From NCBI GenBank assembly GCA_009839745.1, contig VXPE01000030.1, positions 1-61,137 on the forward strand: DNA of 61,137 nucleotides, read 5' to 3'. A program made the position numbers and the translations under genes. Numbering within the stretch: the stretch's first letter is position 1; each line of letters starts with the position of its first letter. The DNA comes from Candidatus Poribacteria bacterium (GTDB taxonomy: Bacteria > Poribacteria > WGA-4E > WGA-3G). Shown here piece after piece: positions 1 through 61,137 of the stretch. The notes under the pieces were generated by a model. The model made no database searches and was not told the DNA's origin. It saw only the letters and a list, made by a program, of their open reading frames with translations.

Positions 1-29
1 ACGCTGCCTTTCGACAAGGCAGCTTGAAT

Positions 30-174
30 ATCATAATATTGTCCAAACTTTAGTATATTATAGTGGATCCTAAAAATAAATAGACATGTTCCCTTCCCCG
101 GTAGGCGAGGTTTCTAACCTCGCCGGTGTGAAGTGTCCAATTAATTCTAAACTTTACTATAAATGAGTATCGCC
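30..174. repeat. Repeat element with a central REP-like hairpin
   Basis: This intergenic stretch holds TATAGTGGATCCTAAAAATA at 59-78, then a palindrome at 99-126 (GTAGGCGAGG, loop, AACCTCGCC), then GTGTCCAATTAATTCTAAA. The 20 bases at 59-78 recur exactly, in reverse, near 41769-41788, where a different palindrome fills the middle and a related GTCCAAATAATTCTAAA follows. The flanks therefore look like a small repeated element with exchangeable hairpins. No gene is seen in 1-221. Confidence 0.5.
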
Positions 175-221
175 TAATTATTTCGGATTATAACTCTTGG
201 CGCGACTATAACTTGTCCCTA

Positions 222-461
222 ATGAATCAAAACAATCCAATCCTTTTGCCATTCCAGCACCAAGGAAAATACTGGATTTTATTACCCACGCCAGAACGAG
301 ATCATACCCCTGAGTTTAGATTGTGGGGGGTTATGCTTTCGCGTGTTGGACGTGAATTGTTTCATATAGTTGACCAAGATCCTATGCCGGAATATACTGA
401 AGACCTCAAGAAATTTTTTGCAAAACAAAACCTAAATATGATCGAAGTTAATAGTCCATGA
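222..461 (+). CDS. Small hypothetical protein
   Basis: I do not recognise this protein of about 79 residues. It starts at the ATG at 222; a TTG nine bases upstream is also in frame. No clear Shine-Dalgarno site is visible. The product is soluble, rich in aromatic and proline residues at its front (LLPFQHQGKYWILLPTPERD), with no signal peptide or membrane segment. It ends 27 bases before hsdS and points the same way, so it may be a small accessory of the restriction locus or an unrelated passenger. Codon use looks normal, but reality as a gene is only moderately supported. Confidence 0.45.
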   Translation: MNQNNPILLPFQHQGKYWILLPTPERDHTPEFRLWGVMLSRVGRELFHIVDQDPMPEYTEDLKKFFAKQNLNMIEVNSP

Positions 462-488
462 TTTGAGGGGAAACTTAGAGGATTTAGT

Positions 489-1739
489 ATGAGTTCGTGG
501 CATAACCTAACCATTAATGATTTGGGACAAATAATCACAGGTTCTACCCCACCTACGAAAAAAACGGAGTATTATGGGAATGAATATCCCTTTATCACTC
601 CAACGGATATGAAAATAGATTCTCGCATTGTTCATACCGAACGATTCCTATCACAAACAGGATATGAATATAATAAAAACCGTCTGCTACCTCCCAATAC
701 AGTTTGTGTCGTCTGCATTGCAAGCATCGGTAAAACTTGCATGACAACTGTTCCAAGCGTAACAAACCAACAAATTAACAGCATTGTCGTAAATCAACAA
801 AAACACGATCCATACTTTGTATACTATCTTCTCAGAACTAAAACAGAGGTCCTTCATAATATAGCTAGTGGTGTCGCAAGTCCTATAGTCAATAAATCAA
901 CATTTGGAAATCTCGAAGTTTATGTTCCTCCTCTCCCAACCCAACGCAAAATCGCCGCCGTTCTCTCCGCCTATGACGATCTCATCGAAAACAACACCCG
1001 CCGCATCAAAATCCTTGAGGACATGGCACAGACCCTCTACCGAGAATGGTTCGTCCACTTCCGATTCCCCGGACATGAGAACGTCCGGATGGTGGAATCG
1101 TCGTTAGAACTTATACCGCAAGGGTGGGAGATAATTGCTGCGAGCGAAGCTATGTTCATAAATCCAAGGACTTCTGCTCCACGTGATACCAAAAAACCAT
1201 TTGTGCCGATGAAGTCAGCAACAGAAAATTCAATGTTAATCACTGACGTAGAGGAAAAAACGGGAAACAGTGGGGCGAAGTTTAAAAATGGGGACACGCT
1301 ATTTGCGCGTATTACTCCATGTCTTGAAAACGGTAGGACAGGCTTCGTCCAATTTCTTCCGAATGGCACTGAGATTGCTTTTGGATCGACAGAATTTATC
1401 GTTCTCAGGTCCAAAACGTTGAACCCATATTTTGTTTATCTTTTGGCACAGACACATGATTTCAGGGAGCATGCGATCAAGAGTATGACAGGAGCAACAG
1501 GGAGACAGCGTGTCCTCAACCAATGTTTTGATGATTATTTTTTGCCAAATCCCAATCAGGACATACTCGATCAATTCGAGTCTACAGTTATCTCTTTATT
1601 TAGAAAAGTCCAGAACTTTGCTGAGAAAAACACCAACCTCCGCCAAACCCGAGACCTCCTCCTCCCTAAACTCATCTCCGGCGAGATAGACGTATCTGAA
1701 CTTGATATTGATATTGACATTGATCCCAAAAGCAATTGA
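489..1739 (+). CDS. hsdS: Type I restriction-modification specificity subunit HsdS
   Basis: This 416-residue protein is the DNA-recognition subunit of a type I restriction-modification complex. It has the two-fold HsdS layout: a first target-recognition domain starting WHNLTINDLGQIITGSTPP, a conserved helical spacer around residues 140-200 (PPLPTQRKIAAVL, LIENNTRRIKILEDMAQ, LYREWFVHFRFPG), a second recognition domain opening with PQGWEI, and a final conserved helix ending LLPKLISGEIDV. The extreme C-terminus is a short Asp-Ile repeat (DIDIDID). The gene is full length. No hsdM is visible beside it and the hsdR downstream is damaged, so the system is probably not active for cleavage; hsdM could lie left of the window. 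Confidence 0.93.
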   Translation: MSSWHNLTINDLGQIITGSTPPTKKTEYYGNEYPFITPTDMKIDSRIVHTERFLSQTGYEYNKNRLLPPNTVCVVCIASIGKTCMTTVPSVTNQQINSIVVNQQKHDPYFVYYLLRTKTEVLHNIASGVASPIVNKSTFGNLEVYVPPLPTQRKIAAVLSAYDDLIENNTRRIKILEDMAQTLYREWFVHFRFPGHENVRMVESSLELIPQGWEIIAASEAMFINPRTSAPRDTKKPFVPMKSATENSMLITDVEEKTGNSGAKFKNGDTLFARITPCLENGRTGFVQFLPNGTEIAFGSTEFIVLRSKTLNPYFVYLLAQTHDFREHAIKSMTGATGRQRVLNQCFDDYFLPNPNQDILDQFESTVISLFRKVQNFAEKNTNLRQTRDLLLPKLISGEIDVSELDIDIDIDPKSN

Positions 1740-1796
1740 CAGATACAACGCGAGGGTGTATAATTTGCAACAAGACAATTGGGAGAAAACTTTATA

Positions 1797-2729
1797 GTGA
1801 ACGATCCTGACCGAAACCTCGTCCTGCCCGGACAGTTTGATAACGTGACAAAACGCGGAGTCCGCAGAGATCCCAAGGGTTTCGTCACGACGCTCCTCGG
1901 TATAGAAGCAGACGAGTTTCAGGTCATTGAGACCGAGCAGCTCTCAATGAAAACGCACCTGGCTGATAGTTTTATACGCATTACCACTGGGAGCGAGCAA
2001 GCCATTGTGCACTGTGAGTTTCAGACCCACGACAGTCGGGCGGTCCCGATGCCCTTCCGAATGGCAGGTTATATCGGGAGTGCCCTTGCGTTTTACAAAC
2101 TCCCAATCTATTCTCATGTCATTTACCTGCATCCAACGGCTGGACGTACCGACCCGGGGCTGTATGTCCAAGAGATGTCAGGATATAATATTGGCATCCA
2201 ATACCGCGTGCTAAGACTCACTGAAATGGACGGGCAGGCACTTCTGGATCCGGACAGAGTGGGGCTGGTTCCGTTCGCAGCCTTGATGAAACCGCCTGCT
2301 TCCGTGGAGGTGCCAGAATGGATACGGCACTGTGTGCAAACGATTGAGGCAGGGACAGAAGACGAATCGCAGCAAAGAAAAACACTCGCGGACTTAGCGA
2401 TTCTCGGTGGGTTAGCCTATGATTCTCAAGTCATCCGCGAGGCAATATCGGAGGTCATTGTGCAAGAATCTTCTATCATCCAATACTTCACTGAGAAAGC
2501 TCTTGAACAAGGCATCGAGCAGGGCATAGAACAAGGAAAGAAACAGCACGCTGTTGAAGCGATCCTTACAGTGCTGGAGGTCCGATTTCAGACCGATGTC
2601 GCTGAGAAACTCAAGCCTTTTCTTGGAGCCATTGACGATCTACAACGTCTGGATGCGTTACACCGTGTTGCGGCACGCGCATCAGACATTGATGAGTTTA
2701 CGCAGGCTCTCTTGAACCTTGAAAACTGA
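1797..2729 (+). CDS. Rpn-family (PD-(D/E)XK) recombination-promoting nuclease-like protein
   Basis: This protein of about 310 residues resembles the Rpn/YhgA-like transposase-related nucleases, with a PD-(D/E)XK core in its first 110 residues (LADSFIRI, then a strand with VHCEFQTH giving the E-x-Q variant of E-x-K). The C-terminal third carries the glutamine/glutamate repeat typical of the family (EQGIEQGIEQGKKQ) followed by a helical tail. I chose the GTG at 1797 because GGGAG lies 12 bases upstream; a TTG at 1779 is also in frame. It sits between hsdS and the hsdR-like gene and probably interrupted that operon. Members of this family promote RecA-independent recombination in E. coli; the role here is inference. 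Confidence 0.75.
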   Translation: MNDPDRNLVLPGQFDNVTKRGVRRDPKGFVTTLLGIEADEFQVIETEQLSMKTHLADSFIRITTGSEQAIVHCEFQTHDSRAVPMPFRMAGYIGSALAFYKLPIYSHVIYLHPTAGRTDPGLYVQEMSGYNIGIQYRVLRLTEMDGQALLDPDRVGLVPFAALMKPPASVEVPEWIRHCVQTIEAGTEDESQQRKTLADLAILGGLAYDSQVIREAISEVIVQESSIIQYFTEKALEQGIEQGIEQGKKQHAVEAILTVLEVRFQTDVAEKLKPFLGAIDDLQRLDALHRVAARASDIDEFTQALLNLEN

Positions 2730-2769
2730 GCTGCCCCGAAGGTTGAATCCCGATATAAAAGGGAAACCC

Positions 2770-4710
2770 ATGTCCAAACAGAAAGCGTTTTTAGAGAAAC
2801 TTCATATAAAAAACTTCTTGAGCTTGCGGAATATTACACTTCCACTGAAGTCCCTGACAGTGCTCGTCGGTCCCAATGCCAGTGGGAAGTCCAACGTTTT
2901 GAGTGCTTTGTACAGTCTCAGGTCAATGATGACTGATGAAAAACTTCCGCCAGTTGAATTAGTTCAGAGTTACCTTTGGGCAGGTAAAGCAAGTCATATT
3001 ACTTTCCAATTACAAACTGAAGTGAAAGAAACCTCAGCTATATACGAATTGGAATTTAAGGCAGATGTTCACAATCCTTTTGTTGCCGAGGAATTATTAG
3101 TTGAAGGTATAAAAATCATATCGGTTGAAAACGGAAAAGGTGAGGTTCAAGATGAAAACGGAAAAAATAAAACAACATATACCTCCAATAAAGTTTTTTT
3201 CCTCCCAGACCTTCAGGAATGGAGTTCAGCCGTACCACCACAAACGTCTTCACAAATCCAACCCGAACAAATGAATCCATACAGCGAAGATGAACTTATC
3301 GAACAACCCACCATTAATCTACTCACAGAAATGGGGTGGGAGACACGCAACTGCCACAATGAATTCAACCGAGGGGATAGCCCACTCGGTAGACACACAA
3401 AATCCGAAGTTGTCCTCATTCCTCGTCTTCAAGCCGCATTTGCACGTCTCAATCCCAACGCAACCCCAGAAGCCATCGCTAAAGCAATCGAAGAACTCAC
3501 CCACTCCCGTTCCCTGATGAGCATTGTTGAAGCCAATCGAGAAATCTATACCCTCCTGAAAGACGGTGTCCGAGTCACTGTCAGTGATCCGAGTGGCGAC
3601 AGTGAAGCCACTGAAGTCCTTCAGGTAATTGACTGGAACACCCCGGAGAATAACGATTTTTTCGCGGCATCCCAGTTCTGGATCACGGGTGAGATGTATA
3701 CCAAACGTCCAGACCTCATCTGTTTCGTCAATGGGATTCCCTTGATCCTAATGGAATTCAAACGGATTGATGTGAATCTCTATGCTGCCTACAATGACAA
3801 TCTCCGGGACTATAAAGACACTATCCCACACCTCTTTTGGTATAACGCTTTTATTTTTCTCTCCAACGGCACGGACAGCAAAGTCGGAAGCCTCACCGCC
3901 AGTTGGGAACACTTCGCTGAGTGGAAACGTATTCACAGTGAAAATGAACCGCCTAAAATATCTTTAGAAACAATCTTGCGAGCACTGTGTGAACCGCAAC
4001 GATTACTTGATGTTGTCGAAAACTTCATCCTGTTTATGGAAGCACAAGGCGGATTGATTAAGATTCTCGCCAAAAACCATCAATACCTCGGTGTCAACAA
4101 CACGATTGCATCCCTGAACCAGATTCAAGATAACCAAGGCAAACTCGGTGTCTTTTGGCATACACAGGGCAGTGGGAAAAGTATTTCAATGCTGTTGTTT
4201 GCTCAGAAAGTCCTCAGAAAAGTGCCCGGAAACTGGACGTTTGTTGTCGTAACTGATCGCAAAGAATTGGATGACCAAATCTACAAGACCTTCGCGAGCA
4301 CAAGTGGTGTCTTAACGCAGCAAGAAGTTCACGCGGAAAGAGTTGTCCATCTACGCCAACTCCTCAGTGAGGACCATCGCTATATTTTTACCCTCATTCA
4401 GAAATTTCAGACGCAAGGTGGTGAAAGGCATCCTATTCTTTCTGAACGCTCAGACATCGTTGTCATCACCGACGAAGCGCATCGGAGCCAATATGATACG
4501 CTTGCTCTAAACATGCGCACTGCACTTCCCAACGCCGCATTTATCGCGTTCACGGGTACACCGCTTATGGCGGGTGAAGAGAAGACAAAATCGGTGTTTG
4601 GGGACTATGTGAGTGTTTACGACTTCAATCAATCCATCCTTGACCGCGCAACCGTGCCGCTCTACTATGAAAACCGGGTGCCAACCTTACCTGAGAAATC
4701 AACGGGCTGA
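2770..4710 (+). CDS. Chimera: partial AAA/SMC-like ATPase fused to truncated HsdR
   Basis: The first 140 or so residues look like the front of an OLD/RecF-type ATPase (LHIKNFLSLRNITLPLKS, Walker A GPNASGKSN), but the signature and Walker B half are missing. From about residue 168 (ATG at 3271, MNPYSEDELIEQ) the protein is a type I restriction motor subunit: nuclease core RPDLICF...LMEFKR, Walker A HTQGSGKS, DEAHRS, and AFTGTP. It ends soon after motif III (VPLYYENRVPTL), with only about 480 residues of a subunit usually near 1000, so the second helicase lobe and C-terminal domain are absent. The last codons are antisense to a DUF5615 gene. The start at 2770 has AAGGGAA in front. It is probably non-functional as a restriction motor. 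Confidence 0.8.
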   Translation: MSKQKAFLEKLHIKNFLSLRNITLPLKSLTVLVGPNASGKSNVLSALYSLRSMMTDEKLPPVELVQSYLWAGKASHITFQLQTEVKETSAIYELEFKADVHNPFVAEELLVEGIKIISVENGKGEVQDENGKNKTTYTSNKVFFLPDLQEWSSAVPPQTSSQIQPEQMNPYSEDELIEQPTINLLTEMGWETRNCHNEFNRGDSPLGRHTKSEVVLIPRLQAAFARLNPNATPEAIAKAIEELTHSRSLMSIVEANREIYTLLKDGVRVTVSDPSGDSEATEVLQVIDWNTPENNDFFAASQFWITGEMYTKRPDLICFVNGIPLILMEFKRIDVNLYAAYNDNLRDYKDTIPHLFWYNAFIFLSNGTDSKVGSLTASWEHFAEWKRIHSENEPPKISLETILRALCEPQRLLDVVENFILFMEAQGGLIKILAKNHQYLGVNNTIASLNQIQDNQGKLGVFWHTQGSGKSISMLLFAQKVLRKVPGNWTFVVVTDRKELDDQIYKTFASTSGVLTQQEVHAERVVHLRQLLSEDHRYIFTLIQKFQTQGGERHPILSERSDIVVITDEAHRSQYDTLALNMRTALPNAAFIAFTGTPLMAGEEKTKSVFGDYVSVYDFNQSILDRATVPLYYENRVPTLPEKSTG

Positions 4711-4957
4711 GTGCCTCGTAGTGATTCCTATCGGATTCCAACAGTACAATTCCGAGTTGAAGTTTCTCCAAGTTCTGCTCATACAAAATGCCTCTATCTG
4801 TTGTGACAAAGGCATCAAATTCCGCAGCAGCCATTTGCAAGAGTTCTCCGTTCTCTTTCCCTTTCCAACCGCGATAGTCAACTGTGATAACTTCAATTGA
4901 GTCCGGAAAGAGTGCGCGCAGTTTATGCGGGAGATTTTCGTCAAGCAACACGCGCAT
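4625..4957 (-). CDS. DUF5615 PIN-like toxin, C-terminus replaced
   Basis: This 110-residue protein belongs to the DUF5615 family of PIN-like putative nucleases. The front is intact: MRVLLDENLP with the acidic DEN, VITVDYRGW, DAFVTTDRGI with the acidic D, and GIVLLES. The end is odd. After SPLISQVRLAP the usual short conserved tail is replaced by an arginine-rich run (GFHSRAARLRGQG) that is antisense to the end of the hsdR-like gene. The gene overlaps the DUF433 gene upstream by 17 bases, the normal arrangement for this toxin-antitoxin type. Whether the altered tail leaves it active cannot be told. Confidence 0.75.
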   Translation of the reverse strand: MRVLLDENLPHKLRALFPDSIEVITVDYRGWKGKENGELLQMAAAEFDAFVTTDRGILYEQNLEKLQLGIVLLESDRNHYEALSPLISQVRLAPGFHSRAARLRGQGWID

Positions 4958-5156
4958 TCGCGTACTCCAGAGTCATCTCCAGATAAGCAACCGCTTGCTC
5001 GTGTGAAACTGTCGGGAAGTCAACGAGAAATGTATCAATTGAATCTCCTGCTACAAGATACTCGATCAAGGTTTCAACAGGCACTCGGGTGCCAGCAAAA
5101 ACTAAAGCACCATGCATCACACGTGGATTCTGGGACATAATCTGTTCTTTTTTCAT
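4941..5156 (-). CDS. DUF433 antitoxin
   Basis: This 71-residue protein is a DUF433 member, a small winged-helix-like protein normally paired with a DUF5615 toxin. Recognisable parts are NPRVMHGALVFAGTRVPV near residues 10-27, LIEYLVAGDSIDTFLVDFP, and SHEQAVAYLEM. It starts at the ATG at 5156 with GAGG about ten bases in front, and its end overlaps the DUF5615 start, which implies translational coupling. By family knowledge it should bind DNA and repress its own promoter, and neutralise the partner; neither is shown by the sequence. Confidence 0.85.
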   Translation of the reverse strand: MKKEQIMSQNPRVMHGALVFAGTRVPVETLIEYLVAGDSIDTFLVDFPTVSHEQAVAYLEMTLEYANARVA

Positions 5157-5228
5157 AATATGCTGTCCTCTAATTGAGAGTTCTCTACTGCTGCGCCCTC
5201 GGTGTCTGTCCGGGCGCGCAATAGTCTA

Positions 5229-6431
5229 TCACCCAATCTCCCTAATCTCAACCAAGCGATTACCTAATGACAATTCTGAGTGTGGCAAGTCCCCAAACAA
5301 CGGACGGAAATATCCTACCCCGGCTGGAGATATCTGGTAACGTTCCGCGTCGTAGAACCGCAGATCCAGACTTCTCCGAATCACATGCCCCGATGCATCC
5401 CGCTTCAGGACTTGATCTAACGGCAATAGGGTCGGTTCAATGCCGGCATCCGTTCGAGTAATCGTCGCAACACCGTTGAACATCCCGTCTGAGAGGGCTT
5501 GCACTGCCATAGCACCTGCCTTCATAGCGATATCTCTGTCCAATGGAATCGGACTACCGCACCGCTGGAGATAACCGAGTATCAATGCTCGGAACGCAGA
5601 ACTCGAAATCTCGGGAAGGAGTTTCTTCATCGTCTCAACGATAATTTCTGAACACCCCCCGGGTTTCGTGTGCCCAAAAGCATCGAGTTCCGCTTGTGAA
5701 GTAATCATCAGTTCCCCATCGTCATTTCGGATACCCTCAGATACCACGACGATGACGTTCCCTTGTGCCGCGTGTTTTTCACGAATCGCTTCCGCCAATC
5801 TCTCCGGTTGATACGGCATTTCTGGCACAACGATAAGGTCCGCGAGTCCATAAGCGGCGGATAAGGTCAACCACCCCGCGTCTCTCCCCATCGCTTCAAC
5901 AACAATCACACGATCGTGGGAGTAGGTCGTTGTCCGCAGATCTTTGACGTAATTGATGACGCTGTTCGCAGATGAAGGGAAGCCAGGACAGAAATAGTTC
6001 ACCATCTTAGAATAATCAACGGCATCCCCTTCGGGTGGATTGATACCCACATCATTATCAATGGTTTTCGTGACGAAAGTAGTCGTGAATTGGTCCGACA
6101 AAGCGGTCCCGACCGTCAACGTATCATCACCACCGATCGGGATCAGCCCGCTAATGTCCAGTTTTTTCAGATTACTGACGGCTTCATCTAATTTATTATC
6201 TTTAATCAGGTTTGTGCGTGAACTCTTTAAAAGTGTCCCACCTCGGTTTTCGTCAATCAGATCAGGTGTTAGCGTAAAGTAGCGTCCACCCTTCAAAACA
6301 CCACGCCAGCCTTCCATAAATCCGACGAGTTCAAAACCGAGTTCCTCGGCTTTCAATGCAATGCCCTTAAGGGTGGCGTTAAGAGCACTTGTATCACCGC
6401 CACCCGTCAGAACACCGATCTTTTTTGGCAT
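5229..6431 (-). CDS. Phosphofructokinase, probably PPi-dependent
   Basis: This 400-residue enzyme phosphorylates fructose 6-phosphate in glycolysis. Family motifs are TGGGDTSALN (9-18), IGGDDT (99-104), KTIDNDV (122-128), VEAMGRDAGW (178-187), PGGCSEI, and LGYLQRCGSP. The second Asp of GGDD and the Lys before TIDND are the two residues that mark pyrophosphate-dependent enzymes; ATP-dependent ones have Gly at both places. The first loop lacks the usual Pro-Gly (GGDxPG) and QRCG replaces QRGG. The ATG at 6431 has AAGGAG six bases upstream; a TTG six bases further upstream is in frame but less likely. It lies downstream of a ThDP enzyme on the same strand. Confidence 0.9.
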   Translation of the reverse strand: MPKKIGVLTGGGDTSALNATLKGIALKAEELGFELVGFMEGWRGVLKGGRYFTLTPDLIDENRGGTLLKSSRTNLIKDNKLDEAVSNLKKLDISGLIPIGGDDTLTVGTALSDQFTTTFVTKTIDNDVGINPPEGDAVDYSKMVNYFCPGFPSSANSVINYVKDLRTTTYSHDRVIVVEAMGRDAGWLTLSAAYGLADLIVVPEMPYQPERLAEAIREKHAAQGNVIVVVSEGIRNDDGELMITSQAELDAFGHTKPGGCSEIIVETMKKLLPEISSSAFRALILGYLQRCGSPIPLDRDIAMKAGAMAVQALSDGMFNGVATITRTDAGIEPTLLPLDQVLKRDASGHVIRRSLDLRFYDAERYQISPAGVGYFRPLFGDLPHSELSLGNRLVEIREIG

Positions 6432-6535
6432 ATCCAACTCCTTTATTATTTATATATTTTTTATTCCATTGTCCGGTGTTGTTTGCGCCACCAGTGGTAT
6501 TTCGGTCACGTCTGCTATCCGGCAGATGTCGAACG

Positions 6536-6560
6536 CGTAGGGGCGGGGTTTCTCCGCCCA
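6536..6560. repeat. REP-like palindrome
   Basis: GTAGGGGCGG, loop, CCGCCC lies just beyond the stop of the ThDP-enzyme gene. It belongs to the same family as the palindromes in the cas operon. Confidence 0.7.
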
Positions 6561-6567
6561 CCACCAA

Positions 6568-8127
6568 CTACTTGACGACTTCGAGGAGCACCGGTTTATC
6601 CAAAGCAAGTGCCTTTTCAAACGTCGGCTTAAAATCATTTGGATCTTCGACGCGTAACCCAACCGCACCGAACGATTCTGCGAACTGCACGAAGTCCGGG
6701 TTGCTAAGTTCAACACCAATCCGTTTACCGAAGCGACGGAGCTGCCCGCGTTCAATTGAGGTATACTGGTCATCGTTCATCACAAGTGTGACAACCGGTA
6801 GATTATACAGCACCGCGGTTGCGAGGTCTGGGCACGTCATTAAGAATCCACCGTCCCCGCTCAATGCGACGACTTTCCGCTCTGGATAGGCAACCTGTGC
6901 TCCGATGGCACCTGTCAATCCGATTCCCATCGCAACGGATACGCCGGAGAAGATGTAACTCCCCGGATAATAACACGGGAAATGTGGCAGCGCGCCATAA
7001 CCCGTAACATTAACGTCAACCGACAAGATCGCGTCACGGGGCATCACATCGCGCATCTCTTGGAGGATCCGAGGGCGTTCGGTTGCTGTCCAGCGTCTCC
7101 GTAATTCGCGCAATCCTTCACCCCAACCGCCTTTCGGCTTCTCGTCGCGTAGGGCGGCGTTCAACTGACGCAAAACCAATTTCGGATTCGCACCGATGCC
7201 GACAGTCGCAGGATATTCCTTGTGAATTTCTTCTGGATCGGCTTCGATATGCAACAAGGGTTGCGGCATCTTGAGGCTCCAGTTGCCGGTATCACGGTAG
7301 TTAAACCGAGTGCCGACAGCAACGATGAGGTCAGAGGCTTCCATCGCTACTTGGGAAACGCCATCTCGGAAAACACCGATCGAACAGGGCGAATCTTCAG
7401 GCACTGAACCTTTCCCAAACCCCGTCATCACGATGGGCGCGTCCAGCAGTTCTGCGAACTCAAGGATTTCTGCGGTCCCACGTGTATGATTAATACCCCC
7501 ACCCGCAACAATCAATGGACGTTCTGAAGTGCTCAACAACGATAGTGCCGCATCTACGTCCTGTGGACTTGCGGTCGTCTGAATACCGTTGTTCCATGGC
7601 GGGATTGGAAAGTCGGCTTCGGCATCCAAGGCATCTTTCGCCAACTCGATCAGCACAGGTCCAGGTCTACCGGAACGCAGCGCACTGAAACTCCGATTAA
7701 TGGCACCCGGAATCTGGTCTACCCGATGCACAATTTCCAGATGTTTCGTCATCGTGCCGAAGGCAGCTTTTTGATCCAACCCGTGGAAACTCTTCTTCGG
7801 ATCCCGTTGTGCTAAATAGGAGGGGTTCTGTCCAGTAATCCAAAGCACCGGCGAAGACGCTGTATTCGCTTCACCGATACCGATAGAGGCGTTATTTGAA
7901 CCAGGACCCGGGACGGTCATACAGACACCAACATCGCCTGTTGCGCGAGCGTAACCATCCGCCATAAATGCCGCACCGCCTTCGTGTCGTGTGACATAGT
8001 GAGCAATGCTGTCCTGATTGTTGTATAGGGATTCATAAACAGTGTCTAAATGGTTACCCGGCAAACCGAAAATAACACTCACACCCTGTTCTTTCAAACA
8101 TTCGACAAAAAGATCTCCACCGGTCAT
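6568..8127 (-). CDS. Thiamine-diphosphate enzyme, acetolactate-synthase-like
   Basis: This 519-residue protein has the three-domain layout of the acetolactate synthase/benzoylformate decarboxylase/oxalyl-CoA decarboxylase group. The catalytic Glu is E49 in TRHEGGAAFMADGYAR, the central Rossmann-like domain spans roughly 180-320, and the ThDP/magnesium motif is GDGGF followed about 25 residues later by NDDQY. AAAGGAG stands before the ATG. No regulatory small subunit (ilvN) is next to it and the protein is slightly shorter than IlvB, so a role other than branched-chain amino acid synthesis is likely; the substrate cannot be named from sequence. It is followed on the same strand by the phosphofructokinase about 140 bases later. 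Confidence 0.85.
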   Translation of the reverse strand: MTGGDLFVECLKEQGVSVIFGLPGNHLDTVYESLYNNQDSIAHYVTRHEGGAAFMADGYARATGDVGVCMTVPGPGSNNASIGIGEANTASSPVLWITGQNPSYLAQRDPKKSFHGLDQKAAFGTMTKHLEIVHRVDQIPGAINRSFSALRSGRPGPVLIELAKDALDAEADFPIPPWNNGIQTTASPQDVDAALSLLSTSERPLIVAGGGINHTRGTAEILEFAELLDAPIVMTGFGKGSVPEDSPCSIGVFRDGVSQVAMEASDLIVAVGTRFNYRDTGNWSLKMPQPLLHIEADPEEIHKEYPATVGIGANPKLVLRQLNAALRDEKPKGGWGEGLRELRRRWTATERPRILQEMRDVMPRDAILSVDVNVTGYGALPHFPCYYPGSYIFSGVSVAMGIGLTGAIGAQVAYPERKVVALSGDGGFLMTCPDLATAVLYNLPVVTLVMNDDQYTSIERGQLRRFGKRIGVELSNPDFVQFAESFGAVGLRVEDPNDFKPTFEKALALDKPVLLEVVK

Positions 8128-8161
8128 AATAACTCCTTTGATTCATAAAGTTAAATGGTAA

Positions 8162-8275
8162 CCTGCAACAATACGCAGAAATACCCTATCAATACGCAGA
8201 AATACCCCGGGGAAGCCCACACGGGCTTCATACCGTTGATTCGCAAAAACACCCCAAGCAAAACACGCAGGCAAA
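8162..8275. repeat. Intergenic repeat unit, copy 1
   Basis: This intergenic stretch carries a 63-base segment (8190-8252) that is identical to 48088-48150. It contains the palindrome GAAGCCCACACGGGCTTC and ends in GCAAAAACAC. Degenerate relatives lie at 10255-10405, 19699-19797 (reverse) and 39610-39655. Confidence 0.75.
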
Positions 8276-8293
8276 ACCGATGCGCGAAAACGG

Positions 8294-10120
8294 TTAAGAT
8301 ACAACAAAAAGCCGTCCCTGTTTATCTGTAAACGTGCTATTGAGGTATGTCCTTCCATTCGCGTGCCAAAAATCAACAGTCCCTTCCGTTCCCTTAAACA
8401 GATCCCATTCCGTAACATGGGATACCTGACGGTATATCTCAATCAAAGCGTCAATCGGTTCAGCACCTCTGTAGAAGAGATAAAATGTCTCAAATCTTTC
8501 CGTTGCTCTGTGGTGTCCCTGAACGAGATGCGTCTCTTCATTACCCGGTTTTAGGTATACCGATACGGGACAATTCACCCATTTTCGGAGACTTTTTTCG
8601 AGTTTCTCGAGTTTCTCGTTTTGCGGACCCCGTAGAATCGTCGTTCGCCGTCCGTAGATAAGGTGTTCCAGTGGATACGGTTCAAGTCCGATCCGACCGT
8701 TGAGCAAATACGGAATCGGTTCATCTGCTATCAATCTCCCCTTCACTTTCGTGAATGCCCTCAGACGCTTGACGGTCTCTTCTTGAAGTGAAATGCAACT
8801 CGGGAGCAGAATAACGTTATAAATCGACTTAATGTCTGCTGGGTCTTTCGGGAAACTCAGTCCACTCCTCCGATTGCCCCGTTTTCCTGTGCTCTCAGTC
8901 CTCACAATTTCTGCTGAACCCAGTTCCTGCTCCGAGACAATCCTGAAATCGTAACCCAATTCCCACACGCTCTGACACAACCATCCCCACGCTTTCGTCA
9001 ATCCATTCCACTGCTTCTCATCAGGTTTCGTCCAGAGACTCTGTGTCGGTGCGACCATCAGGAGCGGTCTTTTCGGATAACCGCGTGACAATTTTTGCGT
9101 TAGCGTAACGGATTCAGGGCATGCCGTCTGATCCTTATTTATCCAGAGATTAAAACCGAGACTCGCGTCTTCAAGCACAGTCCGACTGTCCGTTTTCTGG
9201 GATACCTTCCGTGAAATACCGGCGTGCTGTGTATCGCTACAAACCCATTTCGCAATGACGAATCGCTTCGGTGTATCTATTTCAGTGGCGTTTAGGATAG
9301 GGCAGTCCACCTCTGATAGCAGTGCCCCTAACTCAAACTCCAATGCCCTTGCACTTGCGGGGAGACTTAAAGCAAACTGTAGTCTCTCCTGATGGCAGAA
9401 ATCGCGCACCCCTTTAAGAAAGCAGGTTGCGAATCGTGTCGTCAACTCGTTCCAAAACGTGTTCCTGACTGCCGCAGAGTTATATGTTTCATAGAAAACT
9501 AAGGGCAGATACGTTGCAAGCGTCTCCTCAGCCGTTTCTAAAAGTGTGGGGCTCCACGGAACTGAGGTCATGCCGGTTCCCAGCACACTGACTAAGGACA
9601 AAAACTTCGGCAGTTCACAGGTGAAACCGATAAGGTGTTTTTTGCTATAAGTCTTTATATAATTGACCAGCACGCGTTTCACGAACCCCGAAACCCCGCT
9701 GCTGTCCAGAAGGTCTTCCGTCGCTGCTGCCGTTTGGTAAAGATGTATGACCGTCCGTCCGCGGAGCCGTTCCGCGACCGGGAGATCACCCGCTATGCAT
9801 CGTTGGACATACTCGCTGATATTATAGCAGGGGGCATCCGCTTGCGGTTGCGCGATGAGGTGATGCTGAGCAAATTCAGTGCTATTCTGGACATGCACCC
9901 GATGAAGTTTTGCCTGAATCGCCGTCGCGCTTTCCACTCCACTGAAGGATTGCTCCACAGCGTTGAGTTGGTACCGCGTTTCCAACAGCGCAGATGGTAA
10001 TGAAACCCATGCGCGTTCCCCACTTCGCACCAAATGGGTTAATTCTGCTCGATGCACCGTTGCCTCTTGCGACTCGCGCCACGATAGTATGCTTCCCGCG
10101 TCAAAAGGGGCCTTCTGCAC
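8294..10120 (-). CDS. Large glycoside-hydrolase-like protein, GH106-like or related
   Basis: I do not recognise this 608-residue protein with certainty. A central stretch (ETYNSAAVRNTFWNELTTRF, then FLKGVRDFCHQERLQF) resembles the barrel of GH106-type and other large glycosidases, where a similar helix precedes the substrate cleft. Later, LLPSCISLQEETVKRLRAF resembles the glutamine-amidotransferase-like domain common in such enzymes. No signal peptide is seen, so it appears cytoplasmic unless the start is further upstream. The GTG start at 10120 has AGGAG nine bases ahead. It stands alone between repeat-rich gaps. A role in glycan breakdown is inference. Confidence 0.45.
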   Translation of the reverse strand: MQKAPFDAGSILSWRESQEATVHRAELTHLVRSGERAWVSLPSALLETRYQLNAVEQSFSGVESATAIQAKLHRVHVQNSTEFAQHHLIAQPQADAPCYNISEYVQRCIAGDLPVAERLRGRTVIHLYQTAAATEDLLDSSGVSGFVKRVLVNYIKTYSKKHLIGFTCELPKFLSLVSVLGTGMTSVPWSPTLLETAEETLATYLPLVFYETYNSAAVRNTFWNELTTRFATCFLKGVRDFCHQERLQFALSLPASARALEFELGALLSEVDCPILNATEIDTPKRFVIAKWVCSDTQHAGISRKVSQKTDSRTVLEDASLGFNLWINKDQTACPESVTLTQKLSRGYPKRPLLMVAPTQSLWTKPDEKQWNGLTKAWGWLCQSVWELGYDFRIVSEQELGSAEIVRTESTGKRGNRRSGLSFPKDPADIKSIYNVILLPSCISLQEETVKRLRAFTKVKGRLIADEPIPYLLNGRIGLEPYPLEHLIYGRRTTILRGPQNEKLEKLEKSLRKWVNCPVSVYLKPGNEETHLVQGHHRATERFETFYLFYRGAEPIDALIEIYRQVSHVTEWDLFKGTEGTVDFWHANGRTYLNSTFTDKQGRLFVVS

Positions 10121-10630
10121 AACTGCTCGCTCCTAATTTTTTAATTATGGCTCTCCTGCTCCGTTCGATCCTCATACGTTCCACTATCCGCCCATGATTA
10201 GCAATTAGCAGTCGGTTATCGGTTTCGGTTAGGAGGTCTTCGTTATATCCAAGACTGTAGCCTGCAACAATACACAAAAATACCGGATTTAGTCTGGGAA
10301 TAGACTGGATTTAGTCTACGGATAGACTAAATCCGTTCCTTGTATTACATTTCCATTCCTTGTATTACATTGCAAAAACACGCAGGCGGGTATACGCAAA
10401 GGCACTTCCAATGTCCAATCCACTTGACCGAACCGCAAGGTATAATTAAAATTTTGCAACCTCTAAACGTTTTGTGATATACTTAACATCAAAAAACAGT
10501 ATGGGTTCGCGAGGGCTCTGCCAGTTTTTATATTAAAAAATTTAGCATATCTTGGGAATTGATGCAATCAAAAGTTTTGGTTGTCCCTATACTTCAGTCC
10601 TGAACAAACACTACGCCCAGTAGAATAAAC
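10121..10630. other. Gene-poor gap with repeats and a promoter
   Basis: No convincing gene is seen here. It holds a degenerate copy of the 8.2-kb repeat unit (CCTGCAACAATACACAAAAA near 10261), a perfect hairpin GGATTTAGTCTA / TAGACTAAATCC at about 10310-10337, a short direct repeat of TTCCTTGTATTACAT, and a candidate promoter at 10454-10483. Confidence 0.6.
10454..10483 (+). promoter_or_regulatory. Candidate sigma70 promoter for the ABC permease gene
   Basis: TTGCAA and TATACT are 18 bases apart. The implied transcript would have about 140 untranslated bases before the permease start at 10631. Confidence 0.4.
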
Positions 10631-11869
10631 ATGAACATCCTCGAAAATCTTATCTCAGCGTTTTCAGTGCTTCGCAGAAGTAAACTCCGCACGATCCTCA
10701 CGCTTTTAGGGATTACGATCGGTATTGCGGGTGTCATCGCGATGATGTCTTTCGGCGCGGGTGCTGAAAAGCTGATGATGGCGCAAATTGAAAATATTGG
10801 TGGACCCAGTATGTTCGGCGTTTACCGCCCTGGGTATATCGAGAAGAACAACCGTTGGCAACGTAACAACAGTCCGCATTATCTGGAAATGCGAGATCTG
10901 CACGACATTCTGACGGAATGTCCCTCCGTTGAAGTCGCCACCGTGGAGAGAAGTCATCCCATAGACTTTGAAGTCGAGGGAAAGCACCGACAAACCTACC
11001 TCCGCGCGACAACGAATGAGTATCAAGCCGTCCGACGCTGGCAGACGGAATACGGCAGGTTCATTGCCGATACCGATATGGATTTCTGGAATAAGGTGTG
11101 TGTCATCGGAGCAAAAGTCTGGAGAGAGCAATTTAAAGGACAGAACCCCATTGGCGAGGAGGTCGGTATTAACAACAGACGCTTTACTGTCATTGGCATT
11201 ATGGAGAGCCGTGGCGATGGGTTGGAGGAAGGCAGAAGCGACGATAATATGATCTTCATTCCGATTACAACCGCACAAACCCGTTTTGGCGGGCGTAATC
11301 GGGTTGGTGCCATCATGGCGCGCGCCAAGAGCCTCGAGTTAGTAGAACAGGCACTGAAAGAAGTGAAAACCGTCATCATGCGCAATCACGGGGACGACGA
11401 TACGTTTTTCCGAACGTGGAACGCAAAAAAAGGAATCGAAGGCGGAAGAAGGATTATCTTTATTATGGAGATGGTGCTCGTCGTCATTGCGTCTGTCGCC
11501 TTGATTGTCGCCGGTATCGGTATCCTGAATATTATGCTCGTCTCCGTAACGGAGCGGATTCCAGAAATCGGATTACGAAAAGCCGTCGGCGCAAAAAGCC
11601 TTGACATCCGTTTGCAGTTCCTCACCGAATCTGTGCTGTTATGCTTGATAGGGAGTCTGCTCGGTATCGCTTTTGGGGCTGTGGTGGGGAAAGGCTTTGC
11701 ATGGGCAGTGGGTCAGTTTTTTGGAGGACTCACCTGGCCCTCTGTGATTACACCGGAAGCCGTGTTAATTTCCGTTGCTGCGGGGACAGCAATCGGTATC
11801 TTCTTCGGTTACTACCCCGCCAGCCAAGCCGCCAAAATGGCTCCCATCGATGCTATTCGCCATACGTAA
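10631..11869 (+). CDS. MacB/FtsX-type ABC transporter permease
   Basis: This 412-residue inner-membrane protein has the MacB-type permease layout. It has one N-terminal membrane helix (about residues 20-42, starting after SVLRRSKLRTILTLLGITIG), a long extracytoplasmic MacB_PCD domain (about 45-275), and three C-terminal helices of the FtsX domain (about 280-400). The loop ERIPEIGLRKAVGAK is the conserved coupling segment that contacts the ATPase. The protein ends ASQAAKMAPIDAIRHT, the usual end of this family. No ATPase or membrane-fusion gene is adjacent, so its partner must be encoded elsewhere. Members export peptides, antibiotics or lipoproteins; the substrate here is unknown. Confidence 0.92.
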   Translation: MNILENLISAFSVLRRSKLRTILTLLGITIGIAGVIAMMSFGAGAEKLMMAQIENIGGPSMFGVYRPGYIEKNNRWQRNNSPHYLEMRDLHDILTECPSVEVATVERSHPIDFEVEGKHRQTYLRATTNEYQAVRRWQTEYGRFIADTDMDFWNKVCVIGAKVWREQFKGQNPIGEEVGINNRRFTVIGIMESRGDGLEEGRSDDNMIFIPITTAQTRFGGRNRVGAIMARAKSLELVEQALKEVKTVIMRNHGDDDTFFRTWNAKKGIEGGRRIIFIMEMVLVVIASVALIVAGIGILNIMLVSVTERIPEIGLRKAVGAKSLDIRLQFLTESVLLCLIGSLLGIAFGAVVGKGFAWAVGQFFGGLTWPSVITPEAVLISVAAGTAIGIFFGYYPASQAAKMAPIDAIRHT

Positions 11870-11925
11870 GGTGCGAACCGATTGTCGAAGCAATACTTAA
11901 TATTCACAGTGAAAGGAGAAAAGTA

Positions 11926-12495
11926 ATGCTTAATTCGCAAACCCATCCTGAATCTACGCAAGAAGTTCCAACACACAGAATGCCAATGACGTTGGACGAA
12001 TTTCTGGAAAACGATGTAGAGGGTTATGAATATGTAAAAGGCGAATTAGTGCCGATGCCACCTGCATCCATGGAACACGGTGAAATCAGTAGTAATGTTC
12101 ATTTAAGCTTAGGTTTGCACGTTCGCGAAAATCAACTGGGACGTTTATATATTGCCGAAACGACTTTTCAATTGGGTGACAGGTTAGTGAAGCCGGATAT
12201 TGCGTTCGTGTCGACGGCTCGATTACCCGAAAATAGAGAAAAGGGTTCACCCGTGCCGCCGGATTTAGCGGTTGAGGTCGTCTCGCCTACAGATAAACAC
12301 TATGATGTTACCGAAAAAGCGTTAGCCTATCTGAAAGCGGGGACACGCCTTGTTTGGGTGATTGAGCCCGTCGCGAAGACAGTGATGGTTTATCGCTCTG
12401 AAACGGATTTCACAGTGCTTACGAGTGAGGACACATTGACAGGTGAAGATGTCGTGGAAGGGTTTACGTGTCCCGTCTCCCAACTTTTTGAATAG
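11926..12495 (+). CDS. Uma2-family (DUF820) endonuclease-like protein
   Basis: This 189-residue protein belongs to the Uma2/DUF820 family, which has a PD-(D/E)XK fold. Visible landmarks are MTLDEFLENDVEGYEYVKGE, VKPDIAFVS with the active-site Asp, DLAVEVVSPTDKHYDV with the Glu, and the C-terminal YLKAGTRLVWVIEP with the usual ending strand. AAAGGAG lies seven bases before the ATG at 11926, which decides this start over an open frame that runs back into the permease gene. Function in the cell is unknown for the family; multi-copy families occur in cyanobacteria and related uncultured bacteria. Confidence 0.9.
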   Translation: MLNSQTHPESTQEVPTHRMPMTLDEFLENDVEGYEYVKGELVPMPPASMEHGEISSNVHLSLGLHVRENQLGRLYIAETTFQLGDRLVKPDIAFVSTARLPENREKGSPVPPDLAVEVVSPTDKHYDVTEKALAYLKAGTRLVWVIEPVAKTVMVYRSETDFTVLTSEDTLTGEDVVEGFTCPVSQLFE

Positions 12496-12503
12496 ATTTT
12501 GTT

Positions 12504-12530
12504 GTAGCGTAGACTGTTAGTCTGCGCACC
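12504..12530. repeat. REP-like palindrome, GTAGCGTAGACT type
   Basis: GTAGCGTAGACT, loop, AGTCTGCGC forms a hairpin after the Uma2 gene. A sister copy is at 50301-50325, and a variant fills the element at 41.7 kb. Confidence 0.6.
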
Positions 12531-12691
12531 GGATGACACAATCTAACATCTTGTGCTTCAGGGCCATTTTACCGCCCTCATTTCAGATGTTAAGGAGAAA
12601 CAGTACCCATTTTTAGATAGATTAGACGGAAATAGACTTATTATCGCAGAAGAAACAGACGTTGAACTTGAACAACATATACCATAAACCC

Positions 12692-13807
12692 ATGCCCCAA
12701 ACGCTTCTACACCCTCCTCCCACGCAAGGCATCAAATACATTGGATCCAAGCTGAAACTCATCTCACACGTCTTGGAACTCGTCAACAAAGTCAACGCCA
12801 AAACAATTCTGGACGGGTTCTCAGGCACCACGCGCGTCTCACAGGCACTCGCGAAACTCGGTTATACCGTCATCTGCAACGACGTTGCCCCGTGGTCAAA
12901 AGTCTTCGGTACCTGCTACCTCCTCAACGCAAAACCGAAAGAAGCATATCAACCACTCATCGACCACCTCAACGCTGTTCCCCCTGTTGACGGTTGGTTC
13001 ACGGAACACTACGGCGGACACGCCAACGGTGGATGCGCCATTCAGGAAGACGGACTCAAAAAACCGTGGCAACGCCACAACACCCGTAAGTTAGATGCGA
13101 TTCGACAGGAAATCGAAAACCTTAAACTCGATCCAGTCGAAAAAGCGGTCGCGCTTACAAGTCTGATGCTCGCGCTCGACCGTGTTGACAGCACGCTCGG
13201 TCACTTTTCCGCCTATCTCAAAGACTGGGCACCCCGCGCCTATAAAGAATTCGTGCTGGAAGTGCCTGATGTTTTCAGATCGGAAGGAGAGCACCAGGTC
13301 CATCAAACCGACATCTTTGAACTCACGCCGCGTGTCTCTGTAGACCTCGCCTATTTCGATCCGCCTTACGGTTCAAACAACGAAAAGATGCCACCGTCCC
13401 GCGTCAGGTATGCCGCTTACTATCACCTCTGGAAAAGCGTTGTTCTTTTCGACAAACCTACGCTTTTCGGCAAAGCAAAGCGGCGAAAGGATACATCGGA
13501 TCTCCTCGCCGCTTCGATATTTGAGGAATTCCGGCGCAATGCTGACGGACACTTCATCGCTGTCCACGCCATTGCGAAGTTAATCCGAGAGACACACGCC
13601 CGCTGGATTCTGCTCTCTTACAGTTCCGGTGGTCGCGCAACCGCCCAACAACTCAACGAAGTCATGCAAAACAACGGAACACTCCTCACTGTCCTCGAAC
13701 TCGACTACAAAAAGAACGTCATGGCGGGTATGCGATGGACGGACGAGTGGGTGAACGCCGCTGAAGCACCAAACCGCGAATTCCTGTTCCTACTCCAAAA
13801 ACACTAA
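12692..13807 (+). CDS. D12-class adenine-specific DNA methyltransferase
   Basis: This 371-residue protein is a DNA N6-adenine methylase of the D12 (Dam/MjaIII-like) class. Motif X is IKYIGSK (14-20), motif I is DGFSGTTRVSQAL (41-53), and the catalytic motif IV is DPPY (223-226) in FDPPYGSNNEK. The region between holds the recognition domain. I prefer the ATG at 12692; an in-frame TTG lies 30 bases upstream. No matching restriction gene is beside it, so it is probably a solitary methylase with an epigenetic or anti-restriction role. It ends three bases before the convergent dehydrogenase gene. Confidence 0.88.
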   Translation: MPQTLLHPPPTQGIKYIGSKLKLISHVLELVNKVNAKTILDGFSGTTRVSQALAKLGYTVICNDVAPWSKVFGTCYLLNAKPKEAYQPLIDHLNAVPPVDGWFTEHYGGHANGGCAIQEDGLKKPWQRHNTRKLDAIRQEIENLKLDPVEKAVALTSLMLALDRVDSTLGHFSAYLKDWAPRAYKEFVLEVPDVFRSEGEHQVHQTDIFELTPRVSVDLAYFDPPYGSNNEKMPPSRVRYAAYYHLWKSVVLFDKPTLFGKAKRRKDTSDLLAASIFEEFRRNADGHFIAVHAIAKLIRETHARWILLSYSSGGRATAQQLNEVMQNNGTLLTVLELDYKKNVMAGMRWTDEWVNAAEAPNREFLFLLQKH

Positions 13808-13809
13808 AA

Positions 13810-14820
13810 TTACAGTTTCAGAGATTGCGAAGTATCCTTGCAAAACGCCTTAACCCTCGGATGTTCCAAGACTTCTGGGTTCAGCATATATGCGGGTGCG
13901 CGCCCCTCAATCGCATCCGTAACCTGCCCAATCGTCCGAAGGTCCAACCGAATCCCAGATTCAACAGTCATGCCGGCGTTGTGATTTGTAGAGATGATGC
14001 GCGGATGGTCTTTGTGGATCGCTCGCGGTCCGTTTACCGGGTCATCCACCACATAATACCAGAGTCGGTTTTCACTGACAGCGCGGTTGGCGGCTGCATC
14101 GTCAACGAGGTTTCCACGCGATGGATTGATGAGAGACGCATGCGGTTTCATAGCACAAAGTTCCTCATAACCGACAACAGTATCCGCACCCGATAGGTGT
14201 AAGGATACCGTATCGCTCTCTTGGAAGAGTGCCAGCGGCGTATCAACAGCCTCCGCCCCATATTGCGCGGCAACTTCAGCGATATCCGGACGGATATCGT
14301 AAACCAAAAGCCTGCCCTGCTCGCCCAAAAGCGGACGCGCACGACGCGCAACCTCTTGACCGATCCGACCGAAACCGTACAAGCCGAGTGTAGAACCCAT
14401 CACCTCATGCGTCTTGATAAGCCCAAAATTCCCGCTATGGGAATCCCTATTTAGCGTATAGACCCGTTTCAGGGTAGCGAACCACTGTGCAATCGCATAT
14501 TCAGCGACGGTCACCATGTGTTCAGGAGCAATCGTGACGATGACCCCAGACGCCGTCGCCAAATCAACGTTAACGGTTTCATATCCGACCCCCCACCGTG
14601 CAATGATTCGGAGTGATTCCGCAGCTTGGTAGAAACTTTCATGAAAAGGCACCCCTCCTGCGATCACACCAACGACCCCCTCGGCGTGTTCCGCGGTAAA
14701 TTCCGGAGGGTGGATACTCAACTCACCAAGTTTCTGCAAATCTGCCAACGCCGCATGACGCTCCGCAGTATCGAATTCAGTATTTTCAAAAATAGGAGAA
14801 AGAAGAATTTTGGTTTTCAT
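13810..14820 (-). CDS. D-isomer-specific 2-hydroxyacid dehydrogenase
   Basis: This 336-residue protein is an NAD-dependent 2-hydroxyacid dehydrogenase of the phosphoglycerate dehydrogenase type. The nucleotide-binding loop is LGLYGFGRIG (145-154), followed by an acidic residue in YDIRPD that favours NAD. The catalytic Arg is R235 in NPSRGNLVDD and the catalytic His is H280 in TNHNAGM. The usual catalytic Glu of the D-x-x-x-E-P motif is not obvious: the stretch reads VVDDPVNGP, with Asp where Glu is expected. The gene is just downstream of the PfkB kinase gene (12 bases apart) and likely in one operon, which suggests sugar-acid metabolism rather than serine synthesis. Confidence 0.88.
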   Translation of the reverse strand: MKTKILLSPIFENTEFDTAERHAALADLQKLGELSIHPPEFTAEHAEGVVGVIAGGVPFHESFYQAAESLRIIARWGVGYETVNVDLATASGVIVTIAPEHMVTVAEYAIAQWFATLKRVYTLNRDSHSGNFGLIKTHEVMGSTLGLYGFGRIGQEVARRARPLLGEQGRLLVYDIRPDIAEVAAQYGAEAVDTPLALFQESDTVSLHLSGADTVVGYEELCAMKPHASLINPSRGNLVDDAAANRAVSENRLWYYVVDDPVNGPRAIHKDHPRIISTNHNAGMTVESGIRLDLRTIGQVTDAIEGRAPAYMLNPEVLEHPRVKAFCKDTSQSLKL

Positions 14821-14832
14821 AGCTTTATCTGT

Positions 14833-15876
14833 TTAGCGGCTGATACGCACGCCCCCCGCTTCCATCGCTTTTTCTGCTTCTTCTGCCGTTGCCCAGTTGA
14901 AGTCCCCCGGGAACGTATGCGCCAAGGCGGAATATCCACCCGCAAAATCAACGGCTTCCTGAGATGATTTTCCGTTCAAAAGGCTATAAATTAATCCTGA
15001 CGAGAAGCTATCACCGCCCCCCACTCGGTCCACCAGTTCGAGATCCTCATAGATACGGGATAGGTAGAATTCTGAACCATCAAACAGGAGTGTCCGCCAA
15101 TCATTCAGCCACCCGGTTTTGGCATCCCGTAACGTCGTGCCGATCATTTCAATGTTGGGGAAAGCGTCCTTAACACGTTGGGCAACTGCCTTGTAACTAT
15201 CGGGTTCAAGGCTGCTATACGACTCAGTCGCCCCTTCCGCCGCGAAACCGAGAGACTTCTCGAAATCCTCTTCATTCCCGATGAGAACAGAGACATGCTC
15301 CATCATTGGTTGATTCGCCGCTTGTGCTTCCTCCGCACTCCAGAGTTTAGAACGGAAGTTCAGATCGTAACTCGTTTTGACCCCCGCCGCGCGTGCCGCC
15401 TTGAGGGCTTCTGCCGAGACAGCTGCCGCAGATGCCGACAACGCAGGTGTGATGCCGCTGAGATGAAACCATCGCGCGCCGCTAAATATAGATGCCCAAT
15501 CGATGTCTCCAGGCTGGACCTTGGAGATCGCAGAATATCCGCGATCATAAGTGACACTGCTCGCACGTGGTCCCGCACCCATTTCAAGGTGATAAAACCC
15601 GTTGCGCTCCAAGCCGACCCCGTCGAAATCGACCCAAATGATGTTCGACATATCCACGCCGAGTTCACGACCTTTGTTACGGATATAGCGACCCGACCAA
15701 TTGTCCACGAGTCGTGATACCCAGGCAGTCCGCAATCCGAGTTGCGCGGCGTTGACAGCGACGTTCATCTCCGCACCGCCAGCCGTGATTGACAGCGATG
15801 TTGTATTTTCAAGGCGCATAAATTCTGGTGAAGTCAGACGAATCATCGCCTCCCCAAACGTAACTAAATCGTACAT
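14833..15876 (-). CDS. PfkB-family sugar kinase, 2-keto-3-deoxygluconate kinase-like
   Basis: This 347-residue kinase has a PfkB fold. Substrate-binding GGAEMNVAVNAAQLG is at 33-47, the KDG-kinase-like segment SYDLNFRSKLW at 169-179, and the anion-hole/catalytic motif RVGGGDSFSSG at 284-294 with catalytic D289. The SYDLNFR segment is typical of KDG kinases, so the likely reaction is phosphorylation of 2-keto-3-deoxygluconate. AGGAG precedes the ATG. A mandelate-racemase-like dehydratase is divergent 430 bases away and a 2-hydroxyacid dehydrogenase follows, which fits a sugar-acid catabolic cluster. Confidence 0.85.
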   Translation of the reverse strand: MYDLVTFGEAMIRLTSPEFMRLENTTSLSITAGGAEMNVAVNAAQLGLRTAWVSRLVDNWSGRYIRNKGRELGVDMSNIIWVDFDGVGLERNGFYHLEMGAGPRASSVTYDRGYSAISKVQPGDIDWASIFSGARWFHLSGITPALSASAAAVSAEALKAARAAGVKTSYDLNFRSKLWSAEEAQAANQPMMEHVSVLIGNEEDFEKSLGFAAEGATESYSSLEPDSYKAVAQRVKDAFPNIEMIGTTLRDAKTGWLNDWRTLLFDGSEFYLSRIYEDLELVDRVGGGDSFSSGLIYSLLNGKSSQEAVDFAGGYSALAHTFPGDFNWATAEEAEKAMEAGGVRISR

Positions 15877-15879
15877 AGT

Positions 15880-16146
15880 TCATTCTCCTGTTTTGATGTC
15901 TATTGTGTTCCGGTATTCGTTATAGAGATTTTCAATACATTGCCCACAGAAACAGTAGACCCTGCCGTATCCACCGACCTCTTTTTCAAGCAATTCGGTC
16001 ATCGTAAATTCGTCTTGGCAGATCGCGCAGACTTCCATCAACGCTCCCGGTTCAGTCACTTCTTCGCTGGCTTTCCGCCGGGACATGAGGTGCAAAATCA
16101 ACCAAACGACGATAGGCGTGAAAATTACAAAAATAATGAATAGCAT
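15880..16146 (-). CDS. Small membrane protein with a Cys-rich domain
   Basis: This 88-residue protein has one N-terminal membrane helix (about residues 1-22) followed by a short cytoplasmic domain. That domain carries four conserved-looking cysteines in two pairs (CAICQDEF and CFCGQC), which could bind zinc. GAAGGAAG lies shortly before the ATG. It ends three bases before the kinase start on the same strand, so the two are probably co-transcribed. I do not recognise the family. Confidence 0.65.
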   Translation of the reverse strand: MLFIIFVIFTPIVVWLILHLMSRRKASEEVTEPGALMEVCAICQDEFTMTELLEKEVGGYGRVYCFCGQCIENLYNEYRNTIDIKTGE

Positions 16147-16240
16147 ACATAGCTTCCTTCATAACGACATAGAGGATCAGTGTTCCTATTACTATAGCGG
16201 ATAGCCGTGAACGTGTCAACGGAAATTCTGCCCTATATGT

Positions 16241-16270
16241 TTGATAAATTGCTCAGATGTATGCTAAAAT
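16241..16270 (+). promoter_or_regulatory. Candidate promoter for the enolase-superfamily gene
   Basis: TTGATA and TAAAAT are 18 bases apart and end 38 bases before the chosen ATG at 16309. The site supports that start, because an in-frame GTG at 16207 would lie upstream of the promoter. Confidence 0.45.
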
Positions 16271-16308
16271 ACAGAGACACTTTCCAAAATTGGAGTAACC
16301 TATCGCAC

Positions 16309-17439
16309 ATGTCCAAAATAGCCCATGTAGACGTTTATCCCACTGCCGTCGGGATGAAAGACATCTTTAATATCGGAACCGGTTTCGTTGGTGATCCGGG
16401 ATCCGCAGGCGACCATGTTTTCGTCAAGCTCACAACAGACGATGGCTACGTCGGTTGGGGTGAACAACGCGCCCTCCCTTCATGGAGTTACGAAACCACC
16501 GAATCCATCACAACCACGGTTCGACATCACATCGCCCCGTTGCTCCTCGGACGCGATCCTCTGAATCTCAACCGAATCCAAGCATCGATTTATCAGACGT
16601 TGAAACCCGCCGTTAGCAACGGACACCCGTTCGCGAAAGCCGCCGTGGATATTGCTTTACACGACCTGCAAGGAAAAATCCTTGAGGTGCCGCTACATAC
16701 CCTTTTCGGCGGGAAACGCCACGATACGCTACCGCTCTGCTATGCGCTGAGTATTGATACACCAGAGATAATGGGATTAAAGGCGAAAGCCTTGTCACCG
16801 TGCTCCTGTTTCAAAGTGAAGGTGGCTGGAACACCCGCGGAAGATGAAGAACGCCTACGCGCAGTGCATGAAGCCGCACCCGATGCCAAACTCTGGATCG
16901 ATGCGAATCAGTCTTACACCCCAACGAATGCGCTTGAATTGTTGAAACGGGTCGCAGATGTCCGTGAAATTTACTGTATGGAACAACCCGTCGCAAGTCA
17001 GGATTGGTTCGGTATGAAGCGTGTCCGCGAAGATGCCTCAATCCCAATCGCTATTGACGAAGGGTGTTTCACCTACTTCGATCTGGCAAAGATCGCACGC
17101 TTGGAATGTGCAGATGCTGTCGTTTTAAAGGTGTGTAAATCTGGCGGGTTAAACGCATGTCTGAAGAGTGTGCCTATCGCTGAAGCCAATTCACTTGAAC
17201 TCCTCGGCAGCGGATTGACAGAAGCCGGAATCGGGTTCATCGCGAGCGTGCACCTCTTCTCAACTTTGGACCTTGTTCTTCCCGCTGAACTCAACGCACC
17301 CGCTTTTCTGGAAACTATGGCGGTGCGTGGCATCCACATCCATGATCACGTCGCCACGGTCCCGGACGGTCCAGGTCTGGGTGTTACACCCGATGAAGAC
17401 TACATCAAGGCGAATGTGCTTGACGTTGAGAATTCTTGA
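16309..17439 (+). CDS. Mandelate racemase/muconate lactonizing enzyme-family protein
   Basis: This 376-residue enzyme belongs to the mandelate racemase branch of the enolase superfamily, which removes a proton next to a carboxylate. The base motif is FKVKV (K169 and K171), the metal ligands are D198 (WIDAN), E225 (MEQP) and D250/E251 (AIDEG), and the second-side base is K274 (VLKVCKSGG). The His-Asp dyad of true mandelate racemase is not clear, so a dipeptide epimerase, muconate cycloisomerase or sugar-acid dehydratase are all possible. Being divergent from a KDG-kinase-like gene favours sugar-acid dehydration. The end overlaps the convergent MFS gene by 35 bases. Confidence 0.87.
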   Translation: MSKIAHVDVYPTAVGMKDIFNIGTGFVGDPGSAGDHVFVKLTTDDGYVGWGEQRALPSWSYETTESITTTVRHHIAPLLLGRDPLNLNRIQASIYQTLKPAVSNGHPFAKAAVDIALHDLQGKILEVPLHTLFGGKRHDTLPLCYALSIDTPEIMGLKAKALSPCSCFKVKVAGTPAEDEERLRAVHEAAPDAKLWIDANQSYTPTNALELLKRVADVREIYCMEQPVASQDWFGMKRVREDASIPIAIDEGCFTYFDLAKIARLECADAVVLKVCKSGGLNACLKSVPIAEANSLELLGSGLTEAGIGFIASVHLFSTLDLVLPAELNAPAFLETMAVRGIHIHDHVATVPDGPGLGVTPDEDYIKANVLDVENS

Positions 17440-18610
17440 GCAGTATCAAAATCTCTATGAGGATCGCGATAACAACCGCTACAGCGCAAAGTAGGTAAGG
17501 ACTCTGAACCCCCAATGTTGAGTCCGCTGCGATACCGCCCAGAAATGGACCTAACATGATTCCAACACCCAAGATGGCTTCGTGCCATCCACTTTTATTC
17601 CCCTTATCCATATGCCGATCCAGACCGTAATAGAGACTGCTGAAGTAGGTAAACGCAACAGACACACCGATCACCGCAAAAGCAAAAGCCCAGAGAATCG
17701 TATGTTGGGTCAACCCGATTCCGAGGAAACTCAGGATTGCCAGGAGTTGAACGATGAGTAATGGCGTGAATTGATAGTGCCACCGTGTCGAGTAACCGGT
17801 CCCGAGGACCAGGAACGCCACCGTTTGCACACCACCGAGAACGAGCATCAGATTTCCGTATATTGCGGGACGTATCCCCATCTCTAACATGAGTTTCGGT
17901 GCAAGCCGCCGTAGGACACCCAGGGCAAACCATGAGACAAAATTCGCACACCGTGCAACGTGGAGATATGTCGCTCGAACGGGTGGAGGAGGATAGAGTA
18001 TCTCAGGGGGTTCTGCGTCAGATGCATCGGTCTGGTCAGCCGGACGTGAGGGATCGGATTGGGCAATACGGGACGCATAAATTGTCAAGAGCGTGAGCAG
18101 ACACGCCCCACCACCGAGATAGAAAGGTCTAAACGGATTGACCGCGCCGTAGAGATAACTGGAGAACGCCGGCCCCAAGGTCGTGCCGATGCTCCAAAAT
18201 AAGTTGAAGAGCATAATCCGTTGGATTAATTCACCTTCACCTTCCCTCTCGGCAAGCCAGGCTTCGTAAGCGGGCCAGAAGAGTGCCATACTGATACCAA
18301 TTCCAGGAAAGACACTCAGGAGATGTCCGCTATTTCGACAAAAGGTGAGTCCAATGCAGGCAGCACCGAGCATCAAACACGCGGCGTAAAGAATATACCG
18401 ACGCTCTATCCGGTCGGAGAGCCTCCCACAGGGGATCGCGAGCAGCGCAAAAATCCCGTTAGTGATTGCCATTAAAATGCCAAGGAAGGTTGAGGAGAGT
18501 CCTAAATGACTGGTATAAAAAGAGGTATTCGTTAAGATGCTGCTCAGGGCAAAGTCAAGCAGTAGGACCGGCACGTAAACAGTGAGGAGTTGGAGCGGTT
18601 TCAGGCGCAT
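17405..18610 (-). CDS. Major facilitator superfamily transporter
   Basis: This 401-residue inner-membrane protein has about twelve hydrophobic helices. The conserved loop between helices 2 and 3 is GRLSDRIERRYI (around 62-73), the MFS signature. A long cytoplasmic loop around residues 185-210 (rich in Asp, Glu and Pro) separates the two halves. The gene starts 31 bases after the stop of the molybdo-oxidoreductase gene on the same strand, so both may be one transcript. The substrate is not deducible; sugars or sugar acids would suit the neighbours. Confidence 0.87.
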   Translation of the reverse strand: MRLKPLQLLTVYVPVLLLDFALSSILTNTSFYTSHLGLSSTFLGILMAITNGIFALLAIPCGRLSDRIERRYILYAACLMLGAACIGLTFCRNSGHLLSVFPGIGISMALFWPAYEAWLAEREGEGELIQRIMLFNLFWSIGTTLGPAFSSYLYGAVNPFRPFYLGGGACLLTLLTIYASRIAQSDPSRPADQTDASDAEPPEILYPPPPVRATYLHVARCANFVSWFALGVLRRLAPKLMLEMGIRPAIYGNLMLVLGGVQTVAFLVLGTGYSTRWHYQFTPLLIVQLLAILSFLGIGLTQHTILWAFAFAVIGVSVAFTYFSSLYYGLDRHMDKGNKSGWHEAILGVGIMLGPFLGGIAADSTLGVQSPYLLCAVAVVIAILIEILILLKNSQRQAHSP

Positions 18611-18641
18611 TCAGGCATCGGAGTTGAAGACCCCTCCTACA

Positions 18642-19634
18642 TTATGGCATCACAATCTCGGCATCAATCATGTGATAGCCTGTCGCGCCAACGGGTTCTA
18701 CTTCAATACCGATTTCGTCTTGCGTAACACCACTGTTGCCGGTGGCTCTTGCGTAAATCTCAACAGGTTCCGATTCTTCAGGAACTTGCCATTCCCATTT
18801 CCAGAGCACCCACGCCAGCGGGGTATCTTTCGCCCAAATTTCCGCTTCTTCCCACGTCTGTCCGTAGTCGATACTCACTTCTACTTTCTTGATACCGCCG
18901 TGATTGCCTGCATCGAACGCTGCGCCACTGACTGTGTAGACCTTGCCGCCAGGAATTTCCTCGCCTTCACTCGGTGTCCCAATCATTGTGGCGAGTTTTA
19001 CATTCGCGATCGGATCCCATCCCCGTTTCTCCCAGTAACTTTCGTGTTCCCTCGCCAACTGGATGTTGATGATCCATTTCGGATTTTTCGTACCGTAATG
19101 ACCGGGGTTCAGCAATCGGACAGGGAAGCCGTGTTCAGTCGGTAAGGGTTCCTCGTTCATTTCATAAGCGAGAAGCGTCTCATCGTGCATCGCGTCCTCC
19201 AGAGGAATCGCGGTATGGTAGCCATCTGCACACCGGAAGACGACCACTTTGACATCGGATGTGGGTCCGACTTTTTCAAGCAGATCGCGCAACCGAACGC
19301 CTTTCCACACCGCATTGCTCATCTGTTCTGTGCCGATCGGGTCGCCGATACACTTCAAGGTTCGCATCGCTGTGACGGATTCCATCGCTGTGATCTCTTC
19401 GAGTCGCAGCGGGGGTATCCGTTTTTCAATGAGCCCGGTCATTGGCAATCGCCATGTCGCGGCGTCCAGTTCAACAGGATCCCCAATCTGTAGGATATAG
19501 AAATCAGCATTCGGGGTTATCAGTGTGCTCGGCTTCATTTGTGGCACTGCTGCCGCGTCCGCTTCCAATTGAAGGGGTAGGACCATGCCGGCTGCGCTAA
19601 TCGCGCTTAGTTTTATGAACGTTCGTCTCTTCAT
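18642..19634 (-). CDS. Tat-exported molybdopterin oxidoreductase, sulfite-oxidase family
   Basis: This 330-residue protein has a twin-arginine signal (MKRRTFIKLSAISAAG) and the sulfite-oxidase molybdopterin fold. The molybdenum-ligand Cys is C95 in TLKCIGDP. Other family marks are VWKGVRLRDLLE, FRCADGYHTAIPL, and GFPVRLLNPGHYG. The last 110 residues form the immunoglobulin-like Mo-co dimerisation domain (GIKKVEVSIDYGQTWEEAE). Its partner is unknown: no haem cytochrome gene is adjacent. Periplasmic oxidation of sulfite or a similar compound would suit a sulfatase-rich organism, but this is inference. Confidence 0.9.
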   Translation of the reverse strand: MKRRTFIKLSAISAAGMVLPLQLEADAAAVPQMKPSTLITPNADFYILQIGDPVELDAATWRLPMTGLIEKRIPPLRLEEITAMESVTAMRTLKCIGDPIGTEQMSNAVWKGVRLRDLLEKVGPTSDVKVVVFRCADGYHTAIPLEDAMHDETLLAYEMNEEPLPTEHGFPVRLLNPGHYGTKNPKWIINIQLAREHESYWEKRGWDPIANVKLATMIGTPSEGEEIPGGKVYTVSGAAFDAGNHGGIKKVEVSIDYGQTWEEAEIWAKDTPLAWVLWKWEWQVPEESEPVEIYARATGNSGVTQDEIGIEVEPVGATGYHMIDAEIVMP

Positions 19635-19698
19635 CTTTTAATTATTCCTCGCGGTTCGATGAGGTTCATTGAGTAAATACTGTTAATTGGCATATATC

Positions 19699-19797
19699 CG
19701 CCTGCATGTTTTTGCTTGGGGCGTTTTTGCTTGGGGTCTTTGATAGGGTGTTTCTGCGTATTTCTGCGTATTGCTGCGTATTGTTGCAGGCTGCACG
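19699..19797. repeat. Intergenic repeat unit, degenerate inverted copy
   Basis: Read on the minus strand this is GCCTGCAACAATACGCAG, repeated CAATACGCAGAAATAC-like units, then CCCCAAGCAAAAAC twice. It is a relative of the unit at 8162-8275. Confidence 0.6.
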
Positions 19798-19813
19798 CTT
19801 TGGATTGCGTTTT

Positions 19814-20011
19814 CTATTCTTCCTTGCGTCTTTTTCTACTTAGCATGCGCATCGTAATTTTTACGACACCTCTCACCATAATTGCCGTGCCGCTGCACAG
19901 GAAGAGGGGTAATCCCCATCGCCAGTGAAAGAAAAAGTAAGCGATAAAACTGACACACATCAAAGCGATGAACGTGTTCAGAAGTTTTCTGTTTTCATAC
20001 CATTTCTGCAT
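19814..20011 (-). CDS. Small two-helix membrane protein
   Basis: I do not recognise this 65-residue protein. Two hydrophobic helices (about 13-30 and 33-50) are followed by a strongly basic tail (MRMLSRKRRKEE), so both ends should be cytoplasmic. It lies 42 bases after the nuclease-like gene on the same strand. The pattern of charge and hydrophobicity makes it plausible as a gene, but no family evidence is available. Confidence 0.4.
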   Translation of the reverse strand: MQKWYENRKLLNTFIALMCVSFIAYFFFHWRWGLPLFLCSGTAIMVRGVVKITMRMLSRKRRKEE

Positions 20012-20053
20012 TTTACACCGAGGGACGGATTTCCATGTTTGTCCATTTTTTCT

Positions 20054-20659
20054 TTACGCTTTTTGGGAGACCATACTTGAAAGGATACCCAGAATTTTGT
20101 CGCATTGCCCAATCGCATAGACTCCCATGTCAATGTGGAGTTTCTGCCCCTCCAATTTGAGAAAGAGCCAATCTGTACCTGAAGTCGTAACACCGTAAAC
20201 ACACTGAATGTTATTCCCTTTCTCCTCATTAAAACGTTGTGCGGCGAGCATTTCAGCGACACATTGTCCTAACCCGAGCTTCACATCAGCGTTTTTTGCT
20301 TCAACAAGCACAATAACAGGTGCTTCTAAATAAAACTGCTCTGGTGACAGACTTACCAAAAAATCACAGACCCCGGTTAATCCACTTTCAACATCAACAC
20401 TAAAATCAATTCCTGAAAAAAGACTAATGCGATGCTCAAATTGTTCGCGGAGTTCTATAAGAACATTAGCGACTATCATCTCTGACTTTGCCTTTTCTGT
20501 ACCTATTGCTACAGCTAAAGGCACATTTCTCGACAAAGCGGTCATAAGATGGTCACTCGGAGCCACCGGTGCTATTTCGGAAAAGGTACCCGCCGATTCA
20601 ACTGTTTCTAATCCGAATGTTGTTCGGACTGCTTCTAAGGTAAAGTTACTATAAGCCAT
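20054..20659 (-). CDS. PD-(D/E)XK nuclease-like protein
   Basis: I do not know a name for this 201-residue protein. The order E60 (KSEMIVANVLIELRE), D99 (GVCDFLV), E120-A-K122 (VIVLVEAKN) and Q132 (GQCVAEMLAAQRFN) matches the E-D-ExK-Q active-site pattern of the PD-(D/E)XK nuclease fold, and the predicted helix-strand order fits. It resembles stand-alone proteins related to the nuclease part of type I restriction motors. It is monocistronic or followed by a small membrane protein. A nuclease role is inferred from the active-site pattern only. Confidence 0.6.
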   Translation of the reverse strand: MAYSNFTLEAVRTTFGLETVESAGTFSEIAPVAPSDHLMTALSRNVPLAVAIGTEKAKSEMIVANVLIELREQFEHRISLFSGIDFSVDVESGLTGVCDFLVSLSPEQFYLEAPVIVLVEAKNADVKLGLGQCVAEMLAAQRFNEEKGNNIQCVYGVTTSGTDWLFLKLEGQKLHIDMGVYAIGQCDKILGILSSMVSQKA

Positions 20660-20840
20660 TATGAAAGTCTCTGCTTTTTTCTATAAATGTTATCATACAT
20701 CCGATCAAAAGTCAACAGGAAATAAAAGACAACCGTCGAACGATCAAATAATTTTTCGTTGCGTTCTGTCCGAAAATCTGATATGTTATTTGTAATTGAT
20801 CTGCTAACAGCACTACTTTTTTCAAAGGACCGGAACCCGC

Positions 20841-22316
20841 ATGGCGAAACAACCGAATATTATCTTTCTGATGACGGATCAGCAACGCTTTGATACGGTC
20901 AGTGCGCTTGGAAATCCGATCATTCAAACCCCAGGACTCAACCGTATCGTTCGGGAGGGAACGAGTTTTACGTCAGCATATTGTCCATCCCCCGTGTGTG
21001 TCGCCTCCCGTTGCAGTTTTCTGCTCGGTCAGTGGGCACACGAAACTGGATGCACAAACAATTCGCCAATGCCGCAGGAGCGTGTCTCAGTGATGGAAAT
21101 GCTCAACGCAGCAGGTTACCAGACACACGGTATCGGTAAAATGCATTTTTCACCACAGGGACGTAAGATGTGGGGGTTTGAAACGCGAGACTATTCCGAA
21201 GAGGGTCCGGGGCCCGATGATTTCACCGAGTTTCTACGTGAGAACGACTATGACCATATCGTCGCACCACACGGTGAGCGGAGTGAGTACTACTATATCC
21301 CACAACCCTCACAACTGCCTGCCCGTTTACATCACACACAGTGGGTAGGCGATAAAACACTGGCGTTCCTCTCTGGGCGCGATACGGGGCGTCCGTTTCT
21401 CTGTTGGAGCAGTTTCATCAAACCACACCCGCCGTTTGAATCCCCGGTGCCGTGGAGTCGGCTCTACCGCACGGTCGAAATGCCACTCCCGTTCCTTCCT
21501 GCAGATTATGAACATCTGCATACCTACTGGAATCGGCATCAAAACCGGTATAAGTACCGGGACCAAGGACGGGATATGAACCTTCTGCGGACAATGCGAG
21601 CTGCTTACTACGCCGCCATCTCTTTCATCGACTATCAGGTCGGACGCATCCTTGATTACCTCGAATCAGAAAACCAATTGGACAACACGCTCATCCTGTA
21701 TACGTCCGATCACGGTGAATTGCTCGGCGACTACGACTGCTATGGAAAACGTTCCTTCTTGGACGCGGCGGCTCGGATCCCGCTACTTGTCCGCTACCCT
21801 GAACGTTTCGCGGCAAACGCGCAATGCGACACACCGACCAGTCTGGTGGATGTCCTTCCAACCAGTCTCGGCGCAGCAGACCTCCCGCTATCAGCAGATC
21901 GGAGCGGAGCTGATCTTGCCGATATTGCCACCGGGACTGCACACCGAGATGCAATCGTCGGGCAATTGGGACAGGAAAGCACAGGCCTCTATATGCTTTT
22001 GACAGAGGAATACAAATATATCTATTCTGCCGCCGATCGAAAGGAGTGGCTCTTCAGACGGCTACAGGGAAGACTTGATGACCGAAGTCTTGCGGGTAAT
22101 CCCGCATACAGTGGAATTCTCAACACCTATCGACAACGCTTGATTGAACGGTTCCGAGAGGATGGCTATGAACGTCCGCTTGACGGCGATAAATGGCGTG
22201 ATTTCCCAGCACCGGTCGAGCCTGAAAATCCAGATGCTGGACAACTTTTTCAAGATGGTCGTTCCGTGAGCGATCAGTTCCCATCAGGATATTCACCCCA
22301 TATTGATCCGCTATAG
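20841..22316 (+). CDS. Formylglycine-dependent sulfatase
   Basis: This 491-residue enzyme is an arylsulfatase/choline-sulfatase-type sulfatase. Metal ligands are in FLMTDQQR near residue 13 and YTSDHGELLGDYD later. The modified Cys is C53 in PVCVASRCSF: the motif is C-x-A-S-R rather than the usual C-x-P-S-R, still compatible with conversion to formylglycine. KMHF and KPHPPF are typical substrate-pocket segments. No signal peptide is seen, so it is probably cytoplasmic. AAAGGA lies before the ATG. No sulfatase-maturing enzyme gene is in the window. Confidence 0.93.
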   Translation: MAKQPNIIFLMTDQQRFDTVSALGNPIIQTPGLNRIVREGTSFTSAYCPSPVCVASRCSFLLGQWAHETGCTNNSPMPQERVSVMEMLNAAGYQTHGIGKMHFSPQGRKMWGFETRDYSEEGPGPDDFTEFLRENDYDHIVAPHGERSEYYYIPQPSQLPARLHHTQWVGDKTLAFLSGRDTGRPFLCWSSFIKPHPPFESPVPWSRLYRTVEMPLPFLPADYEHLHTYWNRHQNRYKYRDQGRDMNLLRTMRAAYYAAISFIDYQVGRILDYLESENQLDNTLILYTSDHGELLGDYDCYGKRSFLDAAARIPLLVRYPERFAANAQCDTPTSLVDVLPTSLGAADLPLSADRSGADLADIATGTAHRDAIVGQLGQESTGLYMLLTEEYKYIYSAADRKEWLFRRLQGRLDDRSLAGNPAYSGILNTYRQRLIERFREDGYERPLDGDKWRDFPAPVEPENPDAGQLFQDGRSVSDQFPSGYSPHIDPL

Positions 22317-22446
22317 ACATTGCTCCTCACTGGGGTGCTTACACCGGAAAGGAAATTCCTTCTAAGCAGGTTTCCGAAGAAAACGTTTCCATTGCTTCGC
22401 AGTGAAAACAGAGGAACCATGCCCAAGAACAAGTGGTTTAAAAAAC

Positions 22447-23772
22447 ATGTCAATCCGTTCCACCATCAAAAAGTTCATCTCAAAGGCTGCGTGGCGCGCC
22501 TACAATACCTATCGTAAAGGCGTCACGTACGGTTCACAACTGTCTCAGATCGATGCGCTGTTGAATGCCCCACGTGCAGACATCTTAGCGTTCCAGCAAT
22601 CACAATTAGAGAAACTCCTCCGGCATGCATACCAGACAACACCCTACTACCGTGAATTGTTCAAAGCAGAACCCTCAGATATTTCACAAATTCCACCCCT
22701 TGAAAAAAGGCACATTCGTGAGCAGTTGGAGCGTCTCTGCTCCGAAGCGGTTCCGCAGCGGCACCGGATCCAAAACGCTACAGGAGGCTCAACAGGAGAA
22801 CCCCTTACCTTCTATCAGGACAGAAACTATTGGAATCAACGGAACTTGAGCGTATACTATTTCGACCAATGGGCAGGCTGGAATTTCGGTGAACATCAAT
22901 TAATTATCTGGGGTGACCTCTCAGATGTCAGCGCCTCTCGAGGTTGGCGGCATCAACTGAAAAATTTTTGGCGGAATCACTATTGGCTCAACGGTTTTCA
23001 TCTCACAGACCTAAAGATGCGGACGACATTTCAGAAGATGGACGAATCGCCGCCACAAACAATTCTTGCTTACCCGTCATCGCTTTACCAGTTCGCGAGG
23101 TTCATTTTTGAGAATGGTCTGAAGCCAAGGTGGGACTTGAAAGGGATCATCTCTTCGGCGGAGATGCTCCATTCACACCATCGTGATTTGGCGGAAACTA
23201 TTTTTAGCACAAAAGTTTATAACCGATACGGCGGACGTGAGGTCGGATTAATCGCAATGGAATGTGAAGAGGGGCACCTGCATATCAACTGCCGCGACCT
23301 CTACCTTGAAATAGACAGTCCTGACCCATACACGCAGCCCGGGGACATTCTCATCACACAACTCAATAACTACGCGATGCCGTTTATTCGGTATCGAATT
23401 GGAGACATTGGCCGTCTCTCCGATGAGCCATGCCCATGTGGCAGTCCGTTACCTGTTTTGGCGGACTTGCTCGGACGTAGCACGGCTACCTTCCGAACGA
23501 GAACAAGCACATTGATACACGCCGGTTACTTCACACAGCAATTCTATAACGTCGTTGGTCTGGAGCAGTTCCAACTCATCCAAGAGACACTTAGACGCTG
23601 CCTCTTGAAGGTGGTCGTTAACACACAGTGGACAGAAGCGGCGCGCCGATATATGGTCCAGAAGATTCAGGAGGCACTCGGTGCTGATGTCATCGTTACA
23701 ATAGAATTTGTAAAAGAGATTCCACTTCCCACTTCAGGCAAACGGGAATTTACGATTTCCAAGGTTTTTTAA
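22447..23772 (+). CDS. Phenylacetate-CoA ligase/CapK-like adenylate-forming protein
   Basis: This 441-residue protein is related to PaaK and CapK. The phosphate-binding loop is NATGGSTGEPLTFY (110-123). Later adenylation marks are YNRYGGREVGLIAMECE, and IRYRIGDIG followed by a Cys cluster (PCPCGSPLP), the last typical of the CapK group. The start at the ATG 22447 is the first good one; an in-frame GTG at 22402 is also possible. The CapK group is linked to cell-surface polysaccharide biosynthesis, but the substrate is not known. It follows a sulfatase gene by 130 bases on the same strand. Confidence 0.85.
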   Translation: MSIRSTIKKFISKAAWRAYNTYRKGVTYGSQLSQIDALLNAPRADILAFQQSQLEKLLRHAYQTTPYYRELFKAEPSDISQIPPLEKRHIREQLERLCSEAVPQRHRIQNATGGSTGEPLTFYQDRNYWNQRNLSVYYFDQWAGWNFGEHQLIIWGDLSDVSASRGWRHQLKNFWRNHYWLNGFHLTDLKMRTTFQKMDESPPQTILAYPSSLYQFARFIFENGLKPRWDLKGIISSAEMLHSHHRDLAETIFSTKVYNRYGGREVGLIAMECEEGHLHINCRDLYLEIDSPDPYTQPGDILITQLNNYAMPFIRYRIGDIGRLSDEPCPCGSPLPVLADLLGRSTATFRTRTSTLIHAGYFTQQFYNVVGLEQFQLIQETLRRCLLKVVVNTQWTEAARRYMVQKIQEALGADVIVTIEFVKEIPLPTSGKREFTISKVF

Positions 23773-23843
23773 TTTAGGGGACGGCGACTCGAACTTATGA
23801 AATATCAAAGTTTTAATCCACGTCACTTACCTGCAAGGTATAA

Positions 23844-26252
23844 TTAAAAAAGTTCCCGAAGCGGCACAACCCGTTTTGTTCCACCTGGGACGTAAGATAG
23901 AATCAGTCCGTCAATCACTAAATTCCGATCCGCGATAACACCCGTGCTCTGCTCTGCCGTTACACCTTTGGAAAGAAGTAAGTAAAATGTGTCTTTTGTC
24001 CAACCGGGTGTCGTAAAGAAGTTCCCTTGCCCTTTTGAAATAACAAGGTCTGCATCCAACAGGGCGTTGAAAAATTCAGGAGTCCCCTGATAGAGGTTCG
24101 TCCCGATCGTCTTCGCGCCTGACGACATGAGTTTCACAATCCCCTCCTGTATCGCTGTTTGGACTTCTCGAAATTGCGGATACCCCACGATTTCCTGCAG
24201 ATCTGTTAGGGTCGCATCGTTGCTGGCGTTGTCCGCCTTCCCAACAATAACGATATGGTGTCCACACTTCACGAGTTCTTGGACGAAGGCGATGTCGAAA
24301 ATCACCTCTCCATCGTTGTCAGCAAGCCAAAGGATGTGCTGTGGCACAGCGTCAATCACCTTTTCACAGAACATTTCATAACAGTCGATAGAAAAAGAGG
24401 TGTCAACCGCTGCACGCAGCGATTCAGAAAAGTAGTCAGGATTCGTTTTCAGTTTTTTGACAACCCGTTCACTGCTGTAATCGATAATATTGCCTGCGAC
24501 GACCAATTTCAACCGGGTTAACCAATTGTCCTTCCAAAACTCAGGGAGGAGTGCGAGTGCCGTCTGTCGGGCTTTCAGTTTATCGTGGTGATAGGGGTTC
24601 GGATTGCCTGTGTGGCGTGTGACCATCTCGAAGATACTGCCCCAGAGTTCTTCAGGTGTGAGGGATTCGATGAGGTAATCCCCGTTGGCGCGTCGAAGAT
24701 CCAAAAGTGTTTTTACGGCATCGCACGCGACTTGTTGCAATTGTGGATTTCCCGTCGCACGTGGGATTAATTCCGTCGCGCTATGGGACTGGACATGCTG
24801 CCGAAGGTTCTCCCAATCCGGCAACCCTTTTTTCTCTCCGAAGGTGAAAACCCCAGGGATATATTCGACTGTTACAATCTGCTCGAAAAGCGACTTTGGC
24901 ACAGCCGGTGGAGATTGCGCTGGTGGCACACCGAGTGTCCGATGTGACAAGAGCGTGTCGGAGGGGATCACCGTCCCCCGCGCCGCAATGGATGAAAGCT
25001 GAACGTTGCTCCCGACATTCACGGCATCGAAAATGCTATTTTCAATGGTGCTACCTGTAGCAAGTCCCCGGACAGGTGCCGCTAACCTTTCAGGTATCGG
25101 ATTCGCTTCAAAGGTTGTATCGTTTGCAGTGACGTTCTGCAGTCCGACCGCATCCCCAACCAGTGTCGCGCCCAGCAGTGTAACGTTTTCAAGCCGACAG
25201 TAATCCCCGATCCGAATCTTTTCGCCGAGATGCACCCTACCGAGGAGATAGCACGCCGTGCCTATCTCAATATCTTCGCTGTCCACTGTTATCTGTGCTG
25301 CAGGGTCAACGCGAACGCCTTTCCGCGCCAGAGATTCTCGGATTTCAGCAAACAGGGCGGCTTCACCCGATAGCACGTTGGACCATCGGTTAACGCCTGA
25401 CAGCACTTCCCCGCGATAGATGAAAGCGTTGGTTTTCAATCCGTCCGCATAACAGTGTCGAATGAGGTCAACGTGGTGGAGTTCATCGTTTCGATTTGTG
25501 TGGGGTTGCAACCGATGTATCCGTTCTATCAGCACGCTTTTCCGAATCAGTGTGATCCCCGTATTGGTATACGCCTCACCGCGATGCCATCGGTCCCACA
25601 TCTCCTGTTTTTCCGCCGCTGTCATGTCATACCACTCTTTGGTGCGGGTGAGTTGTCCGTCAGCGTCGAAAAAGAGTCCGCCCTTATCCACGACTGTTTC
25701 AGGGATCTTGCCGCAGAGCGTGACATCCGCACCAGAAATGAAGTGGGAGAGCAGTGTCTGTGCGAAAATCTCGCGATCCAAAAACGGTTCATCACCGAAT
25801 GCCACCCCAATCCATTCTGCGTCGGACGCTTGGAGCGCTGGCAGTGCTGCTTGTAAGGCACCCCCTGTGCCGTTCATCTCTTCTTGGATACACGGGATAG
25901 CATCGGGACCCAAGAGTTGCATGGGATCCCCGTTTTTCTCAATACGCGCTGCCATCTGTGGGTTAATGACGACAATATCTGGGCGATCGCCGAGCAGGTA
26001 ACGTCGCGAAAGTTGGAGTGTGTTCCGCTCACCGAAGGTGATGTCCAGCGTTTTGCTCAAGCGTCCGGTGGGATCGATGCGGGTGCCTTTACCCGCTGCA
26101 AGCACCACCCACTGCGGTGTGAGGTCGTTTTCAAGTGTCTCTGTAGGAAGTGTAGAGAAAAAACTTTCAAGGGCGGCAGTGTTTGACGAAATTGCCGCGA
26201 GCGTTTCTTCCAATTCGCAACCGAGAAGGTTTTCAAGGAGATGTGTTTTCAT
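23844..26252 (-). CDS. Fusion: sugar nucleotidyltransferase, left-handed beta-helix, DUF89 phosphatase
   Basis: This 802-residue protein joins three parts. Residues about 46-300 are a GlmU-like nucleotidyltransferase (WVVLAAGKGTRIDP, NGTGGALQAAL, FGDEPF). The middle (about 310-460) has hexapeptide-repeat character (IEIGTACYLLGRVHLGEK, IRIGDYCRLENVTLLG). The C-terminal 300 residues are DUF89, a metal-dependent phosphatase family (VVAGNIIDYS, LWLADNDGEVIFD, ISKGQGNF). DUF89 members remove phosphates from damaged or unwanted sugar phosphates, so the fusion may couple sugar-nucleotide synthesis with clean-up. Its ATG directly abuts the hsdM stop codon (TAA-ATG), so translation is coupled. Confidence 0.85.
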   Translation of the reverse strand: MKTHLLENLLGCELEETLAAISSNTAALESFFSTLPTETLENDLTPQWVVLAAGKGTRIDPTGRLSKTLDITFGERNTLQLSRRYLLGDRPDIVVINPQMAARIEKNGDPMQLLGPDAIPCIQEEMNGTGGALQAALPALQASDAEWIGVAFGDEPFLDREIFAQTLLSHFISGADVTLCGKIPETVVDKGGLFFDADGQLTRTKEWYDMTAAEKQEMWDRWHRGEAYTNTGITLIRKSVLIERIHRLQPHTNRNDELHHVDLIRHCYADGLKTNAFIYRGEVLSGVNRWSNVLSGEAALFAEIRESLARKGVRVDPAAQITVDSEDIEIGTACYLLGRVHLGEKIRIGDYCRLENVTLLGATLVGDAVGLQNVTANDTTFEANPIPERLAAPVRGLATGSTIENSIFDAVNVGSNVQLSSIAARGTVIPSDTLLSHRTLGVPPAQSPPAVPKSLFEQIVTVEYIPGVFTFGEKKGLPDWENLRQHVQSHSATELIPRATGNPQLQQVACDAVKTLLDLRRANGDYLIESLTPEELWGSIFEMVTRHTGNPNPYHHDKLKARQTALALLPEFWKDNWLTRLKLVVAGNIIDYSSERVVKKLKTNPDYFSESLRAAVDTSFSIDCYEMFCEKVIDAVPQHILWLADNDGEVIFDIAFVQELVKCGHHIVIVGKADNASNDATLTDLQEIVGYPQFREVQTAIQEGIVKLMSSGAKTIGTNLYQGTPEFFNALLDADLVISKGQGNFFTTPGWTKDTFYLLLSKGVTAEQSTGVIADRNLVIDGLILSYVPGGTKRVVPLRELF

Positions 26253-27713
26253 TTAATCGTTATCGTCTAATTCATTTTGGATGGATTGAAATTGCGTTAA
26301 TGCAGCCTCTAAATTTTTAGTGATTTCCGCTACTAATACATCTGGCGCAGGGAGATCCGCTGCATCCTCAAGCGAGTCCTCTTTCAACCAGAAGATGTCG
26401 AGATTGGCATGCTCGCGTTGAACAAGTTCTTCGTAGTTGAAGGCACGAAAACGCTCGGTTTCGACCCGTTCATAGCGGTTCTTCGGATTGTAGCGGGTAA
26501 TAAAATCTTGTAGGTCGGCATCACGTAAAGGATTCGTTTTGAGGGTAAAACGTTTATCCGTCCGTAGATCGTAGATCCAAAGTTTCTGTGTCCACGGCTC
26601 CGCACGCGCAGGCCGCTTGTCAAAAAAGAGGACGTTTGCTTTGACCCCTTGCGCATAAAAGATACCCGTTGGCAGTCGCAACAATGTATGGACATCAAAT
26701 TGCTTGAGGAGTTGTCGACGAATCGTCTCCCCCGCGCCGCGTTCAAAGAGCACATTATCTGGAAGAACGACGGCAGCGCGGCCATCTGTTTTGAGGATGG
26801 TTTTGATGTGCTGGAGGAAGTTGAACTGTTTGTTTGAGGTTGTCGCCCAGAAATCCTCGCGTTCATAAGTAGAGGCGGTGTTCTTCTGTTTACTTCCGTC
26901 AGTCGCTATTGTAATACTACTCCTGTTCCCGAACGGTGGATTCGTAAGCACCATGTCATAGCGATCCTTTGTAGCACTTCTGAGACTATCATCGGTTGTA
27001 ATAGGGCTCTCTGTTCCACCGATACCGTGCAAGTACAAATTCATTACGCACAAGCGCACCACGTTATCAACGATGTCTGTCCCCGCGAAGGTTTTAAATC
27101 TAAGAAACGCCTTCTGTTCGCGGGTCAAGTTGTAATTTTCGGAGATATAGTTATATGCTGCAAGGAAAAAGCCACCTGTCCCACACGCTGGATCACAGAC
27201 AGTTCTCATAGGAAGCGGGCGCATCACAGTTACCATCGCTTTGATGAGGGGGCGTGGTGTGAAATATTGACCTGCTCCACTTTTGGTGTCCTCAGCATTT
27301 TTCTGTAAAAGCCCTTCATAGATAGTGCCTTTGATGTCCGCCGTCATCCCACTCCATGTTTCATCATTGATGAGGTGGATAAGCCGTTGCAGGTTTGCAG
27401 GTGTCTGAATCCGGTTTTGTGATTTTCGGAAGATCACACCGAGCAGCCCCTTCTGAGTGCTCAATTCTCGAAGGATTTTGACATATTGTGTTTCAAGTGC
27501 AGCACCGCGCTCTTTGAGGAGACTCTCCCAATCCAGTTCAGCAGGAATGGTTGAGGGTTTGTTAAGCGGCGGCTTTGTCGACTCGTCAGCGAGTTTCAGG
27601 AACAGCAGATACGTAAGTTGTTCGACATAATCGCCGTAACTCACTCCGTCATCTCGAAGCACATTGCAGAAATTCCAGAGCTTTTGAACAATTGTTGCGG
27701 ATTCGTTGGACAT
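26253..27713 (-). CDS. hsdM: Type I restriction-modification methyltransferase subunit HsdM
   Basis: This 486-residue protein is the N6-adenine methylase subunit of a type I system. The N-terminal helical HsdM domain (ATIVQKLWNFCNVLRDDGV, TYLLFLKLADE) is followed by GQYFTPRPLIKAMV, motif I DPACGTGGFFLAA and the catalytic motif IV NPPFG, which is of the N-P-P-F type for adenine. It is complete. Together with hsdS at 30.6 kb and hsdR at 33.6 kb, on the same strand, it makes an apparently intact type I system, with five small genes inserted between hsdS and hsdM. Confidence 0.95.
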   Translation of the reverse strand: MSNESATIVQKLWNFCNVLRDDGVSYGDYVEQLTYLLFLKLADESTKPPLNKPSTIPAELDWESLLKERGAALETQYVKILRELSTQKGLLGVIFRKSQNRIQTPANLQRLIHLINDETWSGMTADIKGTIYEGLLQKNAEDTKSGAGQYFTPRPLIKAMVTVMRPLPMRTVCDPACGTGGFFLAAYNYISENYNLTREQKAFLRFKTFAGTDIVDNVVRLCVMNLYLHGIGGTESPITTDDSLRSATKDRYDMVLTNPPFGNRSSITIATDGSKQKNTASTYEREDFWATTSNKQFNFLQHIKTILKTDGRAAVVLPDNVLFERGAGETIRRQLLKQFDVHTLLRLPTGIFYAQGVKANVLFFDKRPARAEPWTQKLWIYDLRTDKRFTLKTNPLRDADLQDFITRYNPKNRYERVETERFRAFNYEELVQREHANLDIFWLKEDSLEDAADLPAPDVLVAEITKNLEAALTQFQSIQNELDDND

Positions 27714-27746
27714 GGATATCCTTTAATGGGTTGTGTTAGTCTGAAA

Positions 27747-28172
27747 TCAAAGGTTTTCGGGCCGCATAACCAATTCACAGAAAAGGGCAAGTTCGCCGAA
27801 AATCTCATCTCGATCCTCTATAATTGTTGGAATTGGTATAATGTTTGCATGGAGTTCATGTGGGTGCGGATCTGGAACTACTTTAATATTTCTCTCAAGA
27901 AAAAATGGGTTCTCATAAAATATACTCGCTGAGAAGTCAGCCCTTGCTTTTATTTTGATCTTTCCTTCAACATATTTCCTCCCAATTTCCCATATCTCGC
28001 TTTTAGTGAGTGATGAGATACGATATACAGAAAGTTCATTTGGACTCCCTGATGTTGGGGCAAACGCTCTCGCTTTGACTTCCTTTTTTGTGCGAGCATA
28101 ACCGCTCTTAGAGTTAATAAAATAGGTTAACTTCTCATCCAGTGAAATATTCATATTAGGTGCTTTATTCAA
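27747..28172 (-). CDS. Conserved protein of unknown function in the restriction operon
   Basis: I do not recognise a named family for this 141-residue protein. The pattern AFAPTSGSPNELSVYRIS, then SEIWEIG, then RADFSAS and HPHELHANIIPIP looks like a conserved stand-alone domain seen as a hypothetical protein in many bacteria, often in gene-defence settings (recollection, not verified). The start is either TTG at 28172, which has AGGT nine bases ahead, or ATG at 28154. It is soluble, with no membrane segment. It lies 33 bases before hsdM on the same strand and is part of the inserted cassette. Confidence 0.6.
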   Translation of the reverse strand: MNKAPNMNISLDEKLTYFINSKSGYARTKKEVKARAFAPTSGSPNELSVYRISSLTKSEIWEIGRKYVEGKIKIKARADFSASIFYENPFFLERNIKVVPDPHPHELHANIIPIPTIIEDRDEIFGELALFCELVMRPENL

Positions 28173-28376
28173 GGATATTACCTAAGTAACATATATAGGA
28201 AAGGCACAGCTGAGAATTGCACCGGTCAAGAACTTGCGGGATTGACGGTTGTGTACACTGACACTAAAGGAACATCAAAAAGTATGTAGAGATTTCCTGG
28301 CAAGAGCACTTGAAAAATATGCCGTCAGTGGTCTCTTAGCAATTATGGTTTTATCAAATTTAGCGACAGTGTCGCT

Positions 28377-28955
28377 TTATTCAGAAAATGAGGTAACCAA
28401 CATTGTAAGAAAGCGGGTAAGTGACGGAAATTTTGATAATTCACAAGTTCCTTTGACTCTACGCGTGCCTCCTAAAGATGCAACATAAACAACCTGATTG
28501 TCTCCGTATATGCTCATCGTTGCTATACCTTTGCGATCCCTTGACCTCCATTCAAACCCAATGCCACCATCCATTAACCAACCGATGTCCGGCATGGATA
28601 CATTGCAATGAAAAAAGAATTCTAGTAGAAGACGGGTTTCCTTGTACGCCATATCCGGGACAGGAACAATTTCGCTATCCAATGTACAAGCTTCCTCCAC
28701 CTCCTCGCGAACTTCTTCTAACTGTTGATGTCCATCATCCAGCCATGACAAATATGGATCAGCAGCAGACGATAAGCTGCTAATCCAATCATCTGCAATT
28801 GGCGGATTATATCCGATTGGTAAATTATATTCATAAGTCTGCGTATCCACAGCATAAGGCGTTAACGACGGGATATTGGGGGCACTCATGAATTCCGACT
28901 CCATCTGGTTCTGAGAGGTTTGGTCGCGTAGTCCAAAACTTTTATATTTAATCAT
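28377..28955 (-). CDS. TIGR04255-linked hypothetical protein
   Basis: I do not recognise this 192-residue protein. The ATG at 28955 overlaps the stop of the TIGR04255 gene (ATGA), so the pair is translationally coupled. The first third is proline- and serine-rich and probably disordered. The second half carries aromatic and glycine-rich segments (DIGWLMDGGIGFEWRS, MSIYGDNQVVYVAS) that look like a compact beta-rich domain. A helix with many Glu residues lies between them (QQLEEVREEVEEA). Its tight coupling with TIGR04255 suggests the two act together. No enzymatic motif is visible. Confidence 0.65.
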   Translation of the reverse strand: MIKYKSFGLRDQTSQNQMESEFMSAPNIPSLTPYAVDTQTYEYNLPIGYNPPIADDWISSLSSAADPYLSWLDDGHQQLEEVREEVEEACTLDSEIVPVPDMAYKETRLLLEFFFHCNVSMPDIGWLMDGGIGFEWRSRDRKGIATMSIYGDNQVVYVASLGGTRRVKGTCELSKFPSLTRFLTMLVTSFSE

Positions 28956-29773
28956 TGTTTCCGCTCCCATATTTGTGTTTGAATATCTTCCGTGAACATG
29001 CTGATGAATTTCTCTCGAATTTCGTCTCGAGCTTCTTTGAACCACATTTCCATTGGATATGCAGCGTTTTCCGGAAAACCACGTACTGTAAAATCTGTCT
29101 GCAATGTTTGTCGTTGATCGGGCATCTTTACACGATTACTGATAGCGAGATGCAACCGGCCTCGTAAATCCGGCACTGAAAATGAAGTTTGGAAGATCAT
29201 CAATTCCGCCTCCTTCCAAAATGAATTGGAGTGTTGAGAATCAACAAACATGTTGTACACTTTTCCGATATCATTAAGAACGTTCCAACCATCCCCGTGC
29301 ATAAGTTGATCGATATAACTTAACTCGTACTGCAACGGAGTTACCGAACCAAGTTCCAAGTTTTTCATAATTTCGCCAAAACGGTTATAAAAACCTTCAA
29401 AACTTTCAAAGATTGCTGAGAAACCCGGATATTCCTGATCTGAATCAGTTCTACGCCAATTGAATGTAAACCGATCACGTTGAACTTGCAATATTTTGCT
29501 TTCACCCTCATGTATGAACCAAGTTCGTGGGAAGGGAGGAACATTACTAATTTCAAACTCAGTTTCCTCACCTTGGTTCGGAAAGATCTCAATAGTAGGA
29601 TTAACAAGCGGACGTTCCACAATACGCGCAAACTGATCCTTTTTAAATTCTTGCCAAAGTGACCCAAGGTGGGGAGCAAGGAAGCCATTAAGAGGCTTGA
29701 AAAGAACACTCAATACAACTTCATCTACCGGAGGTTTCGCAAAATCAAGTTTCTTTTTTTGGGCATCCATCAT
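28952..29773 (-). CDS. TIGR04255-family protein
   Basis: This 273-residue protein fits family TIGR04255, a sporadically distributed family without a known function. Recognisable parts are KPPVDEVVLSVLFKPL at the front, HLGSLWQEFKKD, the strand ILQVQRDRFTFNWRR, the helix GFSAIFESFEGFYNRF, LQYELSYIDQL and the end HLAISNRVK. Two ATG codons stand side by side (29773 and 29770); AGGTAA lies before them. It lies in the cassette between hsdS and hsdM and is directly coupled to the next gene by an ATGA overlap. Such patchy families in restriction loci are often defence genes; that is inference. Confidence 0.8.
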   Translation of the reverse strand: MMDAQKKKLDFAKPPVDEVVLSVLFKPLNGFLAPHLGSLWQEFKKDQFARIVERPLVNPTIEIFPNQGEETEFEISNVPPFPRTWFIHEGESKILQVQRDRFTFNWRRTDSDQEYPGFSAIFESFEGFYNRFGEIMKNLELGSVTPLQYELSYIDQLMHGDGWNVLNDIGKVYNMFVDSQHSNSFWKEAELMIFQTSFSVPDLRGRLHLAISNRVKMPDQRQTLQTDFTVRGFPENAAYPMEMWFKEARDEIREKFISMFTEDIQTQIWERKQ

Positions 29774-29899
29774 GTATTACCTATCAAAGTTTAATATTAA
29801 TTTATCGCTATTTCATTTTAACACAGACCCGTCATTAAATACAATATCAATTTTCGATTTTAACGCGTGTGAATGAGCAAATCGTCGATTCATACAACT

Positions 29900-30133
29900 T
29901 CATGTTTCCAATTCATCGAAATCCTTCAACGTACTTTTAACTTCAGCATCTAATGTTTCTGCTGTGAGGCTGTCGTCAAAAGGAGAGATTCCGGCTGCAT
30001 ACATCAGATCCGAGAGATCCCATCGCGAAATATTAAGCAATTGTGCTGCTCTACCGGCACTAATATCGCCTTGGCGTAGGAGTTCGAGAACAAAAGTTTC
30101 TCTTGCCTTACGCTCCGGGTCTACTTTATTCAT
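29900..30133 (-). CDS. UPF0175-family antitoxin-like protein
   Basis: This protein of about 77 residues has a helix-turn-helix (FVLELLRQGDISAGRAAQLL, then NISRWDLSDLMYAAGIS), the core of UPF0175 antitoxins. Those normally precede a DUF3368 PIN-type toxin gene, but no such gene follows: the 126 bases to the next gene are non-coding. The ATG at 30133 overlaps the stop region of the upstream antitoxin-like gene by eight bases. It may therefore be an orphan antitoxin, or a regulator of the restriction operon. Confidence 0.75.
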   Translation of the reverse strand: MNKVDPERKARETFVLELLRQGDISAGRAAQLLNISRWDLSDLMYAAGISPFDDSLTAETLDAEVKSTLKDFDELET

Positions 30134-30407
30134 CCGCATCTCCCCATAATTCTGCCAGCAGCGCGTCTGCGATATAGTCGTCATGGCGTTCACCTATATC
30201 TGTCACATTGGATTTCAACGTTCCTGCCAAGGCAATGAGCGGATCTGGATGGTCTTCGTATGGTCCTTTAACCACGCGGATCTGTGGGCGAACAGCATTC
30301 TTTAAGCGTTTCCTTATTTCTGTGGCATCCCACTCCAACGTTCCTGCTAATGCAAGAAGCGGATCGGTATCCTTTCTGTTAAACTCGTCTCGATCTTTTT
30401 TATTCAT
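30126..30407 (-). CDS. Antitoxin-like protein with a duplicated module
   Basis: This 93-residue protein contains the same short module twice: DPLLALAGTLEWDATEIRKR near residues 15-34 and DPLIALAGTLKSNVTDIGER near 55-74, then HDDYIADALLAELWG. The second module and the end resemble small antitoxins usually paired with PIN toxins (recollection). No toxin is adjacent; the next gene is the UPF0175 antitoxin-like one. GAGGTG six bases before the ATG at 30407 decides the start. A short open fragment (ITLGGALEQNDGSIGD) upstream, at about 30420-30490, may be a further remnant. Confidence 0.65.
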   Translation of the reverse strand: MNKKDRDEFNRKDTDPLLALAGTLEWDATEIRKRLKNAVRPQIRVVKGPYEDHPDPLIALAGTLKSNVTDIGERHDDYIADALLAELWGDADE

Positions 30408-30534
30408 CTTTACCACCTCACAATTCAGTCAACGACGCATCGCCGATAGAACCATCATTCTGTTCCAATGCTCCGCCTAATGTAATACCATCTCTAAAAG
30501 TTTATATTGCATTAGCCTCACCGTCCATCCAGGC

Positions 30535-30562
30535 CCGGTAGGTGCGGTTTCTAACCGCACGG
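30535..30562. repeat. REP-like palindrome, GTAGGTGCGG type
   Basis: CCGGTAGGTGCGG, loop TTTCTAA, CCGCAC lies after the hsdS stop. A close sister is at 49691-49718. Confidence 0.65.
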
Positions 30563-30591
30563 AACATAACCAAAAACGGTAGGAAACCCTT

Positions 30592-32049
30592 TTAAGAGAA
30601 ATCATCAATTAGAAATGGTATAAGGAGTGGATAGTTATCGCTGTTCTGTGTTTTTGACTTCGTTGTTTTCTTTCCTCTTTTCGGTTGCTGCTGTTTCTTT
30701 TCGGCTCGAATTTTCTCCAACAACACGCTTGCCGGTTCATCGCTCGGATCCTGCGACACAAGTTTGCCAGAGAAGGCCTGCTTAAGGATAGATTGTCGTA
30801 GACCTTCCGAGCGTTCAAGTTCTGACTTAATGGTTACCTCAATTTCATCAGCAACTGAAAGATTTCGCTCAAGTTCAGAGACAACTTGTTTCTGCTCAGG
30901 AAGGGGCGGGAGCGGAACAGGTATTTTTCGCATCGCCGACTGATTAAGTTTTAGTCTTGTTGTTCCTGTCAAGTACCCATGATAATCAAATGTATTCAAA
31001 TAATGGCATAAAAATTGATTTGATGTGACCTCAGATTTTGCTCTCAAGACATGGGCATGGTTATTTACCCAGCTCTTATCCCTAATGAGATATGCTGTAT
31101 CTTTTAAAAAGTCCAAGAATGGAGCACCATCTTCTCCTAATAAGACGAGTTCCTCATCAAACAAATAATCATCAATCCACCCAACTCGTCCAGTTGCCCC
31201 ATAGTATGGATAAAGTTCTGACTCAGATTTACCGCTTATCCGGGTTTCCCGTTCTTTTGCGTTTATCGGTATTCGCTGGCTATCTAAAATCTCGGCACAA
31301 TTTGCTAAGGTTGTCCACTCCCAACCCTCAGGCAACTCTGATAAACCTTCCTGCGTAGAAACTTCTGAAACCGACATCGGTTCAAGTTCACCCGAATATC
31401 CTTCGCGCCATTCCCTTGTCAACTCGCCTTCAAAAGCAGATTTAAGGATTGATCGACGATACCGTTGCAACTGTGCGTGTGCTTTTTTAAGGCTATCAAT
31501 CGCTGCGTCTAATTGTGTAAACAGTGCCTCTATCTTGGCAACAATGCGGAGTTGTTCTGCCAATGGCGGAAGCGGAATTTCCAACTCAGCAAGTGTTTTA
31601 GTCCCTAAGCGCAGTCTGCCTGTTGTGCCTTGCATTCTCTCCGTAAGCAAAGAACGCACGTCGGGAAGTAACAAATAATTAAAAAGATAGAATTTGTCAC
31701 TGACTCCCTCAACTTCACGAATTGGAATTACTTCAGTCGTTGCGATACCAAACGGTGTTGGTAATTCCTGAATGATACACTGTTTACCATTTTCAAAAGA
31801 GGGTGTAATTTTAGCAAGAAGAATGTCCCCGGGTTCAAAGTAGGTTCCGCTACTGATTTTATCTGATGGTTTGCGTATAAATTCCTTTGAAAATAATGTG
31901 GCAATTGGAACCAAGTTCATCGGTACAAAGGGGACTTCGTTATAGTCAGAATACCGTAAATCTTTTGGCTTTTTGGTAAATGTGGCAACGTCTCCAAATT
32001 TTACGGTTTGCCAATTCAGAGGTAAATCTATCGACTTTATTTTGCTCAC
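30592..32049 (-). CDS. hsdS: Type I restriction-modification specificity subunit HsdS
   Basis: This 485-residue subunit recognises DNA for the second type I system. Two target-recognition domains are seen, each followed by a conserved helical spacer: the first ends PLPPLAEQLRIVAKIEALFTQ and RRSILKSAFEGELTREW, the second ends PLPPLPEQKQVVSELERNL and RQSILKQAFSGKLVSQ. The front opens with LPLNWQTVKFGDVATFTKKP and the second domain with LPEGWEWTTLANCAEIL. A lysine-rich linker ends the protein. It is full length and unrelated in its recognition domains to the hsdS at 0.5 kb, so the two systems should recognise different sites. Confidence 0.95.
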   Translation of the reverse strand: MSKIKSIDLPLNWQTVKFGDVATFTKKPKDLRYSDYNEVPFVPMNLVPIATLFSKEFIRKPSDKISSGTYFEPGDILLAKITPSFENGKQCIIQELPTPFGIATTEVIPIREVEGVSDKFYLFNYLLLPDVRSLLTERMQGTTGRLRLGTKTLAELEIPLPPLAEQLRIVAKIEALFTQLDAAIDSLKKAHAQLQRYRRSILKSAFEGELTREWREGYSGELEPMSVSEVSTQEGLSELPEGWEWTTLANCAEILDSQRIPINAKERETRISGKSESELYPYYGATGRVGWIDDYLFDEELVLLGEDGAPFLDFLKDTAYLIRDKSWVNNHAHVLRAKSEVTSNQFLCHYLNTFDYHGYLTGTTRLKLNQSAMRKIPVPLPPLPEQKQVVSELERNLSVADEIEVTIKSELERSEGLRQSILKQAFSGKLVSQDPSDEPASVLLEKIRAEKKQQQPKRGKKTTKSKTQNSDNYPLLIPFLIDDFS

Positions 32050-32061
32050 GTGTGTTCCCTT

Positions 32062-33477
32062 TTACTGGATTTTAGCGAGACGTTCTCCAATTGAACGTAG
32101 TGTCTTTTTGAGTCCGCCTTGTTCGGGAGATGTTGCGGGTGTGTTATCACGGGTGTTTTTTGTAAGTGTGTAGGCGTGGGGTTCCAACCTCTCCTCAAAA
32201 CGATTATAGAGTGTCACAGAAGTTTTCACAAAAGTCGTTTCATAATGTGGTGCTGGCAGCCCTATTTTTGTCATTTCTTGAAGCATTCTTCTTGTGCCTT
32301 CTCTCAAGGCACGCACTAAAGGCTGCCCGCGTTCATCTTTCATGAGACGCATCCATCCAGCAATGTTGGGATTGCGTAGGACAGAATCGAGGACAGTATC
32401 CGCGAGACTGAAGAACTGGGGGACTTGCTGGAGAATGCCTCCCCAATTTTCCACCACCAGACCATTTCGATACGCAATACAGTGAATCGGTGAGGTAGCC
32501 CCATAATCTCTATGAATAGCGGCATTTACAATTGCTTCATCAACTGCTAATAGTGGATATTCAGGATCTTCCATGAATCCTCCGTGAGAACTTCGTCTTA
32601 TCATCGTCCGAAAAAGAGCGGAATCTTTGAAAAAGGTTTGAAGTTTACGGATAACGTTTGGAAGTGCTCCATCGAAATCTTTATCGAAGGTTGTCGCGCC
32701 TCGGTCCTCAGACTCCTCAACGTCTACTTCAAAACGTAGGACTCTTATGAACGCACTTGCAAAACGCTTGCGAGGATTTGCGGCAAAAAACAGAAAACCT
32801 GCATTGGTAAACGCGTATTCACCTTTCTCTTTTATGAGTGCACCGGCTAACTCCAGAACTTCTTCAGTTGTATAATCATCGTACTGGGCATCCCTGTCCG
32901 CAAGGTAAGCCTTCTTAAACTCTTCGACCACTTTTATATCAAGCTCACCGGGATCGTAGGGGCAGCAGTAGGATTGTTCAAAATCAACTATCCTCTTTTC
33001 CCGTTTAAGATGCTCCCTATCTGGTTCAGTCAATGCAAGGTTTTGGGCCCCAACCCTTTTCCATGCCTTTGGAAAATTCTCGATCGTTTCACAAATTGCG
33101 TGTGGAGTCCACGGCGTGTACAAAAAATGTAATCGTTTTGCACCCGAATTCGGCAACTCTACTTCTTGCACCTGCGTTGTGTGGTTCCTTAAATCGCGGA
33201 CAACTTGCAAAATATTGTTCATTGTCGCTTCATCAACATGTTGTGTCCCTGTAATAGTTCCGTCATCAGTGATACCAAGTACCACCAGCCCATCTTCTCT
33301 CATACCATTAGCAAAAGCAGAGATGCATTTTTTAATATTTTCCTTAAGGGTATTTATTTGATTCCCCGAGTCAGTGTTAACCTCTTTCCAGTCAAATCGC
33401 TGCCTTTCAAAACCAGCGGACTGTAGGAAATCCAGATACTGCAAAGGATTATCAAAAACCTCTTTTGGCGTTGGCAT
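32062..33477 (-). CDS. AlbA_2/Schlafen-like ATP-binding protein in the hsd operon
   Basis: This 471-residue protein has an N-terminal AlbA_2 (Schlafen-like) domain (FERQRFDWKEV, CISAFANGMREDGLVVLGITDDG) and a C-terminal ATPase/winged-helix part typical of this architecture (PEYPLLAVDEAIVNAAIHRDYG, RNGLVVENWGGI). Such genes often sit between hsdR and hsdS in type I loci (the R-linked genes of Campylobacter are an example). GAGG lies before the ATG. The gap to hsdS is only 12 bases. Its role is not known; an accessory or second defence activity is a reasonable guess. Confidence 0.85.
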   Translation of the reverse strand: MPTPKEVFDNPLQYLDFLQSAGFERQRFDWKEVNTDSGNQINTLKENIKKCISAFANGMREDGLVVLGITDDGTITGTQHVDEATMNNILQVVRDLRNHTTQVQEVELPNSGAKRLHFLYTPWTPHAICETIENFPKAWKRVGAQNLALTEPDREHLKREKRIVDFEQSYCCPYDPGELDIKVVEEFKKAYLADRDAQYDDYTTEEVLELAGALIKEKGEYAFTNAGFLFFAANPRKRFASAFIRVLRFEVDVEESEDRGATTFDKDFDGALPNVIRKLQTFFKDSALFRTMIRRSSHGGFMEDPEYPLLAVDEAIVNAAIHRDYGATSPIHCIAYRNGLVVENWGGILQQVPQFFSLADTVLDSVLRNPNIAGWMRLMKDERGQPLVRALREGTRRMLQEMTKIGLPAPHYETTFVKTSVTLYNRFEERLEPHAYTLTKNTRDNTPATSPEQGGLKKTLRSIGERLAKIQ

Positions 33478-33590
33478 TTATGGATCCTCTTTGAAGTGTT
33501 TTAAAATTGGGACGACATCGTTATACCCATTGATGAAGTGCCGTTAAGAAGTTTAGCACAAATTTGGCTTGGATGCCAGTCATTTTTCTA

Positions 33591-33613
33591 TCGCGAGCGG
33601 AACTCGCTCCTAC
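33591..33613. repeat. Palindrome TCGCGAGCGG / CTCGCTCC
   Basis: TCGCGAGCGGAACTCGCTCC forms a hairpin just after the hsdR stop. A reverse copy (GGAGCAAGCTCCGCTCGCGA) is at 39317-39336. It looks like a further REP sub-family. Confidence 0.55.
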
Positions 33614-33625
33614 AAAGAAGGAAAA

Positions 33626-36037
33626 TTAGGAAACCAATTTCTCTGTAAGATCTTTTAGTATGCCTCCTAAATCATCACCGAAAAGTTGATAAACCTTTGC
33701 TCCATTTCCGAGTTCTGCGAAGGGAGTGAACTCAAAATCATCCATCCGAATGTCAAGTGAAGTGGTAATATGATCGCGTATCAATGTAAGCCAATGGAGT
33801 TGTTCTGAAGTAAAGTATCCACCCTCTAACCATTCCTCAAAGTTTCGGTTGACAGTTACACGGAAAGGCTCAAGAAAAATAGTATTACCCATAGCAAATC
33901 GAACGAGAGATATAAGATCCGTACGTCGTTCAACGTTGCCTCGAACACGGTTTGGGGATCTCTGTTGGTAGGCGAACCATAAGGCCTCGCAAGAGAGCCC
34001 GTTTGAATACTGTCGTAATGATGCTTCCAATACAATTAAGTAGTCTACCTCAAGCAAACCGTATGCCTCCGAACGGTTACACAGGATTTGTAACGCTGAC
34101 AATTCATCTACGTTTTGGTCAATAAACTGTTTAAAGGCGTGGATGACCGCAGTAACCTGTGTGGAATTTAGATTGTCAAATCCAGCATCAATAACCCGAT
34201 CTTCGCTAATTTCGTCAATCAACTGGTCCCTATCCGTCCCAGTGGGTTCAGAAGGTTCACCAGAGGGCGGATCGCCTGAGAGCGATTGTGAATCGGTTTT
34301 CACGGAGTCGCAGACCCCGACAGCATCAACGATAACAAAGTGTGTCTTGGCAGTCGCATCACCGGTGACGGATTGCAGATCGTTAGAATTGATAGTCCGC
34401 ACACCGCGTCCCTTCATCTGCTCAAAATAGCCACTGGATCGAACGGTCCGCATAAAAATCAGGCATTCAAGCGGTTTAATATCAGTGCCTGTGGAAATCA
34501 TATCAACACTGACGGCAATTCGGAACATCGAATCATTGCGAAATTGTGCGATAAGCTCTTCGGGTCTATCGCTTTGATAGGTAATTTTTTGACAGAATTC
34601 GTCCGTTTCGGCAAATACATCCCGGACAATATGGACGATATCCTCGGCGTGAGAGTCATCTTTCGCAAAAATAAGCGTTTTTGGAACGATTCCCCGACTC
34701 GGGAAAAGTTCTGTGGAAAGTTTTTCCTTAAACGTCTGAATAACTGTGCGAATCTGGTCTATGGCAACGACATCCCGATCCAATTGTGTTTCTGCATATT
34801 CAACATCAGCGTCTAACGCATCCCAGTTAAGCCGCCGACTTTGCCTATCCCGTCTTGCGACATAATTACCCGCCTCAAGTGTGCTACCACTCTGTGTAAT
34901 TTCAGTTTGAATCCGATAGACGTAATAACCAACATTTACATTGTCCTCTACAGCTTGTTCGTGGCGATATTCAGAAACGAGATTGTGATCAAAAAAGCCG
35001 AGCGTTTGTCTATACGGCGTTGCAGTCAGCCCGATAATGAAAGCGTCAAAGTATTCCAATACCTGTCGCCATCTGCCATAGATGGAACGGTGGCACTCAT
35101 CAACAATAATAACGTCAAAGGTATCAATAGGAATTGCTGGATTATAGATGACTTCTGGTGTTTGTCCTTCCCTATTTTCAAAATCGGAAATCTCTTCTGC
35201 TTCCGTTTCATAGTCAGGATCGCCTTTCAGCATAGAATAGAGACGTTGGAGTGTCGTGATACATACCTGACTTACCGAATCAATTGTGTTGCTATCGAGG
35301 TGTTGAACGTTGTAGAGGTCGGTGAATTTTGAATTGTCATCGGGAGGCGTGTAAGCCTGAAACTCGCGGAGAGCCTGTCTACCAAGGTTCCGCCGGTCTA
35401 CGAGAAAAAGGACCCGTTTGACCTTAGCAAATTTGATGAGTCGGTAAACAGCACTTACGGCAGCGTAGGTTTTCCCACTACCCGTCGCCATCTGGATTAA
35501 GGCGCGTGGGCGCGCTTCCTTCAAAGAGGCTTCAAGGTTGGTGATTGCCTCAAATTGGCAATCCCATAAGTTTCCTCTCTCTAACGTAGATAAATTGGTC
35601 CTGAGATTTTCCCGAAGCGTCGTTAATTCATTACCTCGCCCCAAGAGAGAATTAGGGGTGTGAAACGCAAAGACCTGCCGCGAACGAGAGTCAGGATCCT
35701 GAGTATCTCGAAAATAAGTCTCAGCTCCTGTTGACGCGTAGGAAAACGGGAATTGGGGAAGACGACGTAAGTTATCTGGCAAACTCGCTCGATACCGTTC
35801 AGCCTGTTGGAGGGCTCCGCTGAGCGTTGTCCCTTCTGGTTTGGCTTCTATCACACCAACAGCGACTCCATTGATAAACAGGAGATAATCAGCCCTCTGG
35901 TCTGCCCTCAACGGATATTCGCGAACAGCGACACCAAACGCAGCACCCGTGTCATGTTCAGCGTGATTTTGGACGTGCCAACCGGCTGCTTCAAGCATAT
36001 TGTCTATGTTGCGTCTTGCTCGCTGTTCAGGTATCAT
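33626..36037 (-). CDS. hsdR: Type I restriction-modification motor/nuclease subunit HsdR
   Basis: This subunit of about 804 residues cuts DNA in the second type I system. The N-terminal nuclease core has DYLLFINGVAVGVIEAKPEG (D...E-A-K). Helicase motifs follow: Walker A MATGSGKT, DECHRS, GLTATPYR, motif V AVSVDMISTGTD, and motif VI YFEQMKGRGVR. The C-terminus is an EcoEI-type domain ending with FGDDLGGILKDLTEKL. The ATG at 36037 (MIPEQRARRN) is the likely start; an upstream in-frame codon would add a hydrophobic run that does not fit. Unlike the hsdR-like gene at 2.8 kb it is complete. Confidence 0.93.
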   Translation of the reverse strand: MIPEQRARRNIDNMLEAAGWHVQNHAEHDTGAAFGVAVREYPLRADQRADYLLFINGVAVGVIEAKPEGTTLSGALQQAERYRASLPDNLRRLPQFPFSYASTGAETYFRDTQDPDSRSRQVFAFHTPNSLLGRGNELTTLRENLRTNLSTLERGNLWDCQFEAITNLEASLKEARPRALIQMATGSGKTYAAVSAVYRLIKFAKVKRVLFLVDRRNLGRQALREFQAYTPPDDNSKFTDLYNVQHLDSNTIDSVSQVCITTLQRLYSMLKGDPDYETEAEEISDFENREGQTPEVIYNPAIPIDTFDVIIVDECHRSIYGRWRQVLEYFDAFIIGLTATPYRQTLGFFDHNLVSEYRHEQAVEDNVNVGYYVYRIQTEITQSGSTLEAGNYVARRDRQSRRLNWDALDADVEYAETQLDRDVVAIDQIRTVIQTFKEKLSTELFPSRGIVPKTLIFAKDDSHAEDIVHIVRDVFAETDEFCQKITYQSDRPEELIAQFRNDSMFRIAVSVDMISTGTDIKPLECLIFMRTVRSSGYFEQMKGRGVRTINSNDLQSVTGDATAKTHFVIVDAVGVCDSVKTDSQSLSGDPPSGEPSEPTGTDRDQLIDEISEDRVIDAGFDNLNSTQVTAVIHAFKQFIDQNVDELSALQILCNRSEAYGLLEVDYLIVLEASLRQYSNGLSCEALWFAYQQRSPNRVRGNVERRTDLISLVRFAMGNTIFLEPFRVTVNRNFEEWLEGGYFTSEQLHWLTLIRDHITTSLDIRMDDFEFTPFAELGNGAKVYQLFGDDLGGILKDLTEKLVS

Positions 36038-36151
36038 TTTAACAAGTAGTAAAAAATAGGACAGTAGGTTAATCAAAAACCTAAAAATCCGCGTAATCCG
36101 ATAAATCCGTGCAAATCCGCGATTCAGACAAAAGATAAAAAATAGGGCAAG

Positions 36152-36179
36152 CCCTTAGACCTGCCCTACAATCTGTATG
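36152..36179. repeat. REP-like palindrome
   Basis: TAGGGCAAGCCCTTAGACCT followed by GCCCTAC forms a hairpin between hsdR and the sugar isomerase gene. Read on the minus strand it begins GTAGGGCAGG, as in other family members. Confidence 0.5.
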
Positions 36180-36187
36180 TGACACGC

Positions 36188-36943
36188 TTAGACGTTACAC
36201 ACATCAAAGGCGTGTTGCATCGCATCGAACGCATCGCCTTTGGGACCGAATTCATGTCCCACATAGAGTTCATATCCGGTGTTGACGACGGCACGCATTA
36301 CGGCAGGATAGTAAATCTCCTGCTCGTCATCAAGATCATGCCGTCCAGGGTTACCCGCGGTATGGTAATGCCCGATATAGTCGCTATAATCCGTGATGTT
36401 ACGGATCAGGTCGCCTTCCATGATCTGCATGTGGTAGATGTCATAGAGGAGCTGCGCACGGGGTGAGCCGACACCTTTGCAGACCTCAACCCCCCACTCC
36501 GTCTTATCGCATTGATAATCCGGATGGTTGACTTTACTGTTGAGCAGCTCGACACAGAGATTGATCCCCTTCTCCTCGGCGGCTTTCGTAACACGGGACA
36601 AACCTGCTATCGTGTTATCACGTCCCTCTTCCTCCGATCTGCCTTCCCGATTTCCAGAGAAACAGATGAGTCCGGGAATGTCGTTTGCCGCGGCGATGTC
36701 GATGTTCTGAAGGATTTCATCTTCAATCCGGTCATGATTGCTGGGATCGTTTAAGCCAGACGGAAGTGACGCGTGTCCGACGATAATCGCAACGCGCATC
36801 CCGTGGTCCTGAACGACCGACCAGTATTCTGCGGGTAGCATTTCAACGGATTTATAACCGATTTCAGCGGCTTTCTTGATAACTTCTATTGGATCTCTGC
36901 CGCGGCTGAAACCGCCGAAACAGATGGATTGATTAATTGGCAT
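36188..36943 (-). CDS. Sugar phosphate isomerase/epimerase (hydroxypyruvate isomerase-like)
   Basis: This 251-residue enzyme has the xylose-isomerase-like TIM barrel of AP-endonuclease family 2. Landmarks are MPINQSICFGGFSRGRDP at the front, AAEIGYKSVEMLP, GINLCVELLNSKVNHPDYQ with metal-binding Glu, LLYDIYHMQIMEGDL with the Asp/His pair, GHYHTAGNPGRHDLD and YVGHEFGP. The pattern of EL-N and YDIYHMQ is typical of hydroxypyruvate isomerases. The start at 36943 has AGAGAG just ahead. It follows the Gfo/Idh/MocA gene on the same strand by about 60 bases, so the two are probably one operon for sugar or inositol-like metabolism. Confidence 0.85.
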   Translation of the reverse strand: MPINQSICFGGFSRGRDPIEVIKKAAEIGYKSVEMLPAEYWSVVQDHGMRVAIIVGHASLPSGLNDPSNHDRIEDEILQNIDIAAANDIPGLICFSGNREGRSEEEGRDNTIAGLSRVTKAAEEKGINLCVELLNSKVNHPDYQCDKTEWGVEVCKGVGSPRAQLLYDIYHMQIMEGDLIRNITDYSDYIGHYHTAGNPGRHDLDDEQEIYYPAVMRAVVNTGYELYVGHEFGPKGDAFDAMQHAFDVCNV

Positions 36944-36971
36944 AGGTCTCTCTTTCTTTAAAAAATATAGG

Positions 36972-36996
36972 AGTAGGCACGCTCCGACGTGCCGTA
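36972..36996. repeat. REP-like palindrome
   Basis: GTAGGCACGCTCCGACGTGCC forms a hairpin between the oxidoreductase and isomerase genes. Confidence 0.5.
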
Positions 36997-37004
36997 ACAA
37001 TTTT

Positions 37005-37970
37005 CTACAGGTCTACCGCCTTACCCGTCCGGAAGGAAGTACTCGCCGCGAGCATAATGCGGAGCGTCTCCAAGGCGTCACTGTAAGGTGATAGAATGTT
37101 TGAGGTGTCCCCAGACTTCACGGCATCAATAAAGACGCGATCCCGGTCGTGTCCGCCTTCGTTGGAGAGGGCTTCTGTCTCGCCACCGCGATTCACTTCG
37201 TTCGCCCCGCCGACGGTGACAACGAGTCCACGCGTGAAGACTTCAAGATGCACGCGTCCGAAACCTTCCATTGCACACGCCGAGACGATGTTCGCAACAG
37301 CACCGTTCTTGAATTCGATGTTCACCATGCTGATGTCGTCTATGTCGTAGTTCTCAATATGCGCCATACTACCGCTCGCGGCAACGCCGTGGACAGTCTT
37401 CCCATCGCTACCGACGAGGAAGCGGGCAAGATCAAAGATGTGTGTTGTCTGTTCGACGTGTTGTCCACCGGATTCGGCACGGACACGCCACCACGGTGTC
37501 CCAGGCATGCCACCCATCCAATATCCGAGTGCCCCGAGAATTTGCGGTTGATCTTCAAGCATCGCTTTCGCGTTCTGTGCATTACCGCCGTAACGCCAGT
37601 GGTAACCGACACTCGTGACGACACCGCTCTGTTCAACGTATTCATTGATGATAATCGCGGGTTCTAATTCGGAATGGATCGGTTTCTCAATAAACATCGC
37701 GATGCCTTTTTCACAAGCGATGCGTTCCTGTTCGCCGTGTGCAAAAGGGGGTGTACAAATATAGACGGCGTCTAATTCCTCTTTGTCATACATGACGCGA
37801 TAATCGGTGTAAGCGTTGCCGCCGAATTCTTCGGCACGCTGTTTTGCTCGGTCTTCCGAGATGTCGCACATCGCGCTAAATTCAACATCCTCAAAATTGT
37901 CTTTAAGGTTGCTCATGTGCGCACCAGCCATACCGCCGGTTCCGATGAAACCGAGTTTCACTTTATCCAT
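37005..37970 (-). CDS. Gfo/Idh/MocA-family oxidoreductase
   Basis: This 321-residue protein is an NAD(P)-dependent sugar or cyclitol dehydrogenase-like enzyme. The nucleotide-binding motif is LGFIGTGGMAGAH (6-18). The mid-domain has VYICTPPFAHGE and MFIEKPIH, with the EKP motif that carries the key lysine, and the C-terminal part has HVEQTTHIFDLARFLVG, with the conserved His and Asp of this family. It is full length. The isomerase gene follows closely, which fits a small sugar-conversion operon. The substrate cannot be named. Confidence 0.9.
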   Translation of the reverse strand: MDKVKLGFIGTGGMAGAHMSNLKDNFEDVEFSAMCDISEDRAKQRAEEFGGNAYTDYRVMYDKEELDAVYICTPPFAHGEQERIACEKGIAMFIEKPIHSELEPAIIINEYVEQSGVVTSVGYHWRYGGNAQNAKAMLEDQPQILGALGYWMGGMPGTPWWRVRAESGGQHVEQTTHIFDLARFLVGSDGKTVHGVAASGSMAHIENYDIDDISMVNIEFKNGAVANIVSACAMEGFGRVHLEVFTRGLVVTVGGANEVNRGGETEALSNEGGHDRDRVFIDAVKSGDTSNILSPYSDALETLRIMLAASTSFRTGKAVDL

Positions 37971-38143
37971 GTTTTCTCCTTAAAAATGGGTATTTCAAGA
38001 TCCCTAAGTTTTACGGAGATAGTTTAACAAAAGTGGATGTTTATAGCAAGCAATTTATTTTCAAATGTGCTACAATGTATTTAGGCACAATAAGAAACAT
38101 CAGCAAATATGAAATCTATCTTCAAAACAAAAGGTGAACTATT

Positions 38144-38431
38144 ATGAACGATGCTGAATTCCGAGAACGTGTTTTAACGTGGATGGAGCGCACTGATAAC
38201 TGGATGGAGCGCACTGATAACTGGATGGAGCGCACCGAGGAATGGAAAAATAAAACGGATGATCAGTTCACGGATATCCGCGCCTCTCTCGGCGAACTCC
38301 AAATCGGTTTAGGGTGGATCCGGGGTAAACTTGAGGGTAGACAAGAATCGGATGCGGCGCTGTGGGGCAAAATCGCTGTTTTAGCAGCGGTAGGTTCCGG
38401 AATCATCGCGCTTCTGGCGTATTTCAAGTGA
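38144..38431 (+). CDS. Small membrane-anchored protein with a WMERTDN tandem repeat
   Basis: This 95-residue protein has three near-identical heptads (WMERTDN, WMERTDN, WMERTEE) at residues 13-33, encoded by 21-base units, then a helix likely to form a coiled coil (KNKTDDQFTDIRASLGELQ), and one C-terminal membrane helix (VLAAVGSGIIALLAYF). AAGGTG lies before the ATG. The orientation would place the coiled coil in the cytoplasm. I do not know its function. The first two 21-base units are identical, so copy number may vary between strains. Confidence 0.65.
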   Translation: MNDAEFRERVLTWMERTDNWMERTDNWMERTEEWKNKTDDQFTDIRASLGELQIGLGWIRGKLEGRQESDAALWGKIAVLAAVGSGIIALLAYFK

Positions 38432-38509
38432 AGTGAGACGGTGCTGCCCATTGTGTCTTCCGAAGGTCGGTGGACAGCACCCTAACCCAAACAGAGAGGG
38501 GGAAACACT

Positions 38510-39301
38510 ATGGGTTTCAAATTTGGATATAGTACACTCCGCTGGCAAACACCAGATTTTGAGGAATTGCTAACGCAACTGAAGGACGCAGGATGGGACG
38601 GTTGGGAGATGCGGCAATCCTTGGACTGGGTAGGCACACCGCAACACATTCGACAGGTGTGTAACAATACGGATTTACCGATCGCCGCCGTAACAGCACG
38701 CGGACTCCCGATCGATAAAGACACAGAACAGATGGAACTCAACAAACGACGCATTGACTTTGCCGCAGAAGTCGAAGCCGATTGTTTCATGTTCATGGGC
38801 GCGGGAAAACCGCAAGACCGTCCAGTGAATCATTCAGATCTCGCCGCACTCGCCGATGTCTCCGAAGATTGGGCAGAATACGCCGCACAATACGGCTTGG
38901 AGGTCTGTTATCATATCCATACCAACACGACCGTGGACTCAATCGACGATTGGGCAAAATATATGAGTCTCCTCCGAAAGTGCAAATTGTGCATAGATGT
39001 ATCCCATTCCGCACTCTGGGGTTACGATCCGGTTGAGTCCATTCGCCGGTATAGCGATGTTCTCGTCTATGTTCACCTTCAGGATTATGCAGGCTATACT
39101 GGTGGAGATGGCAACTCCTACGATGTAGATTGGGTTGATGTTGGTGCTGGCACTGTCATGGATTTCCCCGGTATCATGTCGACACTGGAGGAACTCAATT
39201 ATGACCGCTGGGTTACCGCATGCCCTGGACAACTTGAGGAACGCTCGGATCTCGAGCGCATGACAGTGAACCGTGAGTATCTGCGCCAATTAGGCTATTA
39301 A
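38510..39301 (+). CDS. Sugar phosphate isomerase/epimerase
   Basis: This 263-residue enzyme is another xylose-isomerase-like TIM-barrel protein. Landmarks are FKFGYSTLRWQTPDFEELL at the front, GWDGWEMRQSLDW, MFMGAGKPQDRP, the Glu and His residues in LEVCYHIHTNTTVD, LCIDVSHSALWGYDP, YVHLQDYAG and the end WVTACPGQL. The metal-ligand set is the usual one (E, D, H, E), but the second half has CPGQ where a Glu is common, so activity is not certain. It is transcribed alone, opposite to the isomerase at 36.2 kb. Confidence 0.85.
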   Translation: MGFKFGYSTLRWQTPDFEELLTQLKDAGWDGWEMRQSLDWVGTPQHIRQVCNNTDLPIAAVTARGLPIDKDTEQMELNKRRIDFAAEVEADCFMFMGAGKPQDRPVNHSDLAALADVSEDWAEYAAQYGLEVCYHIHTNTTVDSIDDWAKYMSLLRKCKLCIDVSHSALWGYDPVESIRRYSDVLVYVHLQDYAGYTGGDGNSYDVDWVDVGAGTVMDFPGIMSTLEELNYDRWVTACPGQLEERSDLERMTVNREYLRQLGY

Positions 39302-39780
39302 TCTATAGCTCTATAGGAGCAAGCTCCGCTCGCGACAGGTTAAATCCAAAATCTAAGATAACTATAGTTTGGACAATTTCAGTCAGGTTCATACCTTGTT
39401 TTCAAGGTATGTCTGATTTTTCTCGAGGTTTCTCACACATACCCAACTCCGAAAAAATAAACTCGGAGGCCCCAAAGGATAGCCCCAGCGGGGCGAAATG
39501 TTTATAGAAACGCCATCCCCCCACCAGGCAAACCCCAGCGGGGCGAAATGTGTATCCTTGAAAAAATTGTCCAAAGTTTAGTAAGATAACGTGAGTTTGA
39601 AAATAAATCTGTAGGTGTTTTTGCTGGGGTGTTTCCCCTAGGTAGAGCGGTAAAGACGGACGAAAACCCTCGAAATTCGGACAAATCTGCGGTTTTCAAG
39701 GGCCTCCTTGGGTCAGAAACCATAGCGAAACCCGACATGTCACTTTTATCAAACTGGCGTTAAGATAGGAAACAAGGTAT
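39302..39780. other. Repeat-rich intergenic gap
   Basis: No gene is seen. It holds the palindrome near 39313-39338, a pair of perfect 12-base inverted repeats TTTGGACAATTT (39368-39379) and AAATTGTCCAAA (39564-39575), a hairpin ATACCTTG-TTTT-CAAGGTAT (39391-39410) followed by a short T run that may end the isomerase transcript, and two copies of CCCCAGCGGGGCGAAATGT (39482-39504 and 39532-39554). The pair of 12-base inverted repeats brackets the rest, as in a miniature inverted-repeat element; the same motif is at the start of the window. Confidence 0.55.
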
Positions 39781-41595
39781 ATGAACAAACCCGCGGAGGA
39801 CATCCGCTCTATTCTTGCCACGGATTGTGGTAGCACAACAACGAAAGCAATTCTAATCGAAAAAAGAGGGGCGGAATACCAACTCATCGTGCGGGGTGAG
39901 GCACCGACCACAGTAGAAGCACCTGTCGAGGATGTAACGGCAGGCGTTATTAATGCAATCACCGAAGTCGAGGAACTCGCAGGACGTAAACTCCTCAACG
40001 AGGGTGTGATTCTCAAACCACAACGCGGAGATGAAGGCGTTGACATCTACATATCAACGAGCAGCGCCGGTGGCGGACTCCAGATGATGGTCGCAGGCGT
40101 TGTCCGCAATCTGACCGCGGAAAGTGCCGAGCGTGCCGCACTCGGGGCAGGTGCCATCGTTATGGATGTTATTGCCTCGAACGATAAGCGCCTTCCACAC
40201 GAAAAAATTGAACGCATCCGGCATCTACGTCCCGATATGCTACTCCTTTCCGGGGGTGTCGACGGTGGGACAACCTCACACGTCGTCGAATTAGCTGAAA
40301 TTATCGCAGCTGCCCGTCCGAGACCTCGGTTGGGTATCGCTTACGAACTCCCGCTCATCTATGCCGGTAACAAAGACGCTCGCGAATTGATCAAAGAACG
40401 TCTGCAAGACGTAATGGCACTGGAGATGGTGGACAACCTCCGTCCGGTTTTAGAACGTGAAAACCTCATGCCGACACGCCACAAGATTCAGGACCAATTC
40501 CTTGAACACGTTATGGCACATGCACCCGGTTACAGGAAACTCATCGACTGGACAGACGCACCGATTATGCCGACCCCCGGGGCAGTCGGTGAGATCATTC
40601 AGACCGTCGCTGCACAACAAGATATTGCGGTCGTGGGTGTTGACATCGGTGGCGCGACGACGGACGTGTTTTCCGTCTTTAAAAACAGAGAGGACGCATC
40701 TATCTTTAACCGCACTGTGAGTGCGAATCTCGGTATGAGTTACAGCGTCTCTAACGTCCTTGCCGAAGCCGGTTTAGAAAACGTCCTCCGTTGGGTCCCG
40801 TTTGATATTGAAGTCGGGGATCTCCGCAACCGCATCAAGAACAAGATGATTCGCCCGACGACAATCCCACAAACCTTGCAAGAACTGATCCTCGAACAAG
40901 CGATTGCGCGTGAGGCACTCCGACTCGCTTTTGAACAACATAAACAGCTCGCCGTGGAATTGCGGGGTGTCCAGCAACAACGGACGATCTCTGAAGCCTT
41001 CGATCAAGCCGAAAGCGGTCAAACCCTCGTTGATATGTTCTCCTTGGATATGATCGTCGGAAGTGGGGGTGTTTTATCGCACGCACCCCGGCGTCAGCAA
41101 GCCATGCTCATGATGATAGACGCCTTTCAACCTGAAGGCATAACGCATCTCGCTGTTGATAGCATCTTCATGATGCCGCAACTCGGTGTTTTGGCGCAGG
41201 TCAACCCTGAAGCCGCGACGCAGGTCTTTGAACGGGATTGCCTCATCCATTTAGGCACTGCGATCACGCCAGTCGGCATTGCCAAGGTGGGTGAAATCTG
41301 CCTTTCGATTGAAGTTGGCATCGCAGGCAACCCACCCATCACCGAGGATGTCCCTTACGGCGAACTCCGTCTCTACCCGCTGTCATTGGGTGAAAAGGCG
41401 ACAGTAAAACTTCAACCTTCACGGCGATTTGATGTCGGCGCAGGGAATGGACACGCCGTTGAATCGGAAGTGATGGGCGGTGTCGTTGGATTGGTCGTTG
41501 ACACTCGTGGTAGACCTCTTGAAATACCGGCGGATACGCAGCAGCGCGTCGCGCAACTTACCAAATGGCAGGCAGCTTTAGATGCCTATCCCTAA
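39781..41595 (+). CDS. GlmL/MutL-like ATPase (methylaspartate mutase accessory family)
   Basis: This 604-residue protein fits the GlmL family (an ASKHA-fold ATPase that often accompanies B12-dependent glutamate mutase). The front has the phosphate-1 motif ILATDCGSTTTKAILIE (11-27), the middle has DMLLLSGGVDGGTTSHV and VVGVDIGGATTDVFSV, and MIVGSGGVLSHAPR closes the fold. In known systems it helps maintain the mutase. No mutase (GlmS/GlmE) gene is near, so the client is unknown. Its start is not supported by a strong ribosome site. The next gene has its own promoter at 41619. Confidence 0.88.
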   Translation: MNKPAEDIRSILATDCGSTTTKAILIEKRGAEYQLIVRGEAPTTVEAPVEDVTAGVINAITEVEELAGRKLLNEGVILKPQRGDEGVDIYISTSSAGGGLQMMVAGVVRNLTAESAERAALGAGAIVMDVIASNDKRLPHEKIERIRHLRPDMLLLSGGVDGGTTSHVVELAEIIAAARPRPRLGIAYELPLIYAGNKDARELIKERLQDVMALEMVDNLRPVLERENLMPTRHKIQDQFLEHVMAHAPGYRKLIDWTDAPIMPTPGAVGEIIQTVAAQQDIAVVGVDIGGATTDVFSVFKNREDASIFNRTVSANLGMSYSVSNVLAEAGLENVLRWVPFDIEVGDLRNRIKNKMIRPTTIPQTLQELILEQAIAREALRLAFEQHKQLAVELRGVQQQRTISEAFDQAESGQTLVDMFSLDMIVGSGGVLSHAPRRQQAMLMMIDAFQPEGITHLAVDSIFMMPQLGVLAQVNPEAATQVFERDCLIHLGTAITPVGIAKVGEICLSIEVGIAGNPPITEDVPYGELRLYPLSLGEKATVKLQPSRRFDVGAGNGHAVESEVMGGVVGLVVDTRGRPLEIPADTQQRVAQLTKWQAALDAYP

Positions 41596-41618
41596 ATTCT
41601 GCTACTAACAATTGACAC

Positions 41619-41647
41619 TTGACAAATTTTCCTAAAAAGTTTATAAT
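41619..41647 (+). promoter_or_regulatory. Consensus sigma70 promoter for the first secreted paralogue
   Basis: TTGACA and TATAAT are exactly 17 bases apart. The transcript would start near 41654 and leave a leader of about 220 bases before the ATG at 41873. Confidence 0.75.
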
Positions 41648-41659
41648 GCTTGATAACGT

Positions 41660-41790
41660 GTAACTTTCTGAGTGAATCCAGATTGCATATTTACGGTAGA
41701 TTTTAGAATTATTTGGACATTCACACTCGCACAAACTAACAGTTTATGCTACAAAGATGTTCATATATTTTTAGGATCCACTATAGATTC
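41660..41790. repeat. Inverted copy of the element at the start of the window
   Basis: The 20 bases at 41769-41788 are the exact reverse complement of 59-78. The inner part carries a hairpin read on the minus strand as GTAGCATAAACTGTTAGTTT followed by GTGC, and GTCCAAATAATTCTAAA beyond it. It lies inside the long leader of the next gene. Confidence 0.5.
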
Positions 41791-41872
41791 ACTTAACTTT
41801 TTAGCGAAACAGACGGGCTACCAGTGCCTGCGCTGTTGTGTGAATTGTCTATCTATAAGGAGGCACATTTCA

Positions 41873-42700
41873 ATGAAAAAGTTTTATCAGTTCACGCTCG
41901 CGATAGTGATTATGTTCGCGCTGACGATGAGCATCTCCCACCTTGCAGTTGCGCAAGGGAAAGTCAATATTAAAGATGGTCCCCTCAAAGAGGGGGATTG
42001 GTTAAAGGATCCAGCCGGGGAACTGAATGAAGACCACTCGGACAACAAAAACTGGATCACCCTGTGGTATGGTCCCGATGGAAACTATGAAAACAGCGGC
42101 GGTTTTGGTGCTTCCGCTCCCAAAGACCTCATTGATGAAGGCACAGGGGGTAAGTTGGACCAGCTTAAACTTTCGACCGTTGCGGGTCTGGAATTGACCC
42201 AAACTGTTGATGTCAATTGGAAGAAAGGCAATGGCGGTCCGCGCGGGTGGACAGTCTTTGAACTCGATCCAGCGGATGCCCACCACATGAACCGCGACGG
42301 TCCCATCGATAACATTGATACGTATGCGATCTGCGTTATCGACGCGCCCGAAGCCATGACGTCTGTGATGTCCCCAGCGCATGATGACCACGCACAGATC
42401 TGGATTAACGGCGAAAAATGGTACAACAATTCCCGTTGGACGGGTGCAGCGCTGCAGGTGGACTTTAATATTGAAGTCGACTTGGTGAAAGGCGCGAATG
42501 TCGTCGTTTATCGGTGTGGTGAATCCGGTGGACATGCGTATATGAACCTGCATTTCGACGATAAAACGCATAAGGCGGTCGATATCTACCCACAGAAAGC
42601 CAAGGACCAGAAGAGTTTCTTCAATGAAGTTCAGAGCGTTCTCGCTGTTGACCCAGCCGGCAAATTGGCAACAACGTGGGCAGACCTTAAACGCAAATAG
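41873..42700 (+). CDS. Secreted protein, paralogue 1 of 3
   Basis: I do not recognise a named family for this 275-residue protein. Residues 1-25 are a signal peptide (basic front, hydrophobic core, cleavage near LAVAQ). Shared blocks with the paralogues at 42.95 and 44.7 kb are TLWYGPDGNYEN, DNIDTYAICVIDAP, SPAHDDHAQIWINGEKWYNN, VVYRCGESGG, and the C-terminal KLATTWADLKR. The pattern of aspartates and aromatics with beta-strands suggests a carbohydrate- or ligand-binding beta-sandwich in the periplasm or outside. AAGGAGG precedes the ATG. It lies downstream of a near-perfect promoter and before a strong terminator. Confidence 0.8.
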   Translation: MKKFYQFTLAIVIMFALTMSISHLAVAQGKVNIKDGPLKEGDWLKDPAGELNEDHSDNKNWITLWYGPDGNYENSGGFGASAPKDLIDEGTGGKLDQLKLSTVAGLELTQTVDVNWKKGNGGPRGWTVFELDPADAHHMNRDGPIDNIDTYAICVIDAPEAMTSVMSPAHDDHAQIWINGEKWYNNSRWTGAALQVDFNIEVDLVKGANVVVYRCGESGGHAYMNLHFDDKTHKAVDIYPQKAKDQKSFFNEVQSVLAVDPAGKLATTWADLKRK

Positions 42701-42749
42701 AACACCTCACAGTTTCTATATTTGTGTTTTCTAACTTTATGCTTACATA

Positions 42750-42793
42750 GGCGGATTGTGGTGCTACCCTGCGCGACAATCCGCCATTTTTTT
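42750..42793 (+). terminator. Rho-independent terminator of paralogue 1
   Basis: The stem GGCGGATTGT / ACAATCCGCC is perfect over ten bases and is followed by A and seven T. Confidence 0.9.
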
Positions 42794-42803
42794 ATCATTT
42801 TTT

Positions 42804-42832
42804 TTGACAAATTTTATTACATCTGTTATACT
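42804..42832 (+). promoter_or_regulatory. Sigma70 promoter for the second secreted paralogue
   Basis: TTGACA and TATACT are 17 bases apart and the downstream AATTTTATT resembles that of the other two promoters. The leader to the ATG at 42950 is about 110 bases and contains a REP palindrome. Confidence 0.7.
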
Positions 42833-42893
42833 GCCGAATTATAATGTTGGATTGTTTCACGTTATACAATCCATCAGTGAATCTGGGTAACAT

Positions 42894-42918
42894 CGTAGGG
42901 GCGAGGTCGCCTCGCCCG
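42894..42918. repeat. REP palindrome in a 5' leader
   Basis: CGTAGGGGCGAGGTCGCCTC followed by GCCCG, the same form as in the cas operon, lies 32 bases before the ATG of the second paralogue and could affect its translation. Confidence 0.75.
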
Positions 42919-42949
42919 CATAGACATATCCACCATGGAGGAGAGAAAA

Positions 42950-43783
42950 ATGAAAAGAGTGTATCAACTTATGCTTGCGATAGCAATTATCTTTGCGCTG
43001 GTTGCGAGCACCTCGCATCTCGCATTGGCACAGAAGCACAAAGTCAACATTAAAGGCGGTCCTATACCAGAGAAAGATTGGCGCGCGGAAGCCGCCGCCG
43101 CACAATTGGGCGAGAACCACGCCGATGTCAAAGATTGGATCAGTCTGTGGTACGGGCCCGATGGAAACTATGAAAACAATGGAAGTTTCCAAGTTTCCGG
43201 GACGAGAGACCTGATCGACGAAGGCACCAATGGAAAACTGACGGAAATCTCACTTTCGACGATCGAAGGCTTGAAAAAGACCCAGAGCATTAAAATGGAA
43301 TGGGCTAAGAAGCACGGCGGCACCCGAGAGTGGGATGTCTTTGAACTTGAGGTCGCAAATCAAGACAATATGAATAGAGACGGTCCCGCCGATAACATCG
43401 ATACGTATGTGATGTGTGTGATTGAGGCACCCAAAGATATGAAATCCATCTTTTCTCCGGCACACGACGATTGGGCACAGATTTGGGTCAATGGTGAAAA
43501 ATGGTACAACGATCGCACCTGGACAGGGGGCGCGCAGATCGTGCACTACAACATCGAAGTCGACTTGGTAAAAGGCGGGAATGTTGTGCTTTACCGATGT
43601 GGCGAATCCGGCGGTGCCGCATACCTCAATTTGCACTTTGACTCAGACACGCACAGGCTCTGCAAAATCTATCCAGAAAAGGCGAAAGACCAGAAAAGTT
43701 TCTTCAACGAAGCCTCTCGTGCTCTTGCAGTCGATCCTGCTGGAAAATTGACAAGCACCTGGGCAGATATTAAGCGGAATTAG
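42950..43783 (+). CDS. Secreted protein, paralogue 2 of 3
   Basis: This 277-residue protein is a close relative of the proteins at 41.9 and 44.7 kb, sharing WYGPDGNYEN, NIDTYVMCVIEAPKDM, FSPAHDDWAQIWVNGEKWYN and YRCGESGG. A signal peptide covers about residues 1-27 (cleavage near LALAQ). The mature protein begins with a more basic, alanine-rich region than its siblings. GGAGGAG six bases ahead of the ATG at 42950 decides the start over an in-frame ATG at 42935. Function is unknown; the strong own promoter and terminator show it is expressed separately from the neighbours. Confidence 0.8.
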   Translation: MKRVYQLMLAIAIIFALVASTSHLALAQKHKVNIKGGPIPEKDWRAEAAAAQLGENHADVKDWISLWYGPDGNYENNGSFQVSGTRDLIDEGTNGKLTEISLSTIEGLKKTQSIKMEWAKKHGGTREWDVFELEVANQDNMNRDGPADNIDTYVMCVIEAPKDMKSIFSPAHDDWAQIWVNGEKWYNDRTWTGGAQIVHYNIEVDLVKGGNVVLYRCGESGGAAYLNLHFDSDTHRLCKIYPEKAKDQKSFFNEASRALAVDPAGKLTSTWADIKRN

Positions 43784-43794
43784 TAGCAAAGATA

Positions 43795-43829
43795 AGCCCT
43801 TGTCTACTCTTTTCAGACGAGGGCTTTTT
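43795..43829 (+). terminator. Rho-independent terminator of paralogue 2
   Basis: AGCCCTTGTCT and AGACGAGGGCT form a stem with one mismatch, followed by five T. Confidence 0.85.
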
Positions 43830-44036
43830 CTTGCTCACTTTTTTCTGCACCGACCCCTGACAAACCGTGTAGGGGATCTCCGAATCCCGACTCTTAATGC
43901 CCTGTCCCCCTGATAAGGGGGATTGAGGGGGTTACTGACTGCTGACAGCCGATCCCATACCTAACATAACTTACCAAGGATGCCAAAGAAATGCTTTCTG
44001 CGGGTATTCTACGAGTCTTTTGACAAGGAGAATCCA

Positions 44037-44510
44037 ATGAAATTGAGAGTGCGTGAAAAACTGAAATATATGTTTCTCGGGGGACTGCTGACCCTCGCCG
44101 GTTTTATGTTAGGGAACATGAACAACACCACAGACGCACAGTTTGGATATGAAACGATTGATAAACTGACCGTCGGGGAGCTCATCGTGCGTAAGGATAT
44201 AAGGCTCATGAGCGATGATATGGAGCCGCGCGTTCATATCTCTTGGGACAGAAATGGCGGACGTTTGGTAACTTACGGTCCAAAGGGAGTCGGTGCCGCC
44301 TCGCTTTTGGTTGCGGAGGGGAATGGCGTTGTGACGACGCAAGGTGCAAAGGAGAAAACCGGTGCCTCTCTCATGGTGAATGAAGGCGGCGGGGTCCTCT
44401 CACTTTTCGCGCCCGATGGAAAAGCCAGGATTGTTTTAGGTATATCCGAGGGGGACGGTGTTGCTTACTTGGTCAACAAATTTGAGGAAGCGCGTGTATT
44501 AAAACCTTAG
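44037..44510 (+). CDS. Membrane-anchored or secreted repeat protein
   Basis: I do not recognise this 157-residue protein. One N-terminal hydrophobic helix (about 13-30, YMFLGGLLTLAGFMLGNM) acts as an anchor or signal. The rest is a set of short glycine-rich beta repeats (RLVTYGPKGVGAASLLVAEG, VVTTQGAKEKTGASLMV, GGVLSLFAPDGKARIVLGIS) suggestive of a small beta-solenoid. AAGGAG precedes the ATG at 44037. It lies between the second and third secreted paralogues and points the same way. Similar repeats occur in hypothetical proteins of uncultured bacteria (recollection). Confidence 0.6.
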   Translation: MKLRVREKLKYMFLGGLLTLAGFMLGNMNNTTDAQFGYETIDKLTVGELIVRKDIRLMSDDMEPRVHISWDRNGGRLVTYGPKGVGAASLLVAEGNGVVTTQGAKEKTGASLMVNEGGGVLSLFAPDGKARIVLGISEGDGVAYLVNKFEEARVLKP

Positions 44511-44568
44511 TTAATGCGGAATCGCACATTAGAAAACTGAAGCGTTACAATATTGTTCTACAACTCGC

Positions 44569-44597
44569 TTGACAAATTTATGTTCAGGTGTTATAAT
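44569..44597 (+). promoter_or_regulatory. Consensus sigma70 promoter for the third secreted paralogue
   Basis: TTGACA and TATAAT are 17 bases apart. The first spacer bases, AATTT, are shared with the promoters of the other two paralogues. The transcript would have a leader of about 120 bases. Confidence 0.75.
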
Positions 44598-44723
44598 AAT
44601 TAGTAAATTGTAATCTCGAACGCAATTTCAGCGTTTATAATTTGTTAAACTGTTAAAGAATCTTAGGATGCTCACAACGCGTCCTATTTACTTTAGTTTT
44701 TAATCTCCAAAAAAGGATACAGA

Positions 44724-45554
44724 ATGAAAAGATTTGATACTTTTGCACTCGCAATCGCGATCGTATTTACGCTCATTATCAGTGGTTCACACCATGTATT
44801 CGCAGCTGATCTCCTCACAGGGGGTCCCTTGGCTGAAGACATGCTCTTAGAAGATCCAGATCCGAACGGCGACGATCTGAGAGAAGATCGCAGTGATTCG
44901 CCGTGGATTACATTGTGGTATGGCCCTGATGGCAACTACGAAAACAACGGGACCTTCCAAGTTTCTGGCCCGATGGACTTCATCGAAGAAGGAAGCGGCG
45001 GCAAACTGAATCAGGCATCACTTTCAACGCTGGACGGTCTGTTGATGACGCAGGACATTGATATGGAATGGGGCGACGACCACGGCGGTGACCGTGGATG
45101 GACAGTCTTCGAAATCGATCCCGCAGATGGCAACAATATGAACAGAGGCGGACCCGTTGATAATATCGATACATACGCTCTGATCGTTATCGATTCTCCG
45201 AGCGATATGACAGCCGTGATGTCTCCAGCACACGATGACCACGCGCAAATCTGGATCAACGGCGAAAAATGGTACAACAATACCAGATGGACAGGTGCCG
45301 CGCAAACGATTCTGCACGACGTCGAAATCGACTTGCAAAAAGGCGCGAACGTCCTCCTTTACCGGTGTGGTGAATCCGGCGGTTCCGCATATTTCAACCT
45401 GCACTTAGACGATGCAACGAACGATGCCGTTACCGTTTACCCCAAAGATTCAACCGACCAGTCGAGTTTCTTCGATGAGATCGCAGATATCGTGGTTTCC
45501 GTTGAACCCACTGGGAAGTTGACGACAACTTGGGCGGATATCAAACGCCAATAA
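44724..45554 (+). CDS. Secreted protein, paralogue 3 of 3
   Basis: This 276-residue protein is the third member of the family, with WYGPDGNYENNGTFQVSG, DDHGGDRGWTVFEIDPAD, NIDTYALIVIDSPSDM, SPAHDDHAQIWINGEKWYNN and YRCGESGG. A signal peptide covers about residues 1-27. The mature front is strongly acidic (EDPDPNGDDLREDRSD), which may bind calcium, unlike paralogue 2. The gene has its own promoter and a strong terminator. With its siblings it forms a local three-copy family that has diverged at the mature front but kept the middle and end. Confidence 0.8.
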   Translation: MKRFDTFALAIAIVFTLIISGSHHVFAADLLTGGPLAEDMLLEDPDPNGDDLREDRSDSPWITLWYGPDGNYENNGTFQVSGPMDFIEEGSGGKLNQASLSTLDGLLMTQDIDMEWGDDHGGDRGWTVFEIDPADGNNMNRGGPVDNIDTYALIVIDSPSDMTAVMSPAHDDHAQIWINGEKWYNNTRWTGAAQTILHDVEIDLQKGANVLLYRCGESGGSAYFNLHLDDATNDAVTVYPKDSTDQSSFFDEIADIVVSVEPTGKLTTTWADIKRQ

Positions 45555-45574
45555 GATCTATCGCTATTTTTGTA

Positions 45575-45602
45575 GGCGCGCTTTCTAAGCGCGCCTTTTT
45601 TA
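45575..45602 (+). terminator. Terminator formed by a REP-like palindrome
   Basis: GTAGGCGCGCTT, loop TCT, AAGCGCGCC and six T end the third paralogue. Because the stem begins with GTAGGCGCG, it looks like a REP palindrome that has become a terminator. Confidence 0.85.
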
Positions 45603-45711
45603 TTGTCTCCTAAACCCTGATCCTTATAGACGCAACTTCCTTTCGTATAGTTTCCGTAGATTGGGTTGAGCGGAACTGAGAAAGACAATACCGATACCCC
45701 ATTACATTTGT

Positions 45712-45740
45712 TTGCAAACCATAAAAGCATCTGCTATAAT
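45712..45740 (+). promoter_or_regulatory. Promoter giving a probably leaderless mRNA
   Basis: TTGCAA and TATAAT are 17 bases apart and TATAAT ends six bases before the ATG at 45747, so the transcript should begin at or next to the start codon. No ribosome-binding site is possible in that space. Confidence 0.6.
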
Positions 45741-45746
45741 AAGACT

Positions 45747-46373
45747 ATGATAAACAAAATGCGCTGTTGCTCGTTTATAGCTGCTTTCGTTATCGTTCTC
45801 AGCGGATGGATCGGGGGTTGGACCCGCGCTATGAAAGCCGGGAACGCGGCTTATGTGCGTGGAAACTACAACGAGGCACACGCGGCTTTTCAACGGGCAA
45901 CCCTTGAAAAACCTGACAATCCCGTTGCACACTATAACTTAGGGACTGCCCTCTACAGACAGGGTAAATTTCGAGAGGCGGCACGGACATTTCAGGCATC
46001 GCTATCAAGACACGCTGAACAGACTGAAGACACTCTCAATCGATCCAGTATCTTGTATAACTTAGGCAACGCCCAATTTAAAGTCGGTGATCTTACGAGT
46101 GCAATTGACGCTTACCAGCAGGCACTCCGCTTTGACCCCCAAGATACGGATGCACACCATAACCTCGCATTGGCACGTCAACTCTTAAAACAGCAACAAG
46201 ACCTCGCACAACAGCAGGCGAAGAGCAGCACTGCACCGAAAACCGAGCCAAACGACGTTGGTAAAGCCGAAGCCCTTCGGCTCTTAGAACGTTTCAGTGA
46301 GAATGAAAACAGGCTACGGCAAAAATTACAACAACAACGCAAAAGTGGATATCGGCGTGAAAAGGATTGGTAA
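45747..46373 (+). CDS. TPR protein, BatC-like
   Basis: This 208-residue protein begins with a signal or anchor helix (CCSFIAAFVIVLSGWIGGW) and then has three tetratricopeptide repeats (AGNAAYVRGNYNEAHAAFQR, VAHYNLGTALYRQGKFREAA, ILYNLGNAQFKVGDLTSAID) and a glutamine-rich coiled tail (QQQDLAQQQ). The arrangement matches BatC of the Bat (Bacteroides aerotolerance) cluster, which acts in the envelope. Next to it is a BatD-like gene, but BatA and BatB (von Willebrand factor A proteins) are not in the window. Its end overlaps the start of the BatD-like gene. Confidence 0.8.
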   Translation: MINKMRCCSFIAAFVIVLSGWIGGWTRAMKAGNAAYVRGNYNEAHAAFQRATLEKPDNPVAHYNLGTALYRQGKFREAARTFQASLSRHAEQTEDTLNRSSILYNLGNAQFKVGDLTSAIDAYQQALRFDPQDTDAHHNLALARQLLKQQQDLAQQQAKSSTAPKTEPNDVGKAEALRLLERFSENENRLRQKLQQQRKSGYRREKDW

Positions 46374-48054
46374 CCTTCAGTTCGTCAGCATCGTTTTCAT
46401 CTTTCTCGCAACAGCGGCACAAAGCCAGGAGATCAATGTTGCTGCCGTGGTGAGTCCGCGTCACATCCAATTTGGAGAGAAAGCGCGGTTGGACCTCACA
46501 CTTTCAGGAGAGGCATTCATCAAGCATATTGAAGCCCCGCAGTTCAATTTCCTACCGGCGTTCCTTGCAGTGCCCCTGCACTCCGAAACGACACCCCGCT
46601 TAGAAGCCAACCAAATTGCGGTTTCTATGGCGTGGGCTTATGAATTGATCCCACAAAAGATCGGCGACTTTACGCTATCCGACATCCGTCTCGCCTATCA
46701 AGGCACCCCGTATTTCGCAAATCCGGGGTCGATTCGCGTGAGCGGCACTGATACATACGTAGATGTTTCAACCAACGCGATTCACCAAGTTGAAGCGGAG
46801 GTTGATACGCACGAACCGTATCTCAACGCTCCTTTGACTTACACATTCCGATACCTTTATACGACGGTGCTCCCGACTCGCGAGTCACCAACCCCACGAC
46901 TCCCGACATTCCGTGGTTTCTTCGTCGAGACCCCCCAAAAACGACCGTTATATACACGAGAAATTCGCGGGAAGACGTTTTGGGTCGAAGAGCATACCCG
47001 CACGTTATATCCACAACAGAAAATCGGACAGATCGTGCTTGCACCTGCGGAACTGTTGCTACCCCTCCCGCAAGGACGTAGAACCTTGAAAACCAAACCG
47101 TTGACCTTGACGGTGCAACCGATTCCCGAAACAGGCAGACCGTCTCACTTCAACGGCGCTATCGGTGAATATCAAATTTCTGCTGAAATTGAACGGGGTT
47201 GGATTGAAGCCGGACACGAACTAACACTCACTGTCCGTATCTCCGGACACGGCAATATCCAGACAGTTATACCCCCCACGCTGCCAAGGATTGCTGGGGT
47301 CATGGTGAGCCGAGCCACTCGGTTTGAAGTGATAACATCAACAAGCCGGGCTTACGTATACACACTCACCCCTGTTAGAAAGGGAATATTCCGCATCCCC
47401 GCGATCGCATACACCTGTTTCGATCCGATCCGTGCGGTTTATACAACCACGCAGACCACTCCTATCCCTGTTTCTGTGCGCCCGCACCCAAACGACCCTG
47501 CTGAATATGAGACCGATAGTTCACCGTGGTTACTCTGGTTAATTGTTTTGGCAATTCTGATAGCGGCGTTGGGTATAGGGGGGTATCTCTGGTATCGCAC
47601 TGGGTTTGCGATCCCTACAGGAAGGAAGCCGAACACCGAAACAGGAACGGATACATCCGAAGTCAGTGGATCCAGAAATCGAAACACACAGGATACCGAG
47701 ACAGAACCGATAACACCCGTTTCACAGGCACGCCAGGCACTTGGGAGGCTCATAAATAGCGATACCACAGAAAATGCGACAACATTTGCCAACGCACTCG
47801 CACAAGTGCTTCATCAATATCTTGAGGATACATTTGGCGTGTCACAGCGGAATATCGACACAGCACGAGAAGTCTGCGCGAACGCCGGAATTCCGAAACC
47901 TATCCTTGACGCACTTATCGACCTTCTCACGAAGTGTGATTACCACCGATTCGCGCCTGTGCCACTGTCCACGGGTGAACGAAATACGTTGATCGCTCGC
48001 GCTGAGAGGGTTATTAACGACATTGAGAACCTTCAGAATACACAGGACACATGA
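46357..48054 (+). CDS. BatD-like protein (oxygen-tolerance family)
   Basis: This protein of about 565 residues matches BatD. Residues 1-25 form a signal peptide (KRIGNLQFVSIVFIFL, cleavage near AAQSQ), followed by three or four immunoglobulin-like domains (VVSPRHIQFGEKARLDLTLS, then YLNAPLTYTFRYLY, then GYLWYRTG at the membrane helix). The last part has a membrane helix (WLLWLIVLAILIAALGIGGY) and a cytoplasmic helical domain (LAQVLHQYLEDTFGVSQRN). I chose GTG at 46357 because it gives a proper signal peptide; an ATG at 46297 lies inside the previous gene. It overlaps that gene by 17 bases. Confidence 0.82.
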   Translation: MKRIGNLQFVSIVFIFLATAAQSQEINVAAVVSPRHIQFGEKARLDLTLSGEAFIKHIEAPQFNFLPAFLAVPLHSETTPRLEANQIAVSMAWAYELIPQKIGDFTLSDIRLAYQGTPYFANPGSIRVSGTDTYVDVSTNAIHQVEAEVDTHEPYLNAPLTYTFRYLYTTVLPTRESPTPRLPTFRGFFVETPQKRPLYTREIRGKTFWVEEHTRTLYPQQKIGQIVLAPAELLLPLPQGRRTLKTKPLTLTVQPIPETGRPSHFNGAIGEYQISAEIERGWIEAGHELTLTVRISGHGNIQTVIPPTLPRIAGVMVSRATRFEVITSTSRAYVYTLTPVRKGIFRIPAIAYTCFDPIRAVYTTTQTTPIPVSVRPHPNDPAEYETDSSPWLLWLIVLAILIAALGIGGYLWYRTGFAIPTGRKPNTETGTDTSEVSGSRNRNTQDTETEPITPVSQARQALGRLINSDTTENATTFANALAQVLHQYLEDTFGVSQRNIDTAREVCANAGIPKPILDALIDLLTKCDYHRFAPVPLSTGERNTLIARAERVINDIENLQNTQDT

Positions 48055-48078
48055 GGTGTTCATTAAACCCAAAACAGT

Positions 48079-48156
48079 AGTCTGCAACAATACGCAGAAA
48101 TACCCCGGGGAAGCCCACACGGGCTTCATACCGTTGATTCGCAAAAACACACAGGC
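48079..48156. repeat. Intergenic repeat unit, copy 2
   Basis: 48088-48150 is identical over 63 bases to 8190-8252, including the palindrome GAAGCCCACACGGGCTTC. It lies between the batD-like gene and the CopD-like gene. Confidence 0.8.
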
Positions 48157-48220
48157 GGATATGAACAACGCGCTTGACAATCCAAACGCACTCAGCTTAA
48201 CCGCAAGGAAAATTTAAAAC

Positions 48221-48727
48221 ATGGAAATATTCTCGCTTTTCGTTCTTTGGCTACACGTTATCGCTGCTGTCGTCTGGGTCGGCGGCAACCTGATTTTAGC
48301 GATGGTGATCGTTCCGCATTTCAGACAAAACCTGCCCCCTGTCCAGCGTATCCAGCTTTTGACGCAAATCGGGAAACGCTTTGAGCCCATCGTATGGGGA
48401 TGTATCGGTGTGTTATTTTTCACCGGCATCGTCAACATCTTCTTTGCAGTGGATCTCACCTCTACCACTGCGATTTCCAACGCCTTTATGCGGACGCTTC
48501 TCATCAAAATCGTGCTATTCTTCGTGCTGGTCATCCTCACGGCATTACACAGTATGATTTTCGCACCGCGACTCGCAGCAGCCATCGAGACCTTAGATCC
48601 TGACCTTACGGAACTCCCCCCGGAGATAAAACCCCTCCGTTCCCAGCTGTCAATCATATCGAGCCTGATGGGAGTCGTATCGTTGTTGATCCTCCTCGCC
48701 GCCGTCGCCCTTCGGATGGGAATATAA
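48221..48727 (+). CDS. CopD-like four-helix membrane protein
   Basis: This 168-residue protein has four membrane helices: about 6-26 (LWLHVIAAVVWVGGNLILAM), 55-75, 90-112 and 145-165. The first contains the conserved H-x(7)-W-V-G-G pattern that occurs in CopD-like and related haem- or copper-linked membrane proteins. The cas6 ATG follows its stop by one base, so the two are probably co-transcribed. That is odd, since it has no known CRISPR role. A function cannot be named; a metal- or haem-binding role is an inference from the His. Confidence 0.75.
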   Translation: MEIFSLFVLWLHVIAAVVWVGGNLILAMVIVPHFRQNLPPVQRIQLLTQIGKRFEPIVWGCIGVLFFTGIVNIFFAVDLTSTTAISNAFMRTLLIKIVLFFVLVILTALHSMIFAPRLAAAIETLDPDLTELPPEIKPLRSQLSIISSLMGVVSLLILLAAVALRMGI

Positions 48728-48728
48728 T

Positions 48729-49481
48729 ATGCGCATCAAAATCCTCGCCGATGTTGGTAACGGAATTACGCTTCCTATCAACTATAACTATCCGCTCGCG
48801 GGTGTCATCTACCGGTTCCTCGCAGAATCCGACCCTGAATACGCCGCCTTTCTTCACAAGGAGGGTTACGCTGCCGCAGAAAAACGTTTCAAGCTCTTCA
48901 CCTTCTCGCAGCTTATGGCGGAACGCAGACGCATCACCGGTGCGACGATCCACTTCGGATCAACGTTGACGTGGTATATCACCTCCCCCGTCGAACGCTT
49001 CCTATCCCATTTCGCCGATACTTTGCTCACCGAGGGCAGATTGTCCATAGGTCAACATCAGTTGCGAATCAAGGATGTCACCGTGCCGCGTATTCCGCGC
49101 TTTCAACCCGAGATGTATTTCCGATGTCTCTCCCCAATCACGATGTCTACAAAACGCGAGCGTGATGGTAAACAGGTCATGCATTATTGCTTACCCGAGG
49201 ATCCCGCCTTCTCCGAACTCATCCGTCAGAACCTCATCCGCAAACACGAAGCGATCCACGGTCGCGCCCCGCATGACGATACCTTGACCTTCACTTTTGA
49301 CAAAGGCTATATTGACAGACGACAAGGACGTGTCACCCGTCTCGTAGACTACAAAGGCATCAAGATTCGCGGCGTGATGTGTCCTTTTGATGTTTCTGGG
49401 AGTATTCCCTTAATCCAGATCGGCTACGAATGTGGCTTCGGCGACAAAAACAGTGCAGGCTTCGGCATGGCAGAAGTCTAA
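48729..49481 (+). CDS. cas6: CRISPR endoribonuclease Cas6
   Basis: This 250-residue protein cuts the CRISPR precursor RNA within repeats. It has the Cas6 layout of two RRM-like domains, and the C-terminal glycine-rich loop GYECGFGDKNSAGFGM (near residues 232-247) is diagnostic. The N-terminal YNYPLAGVIYRFL is the helix where Cas6 proteins carry a catalytic His; here no His is visible in that stretch, so the catalytic residue is not clear. The start follows the CopD-like stop by one base. It is 1.7 kb away from cas8b, with a partial second copy of its 3' end in between. Confidence 0.9.
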   Translation: MRIKILADVGNGITLPINYNYPLAGVIYRFLAESDPEYAAFLHKEGYAAAEKRFKLFTFSQLMAERRRITGATIHFGSTLTWYITSPVERFLSHFADTLLTEGRLSIGQHQLRIKDVTVPRIPRFQPEMYFRCLSPITMSTKRERDGKQVMHYCLPEDPAFSELIRQNLIRKHEAIHGRAPHDDTLTFTFDKGYIDRRQGRVTRLVDYKGIKIRGVMCPFDVSGSIPLIQIGYECGFGDKNSAGFGMAEV

Positions 49482-50420
49482 CCTGAATATCGGTTTTCAC
49501 GCATTTTCCTTGATATTCGTTGATATGTTTGCTATAATAACCCAAATTTCTACTTTTCATTTACATAGCACCCCTACAGGGTAGGGGCATTTAGTTTTCC
49601 ATTTTTTACGCGTTTTGATCCACAGAACCGGTAGGTGCGGTTTCATGAAGTTTCAGAAAATAAATCGGTAATCCAATATTTTCCCCGGCCCTGTAGGTGC
49701 GGTTTCCTAACCGCACCGGACCCGTTAGGAAATTACCGAATTAATAAATTAATCTTCATCTAACCGCACCATAGGTGTCAATTTAGCGTTGCCTTAGGTT
49801 TAACACGTGATGCCTATGGGGGACATTGCGTCTCACCCTCGAACCTCTTGAGTTCCGTAGGAACGCTATGTTTATAGAAAAAGGGACGGCACCCTATTCA
49901 GCCCTGTAAGGGCGATATGTGTGTAGCATCGATATATTTATCAAAGTTAGAAGGTTTTTTCGGCTTTTTCATATTCTCATGGGCACTTGTATGCTCTTGC
50001 ACAGTGGATTAAAAATCCAGAACCCCGCATTGAACCAAGAGGTTTGGTGAGGCATATGTTGAACGTCTTTATCTTTTTAGGATTGCTGATGATAGGAACT
50101 ATGTTTTTGAATGTGAAACTGCTGAGCGTATAAACATATCGCCCTGACAGGGCTAAAATACACGATGATACGACTTTCTATAAACATATCGCCCTGACAG
50201 GGCTGGGAGTCCTGAGAGAACCGTTCTCTATAAACATCCTGAGTTCGGATGTAGGAACCCCATTTTTCAGTGAAAAGCGTTGATAAGCCGCGAGGGTCTC
50301 GTAGCGTAAACTTTTAGTTTGCGCATCCACAGACACAACCTGGAAAGTTTGTGCTACAAGTGGCAACTTGGGTTATAATATACGAACCTTACTTATCTAT
50401 CTCCAAAAGGAGAGCCTCTT
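49482..50420. other. Repeat-filled gap between cas6 and its fragment
   Basis: There is no clear gene. It contains a palindrome CCCCTACAGGGTAGGGG (49571-49587), a GTAGGTGCGG palindrome (49691-49718) and a broken one near 49629, three copies of a hairpin with the core GCCCTG..AGGGC next to GATATGT (49899-49923, and inverted copies at 50131-50154 and 50181-50204), and GTAGCGTAAAC with TTTGCGC at 50301-50325. A short open segment at about 49983-50133 (WIKNPEP, then HMLNVFIFLGLLMIGTMFLN) may be the rest of a small membrane protein. Repeats, not genes, fill this space. Confidence 0.6.
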
Positions 50421-50768
50421 ATGAAATCTATGCTGCTTCTTTTGATATTCCTCTGTATTCTCGCGGGGTCTTCGGTTAGCCCTGCGGCATTGACGGTTGA
50501 AGATCTCGAGAAAATTGACACAAAAATTAAAGAGTCGGAGACACGCATTAAAGAAAATACCAACACACAGATAGAGAATATCAAGACCCTAATCACCTGG
50601 CTCATAGCGTTGTTCGTCGCCATGATAGCTCTGATAGGCATTCCGCTGGTAGCTTTGACTGTCATGATAGGCTGGCGCAGCACAAGAGATCACGAACAGG
50701 AGAAAATCAATCAAGAACTTAGAGGAGAAATTGAAACCCTCAAACAACAGCAAACTGTCCGCCCATAA
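50421..50768 (+). CDS. Small membrane protein with a coiled coil
   Basis: I do not recognise this 115-residue protein. It has a signal or anchor peptide (MKSMLLLLIFLCILAG), a charged helix with heptad character (LEKIDTKIKESETRIKENT), a membrane helix (LITWLIALFVAMIALIGIPL) and a glutamate-rich coiled tail (INQELRGEIETLKQQQ). AAAGGAGAG lies before the ATG. It is placed between cas6 and the cas6 fragment and has no sign of a CRISPR role. Its plan resembles the small protein at 38.1 kb. Confidence 0.65.
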   Translation: MKSMLLLLIFLCILAGSSVSPAALTVEDLEKIDTKIKESETRIKENTNTQIENIKTLITWLIALFVAMIALIGIPLVALTVMIGWRSTRDHEQEKINQELRGEIETLKQQQTVRP

Positions 50769-50783
50769 CTCGGTTTGACTCTT

Positions 50784-51066
50784 GTGAGGATCCCGCCTTC
50801 TCAGAACGCATCCGTCAGAACCTCATCCGCAAACACGAAGCGATCCACGGTCGCGCCCCGCATGACGATACCTTGACCTTCACTTTTGACAAAGGCTATA
50901 TTGACAGACGACAAGGACGTGTCACCCGTCTCGTAGACTACAAAGGCATCAAGATTCGCGGCGTGATGTGTCCTTTTGATGTTTCTGGGAGTATTCCCTT
51001 AATCCAGATCGGCTACGAATGTGGCTTCGGCGACAAAAATAGTGCAGGCTTCGGCATGGTAGATGT
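50784..51066 (+). pseudogene. Duplicated 3' fragment of cas6
   Basis: This stretch repeats the last 94 or so codons of cas6 (49195-49477) almost base for base, with only a few changes near each end (for example GAACTC to GAACGC, GGCAGAAG to GGTAGATG). It keeps the reading frame and the glycine-rich loop, but has no upstream part and no start codon with a ribosome site. It ends just before the cas8b promoter. The fragment is most easily explained as what was left of an older cas6 next to cas8b. Confidence 0.85.
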
Positions 51067-51082
51067 CCAAACAAATTTTAAT

Positions 51083-51111
51083 TTGAATCTCATTAGTAAA
51101 AATTGTATAAT
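51083..51111 (+). promoter_or_regulatory. Sigma70 promoter for the cas8b-led operon
   Basis: TTGAAT and TATAAT are 17 bases apart, ending 35 bases before the cas8b ATG. A strong ribosome site (GGGAGG, 51133-51138) follows. The operon from cas8b onward can thus be expressed independently of cas6. Confidence 0.65.
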
Positions 51112-51146
51112 ATATTTCTAACACTTTCTGAAGGGAGGTAAATGCT

Positions 51147-52568
51147 ATGCCAATTTACGAAAAATTGATGGGAAATCCGTTTGTTGATGCGGGGGTTTGT
51201 GGAATTTGTGAATGGTTGGAAAGGCGACCTCAGCCAGAGGAAATTACAACTACAGACCTTGAGGTGATGGTTGAGGAATTTATTCCTATGGCAGCGAAGT
51301 GGGAAAAATGGGGTTCAATTTTTACACTTAATCATTCACTAACTAATCCTTCGAAAAAAAAAGATGAACGGCTAGCTCATTTCAGAGGAATGCTTCTTGA
51401 CTATATTCATAATGTCAAGGAACTTGATCAGATTGGCGATTGTATGGGATGTGGTAGACGTGACGTAGGATCAACACCTTTGCTTGATAAAACAGGCGTT
51501 CCACTAACAGGTGGAAAGAATAGTAACTTTTTCCCTGTTTTCTCCGAAGGAGCAGGTTATTGCCCCGCTTGTAGTTTCTCGATTCAGTTTTTACCCTTTT
51601 CTTTGGTTGCGACTGGGAAAAATGGTGGAAGATTCCTTATGCTTCATTCCAAATCTTGGGAACTTATGCGAATTTGGACAATACGGTGTATCCAAGGTAT
51701 TAAACAACAATATTCTCAACAACAATCAGGAGAATGTTTTAAGCCTGATTATGAAAATTCTCGCAATGGTTTGTTTTACATGGTGCGGGAAATGATTATT
51801 GAATGTGAGGAAATGCAGCTTTATGATGAAATCACAGATAAAGATGTATCTATGGAAGTTTACTCCTTTACAAACAACAATCAGTTTCCAGATATTGAAA
51901 TCTTTTACATCCCGTCTTCTGTCTTTCAATTTTTATCTGCCGCCGAGCAGAATCCCTATAAGGATGCCTGGTACGAGATCGTCCAAATCGGTTACGGGAG
52001 GGGGAAATCTAAAAAAGATTACAAGAAGTCAAGAAACCTTGTATATGAGTACCTATTAGAAGATCGATCCATTCGTGGCTTCTTTCTAAGCCGGCGTACT
52101 CAAAAACATCGCGGAAATTGGGAATTATTTTCCCTTTATTTACAGAAGGTGAGAAACATGAAACCAACACGGATTGAGAAAATTAAGCAGGTTGGCGATT
52201 TAATTGCAGAGAGTATCCGTAAATCTGAAAAGCGTGGATTAAATCGACTCCAAGATTTAGAAAATGCAACAACTTATTTTGACTGCCGCAGCGTTTTATT
52301 ACGTATCATTAGAGATAGGATTGTTCAAAAGGAACCAGAGCCGCTGTTCTCGTTTGATGATTGTGTTGAACATATTTTTATTTCTGCTGATAATGCTCAA
52401 TCTTGGAGTGATGAGTTAGATGATAGTGAGTTGGATGAAGAAGAAAAAGAACAGTTGAGACATTCTATAAATGATAATGTCAGGTTTTGGCGTGAAACCC
52501 GTGACTTGCTGCTTTTTCGGATTTATGAACAACTTCACAGTTGGTTAACTGAACAGGAGGATAATTAA
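51147..52568 (+). CDS. cas8b: Cascade large subunit Cas8b1 (Cst1, CXXC-CXXC type)
   Basis: This 473-residue protein is the large subunit of the I-B Tneap (Cst) interference complex. Its mark is the zinc-binding set C99-x2-C102 (CMGCGRR) and C139-x2-C142 (YCPACSF), with an extra C18/C21 pair (CGICEW) near the front. The rest is helical. It should bind the crRNA 5' handle and recognise the PAM. It ends three bases before the cas7 ATG. Its sequence is AT-rich compared with the other cas genes. Confidence 0.88.
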   Translation: MPIYEKLMGNPFVDAGVCGICEWLERRPQPEEITTTDLEVMVEEFIPMAAKWEKWGSIFTLNHSLTNPSKKKDERLAHFRGMLLDYIHNVKELDQIGDCMGCGRRDVGSTPLLDKTGVPLTGGKNSNFFPVFSEGAGYCPACSFSIQFLPFSLVATGKNGGRFLMLHSKSWELMRIWTIRCIQGIKQQYSQQQSGECFKPDYENSRNGLFYMVREMIIECEEMQLYDEITDKDVSMEVYSFTNNNQFPDIEIFYIPSSVFQFLSAAEQNPYKDAWYEIVQIGYGRGKSKKDYKKSRNLVYEYLLEDRSIRGFFLSRRTQKHRGNWELFSLYLQKVRNMKPTRIEKIKQVGDLIAESIRKSEKRGLNRLQDLENATTYFDCRSVLLRIIRDRIVQKEPEPLFSFDDCVEHIFISADNAQSWSDELDDSELDEEEKEQLRHSINDNVRFWRETRDLLLFRIYEQLHSWLTEQEDN

Positions 52569-52570
52569 TC

Positions 52571-53608
52571 ATGTCTAAGCATCTTATTGGACTAATGCTT
52601 ATTGATGCCCCTTATTCAGCGTTGAATAACGCTGATAAACCGAAGGATCGTCCTAACGATAACATAGTTGTTGTTAAAACCCTTAAAAAAGGGCGCAGAG
52701 GACAGACTTATCCCTATGTGTCCGGTCAAGCATGGCGAAATTGGTGGCGCACGACTCTTGAACATGAATTTGACGACTGGCATAACTCACCTATAGATCG
52801 AGAGGATAAAATCGCATATACCAAAGTAGATCCGGTAAAATATGACGATGACGATGTTTTTGGTTATATGCGTGCGCGAAGTGAAGGGAAAGGAAAACAA
52901 AAGGAAGATCTTACGGTAACCCGTTTGTCCCCTCTCAAATGCTCACCGCTTATTTCCATTTCACCACAAATCCCAACGAACGATTTTGGTGTGATGGCAC
53001 GTCAGGAAGGGGACCCAGTGCCTTATGAACACCAATTTTACTCTTGTATTCTACAAGGTATCTTTTCTCTAAACCTTAGTGCGGTCGGATCGTTTTCCGC
53101 TGTTAACAAGACAGGGTATAAAAATATCCGTGACGACTATGTTCCAACTATTGAAGCCGCACGTGGAACAAGAGAAAATGAAGATTCACCGTGGGTCCTT
53201 CCGAAAGATATCCGCGTCCGACGTTGTCAACAGACACTTAAGGCACTTCCTTTTCTCAGCGGAGGGGCAAAGTTGACATCACATCTCACTGACGTTACTC
53301 CCAAACTCATTATTCTTTCTGTGCTTAAGGGCGGCAACCATCCCTTCATGAATTTAATAGTTGAAGAAGAAGGGCTTGGTAAATTAAGTCTGTCTGCCTT
53401 GCGAGAGATCATAGGAGATTACAAAGACAGATTTTGCGATGCAATTTACATCGGTAGACGGAGCGGGTTCATGGATGACATAGACGGCAAACTCACTGAG
53501 TTAGCAGGTGACAACAATCTGCCGGGTGAGATCGTTTACGATACACCAAATACGGTAATTACTCAACTGTCACAAAAGTTAGAAACTCACGTTGGAGACA
53601 CACCATGA
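52571..53608 (+). CDS. cas7: Cascade backbone protein Cas7 (Cst2/DevR family)
   Basis: This 345-residue protein is the backbone subunit that polymerises along the crRNA. The Cst2/DevR family marks are LIGLMLIDAPYSALNNAD at the front, the glycine-rich loop TYPYVSGQAWRNWWRTTLE and the later LSLNLSAVGSFSAVNKTGYK. It overlaps cas5 by four bases (ATGA). In Myxococcus a relative (DevR) takes part in autoregulation of the operon; nothing here shows such regulation. It is full length. Confidence 0.9.
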   Translation: MSKHLIGLMLIDAPYSALNNADKPKDRPNDNIVVVKTLKKGRRGQTYPYVSGQAWRNWWRTTLEHEFDDWHNSPIDREDKIAYTKVDPVKYDDDDVFGYMRARSEGKGKQKEDLTVTRLSPLKCSPLISISPQIPTNDFGVMARQEGDPVPYEHQFYSCILQGIFSLNLSAVGSFSAVNKTGYKNIRDDYVPTIEAARGTRENEDSPWVLPKDIRVRRCQQTLKALPFLSGGAKLTSHLTDVTPKLIILSVLKGGNHPFMNLIVEEEGLGKLSLSALREIIGDYKDRFCDAIYIGRRSGFMDDIDGKLTELAGDNNLPGEIVYDTPNTVITQLSQKLETHVGDTP

Positions 53609-54399
53609 AGGTAATTCGCGTTCATATTACCGGCTGGATCGCCTCTTTCCGGAATCCGTTATTTATTAGCGGATTCCAACCGACACTCCCTTTGCCACCA
53701 CTCTCGACTCTCTATGGGCTCTTTACCGCCGCAAAAGGTGATTGGGTTACACCGCACGACACTGCAATCGGATTTGTTTTTAAAAGTAACGGAAAAGCTG
53801 TTGATTTAGAAACTATCTACGAGTTTGAGGATACTTTGAGTCCGAACTCTAAGATAAACAAGCAAAAATCTGGTTTAGGTTCTTCAAAAGTATTGTACTC
53901 AATGCGTATGAACCCTAACATAAAAAAACGTGAATTTCTCGTTGAACCTCAGCTCTATCTCTATACCCCAGAGATATGGTTAAAGGAAGCGTTTGAACGC
54001 CCTCGGTATCCGTTGCTCTTGGGACGCTCCTCCGATTTAGCAACTGTCAAATCCATAGATGAAATTGAATTAGAGAGTAGGTCGGAAACGACTTATCAAA
54101 ATACGATAATCCCATTCCCTGACCCACAACTTTATGGACAGGTCCAGGCATTGCCTACGCACTTCACGGCGGAAATACCCCGTCGGCAATGCGGCACGCG
54201 TGCTTTTTGCATCATTACCGAACCGATAAAGTACAGGGGCAATGTTCTACACGATCCTGATAAGAATTGGGGGGTGTATTTGCATGAACGCATCCCGGGA
54301 AATTTCACAGTCCCTGTTGAGCAAACAAGGAAACCTATTGACAAAAACTATCAAATTCCAGACGTGAGCGGAAACCAGATGCAATTTTTTGATCCCTAA
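53605..54399 (+). CDS. cas5: Cascade subunit Cas5 (Cst type)
   Basis: This 264-residue protein caps the 5' handle of the crRNA in Cascade. The front has the RAMP strand and glycine-rich turn (IRVHITGWIASFRNPLFISG, then LPPLSTLYGLFTAAKG), typical of Cas5. It overlaps cas7 by four bases. It is the last gene before the transposase insertion, and its stop is followed within 12 bases by the first REP palindrome. The end (QMQFFDP) is intact, so the insertion did not damage it. Confidence 0.9.
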   Translation: MKVIRVHITGWIASFRNPLFISGFQPTLPLPPLSTLYGLFTAAKGDWVTPHDTAIGFVFKSNGKAVDLETIYEFEDTLSPNSKINKQKSGLGSSKVLYSMRMNPNIKKREFLVEPQLYLYTPEIWLKEAFERPRYPLLLGRSSDLATVKSIDEIELESRSETTYQNTIIPFPDPQLYGQVQALPTHFTAEIPRRQCGTRAFCIITEPIKYRGNVLHDPDKNWGVYLHERIPGNFTVPVEQTRKPIDKNYQIPDVSGNQMQFFDP

Positions 54400-54410
54400 C
54401 CCCAATACAT

Positions 54411-54486
54411 CGTAGGGGCGAGGTTCCCTCGCCCGTAGGAGAACAACAATCTACACAACCGTAGGGACGGGGCCCCTGGGCCCACA
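54411..54486. repeat. Two REP palindromes between cas5 and the transposase
   Basis: First, 54411-54435, CGTAGGGGCGAGGTTCCCTC then GCCCG. Second, 54460-54486, CGTAGGGACGGGGCCCCTGG then GCCCACAGG. They are direct copies with a different stem. Confidence 0.85.
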
Positions 54487-54501
54487 GGAGATATTTCCCT
54501 T

Positions 54502-55065
54502 ATGAGACCCAATCTTCCACGTCGCAAACCCACGCGCTTACGGGATTATGATTACAGCCAACCCGGTGCATCTTTCGTGACCGTCTGTGCCCAACACCGG
54601 AAATGTTTATTTGGGGCGATTGTGGACGAACAAATGCAATTGAACGCAATAAGCAAAATCGTCGTTGAATGTTGGAACCGTATTCCCCAACATTTTCCTT
54701 CCATTGGGTTAGGGGAGTCTGTTATCATGCCCAACCACATACACGGCATTATCACATGCAACCCCGTAGGGGCGGGGTCCCCCCACCCAATAGAAAACAC
54801 TTCTCACCGTAGGGGCGAGGTCCCCTCGCCCGCTTATAGAGGTTCACCTTCGTTAGGCAAAATCGTAGCCTACTTCAAATACCAATCCACCAAGTATATC
54901 AACCAACACCGCAATACACCCGGGACGCGCATTTGGCAAAGAAATTATCACGATCATATCATCCGAGACGACGCAGATTTACAACGAATTCACCAATACA
55001 TTCAGGACAATCCGATGAAATGGGCGTTAGATCAATTGCATCCTGACAATCCTTCCAAATGGTGA
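54502..55065 (+). CDS. REP-associated tyrosine transposase (RAYT, IS200/Y1-like)
   Basis: This 187-residue protein is a RAYT. It has the single-strand HUH endonuclease core: NHIHGI with H79 and H81, and the tyrosine region IVAYFKYQSTKYINQ with Y124/Y127, then the family C-terminus WQRNYHDHIIRDDADLQRIHQYI and NPMKW. RAYTs mobilise or copy REP palindromes. AGGAG lies ahead of the ATG. It is inserted between cas5 and cas3, in the operon's direction, with two REPs on either side. Two more REPs lie within its coding region (codons about 88-111) and keep it in frame, so the protein has an insert of 24 or so residues compared with close relatives. Confidence 0.88.
   Translation: MRPNLPRRKPTRLRDYDYSQPGASFVTVCAQHRKCLFGAIVDEQMQLNAISKIVVECWNRIPQHFPSIGLGESVIMPNHIHGIITCNPVGAGSPHPIENTSHRRGEVPSPAYRGSPSLGKIVAYFKYQSTKYINQHRNTPGTRIWQRNYHDHIIRDDADLQRIHQYIQDNPMKWALDQLHPDNPSKW
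54764..54832 (+). repeat. Two REP palindromes inside the transposase gene
   Basis: 54764-54788 and 54808-54832 (CGTAGGGGCGGGG / CCCCCACCC and CGTAGGGGCGAGG / CCTCGCCCG) are translated as part of the transposase between the HUH motif and the tyrosine helix. Confidence 0.85.
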
Positions 55066-55087
55066 GAGCAACCGAAATGGACACAGG

Positions 55088-55158
55088 CAGGCGTGGCAAC
55101 CACGCCCCTACGAAACCATGACAATATCTATGATGGGCGAGGGGACCTCGCCCCTACG
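55088..55158. repeat. Two REP palindromes between the transposase and cas3
   Basis: 55088-55112 (GCGTGGCAACCACGCCCCTA) and 55134-55158 (GGGCGAGGGGACCTCGCCCC) are in reverse orientation (ending CCCCTACG) compared with those on the other side. The second ends 13 bases before the cas3 ATG, next to its ribosome site. Confidence 0.85.
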
Positions 55159-55171
55159 CAGAGGAAAATCC

Positions 55172-57439
55172 ATGTCAATATTGTTTGCAAAAAGCAACCC
55201 ACCAGAAACGCTCCAAAAGCATACAGAAAATTGCCTCGACGTATACAATAGCCTCCGAGAACAGATGCCGTTTTTAACTGATGTCGCCCAAAATTCCAAT
55301 TTCTTTGAGCATCTTTTCTACGCTGTCGCCCTTCACGATTTCGGAAAGGCGGCGACGGGTTTCCAAAAACAACTCACCAATGGCACGAGATGGAATTATC
55401 GCCATGAAATTCTATCTGCAGGATTTGTAGCAGGCATTCAACTCTCACAAGAAGCAAAAAAGGCAATCGGACTTACAATCTTGACACATCATAAAGATAT
55501 TGACACCCTTAGGCACACATATAAGCACTATCCTGAAAGTGAAATCGGATTCCAAGTCTGGCAGGATAAAATCAAAGAATTAGAACCGACTTGGGAAGCG
55601 TTAATGGCAATTCAGAAACAAGTCACGCATTGGTGTCTTCTGGAAAAATGTATGTGGACACCTGTTACCTCAACTGACCAACTTGTTAACGGCTACCGCG
55701 ATTTCTTGCTGCCTTACCAAAGAACTAAAAGGAACCATCAATTAAAAAATCATCCTTTATCCATCCTACACAGCACTTATGGCATGCTCCTCCGTGGGTG
55801 TATGATTGCTTGCGATCATCTCGCTTCTGCGGGAAAAAACGAGATACAAACCGCACTTGACAACTTTAAAGCCTGCCTGATGCAACACATTAAACAAAAG
55901 GCAAAGCAAAAAGGACAGCAGTTTCATGGGTGGCAACCCTTTCAAAAAGTCTCTGGAGAAACAACCGGGCAACTCATGCTCTCCGCACCGACAGGCTCCG
56001 GTAAAACTGAAGCCGCACTCCTCTGGTCGGACAAAAATCAGGGCAAGACACTTGGTAACCGTGTCTTTTATGTTTTACCCTACACTGCCAGCATCAACGC
56101 TATGTATAATCGATTGACAGACCTCGTATCCGATGACAGAATCGGTGTGTTGCACGGTAAAGCCGCTTATTTCGTTTATCAACAGCTCGTCGATAAAGAC
56201 TATACCTATCAAGAGGCCGCAGCCGAAGCTCAAGATCAACAGAATCTGACTCGAAAAATTTGCCGACCTTACAAGGTACTCACCCCTTTTCAACTCCTAA
56301 AAGCCTTTTTTGGTATACGCGGCTTTGAGATGCAAATGGCGGAGATGTCCAAAGGGCTTTTTATTTTTGACGAAATCCACGCTTATGACCCGCACACAAC
56401 CGCGCTTATTCTCACAATGGTAGAACGACTCCGTAAAGATTACGACGCACAATTCTGCATTATGACTGCCACAATGCCACAGTTCCTCAAAGGCATGATT
56501 AGTAAGGTACTTGGTGATCCACCACAGATTGAAATGGGACCCGAAAAACGGGACACATACACTCGACACCGAGTCCAATTATTTGACGGAAATATCCATG
56601 ATGCAATTCCGCTGATTGAAGAGCGTCTCAGTCAAAAGCAGCGTGTTTTAGTCGTTTGTAATACTGTCCAGCAAGCACAAGATGTGTTTCAGGAATTAAT
56701 GGGTGTAACCGAAAACGCTAAACTCCTTCACAGCCGATTTATCCTCAAAGACCGAGAACGGATTGAAAAGGAACTTGAAGACGCAAACCTACTCGTCGGC
56801 ACGCAAGCCGTAGAAGTCTCACTCGATATTGATTTTGACTGTCTATTTTCAGAACCAGCCCCGATAGACGCGCTCATTCAACGTTTTGGTCGAGTTAACA
56901 GGAAAGGTGAAAAAGACATCTGTGATGTCCATATATGCGAAAAGGGTAGTGAAAACGACAAATATATCTATTCCCCTGACAAGATTGAACGCACTATAAA
57001 AGCGTTCGCATCTGTAGACGTTCTCCACGAATCCAAAATCCAAGGTCTGATTGATGAAGTTTATTCTGATGGCTATAATGAGGATGAACAGAAAAAATTT
57101 GATAGAGCGAAACAATTGTTTGAGCGGCACTTACAAGACATTGTGCCGTTTATTGAAGATTCTAAAGGGCATCAGGAATTTAATGAACTTTTTAAGAGTG
57201 TTGAGGTTGTACCCGAGTGTTATGAAGAAGATTTTTGGGTAAAAATTGAAAACCGTCAATACTACGAATCCAGAGCTTACATTGCCCAAATTAGTGAGCG
57301 TCAATTTGGAAGACTACACCGGGAGGGGCAGCTATATGAGCGTAAACGCTTTGGAAAGTTAGGGCAATGGTTCATAAAGGTTCGCTATGATGACATGCTC
57401 GGTTTACTTTTAAATGAACATAGCACAAACATCTTATAG
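55172..57439 (+). CDS. cas3: CRISPR helicase-nuclease Cas3
   Basis: This 755-residue protein unwinds and degrades target DNA recruited by Cascade. The N-terminal HD nuclease has H16, H55-D56 (ALHDFGKAATGF) and H106/H107 (THHKDID). The helicase has Walker A APTGSGKT (272-279), DEIH (400-403) in IFDEIHAYDP, TATMPQ, and motif VI QRFGRVNRKGE. The ATG at 55172 (MSILFAKS) has GAGGA just upstream, next to a REP palindrome; an in-frame codon at 55118 would extend it by the translated palindrome and is unlikely. The nuclease and helicase are both complete. Confidence 0.93.
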   Translation: MSILFAKSNPPETLQKHTENCLDVYNSLREQMPFLTDVAQNSNFFEHLFYAVALHDFGKAATGFQKQLTNGTRWNYRHEILSAGFVAGIQLSQEAKKAIGLTILTHHKDIDTLRHTYKHYPESEIGFQVWQDKIKELEPTWEALMAIQKQVTHWCLLEKCMWTPVTSTDQLVNGYRDFLLPYQRTKRNHQLKNHPLSILHSTYGMLLRGCMIACDHLASAGKNEIQTALDNFKACLMQHIKQKAKQKGQQFHGWQPFQKVSGETTGQLMLSAPTGSGKTEAALLWSDKNQGKTLGNRVFYVLPYTASINAMYNRLTDLVSDDRIGVLHGKAAYFVYQQLVDKDYTYQEAAAEAQDQQNLTRKICRPYKVLTPFQLLKAFFGIRGFEMQMAEMSKGLFIFDEIHAYDPHTTALILTMVERLRKDYDAQFCIMTATMPQFLKGMISKVLGDPPQIEMGPEKRDTYTRHRVQLFDGNIHDAIPLIEERLSQKQRVLVVCNTVQQAQDVFQELMGVTENAKLLHSRFILKDRERIEKELEDANLLVGTQAVEVSLDIDFDCLFSEPAPIDALIQRFGRVNRKGEKDICDVHICEKGSENDKYIYSPDKIERTIKAFASVDVLHESKIQGLIDEVYSDGYNEDEQKKFDRAKQLFERHLQDIVPFIEDSKGHQEFNELFKSVEVVPECYEEDFWVKIENRQYYESRAYIAQISERQFGRLHREGQLYERKRFGKLGQWFIKVRYDDMLGLLLNEHSTNIL

Positions 57440-57440
57440 C

Positions 57441-57509
57441 GGGCGTGGCAACCACGCCCCTACAAAATGATGAAAACGCTTATGACGGGCGTGGCAACCA
57501 CGCCCCTAT
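57441..57509. repeat. Two direct REP palindromes between cas3 and cas4
   Basis: 57441-57463 and 57487-57509 both read GGGCGTGGCAACCACGCCCC followed by TA. They are 46 bases apart and in the same orientation. Confidence 0.88.
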
Positions 57510-57534
57510 GGAACATTGAAAGGAGACACCACAA

Positions 57535-58044
57535 ATGCAAACCCCAGACCAACCGAACATCACCGGCACTGCTATCAACTATCTCTACGTTTGCACACGC
57601 AAGCTCTGGTTCTATCAGAACCACCTCGACATGGAACACACTTCGGAATATGTTGACATGGGAAACCACCTCCACGACGAGAGTTACCCTCGCGAAAAAC
57701 GCAGAGAATGGGACATTGACAATCTCGTGAAAATAGATTTCGTCGACAAATACGGTATCCTCCACGACATCAAATCGGGGCCTGCGATGGAAACCGCACA
57801 CGTCATGCAGCTCTGTTATTACCTCTATCTCCTCAAACAGAAGGGAATATCCAACAGGAAAGGCGTTATAAACTACCCACGCCAACGGCGAACGACCGAG
57901 GTCGAACTCACATCCGAAAAGGAAGAAGAAGTGGAAGCTGCTATCGAAAAAGTAAATGAAGTTGCAGCGTTACCGACACCCCCTCACGCCGACTATATGA
58001 AAATCTGTAAATCCTGTAGCTACCAAGAACTCTGTTGGAGTTAA
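57535..58044 (+). CDS. cas4: CRISPR adaptation nuclease Cas4
   Basis: This 169-residue protein trims prespacers. It has the iron-sulfur Cys set C20 (YVCTRKLWF) and C158/C161/C167 (ICKSCSYQELC), and the RecB-like nuclease residues D68 (KIDFVD) and D78-I-K80. AAAGGAG lies seven bases before the ATG. It directly precedes cas1 and is separated from it by a REP palindrome. Being shorter than many Cas4 proteins is normal for this group. Confidence 0.92.
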   Translation: MQTPDQPNITGTAINYLYVCTRKLWFYQNHLDMEHTSEYVDMGNHLHDESYPREKRREWDIDNLVKIDFVDKYGILHDIKSGPAMETAHVMQLCYYLYLLKQKGISNRKGVINYPRQRRTTEVELTSEKEEEVEAAIEKVNEVAALPTPPHADYMKICKSCSYQELCWS

Positions 58045-58059
58045 CAGACGGAATTCATC

Positions 58060-58084
58060 CGTAGGGGCGAGGTTGCCTCGCCCG
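58060..58084. repeat. REP palindrome between cas4 and cas1
   Basis: CGTAGGGGCGAGGTTGCCTC then GCCCG. It lies 16 bases after the cas4 stop and 20 before the cas1 ATG. Confidence 0.85.
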
Positions 58085-58104
58085 AAAAAGAAAAGGAACC
58101 CATT

Positions 58105-59100
58105 ATGTCCCGGAACTACTACATCACCCAACCCGGCAGACTGCGCCGGAAAGACAACACACTGTACTTAGAGCCAGAAAATGCCCGACGCATCCCGATC
58201 CCTATTGAAGACATTGACTCGCTTTACTTCTACGGTGAACTTGATCTTAACACCAGACTCCTCAACTTCCTTTCGCAGAAACATATTGCCTTTCATGTGT
58301 TTAACTACTACGGTTATTATTCAGGGAGTTACTACCCCAGAGAATACCTCAACTCGGGTTCCCTGCTCGTCAAACAGGTCCAACACTACGAAAGTCCCGC
58401 CAATCGGATGCCCCTGGCACACGAATTCGTTGCGTCCGCTGTTTTCAATATGTTACGGATTTTGCGGTATCACACGAATCGTGATAAAGATTGCGGGGCG
58501 CAAATTGAAGCAATTGAGGCAATTTTTGCTGAAAGCCAAACCGCAAAGAACACGAACGCATTGATGGGCTATGAGGGCCTCATCCGAGACACCTATTACA
58601 CTGCCTTCAATACAATTTTGGCGTTAAAGATACCTTTTGAAAAGCGCGTCCGTCGTCCACCGGACAATCCGATCAACGCCATCATCTCATTTGGCAACTC
58701 GATGATGTATACCGCCTGCCTCACGGAAATCTATCGCACGCAGCTCAACCCGACGGTCAGTTTCCTCCACGAGCCCGGAGAACGCCGCTTCTCGCTGAGT
58801 CTCGATCTTGCCGAAATTTTCAAACCACTCATCATTGACAGAATTATATTTCGTTTGTTCAACCGTCGGCAGCTCAACGAGTCAAAACACTTTGAAAATA
58901 GTATTGATGGGTGTTACCTCAATGACAAAGGGCGTAAACTGTTCATCGCTGCATTTGATGAGCAATTGAAGCAGACCGTTTCGCATCGAAAATTGAAACG
59001 TCACGTTTCCTACCAGCGACTCATCCGTTTGGAGTGTTACAAACTCATCAAGCATCTGGTCGGTATGGAGACCTATCAGGCACTGCGTCCGTGGTGGTAG
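58105..59100 (+). CDS. cas1: CRISPR integrase Cas1
   Basis: This 331-residue protein integrates new spacers with Cas2. The catalytic metal site is E157 (GYEGLIRDTYY), H222 (LHEPGERRFSLSLDLAEIF) and E237 or nearby Asp. The N-terminal beta-domain is typical (YYITQPGRLRRKDNTLYLE). It belongs to the Cas1 of type I-B systems. It is full length, with AAAGGAA in front of the ATG. It is followed by a 260-base gap that holds two palindromes before cas2. Confidence 0.93.
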   Translation: MSRNYYITQPGRLRRKDNTLYLEPENARRIPIPIEDIDSLYFYGELDLNTRLLNFLSQKHIAFHVFNYYGYYSGSYYPREYLNSGSLLVKQVQHYESPANRMPLAHEFVASAVFNMLRILRYHTNRDKDCGAQIEAIEAIFAESQTAKNTNALMGYEGLIRDTYYTAFNTILALKIPFEKRVRRPPDNPINAIISFGNSMMYTACLTEIYRTQLNPTVSFLHEPGERRFSLSLDLAEIFKPLIIDRIIFRLFNRRQLNESKHFENSIDGCYLNDKGRKLFIAAFDEQLKQTVSHRKLKRHVSYQRLIRLECYKLIKHLVGMETYQALRPWW

Positions 59101-59117
59101 GCACAATCTTAATTCTT

Positions 59118-59308
59118 ATACCATTTCTGAATAACCGTTTCTCATTAGCGAAAACCCGCTCGTAGGGGCGAGGTCCCCTCGCCCGTCTAATCCGTCCGAA
59201 TCCTCATAGCATTTCAAAATCTCTGAAATGCGAATTTATTTTTCAGATTTGGTATTAGAACACTACCGGCACAATAGGCATCGCAGGGGCGTGGTTACCG
59301 CGCCTGTC
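59118..59308. repeat. REPs and a miniature inverted element between cas1 and cas2
   Basis: A REP (CGTAGGGGCGAGGTCCCCTC then GCCCG) lies at 59161-59185 and a degenerate one (GCAGGGGCGTGG then CGCGCCTG) at 59283-59308. Around the first is an imperfect inverted pair, ATACCATTTCTGAA at 59118-59131 and TTCAGATTTGGTAT at 59242-59255. A hairpin GCATTTCA / TGAAATGC lies at 59209-59231. Confidence 0.6.
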
Positions 59309-59363
59309 GGTTTCTGACGAACCTTTCAACTTCGTTCCCACTTTACATGAGGAGACATCTGCA

Positions 59364-59627
59364 ATGTACATCATTCTGGTTTACGACATTCAAGTCAAGC
59401 GCGTCGCGAAGGTCTGTAAATACCTCCGACAGCACCTCAATTGGATCCAAAATTCAGTCTTTGAAGGGCAGTTAACCAAAGCGCAGTTCGCACGAGTCAA
59501 ATCGAGGTTAGCGGCACTCACTGATCCCGAACAAGACTCTATCATTATCTATCAACTACGCGATGCCCGGTGGATGAATAAAGAGGTCATGGGAGTCGAT
59601 AAGAATCCCGCGACGAACCTACTCTAA
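59364..59627 (+). CDS. cas2: CRISPR-associated protein Cas2
   Basis: This 87-residue protein forms the scaffold for Cas1 during spacer integration. It has the Cas2 front ILVYDI with the conserved Asp D8, then VCKYLRQHLNWIQNSVFEG and LRDARW. GAGGAG lies before the ATG. It is normal length. It is separated from cas1 by about 260 bases with repeats, which is long for a type I operon. Confidence 0.95.
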   Translation: MYIILVYDIQVKRVAKVCKYLRQHLNWIQNSVFEGQLTKAQFARVKSRLAALTDPEQDSIIIYQLRDARWMNKEVMGVDKNPATNLL

Positions 59628-59884
59628 GCAAGTCATCTTCGAGGATATTGATATAAGACCTGCTGTCGACCTCGGTTACATGAAAGGTTTAGACGTATTT
59701 TACGTCTCCTATTTTTGAAAAAAAGTGAGGGTCAACCCCCGATTTGTAAGGATCTGTCGACCTCCCAGAGAATTTGCACGACTGCAGGTCGACAGCAGAT
59801 TCACCTTAAAAATAACATTCCTCAAAATTGACTTGACACGTCTCATAAGGATCGCGTATAATCTAATTATGATTTTCACAGAGC
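59628..59884 (+). promoter_or_regulatory. CRISPR leader with internal repeats
   Basis: The stretch between cas2 and the first repeat has the 13-base inverted pair CTGCTGTCGACCT (59660-59672) and AGGTCGACAGCAG (59786-59798), with a third, direct copy of CTGTCGACCT at 59753-59762. A hairpin AGACGTA-TTT-TACGTCT with a T run (59691-59716) may terminate the cas operon. An AT-rich part with a promoter follows. The CTGTCGACCT copies could be anchors for a leader-binding factor. Confidence 0.7.
59833..59862 (+). promoter_or_regulatory. Perfect sigma70 promoter for the CRISPR array
   Basis: TTGACA and TATAAT, both exact consensus, are 18 bases apart. The -10 box ends 22 bases before the first repeat, so transcription starts within the leader and reads into the array. 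Confidence 0.85.
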
Positions 59885-61137
59885 CTTTTAATCGAACCAG
59901 TATGGAATCGAAACTATAGACGTTGGAATGTATTTTCTCATGATTTGAAACTTTTAATCGAACCAGTATGGAATCGAAACGATCACAAGGGGGAAATAGC
60001 GAATAACTCTCAGATTCGCTTTTAATCGAACCAGTATGGAATCGAAACTTTACGGTAACCCTTTTGTTATTAATGGATTGCCATCTTTTAATCGAACCAG
60101 TATGGAATCGAAACCATAATTTTCCTCTATCTTATCTATAACATCTTCACCTTTTAATCGAACCAGTATGGAATCGAAACTTGATGAAATGTGTGTGTGG
60201 TTAGAAAAGAATCCTCTTTTAATCGAACCAGTATGGAATCGAAACGCGTAATCGCTGGCAGTCCTACCGCATCCCCCTCTTCTTTTAATCGAACCAGTAT
60301 GGAATCGAAACAAAATCTATAAACAGCGTCTAATCCTTCCTCCGCTGCCTTTTAATCGAACCAGTTTGGAATCGAAACAGCTTCCGATTCGTCTTGAAAT
60401 GGGGTCTCTGCATAGACTTTTAATCGAACCAGTTTGGAATCGAAACTTTATCGTTGTGGGGATATTTGAAGAAATCGCGGTACTTTTAATCGAACCAGTT
60501 TGGAATCGAAACACATGGTTCGTAGGGTGTTCGGGGTTTGGCATCGACTTTTAATCGAACCAGTTTGGAATCGAAACGAAAAAGGACTTGACGGTCGCGG
60601 AGCAAGTTCAGACTTTTAATCGAACCAGTTTGGAATCGAAACTCGAATACTGTTGCGCGGGGTGAAGTCGCAAATATACTTTTAATCGAACCAGTTTGGA
60701 ATCGAAACTCGTGGTGGTTATCACTGTTCGAAAACCTATATGGTTGCTTTTAATCGAACCAGTTTGGAATCGAAACATCTATCTGGTGATATAGGCTCGG
60801 AAAAGACTATTAACTTTTAATCGAACCAGTTTGGAATCGAAACTGAATTATGATCTCTGACCCTTTGGTGAAGTATTCCTGACTTTTAATCGAACCAGTT
60901 TGGAATCGAAACATCATCAATACCATATATGCCGAGTCAGACAGCATTACTTTTAATCGAACCAGTTTGGAATCGAAACATCATCAATACCATATATGCC
61001 GAGTCAGACAGCATTACTTTTAATCGAACCAGTTTGGAATCGAAACATCATCAATACCATATATGCCGAGTCAGACAGCATTACTTTTAATCGAACCAGT
61101 TTGGAATCGAAACATCATCAATACCATATATGCCGAG
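59885..61137 (+). CRISPR. CRISPR array, 19 repeats, continuing past the window end
   Basis: Nineteen complete 30-base repeats are seen at 59885, 59951, 60019, 60085, 60151, 60216, 60282, 60349, 60417, 60483, 60548, 60613, 60679, 60747, 60814, 60883, 60950, 61017 and 61084. Each begins CTTTTAATCGAACCAG and ends GGAATCGAAAC. Spacers are 35 to 39 bases. Repeats 1-7 have TAT and repeats 8-19 have TTT between CCAG and GG. The end GAAAC and the promoter upstream set the direction left to right. The last complete spacers (60913, 60980, 61047) are identical and a fourth begins at 61114. Confidence 0.98.

Follow-up and report, generated by a model that had tools for sequence, protein, structure and literature searches.

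The RAYT transposase, the REP palindrome, the REPtron and the local enrichment of REPs are already known. The TnpA-REP proteins of subclass 2.4 (Quentin et al. 2018, PMC6006769) have the same HUH and Y motifs, the same W-Q-R residues and the same flanking GTAG REPs as the element described here, and the REPtrons of E. coli and Marinomonas (PMC8266576) likewise have direct and inverted REPs on either side of a transposase gene, with REPs being locally enriched near the gene in Marinomonas. By contrast, the present unit resides inside a cas operon, a location absent from PMC6006769 (the word CRISPR does not occur in its text), and, unlike the E. coli and Marinomonas REPtrons, it occupies the same junction in many species. 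Mobile DNA also meets cas operons in the form of IS insertions (PMC10359306), but these interrupt and inactivate cas genes, whereas the insertion described here lies between genes in an operon whose cas frames are all open. Transposase genes also adjoin cas genes in CAST and CasMu (PMC8616872, PMC10910872), but the target nuclease of those systems is absent or inactive and their transposases are Tn7-like or Mu; the operon analyzed here has retained both domains of Cas3 (HD and helicase), cas1, cas2, and a CRISPR array, and its transposase is of the HUH/Y1 type. The models matched by the genes of the operon include no Tn7-like or Mu transposase and no TniQ. A literature search, mostly outside subscription papers, found no report of RAYTs or REPs in cas operons.

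The window (the whole stretch of 61,137 nucleotides that was analyzed) is contig C30 of the 5.04-Mb draft genome of a sponge bacterium, a member of Candidatus Poribacteria. Profile searches with NCBIfam and Pfam identified a complete type I-B CRISPR-cas operon at its end, with all elements on the forward strand and in the order cas6 (48729–49481; TIGR01877, 146 bits), cas8b1 (Cst1; 51147–52568; TIGR01908), cas7 (52571–53608; TIGR02585), cas5 (53605–54399; TIGR01895), RAYT, an intact cas3 encoding HD and helicase domains (55172–57439; TIGR01587 and TIGR01596), cas4 (57535–58044; TIGR00372), cas1 (58105–59100; TIGR03641), cas2 (59364–59627; TIGR01573), and a CRISPR array recognized from the sequence (59885–61137), which comprises 19 repeats inside the window and continues past its end.

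The operon has several other features. The 3' end of cas6 (49239–49481) is present in a second copy (50873–51121), and a small open reading frame between cas6 and this partial copy (50421–50768) has hydrophobic and coiled-coil-like stretches; among the relatives, cas6 occurs in two full copies in locus L071 and with a partial second copy in L094. A perfect TTGACA-18-TATAAT promoter-like site (59833–59862) is located immediately upstream of the array. The final spacers of the array before the end of the contig (60910–61137) are identical (ATCATCAATACCATATATGCCGAGTCAGACAGCATTA), either because a spacer was duplicated or because of an assembly artifact where the contig ends. A comparison of the array spacers with the rest of the window yielded no 18-base matches.

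The RAYT gene that the first-pass annotation had recognized between cas5 and cas3 is indeed present (54502–55065, forward strand), and its product of 187 residues was assigned to group 4 (subclass 2.4) of the TnpA-REP proteins by profiles, alignment, and a fold model. Its score with NF047646 is 59 bits, which is below the equivalog cut-off of 80 and within the range of the other group-4 RAYTs tested (51–60 bits); with PF01797, it scores 25.3, above the cut-off of 23. In an alignment of 50 sequences, His79 and His81 of the HUH motif and the catalytic Tyr166 together with Asn170 (Y...N P motif) are invariant; the alignment pattern suggests that the latter two correspond to Tyr115 and Asn119 of E. 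coli, which we take to be their equivalents. W145, Q146, and R155 are also invariant and have the same spacing as W94, Q95, and R104, which recognize GTAG in E. coli (PMC6006769). Because a phmmer search of the PDB returned only a weak match to the TnpA-REP structure 4er8 (E = 0.51), the question was decided by fold comparison. The AlphaFold2 model (pLDDT 84.9) has 30 PDB matches at E ≤ 0.001, all of them transposases, including the solved structures of IS200, IS608, ISDra2, and TnpA-REP 4er8 (TM 0.54/0.60), which identifies a Y1/HUH fold. The closest named relatives of the protein are encoded by Candidatus Poribacteria MAGs, and none of the PADLOC-DB models matches it. As regards the multicopy mobility of IS200/IS605 elements, the entire genome contains a single RAYT copy of this kind, and repeated arrivals at the same junction are indicated among its relatives.

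The REPs of the operon follow the consensus GTAGGGGCGNGG-NNN-CCNCGCC, and their reported distribution, namely before, inside, and after the RAYT gene and in every junction as far as cas2, was borne out, with two of the copies (at 54461 and 54766) being degenerate. The left edge of the inserted unit is a perfect REP with a GTAG head and an 8-bp stem (54412–54434, forward; RNA fold z = −4.8), followed by a degenerate copy (54461–54483, forward) that folds no better than shuffled sequences (z = 0.15) and is perfect in the relative G008. Two REPs lie in frame in the RAYT linker between the HuH and Y motifs, one imperfect (54766–54788, forward; VGAGSPHP) and one an exact match to the pattern (54809–54831, forward; RRGEVPSP). 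The inserted unit closes with two inverted REPs on the reverse strand: one of the GTGG/CCAC type 3' of RAYT (55090–55111) and an exact match (55135–55157) that forms the right edge of the unit immediately 5' of the ribosome site of cas3; both were recognized by pattern and RNA fold. Further REPs identified in the same way are located in the cas3–cas4 junction (57442–57463 and 57488–57509, both reverse) and, as exact matches to the pattern, in the cas4–cas1 junction (58061–58083, forward) and the cas1–cas2 junction (59162–59184, forward), which also contains a decayed copy with one mismatch (59283–59304, forward). The abutting junctions between cas8, cas7, and cas5 contain no REPs.

The stems of the REPs are real, because the two stem positions that the search pattern did not constrain form Watson-Crick pairs in 52 of 58 copies from the loci, whereas shuffled sequences reach a mean of 23 and a maximum of 35. 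Most REPs of the operon also fold as RNA well beyond shuffled sequences (z from −2.3 to −4.8). A scan in the sense direction detected no T tail of an intrinsic terminator at any operon REP, and a role as intrinsic terminators was rejected on this basis. The in-frame REPs between HuH and Y are not regarded as a novelty because PMC6006769 already gives them for subclass 2.4, and for this subclass only. A survey of 76 linkers across many phyla found GT[AG]GG or its complement in 72 of them and stems of at least 8 bp in 64, compared to 9 of 76 in control windows.

A comparison of the cas loci of 25 operons revealed that the cas5–cas3 junction is variable among relatives. The RAYT of the window (RAYT-1) directly follows cas5 in 13 of the 13 genomes of the genus found to possess this cas5, although both cas5 and cas3 are visible in only nine of them because the contigs of G002, G011, G014, and G029 end near RAYT. 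The layout consists of cas5, one to three direct REPs, RAYT with its linker REPs, inverted REPs (between one and five on contigs long enough to show them), and cas3. By contrast, the junction is empty in seven outgroup operons, where it measures 9–36 bp and the ribosome site of cas3 is kept, and in G040 (about 160 bp) it contains REP-like remnants but no RAYT. The second operon of G034 and the operons of G037 and G049 have the same junction filled by an unrelated RAYT of the HYNPVKHG type (RAYT-2), which has its own REPs (GTAGGTCGGGTAGAGCG...GCGAAACCCGAC), is present as a single copy in nearly all genomes in which it was found, and is located away from these cas genes in genomes other than those three. 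G034 possesses two I-B cas operons (L079 and L094), which carry RAYT-1 in one and RAYT-2 in the other at the same cas5–cas3 junction. A relative of RAYT-1 in G056 is located 5' of cas8.

Not all RAYT copies are intact. In G001, a deletion from REP to REP involving a linker REP has removed the HUH half, so that the gene is reduced to its 3' half, and the copy of G026 has acquired stop codons and lost a His; neither operon shows any sign of cas failure. Such decay argues against RAYT being an accessory gene of the CRISPR system that is kept by selection for a contribution of its HUH nuclease to adaptation or interference (e.g., the processing of single-stranded prespacers together with a DEDDh exonuclease). 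The same is true for the empty junctions in similar cas operons, the replacement of RAYT by an unrelated one, and its differing place in the operons of relatives.

The phylogeny of the flanking genes indicates that the content of the junction changed at least five times on the cas7+cas5 tree and at least six times on the cas3 tree. The loci with RAYT-2 are not monophyletic (p-AU 5e-7 on the cas7+cas5 tree and 3e-6 on the cas3 tree), and neither are those with RAYT-1 (p-AU 4e-5). The median synonymous divergence (dS) of the RAYT-1 core is 0.53, about a third of the values for the flanking cas genes (1.25–2.1 for cas genes overall and 1.25–1.6 for cas5, cas7, cas3, cas4, and cas1 of the same genomes). 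Likewise, the fraction of identical codons at conserved residues is higher in RAYT (0.62–0.94) than in the cas genes (0.45–0.70), and RAYT-2 shows the same trend (0.67–0.76 vs. 0.41–0.56 for the flanking cas genes). Codon bias was rejected as the source of the low RAYT dS; it would yield an identity of 0.46 over a baseline of 0.38, a difference of only about 0.08. Separate trees of the two RAYT halves, in which an exchange inside the linker was sought, had few sites and were mostly unresolved.

The numerous changes in junction content, together with the low dS of RAYT, point to a repeated entry of the units. Judging from these sequence comparisons, the RAYT units appear to be younger in the junctions than the junctions themselves, having either entered several times or been swapped among operons. 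A single old insertion inherited with the cas operon, with later REP copies arising by local decay and duplication, would account for the same place and strand of RAYT throughout the genus and for the conserved arrangement of REPs to its left and right. Nevertheless, it is contradicted by a synonymous divergence far below that of the cas neighbors and by RAYT-1 and RAYT-2 loci that each fail to form one clade, unless gene conversion through REPs is frequent enough to explain both; it was rejected on these grounds and seems improbable. The dN/dS of the RAYT-1 core (about 0.18) documents purifying selection, which, together with the retention of HUH and Tyr in most copies, would favor the role of an accessory gene outlined above.

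A genome-wide search for REPs with the same head rejects an equal density of palindromes throughout the genome, the outcome that would have spoken against a bias toward cas genes. The 5.04-Mb genome contains 56 matches to GTAGGGGCGNGGNNNCCNCGCC, seven of which are located in a 4.8-kb stretch of the operon, where only 0.05 would be expected (Poisson P about 1e-13); the density of REPs in the operon is approximately 150-fold that of the rest of the genome. The control search with the reversed pattern returned no matches.

The palindromes, which the first-pass annotation had tied to the presence of the transposase, do occur in relatives without this RAYT but in lower numbers: the median per genome of the genus is 38 in the 13 with RAYT-1 and 12 in the 25 without, an approximately threefold difference (P = 5e-5) in counts that may score one site twice, once per strand. 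The excess persists after subtraction of eight local copies from each RAYT-1 genome (P = 0.002); like all cross-genome tests except those based on trees, these are uncorrected for phylogeny. When the cas operons of sister genomes were compared, extra REPs outside the flanks of RAYT were present in six of nine operons with RAYT-1 and in none of seven without (P = 0.011, uncorrected for kinship). The higher REP counts and the extra REPs in the operons support the notion that RAYT drives the number of REPs, as in other systems, and REPs without this RAYT exist as well.

An association of group-4 RAYTs with cas genes is not restricted to Poribacteria. Among the best 80 group-4 RAYT loci in GTDB genomes, which were surveyed first, two outside this phylum were cas-adjacent, both in Geobacterales: L131, with a DEDDh exonuclease, RAYT, and cas3 of type I-C, and L140, with RAYT, a DEDDh exonuclease, and cas3 of type I-E. 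In the next sample, 60 Geobacterales loci that were picked by RAYT similarity alone after the link had first been noticed, a query panel of type I-B, I-C, and I-E proteins detected cas genes within 2.5 kb of 21. In one more, L202 (7341–12285), RAYT directly precedes cas9 and cas1 of a type II system, and 24 of the 64 group-4 RAYT loci of Geobacterales in total are located in cas loci of type I-C, I-E, or II. Most of these RAYTs are located directly 5' of cas3 and others before cas9 or cas1; in L210, L213, L215, L239, and L253, RAYT lies between Cascade and cas1. By contrast, no cas loci were detected in 20 random windows of five of these Geobacterales genomes or near the 72 group-4 RAYT loci of other phyla. 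Because the panel (I-B, I-C, and I-E queries plus arrays), which was applied mostly to draft MAGs, misses other types, all these neighbor rates are lower bounds. In Calditrichaeota, a distance of about 0.6 kb separates a group-4 RAYT from a CRISPR array of 14 repeats (L154, 8495–10471), with a small open reading frame in between that appears, by reading only, to be glyoxalase-like.

The cas linkage of RAYTs follows their phylogeny. In a tree of 149 RAYTs, it requires nine changes, compared to a mean of 32.5 and a minimum of 27 after shuffling, and the cas-linked tips fall into clade A (16 of 21), clade B (5 of 5), and the poribacterial clade (12 of 13), with three more among other Geobacterales. 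Within the clades, the linkage persists, whereas cas subtype and exact place vary. It is conceivable that there is no special link and that intergenic REPtrons simply persist where they are harmless, with cas loci being chance sites kept by survivorship, because REPs abound across the genome and also in relatives that lack this RAYT, and the majority of other group-4 RAYTs have no cas genes nearby (0 of 72). However, this is highly improbable in view of the occurrence of two families of RAYT in a single junction of about 30 bp, the contrast between 24 of 64 RAYT loci and 0 of 20 random windows, and the strong clustering of the linkage by lineage. The occurrence of related RAYTs at like gene boundaries in the CRISPR operons of other species and of another phylum is a recurring partnership or infestation rather than one chance insertion.

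The same distribution, with a linkage that spans types I-B, I-C, I-E, and II, would also agree with an accessory function. RAYT and cas genes share the same strand in all 23 Geobacterales loci that were scored, but co-direction is suggestive only and weak by itself because RAYTs at other loci also share their strand with approximately 61% of their downstream and 80% of their upstream neighbors. A DEDDh (DnaQ-like) exonuclease, which PADLOC already lists as cas-associated, adjoins RAYT in L131 (9357–9992), where the exonuclease and RAYT genes share 4 bases, and also in L140 (10714–11241), L202, L207, L239, and L244. Considering the decayed, missing, replaced, and relocated RAYTs, we nevertheless regard selection for such a function as an unlikely explanation.

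The element that separates cas5 from cas3 probably represents a cas-tropic mobile REPtron, a commensal rather than an essential cas component, whose lineage prefers CRISPR-cas loci. It comprises a group-4 RAYT, i.e., an HUH/Y1 transposase of single-stranded DNA, between its own GTAG-footed hairpins, which stand in direct orientation at its left and in inverted orientation at its right. The gene is co-directional and located at the boundaries of cas modules (before cas3 or the effector, or before cas1), its core is under purifying selection, and the frames and ribosome sites of its neighbors are intact. The dead copies of G001 and G026 count against this reading as well. By analogy with the RAYTs of E. 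coli, Stenotrophomonas, and Marinomonas (PMC8266576), the enzyme would recognize the GTAG-footed hairpin on single-stranded DNA, cut and join there, and thereby seed new REPs in the vicinity. Units bounded by REPs, as well as single REPs, may then spread by the action of RAYT or by recombination between REPs, and new genomes may be reached by riding on, and recombining among, cas loci that move horizontally. Homologous exchange through REPs could also be the route of spreading in place of transposition.

The cas-tropic REPtron retains only part of the scenario originally proposed, in which one transposase spread its REPs along the operon. The cognate REPs are indeed concentrated there and more numerous where RAYT is present, but this is not the outcome of one transposase entering one operon: a single local spread does not account for the two unrelated RAYTs that occupy one junction across the genus, the five to six or more changes of its content, or the presence of RAYTs in other cas subtypes of Geobacterales.

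The positions at module boundaries would also fit a regulatory effect, because the hairpins may separate the expression of Cascade from that of Cas3 and the adaptation genes. More tentatively, and with considerable doubt, the cas-resident RAYTs might represent a new ancillary family of CRISPR systems, namely HUH nucleases, often encoded next to a DEDDh exonuclease, that either prepare single-stranded DNA for the uptake of spacers or have cas loci as their normal niche, with the REPs as their marks.

RAYTs have been called domesticated transposases whose benefit for the host is unknown (PMC8049555). The RAYT lineages that repeatedly settle at the module boundaries of cas loci, co-directionally with the cas genes, provide a concrete and testable setting for this question. 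If RAYT or its hairpins affect the expression of cas genes or the uptake of spacers, CRISPR systems would have an overlooked accessory gene; if cas loci are merely good vehicles, immune operons would be hosts of a commensal element.
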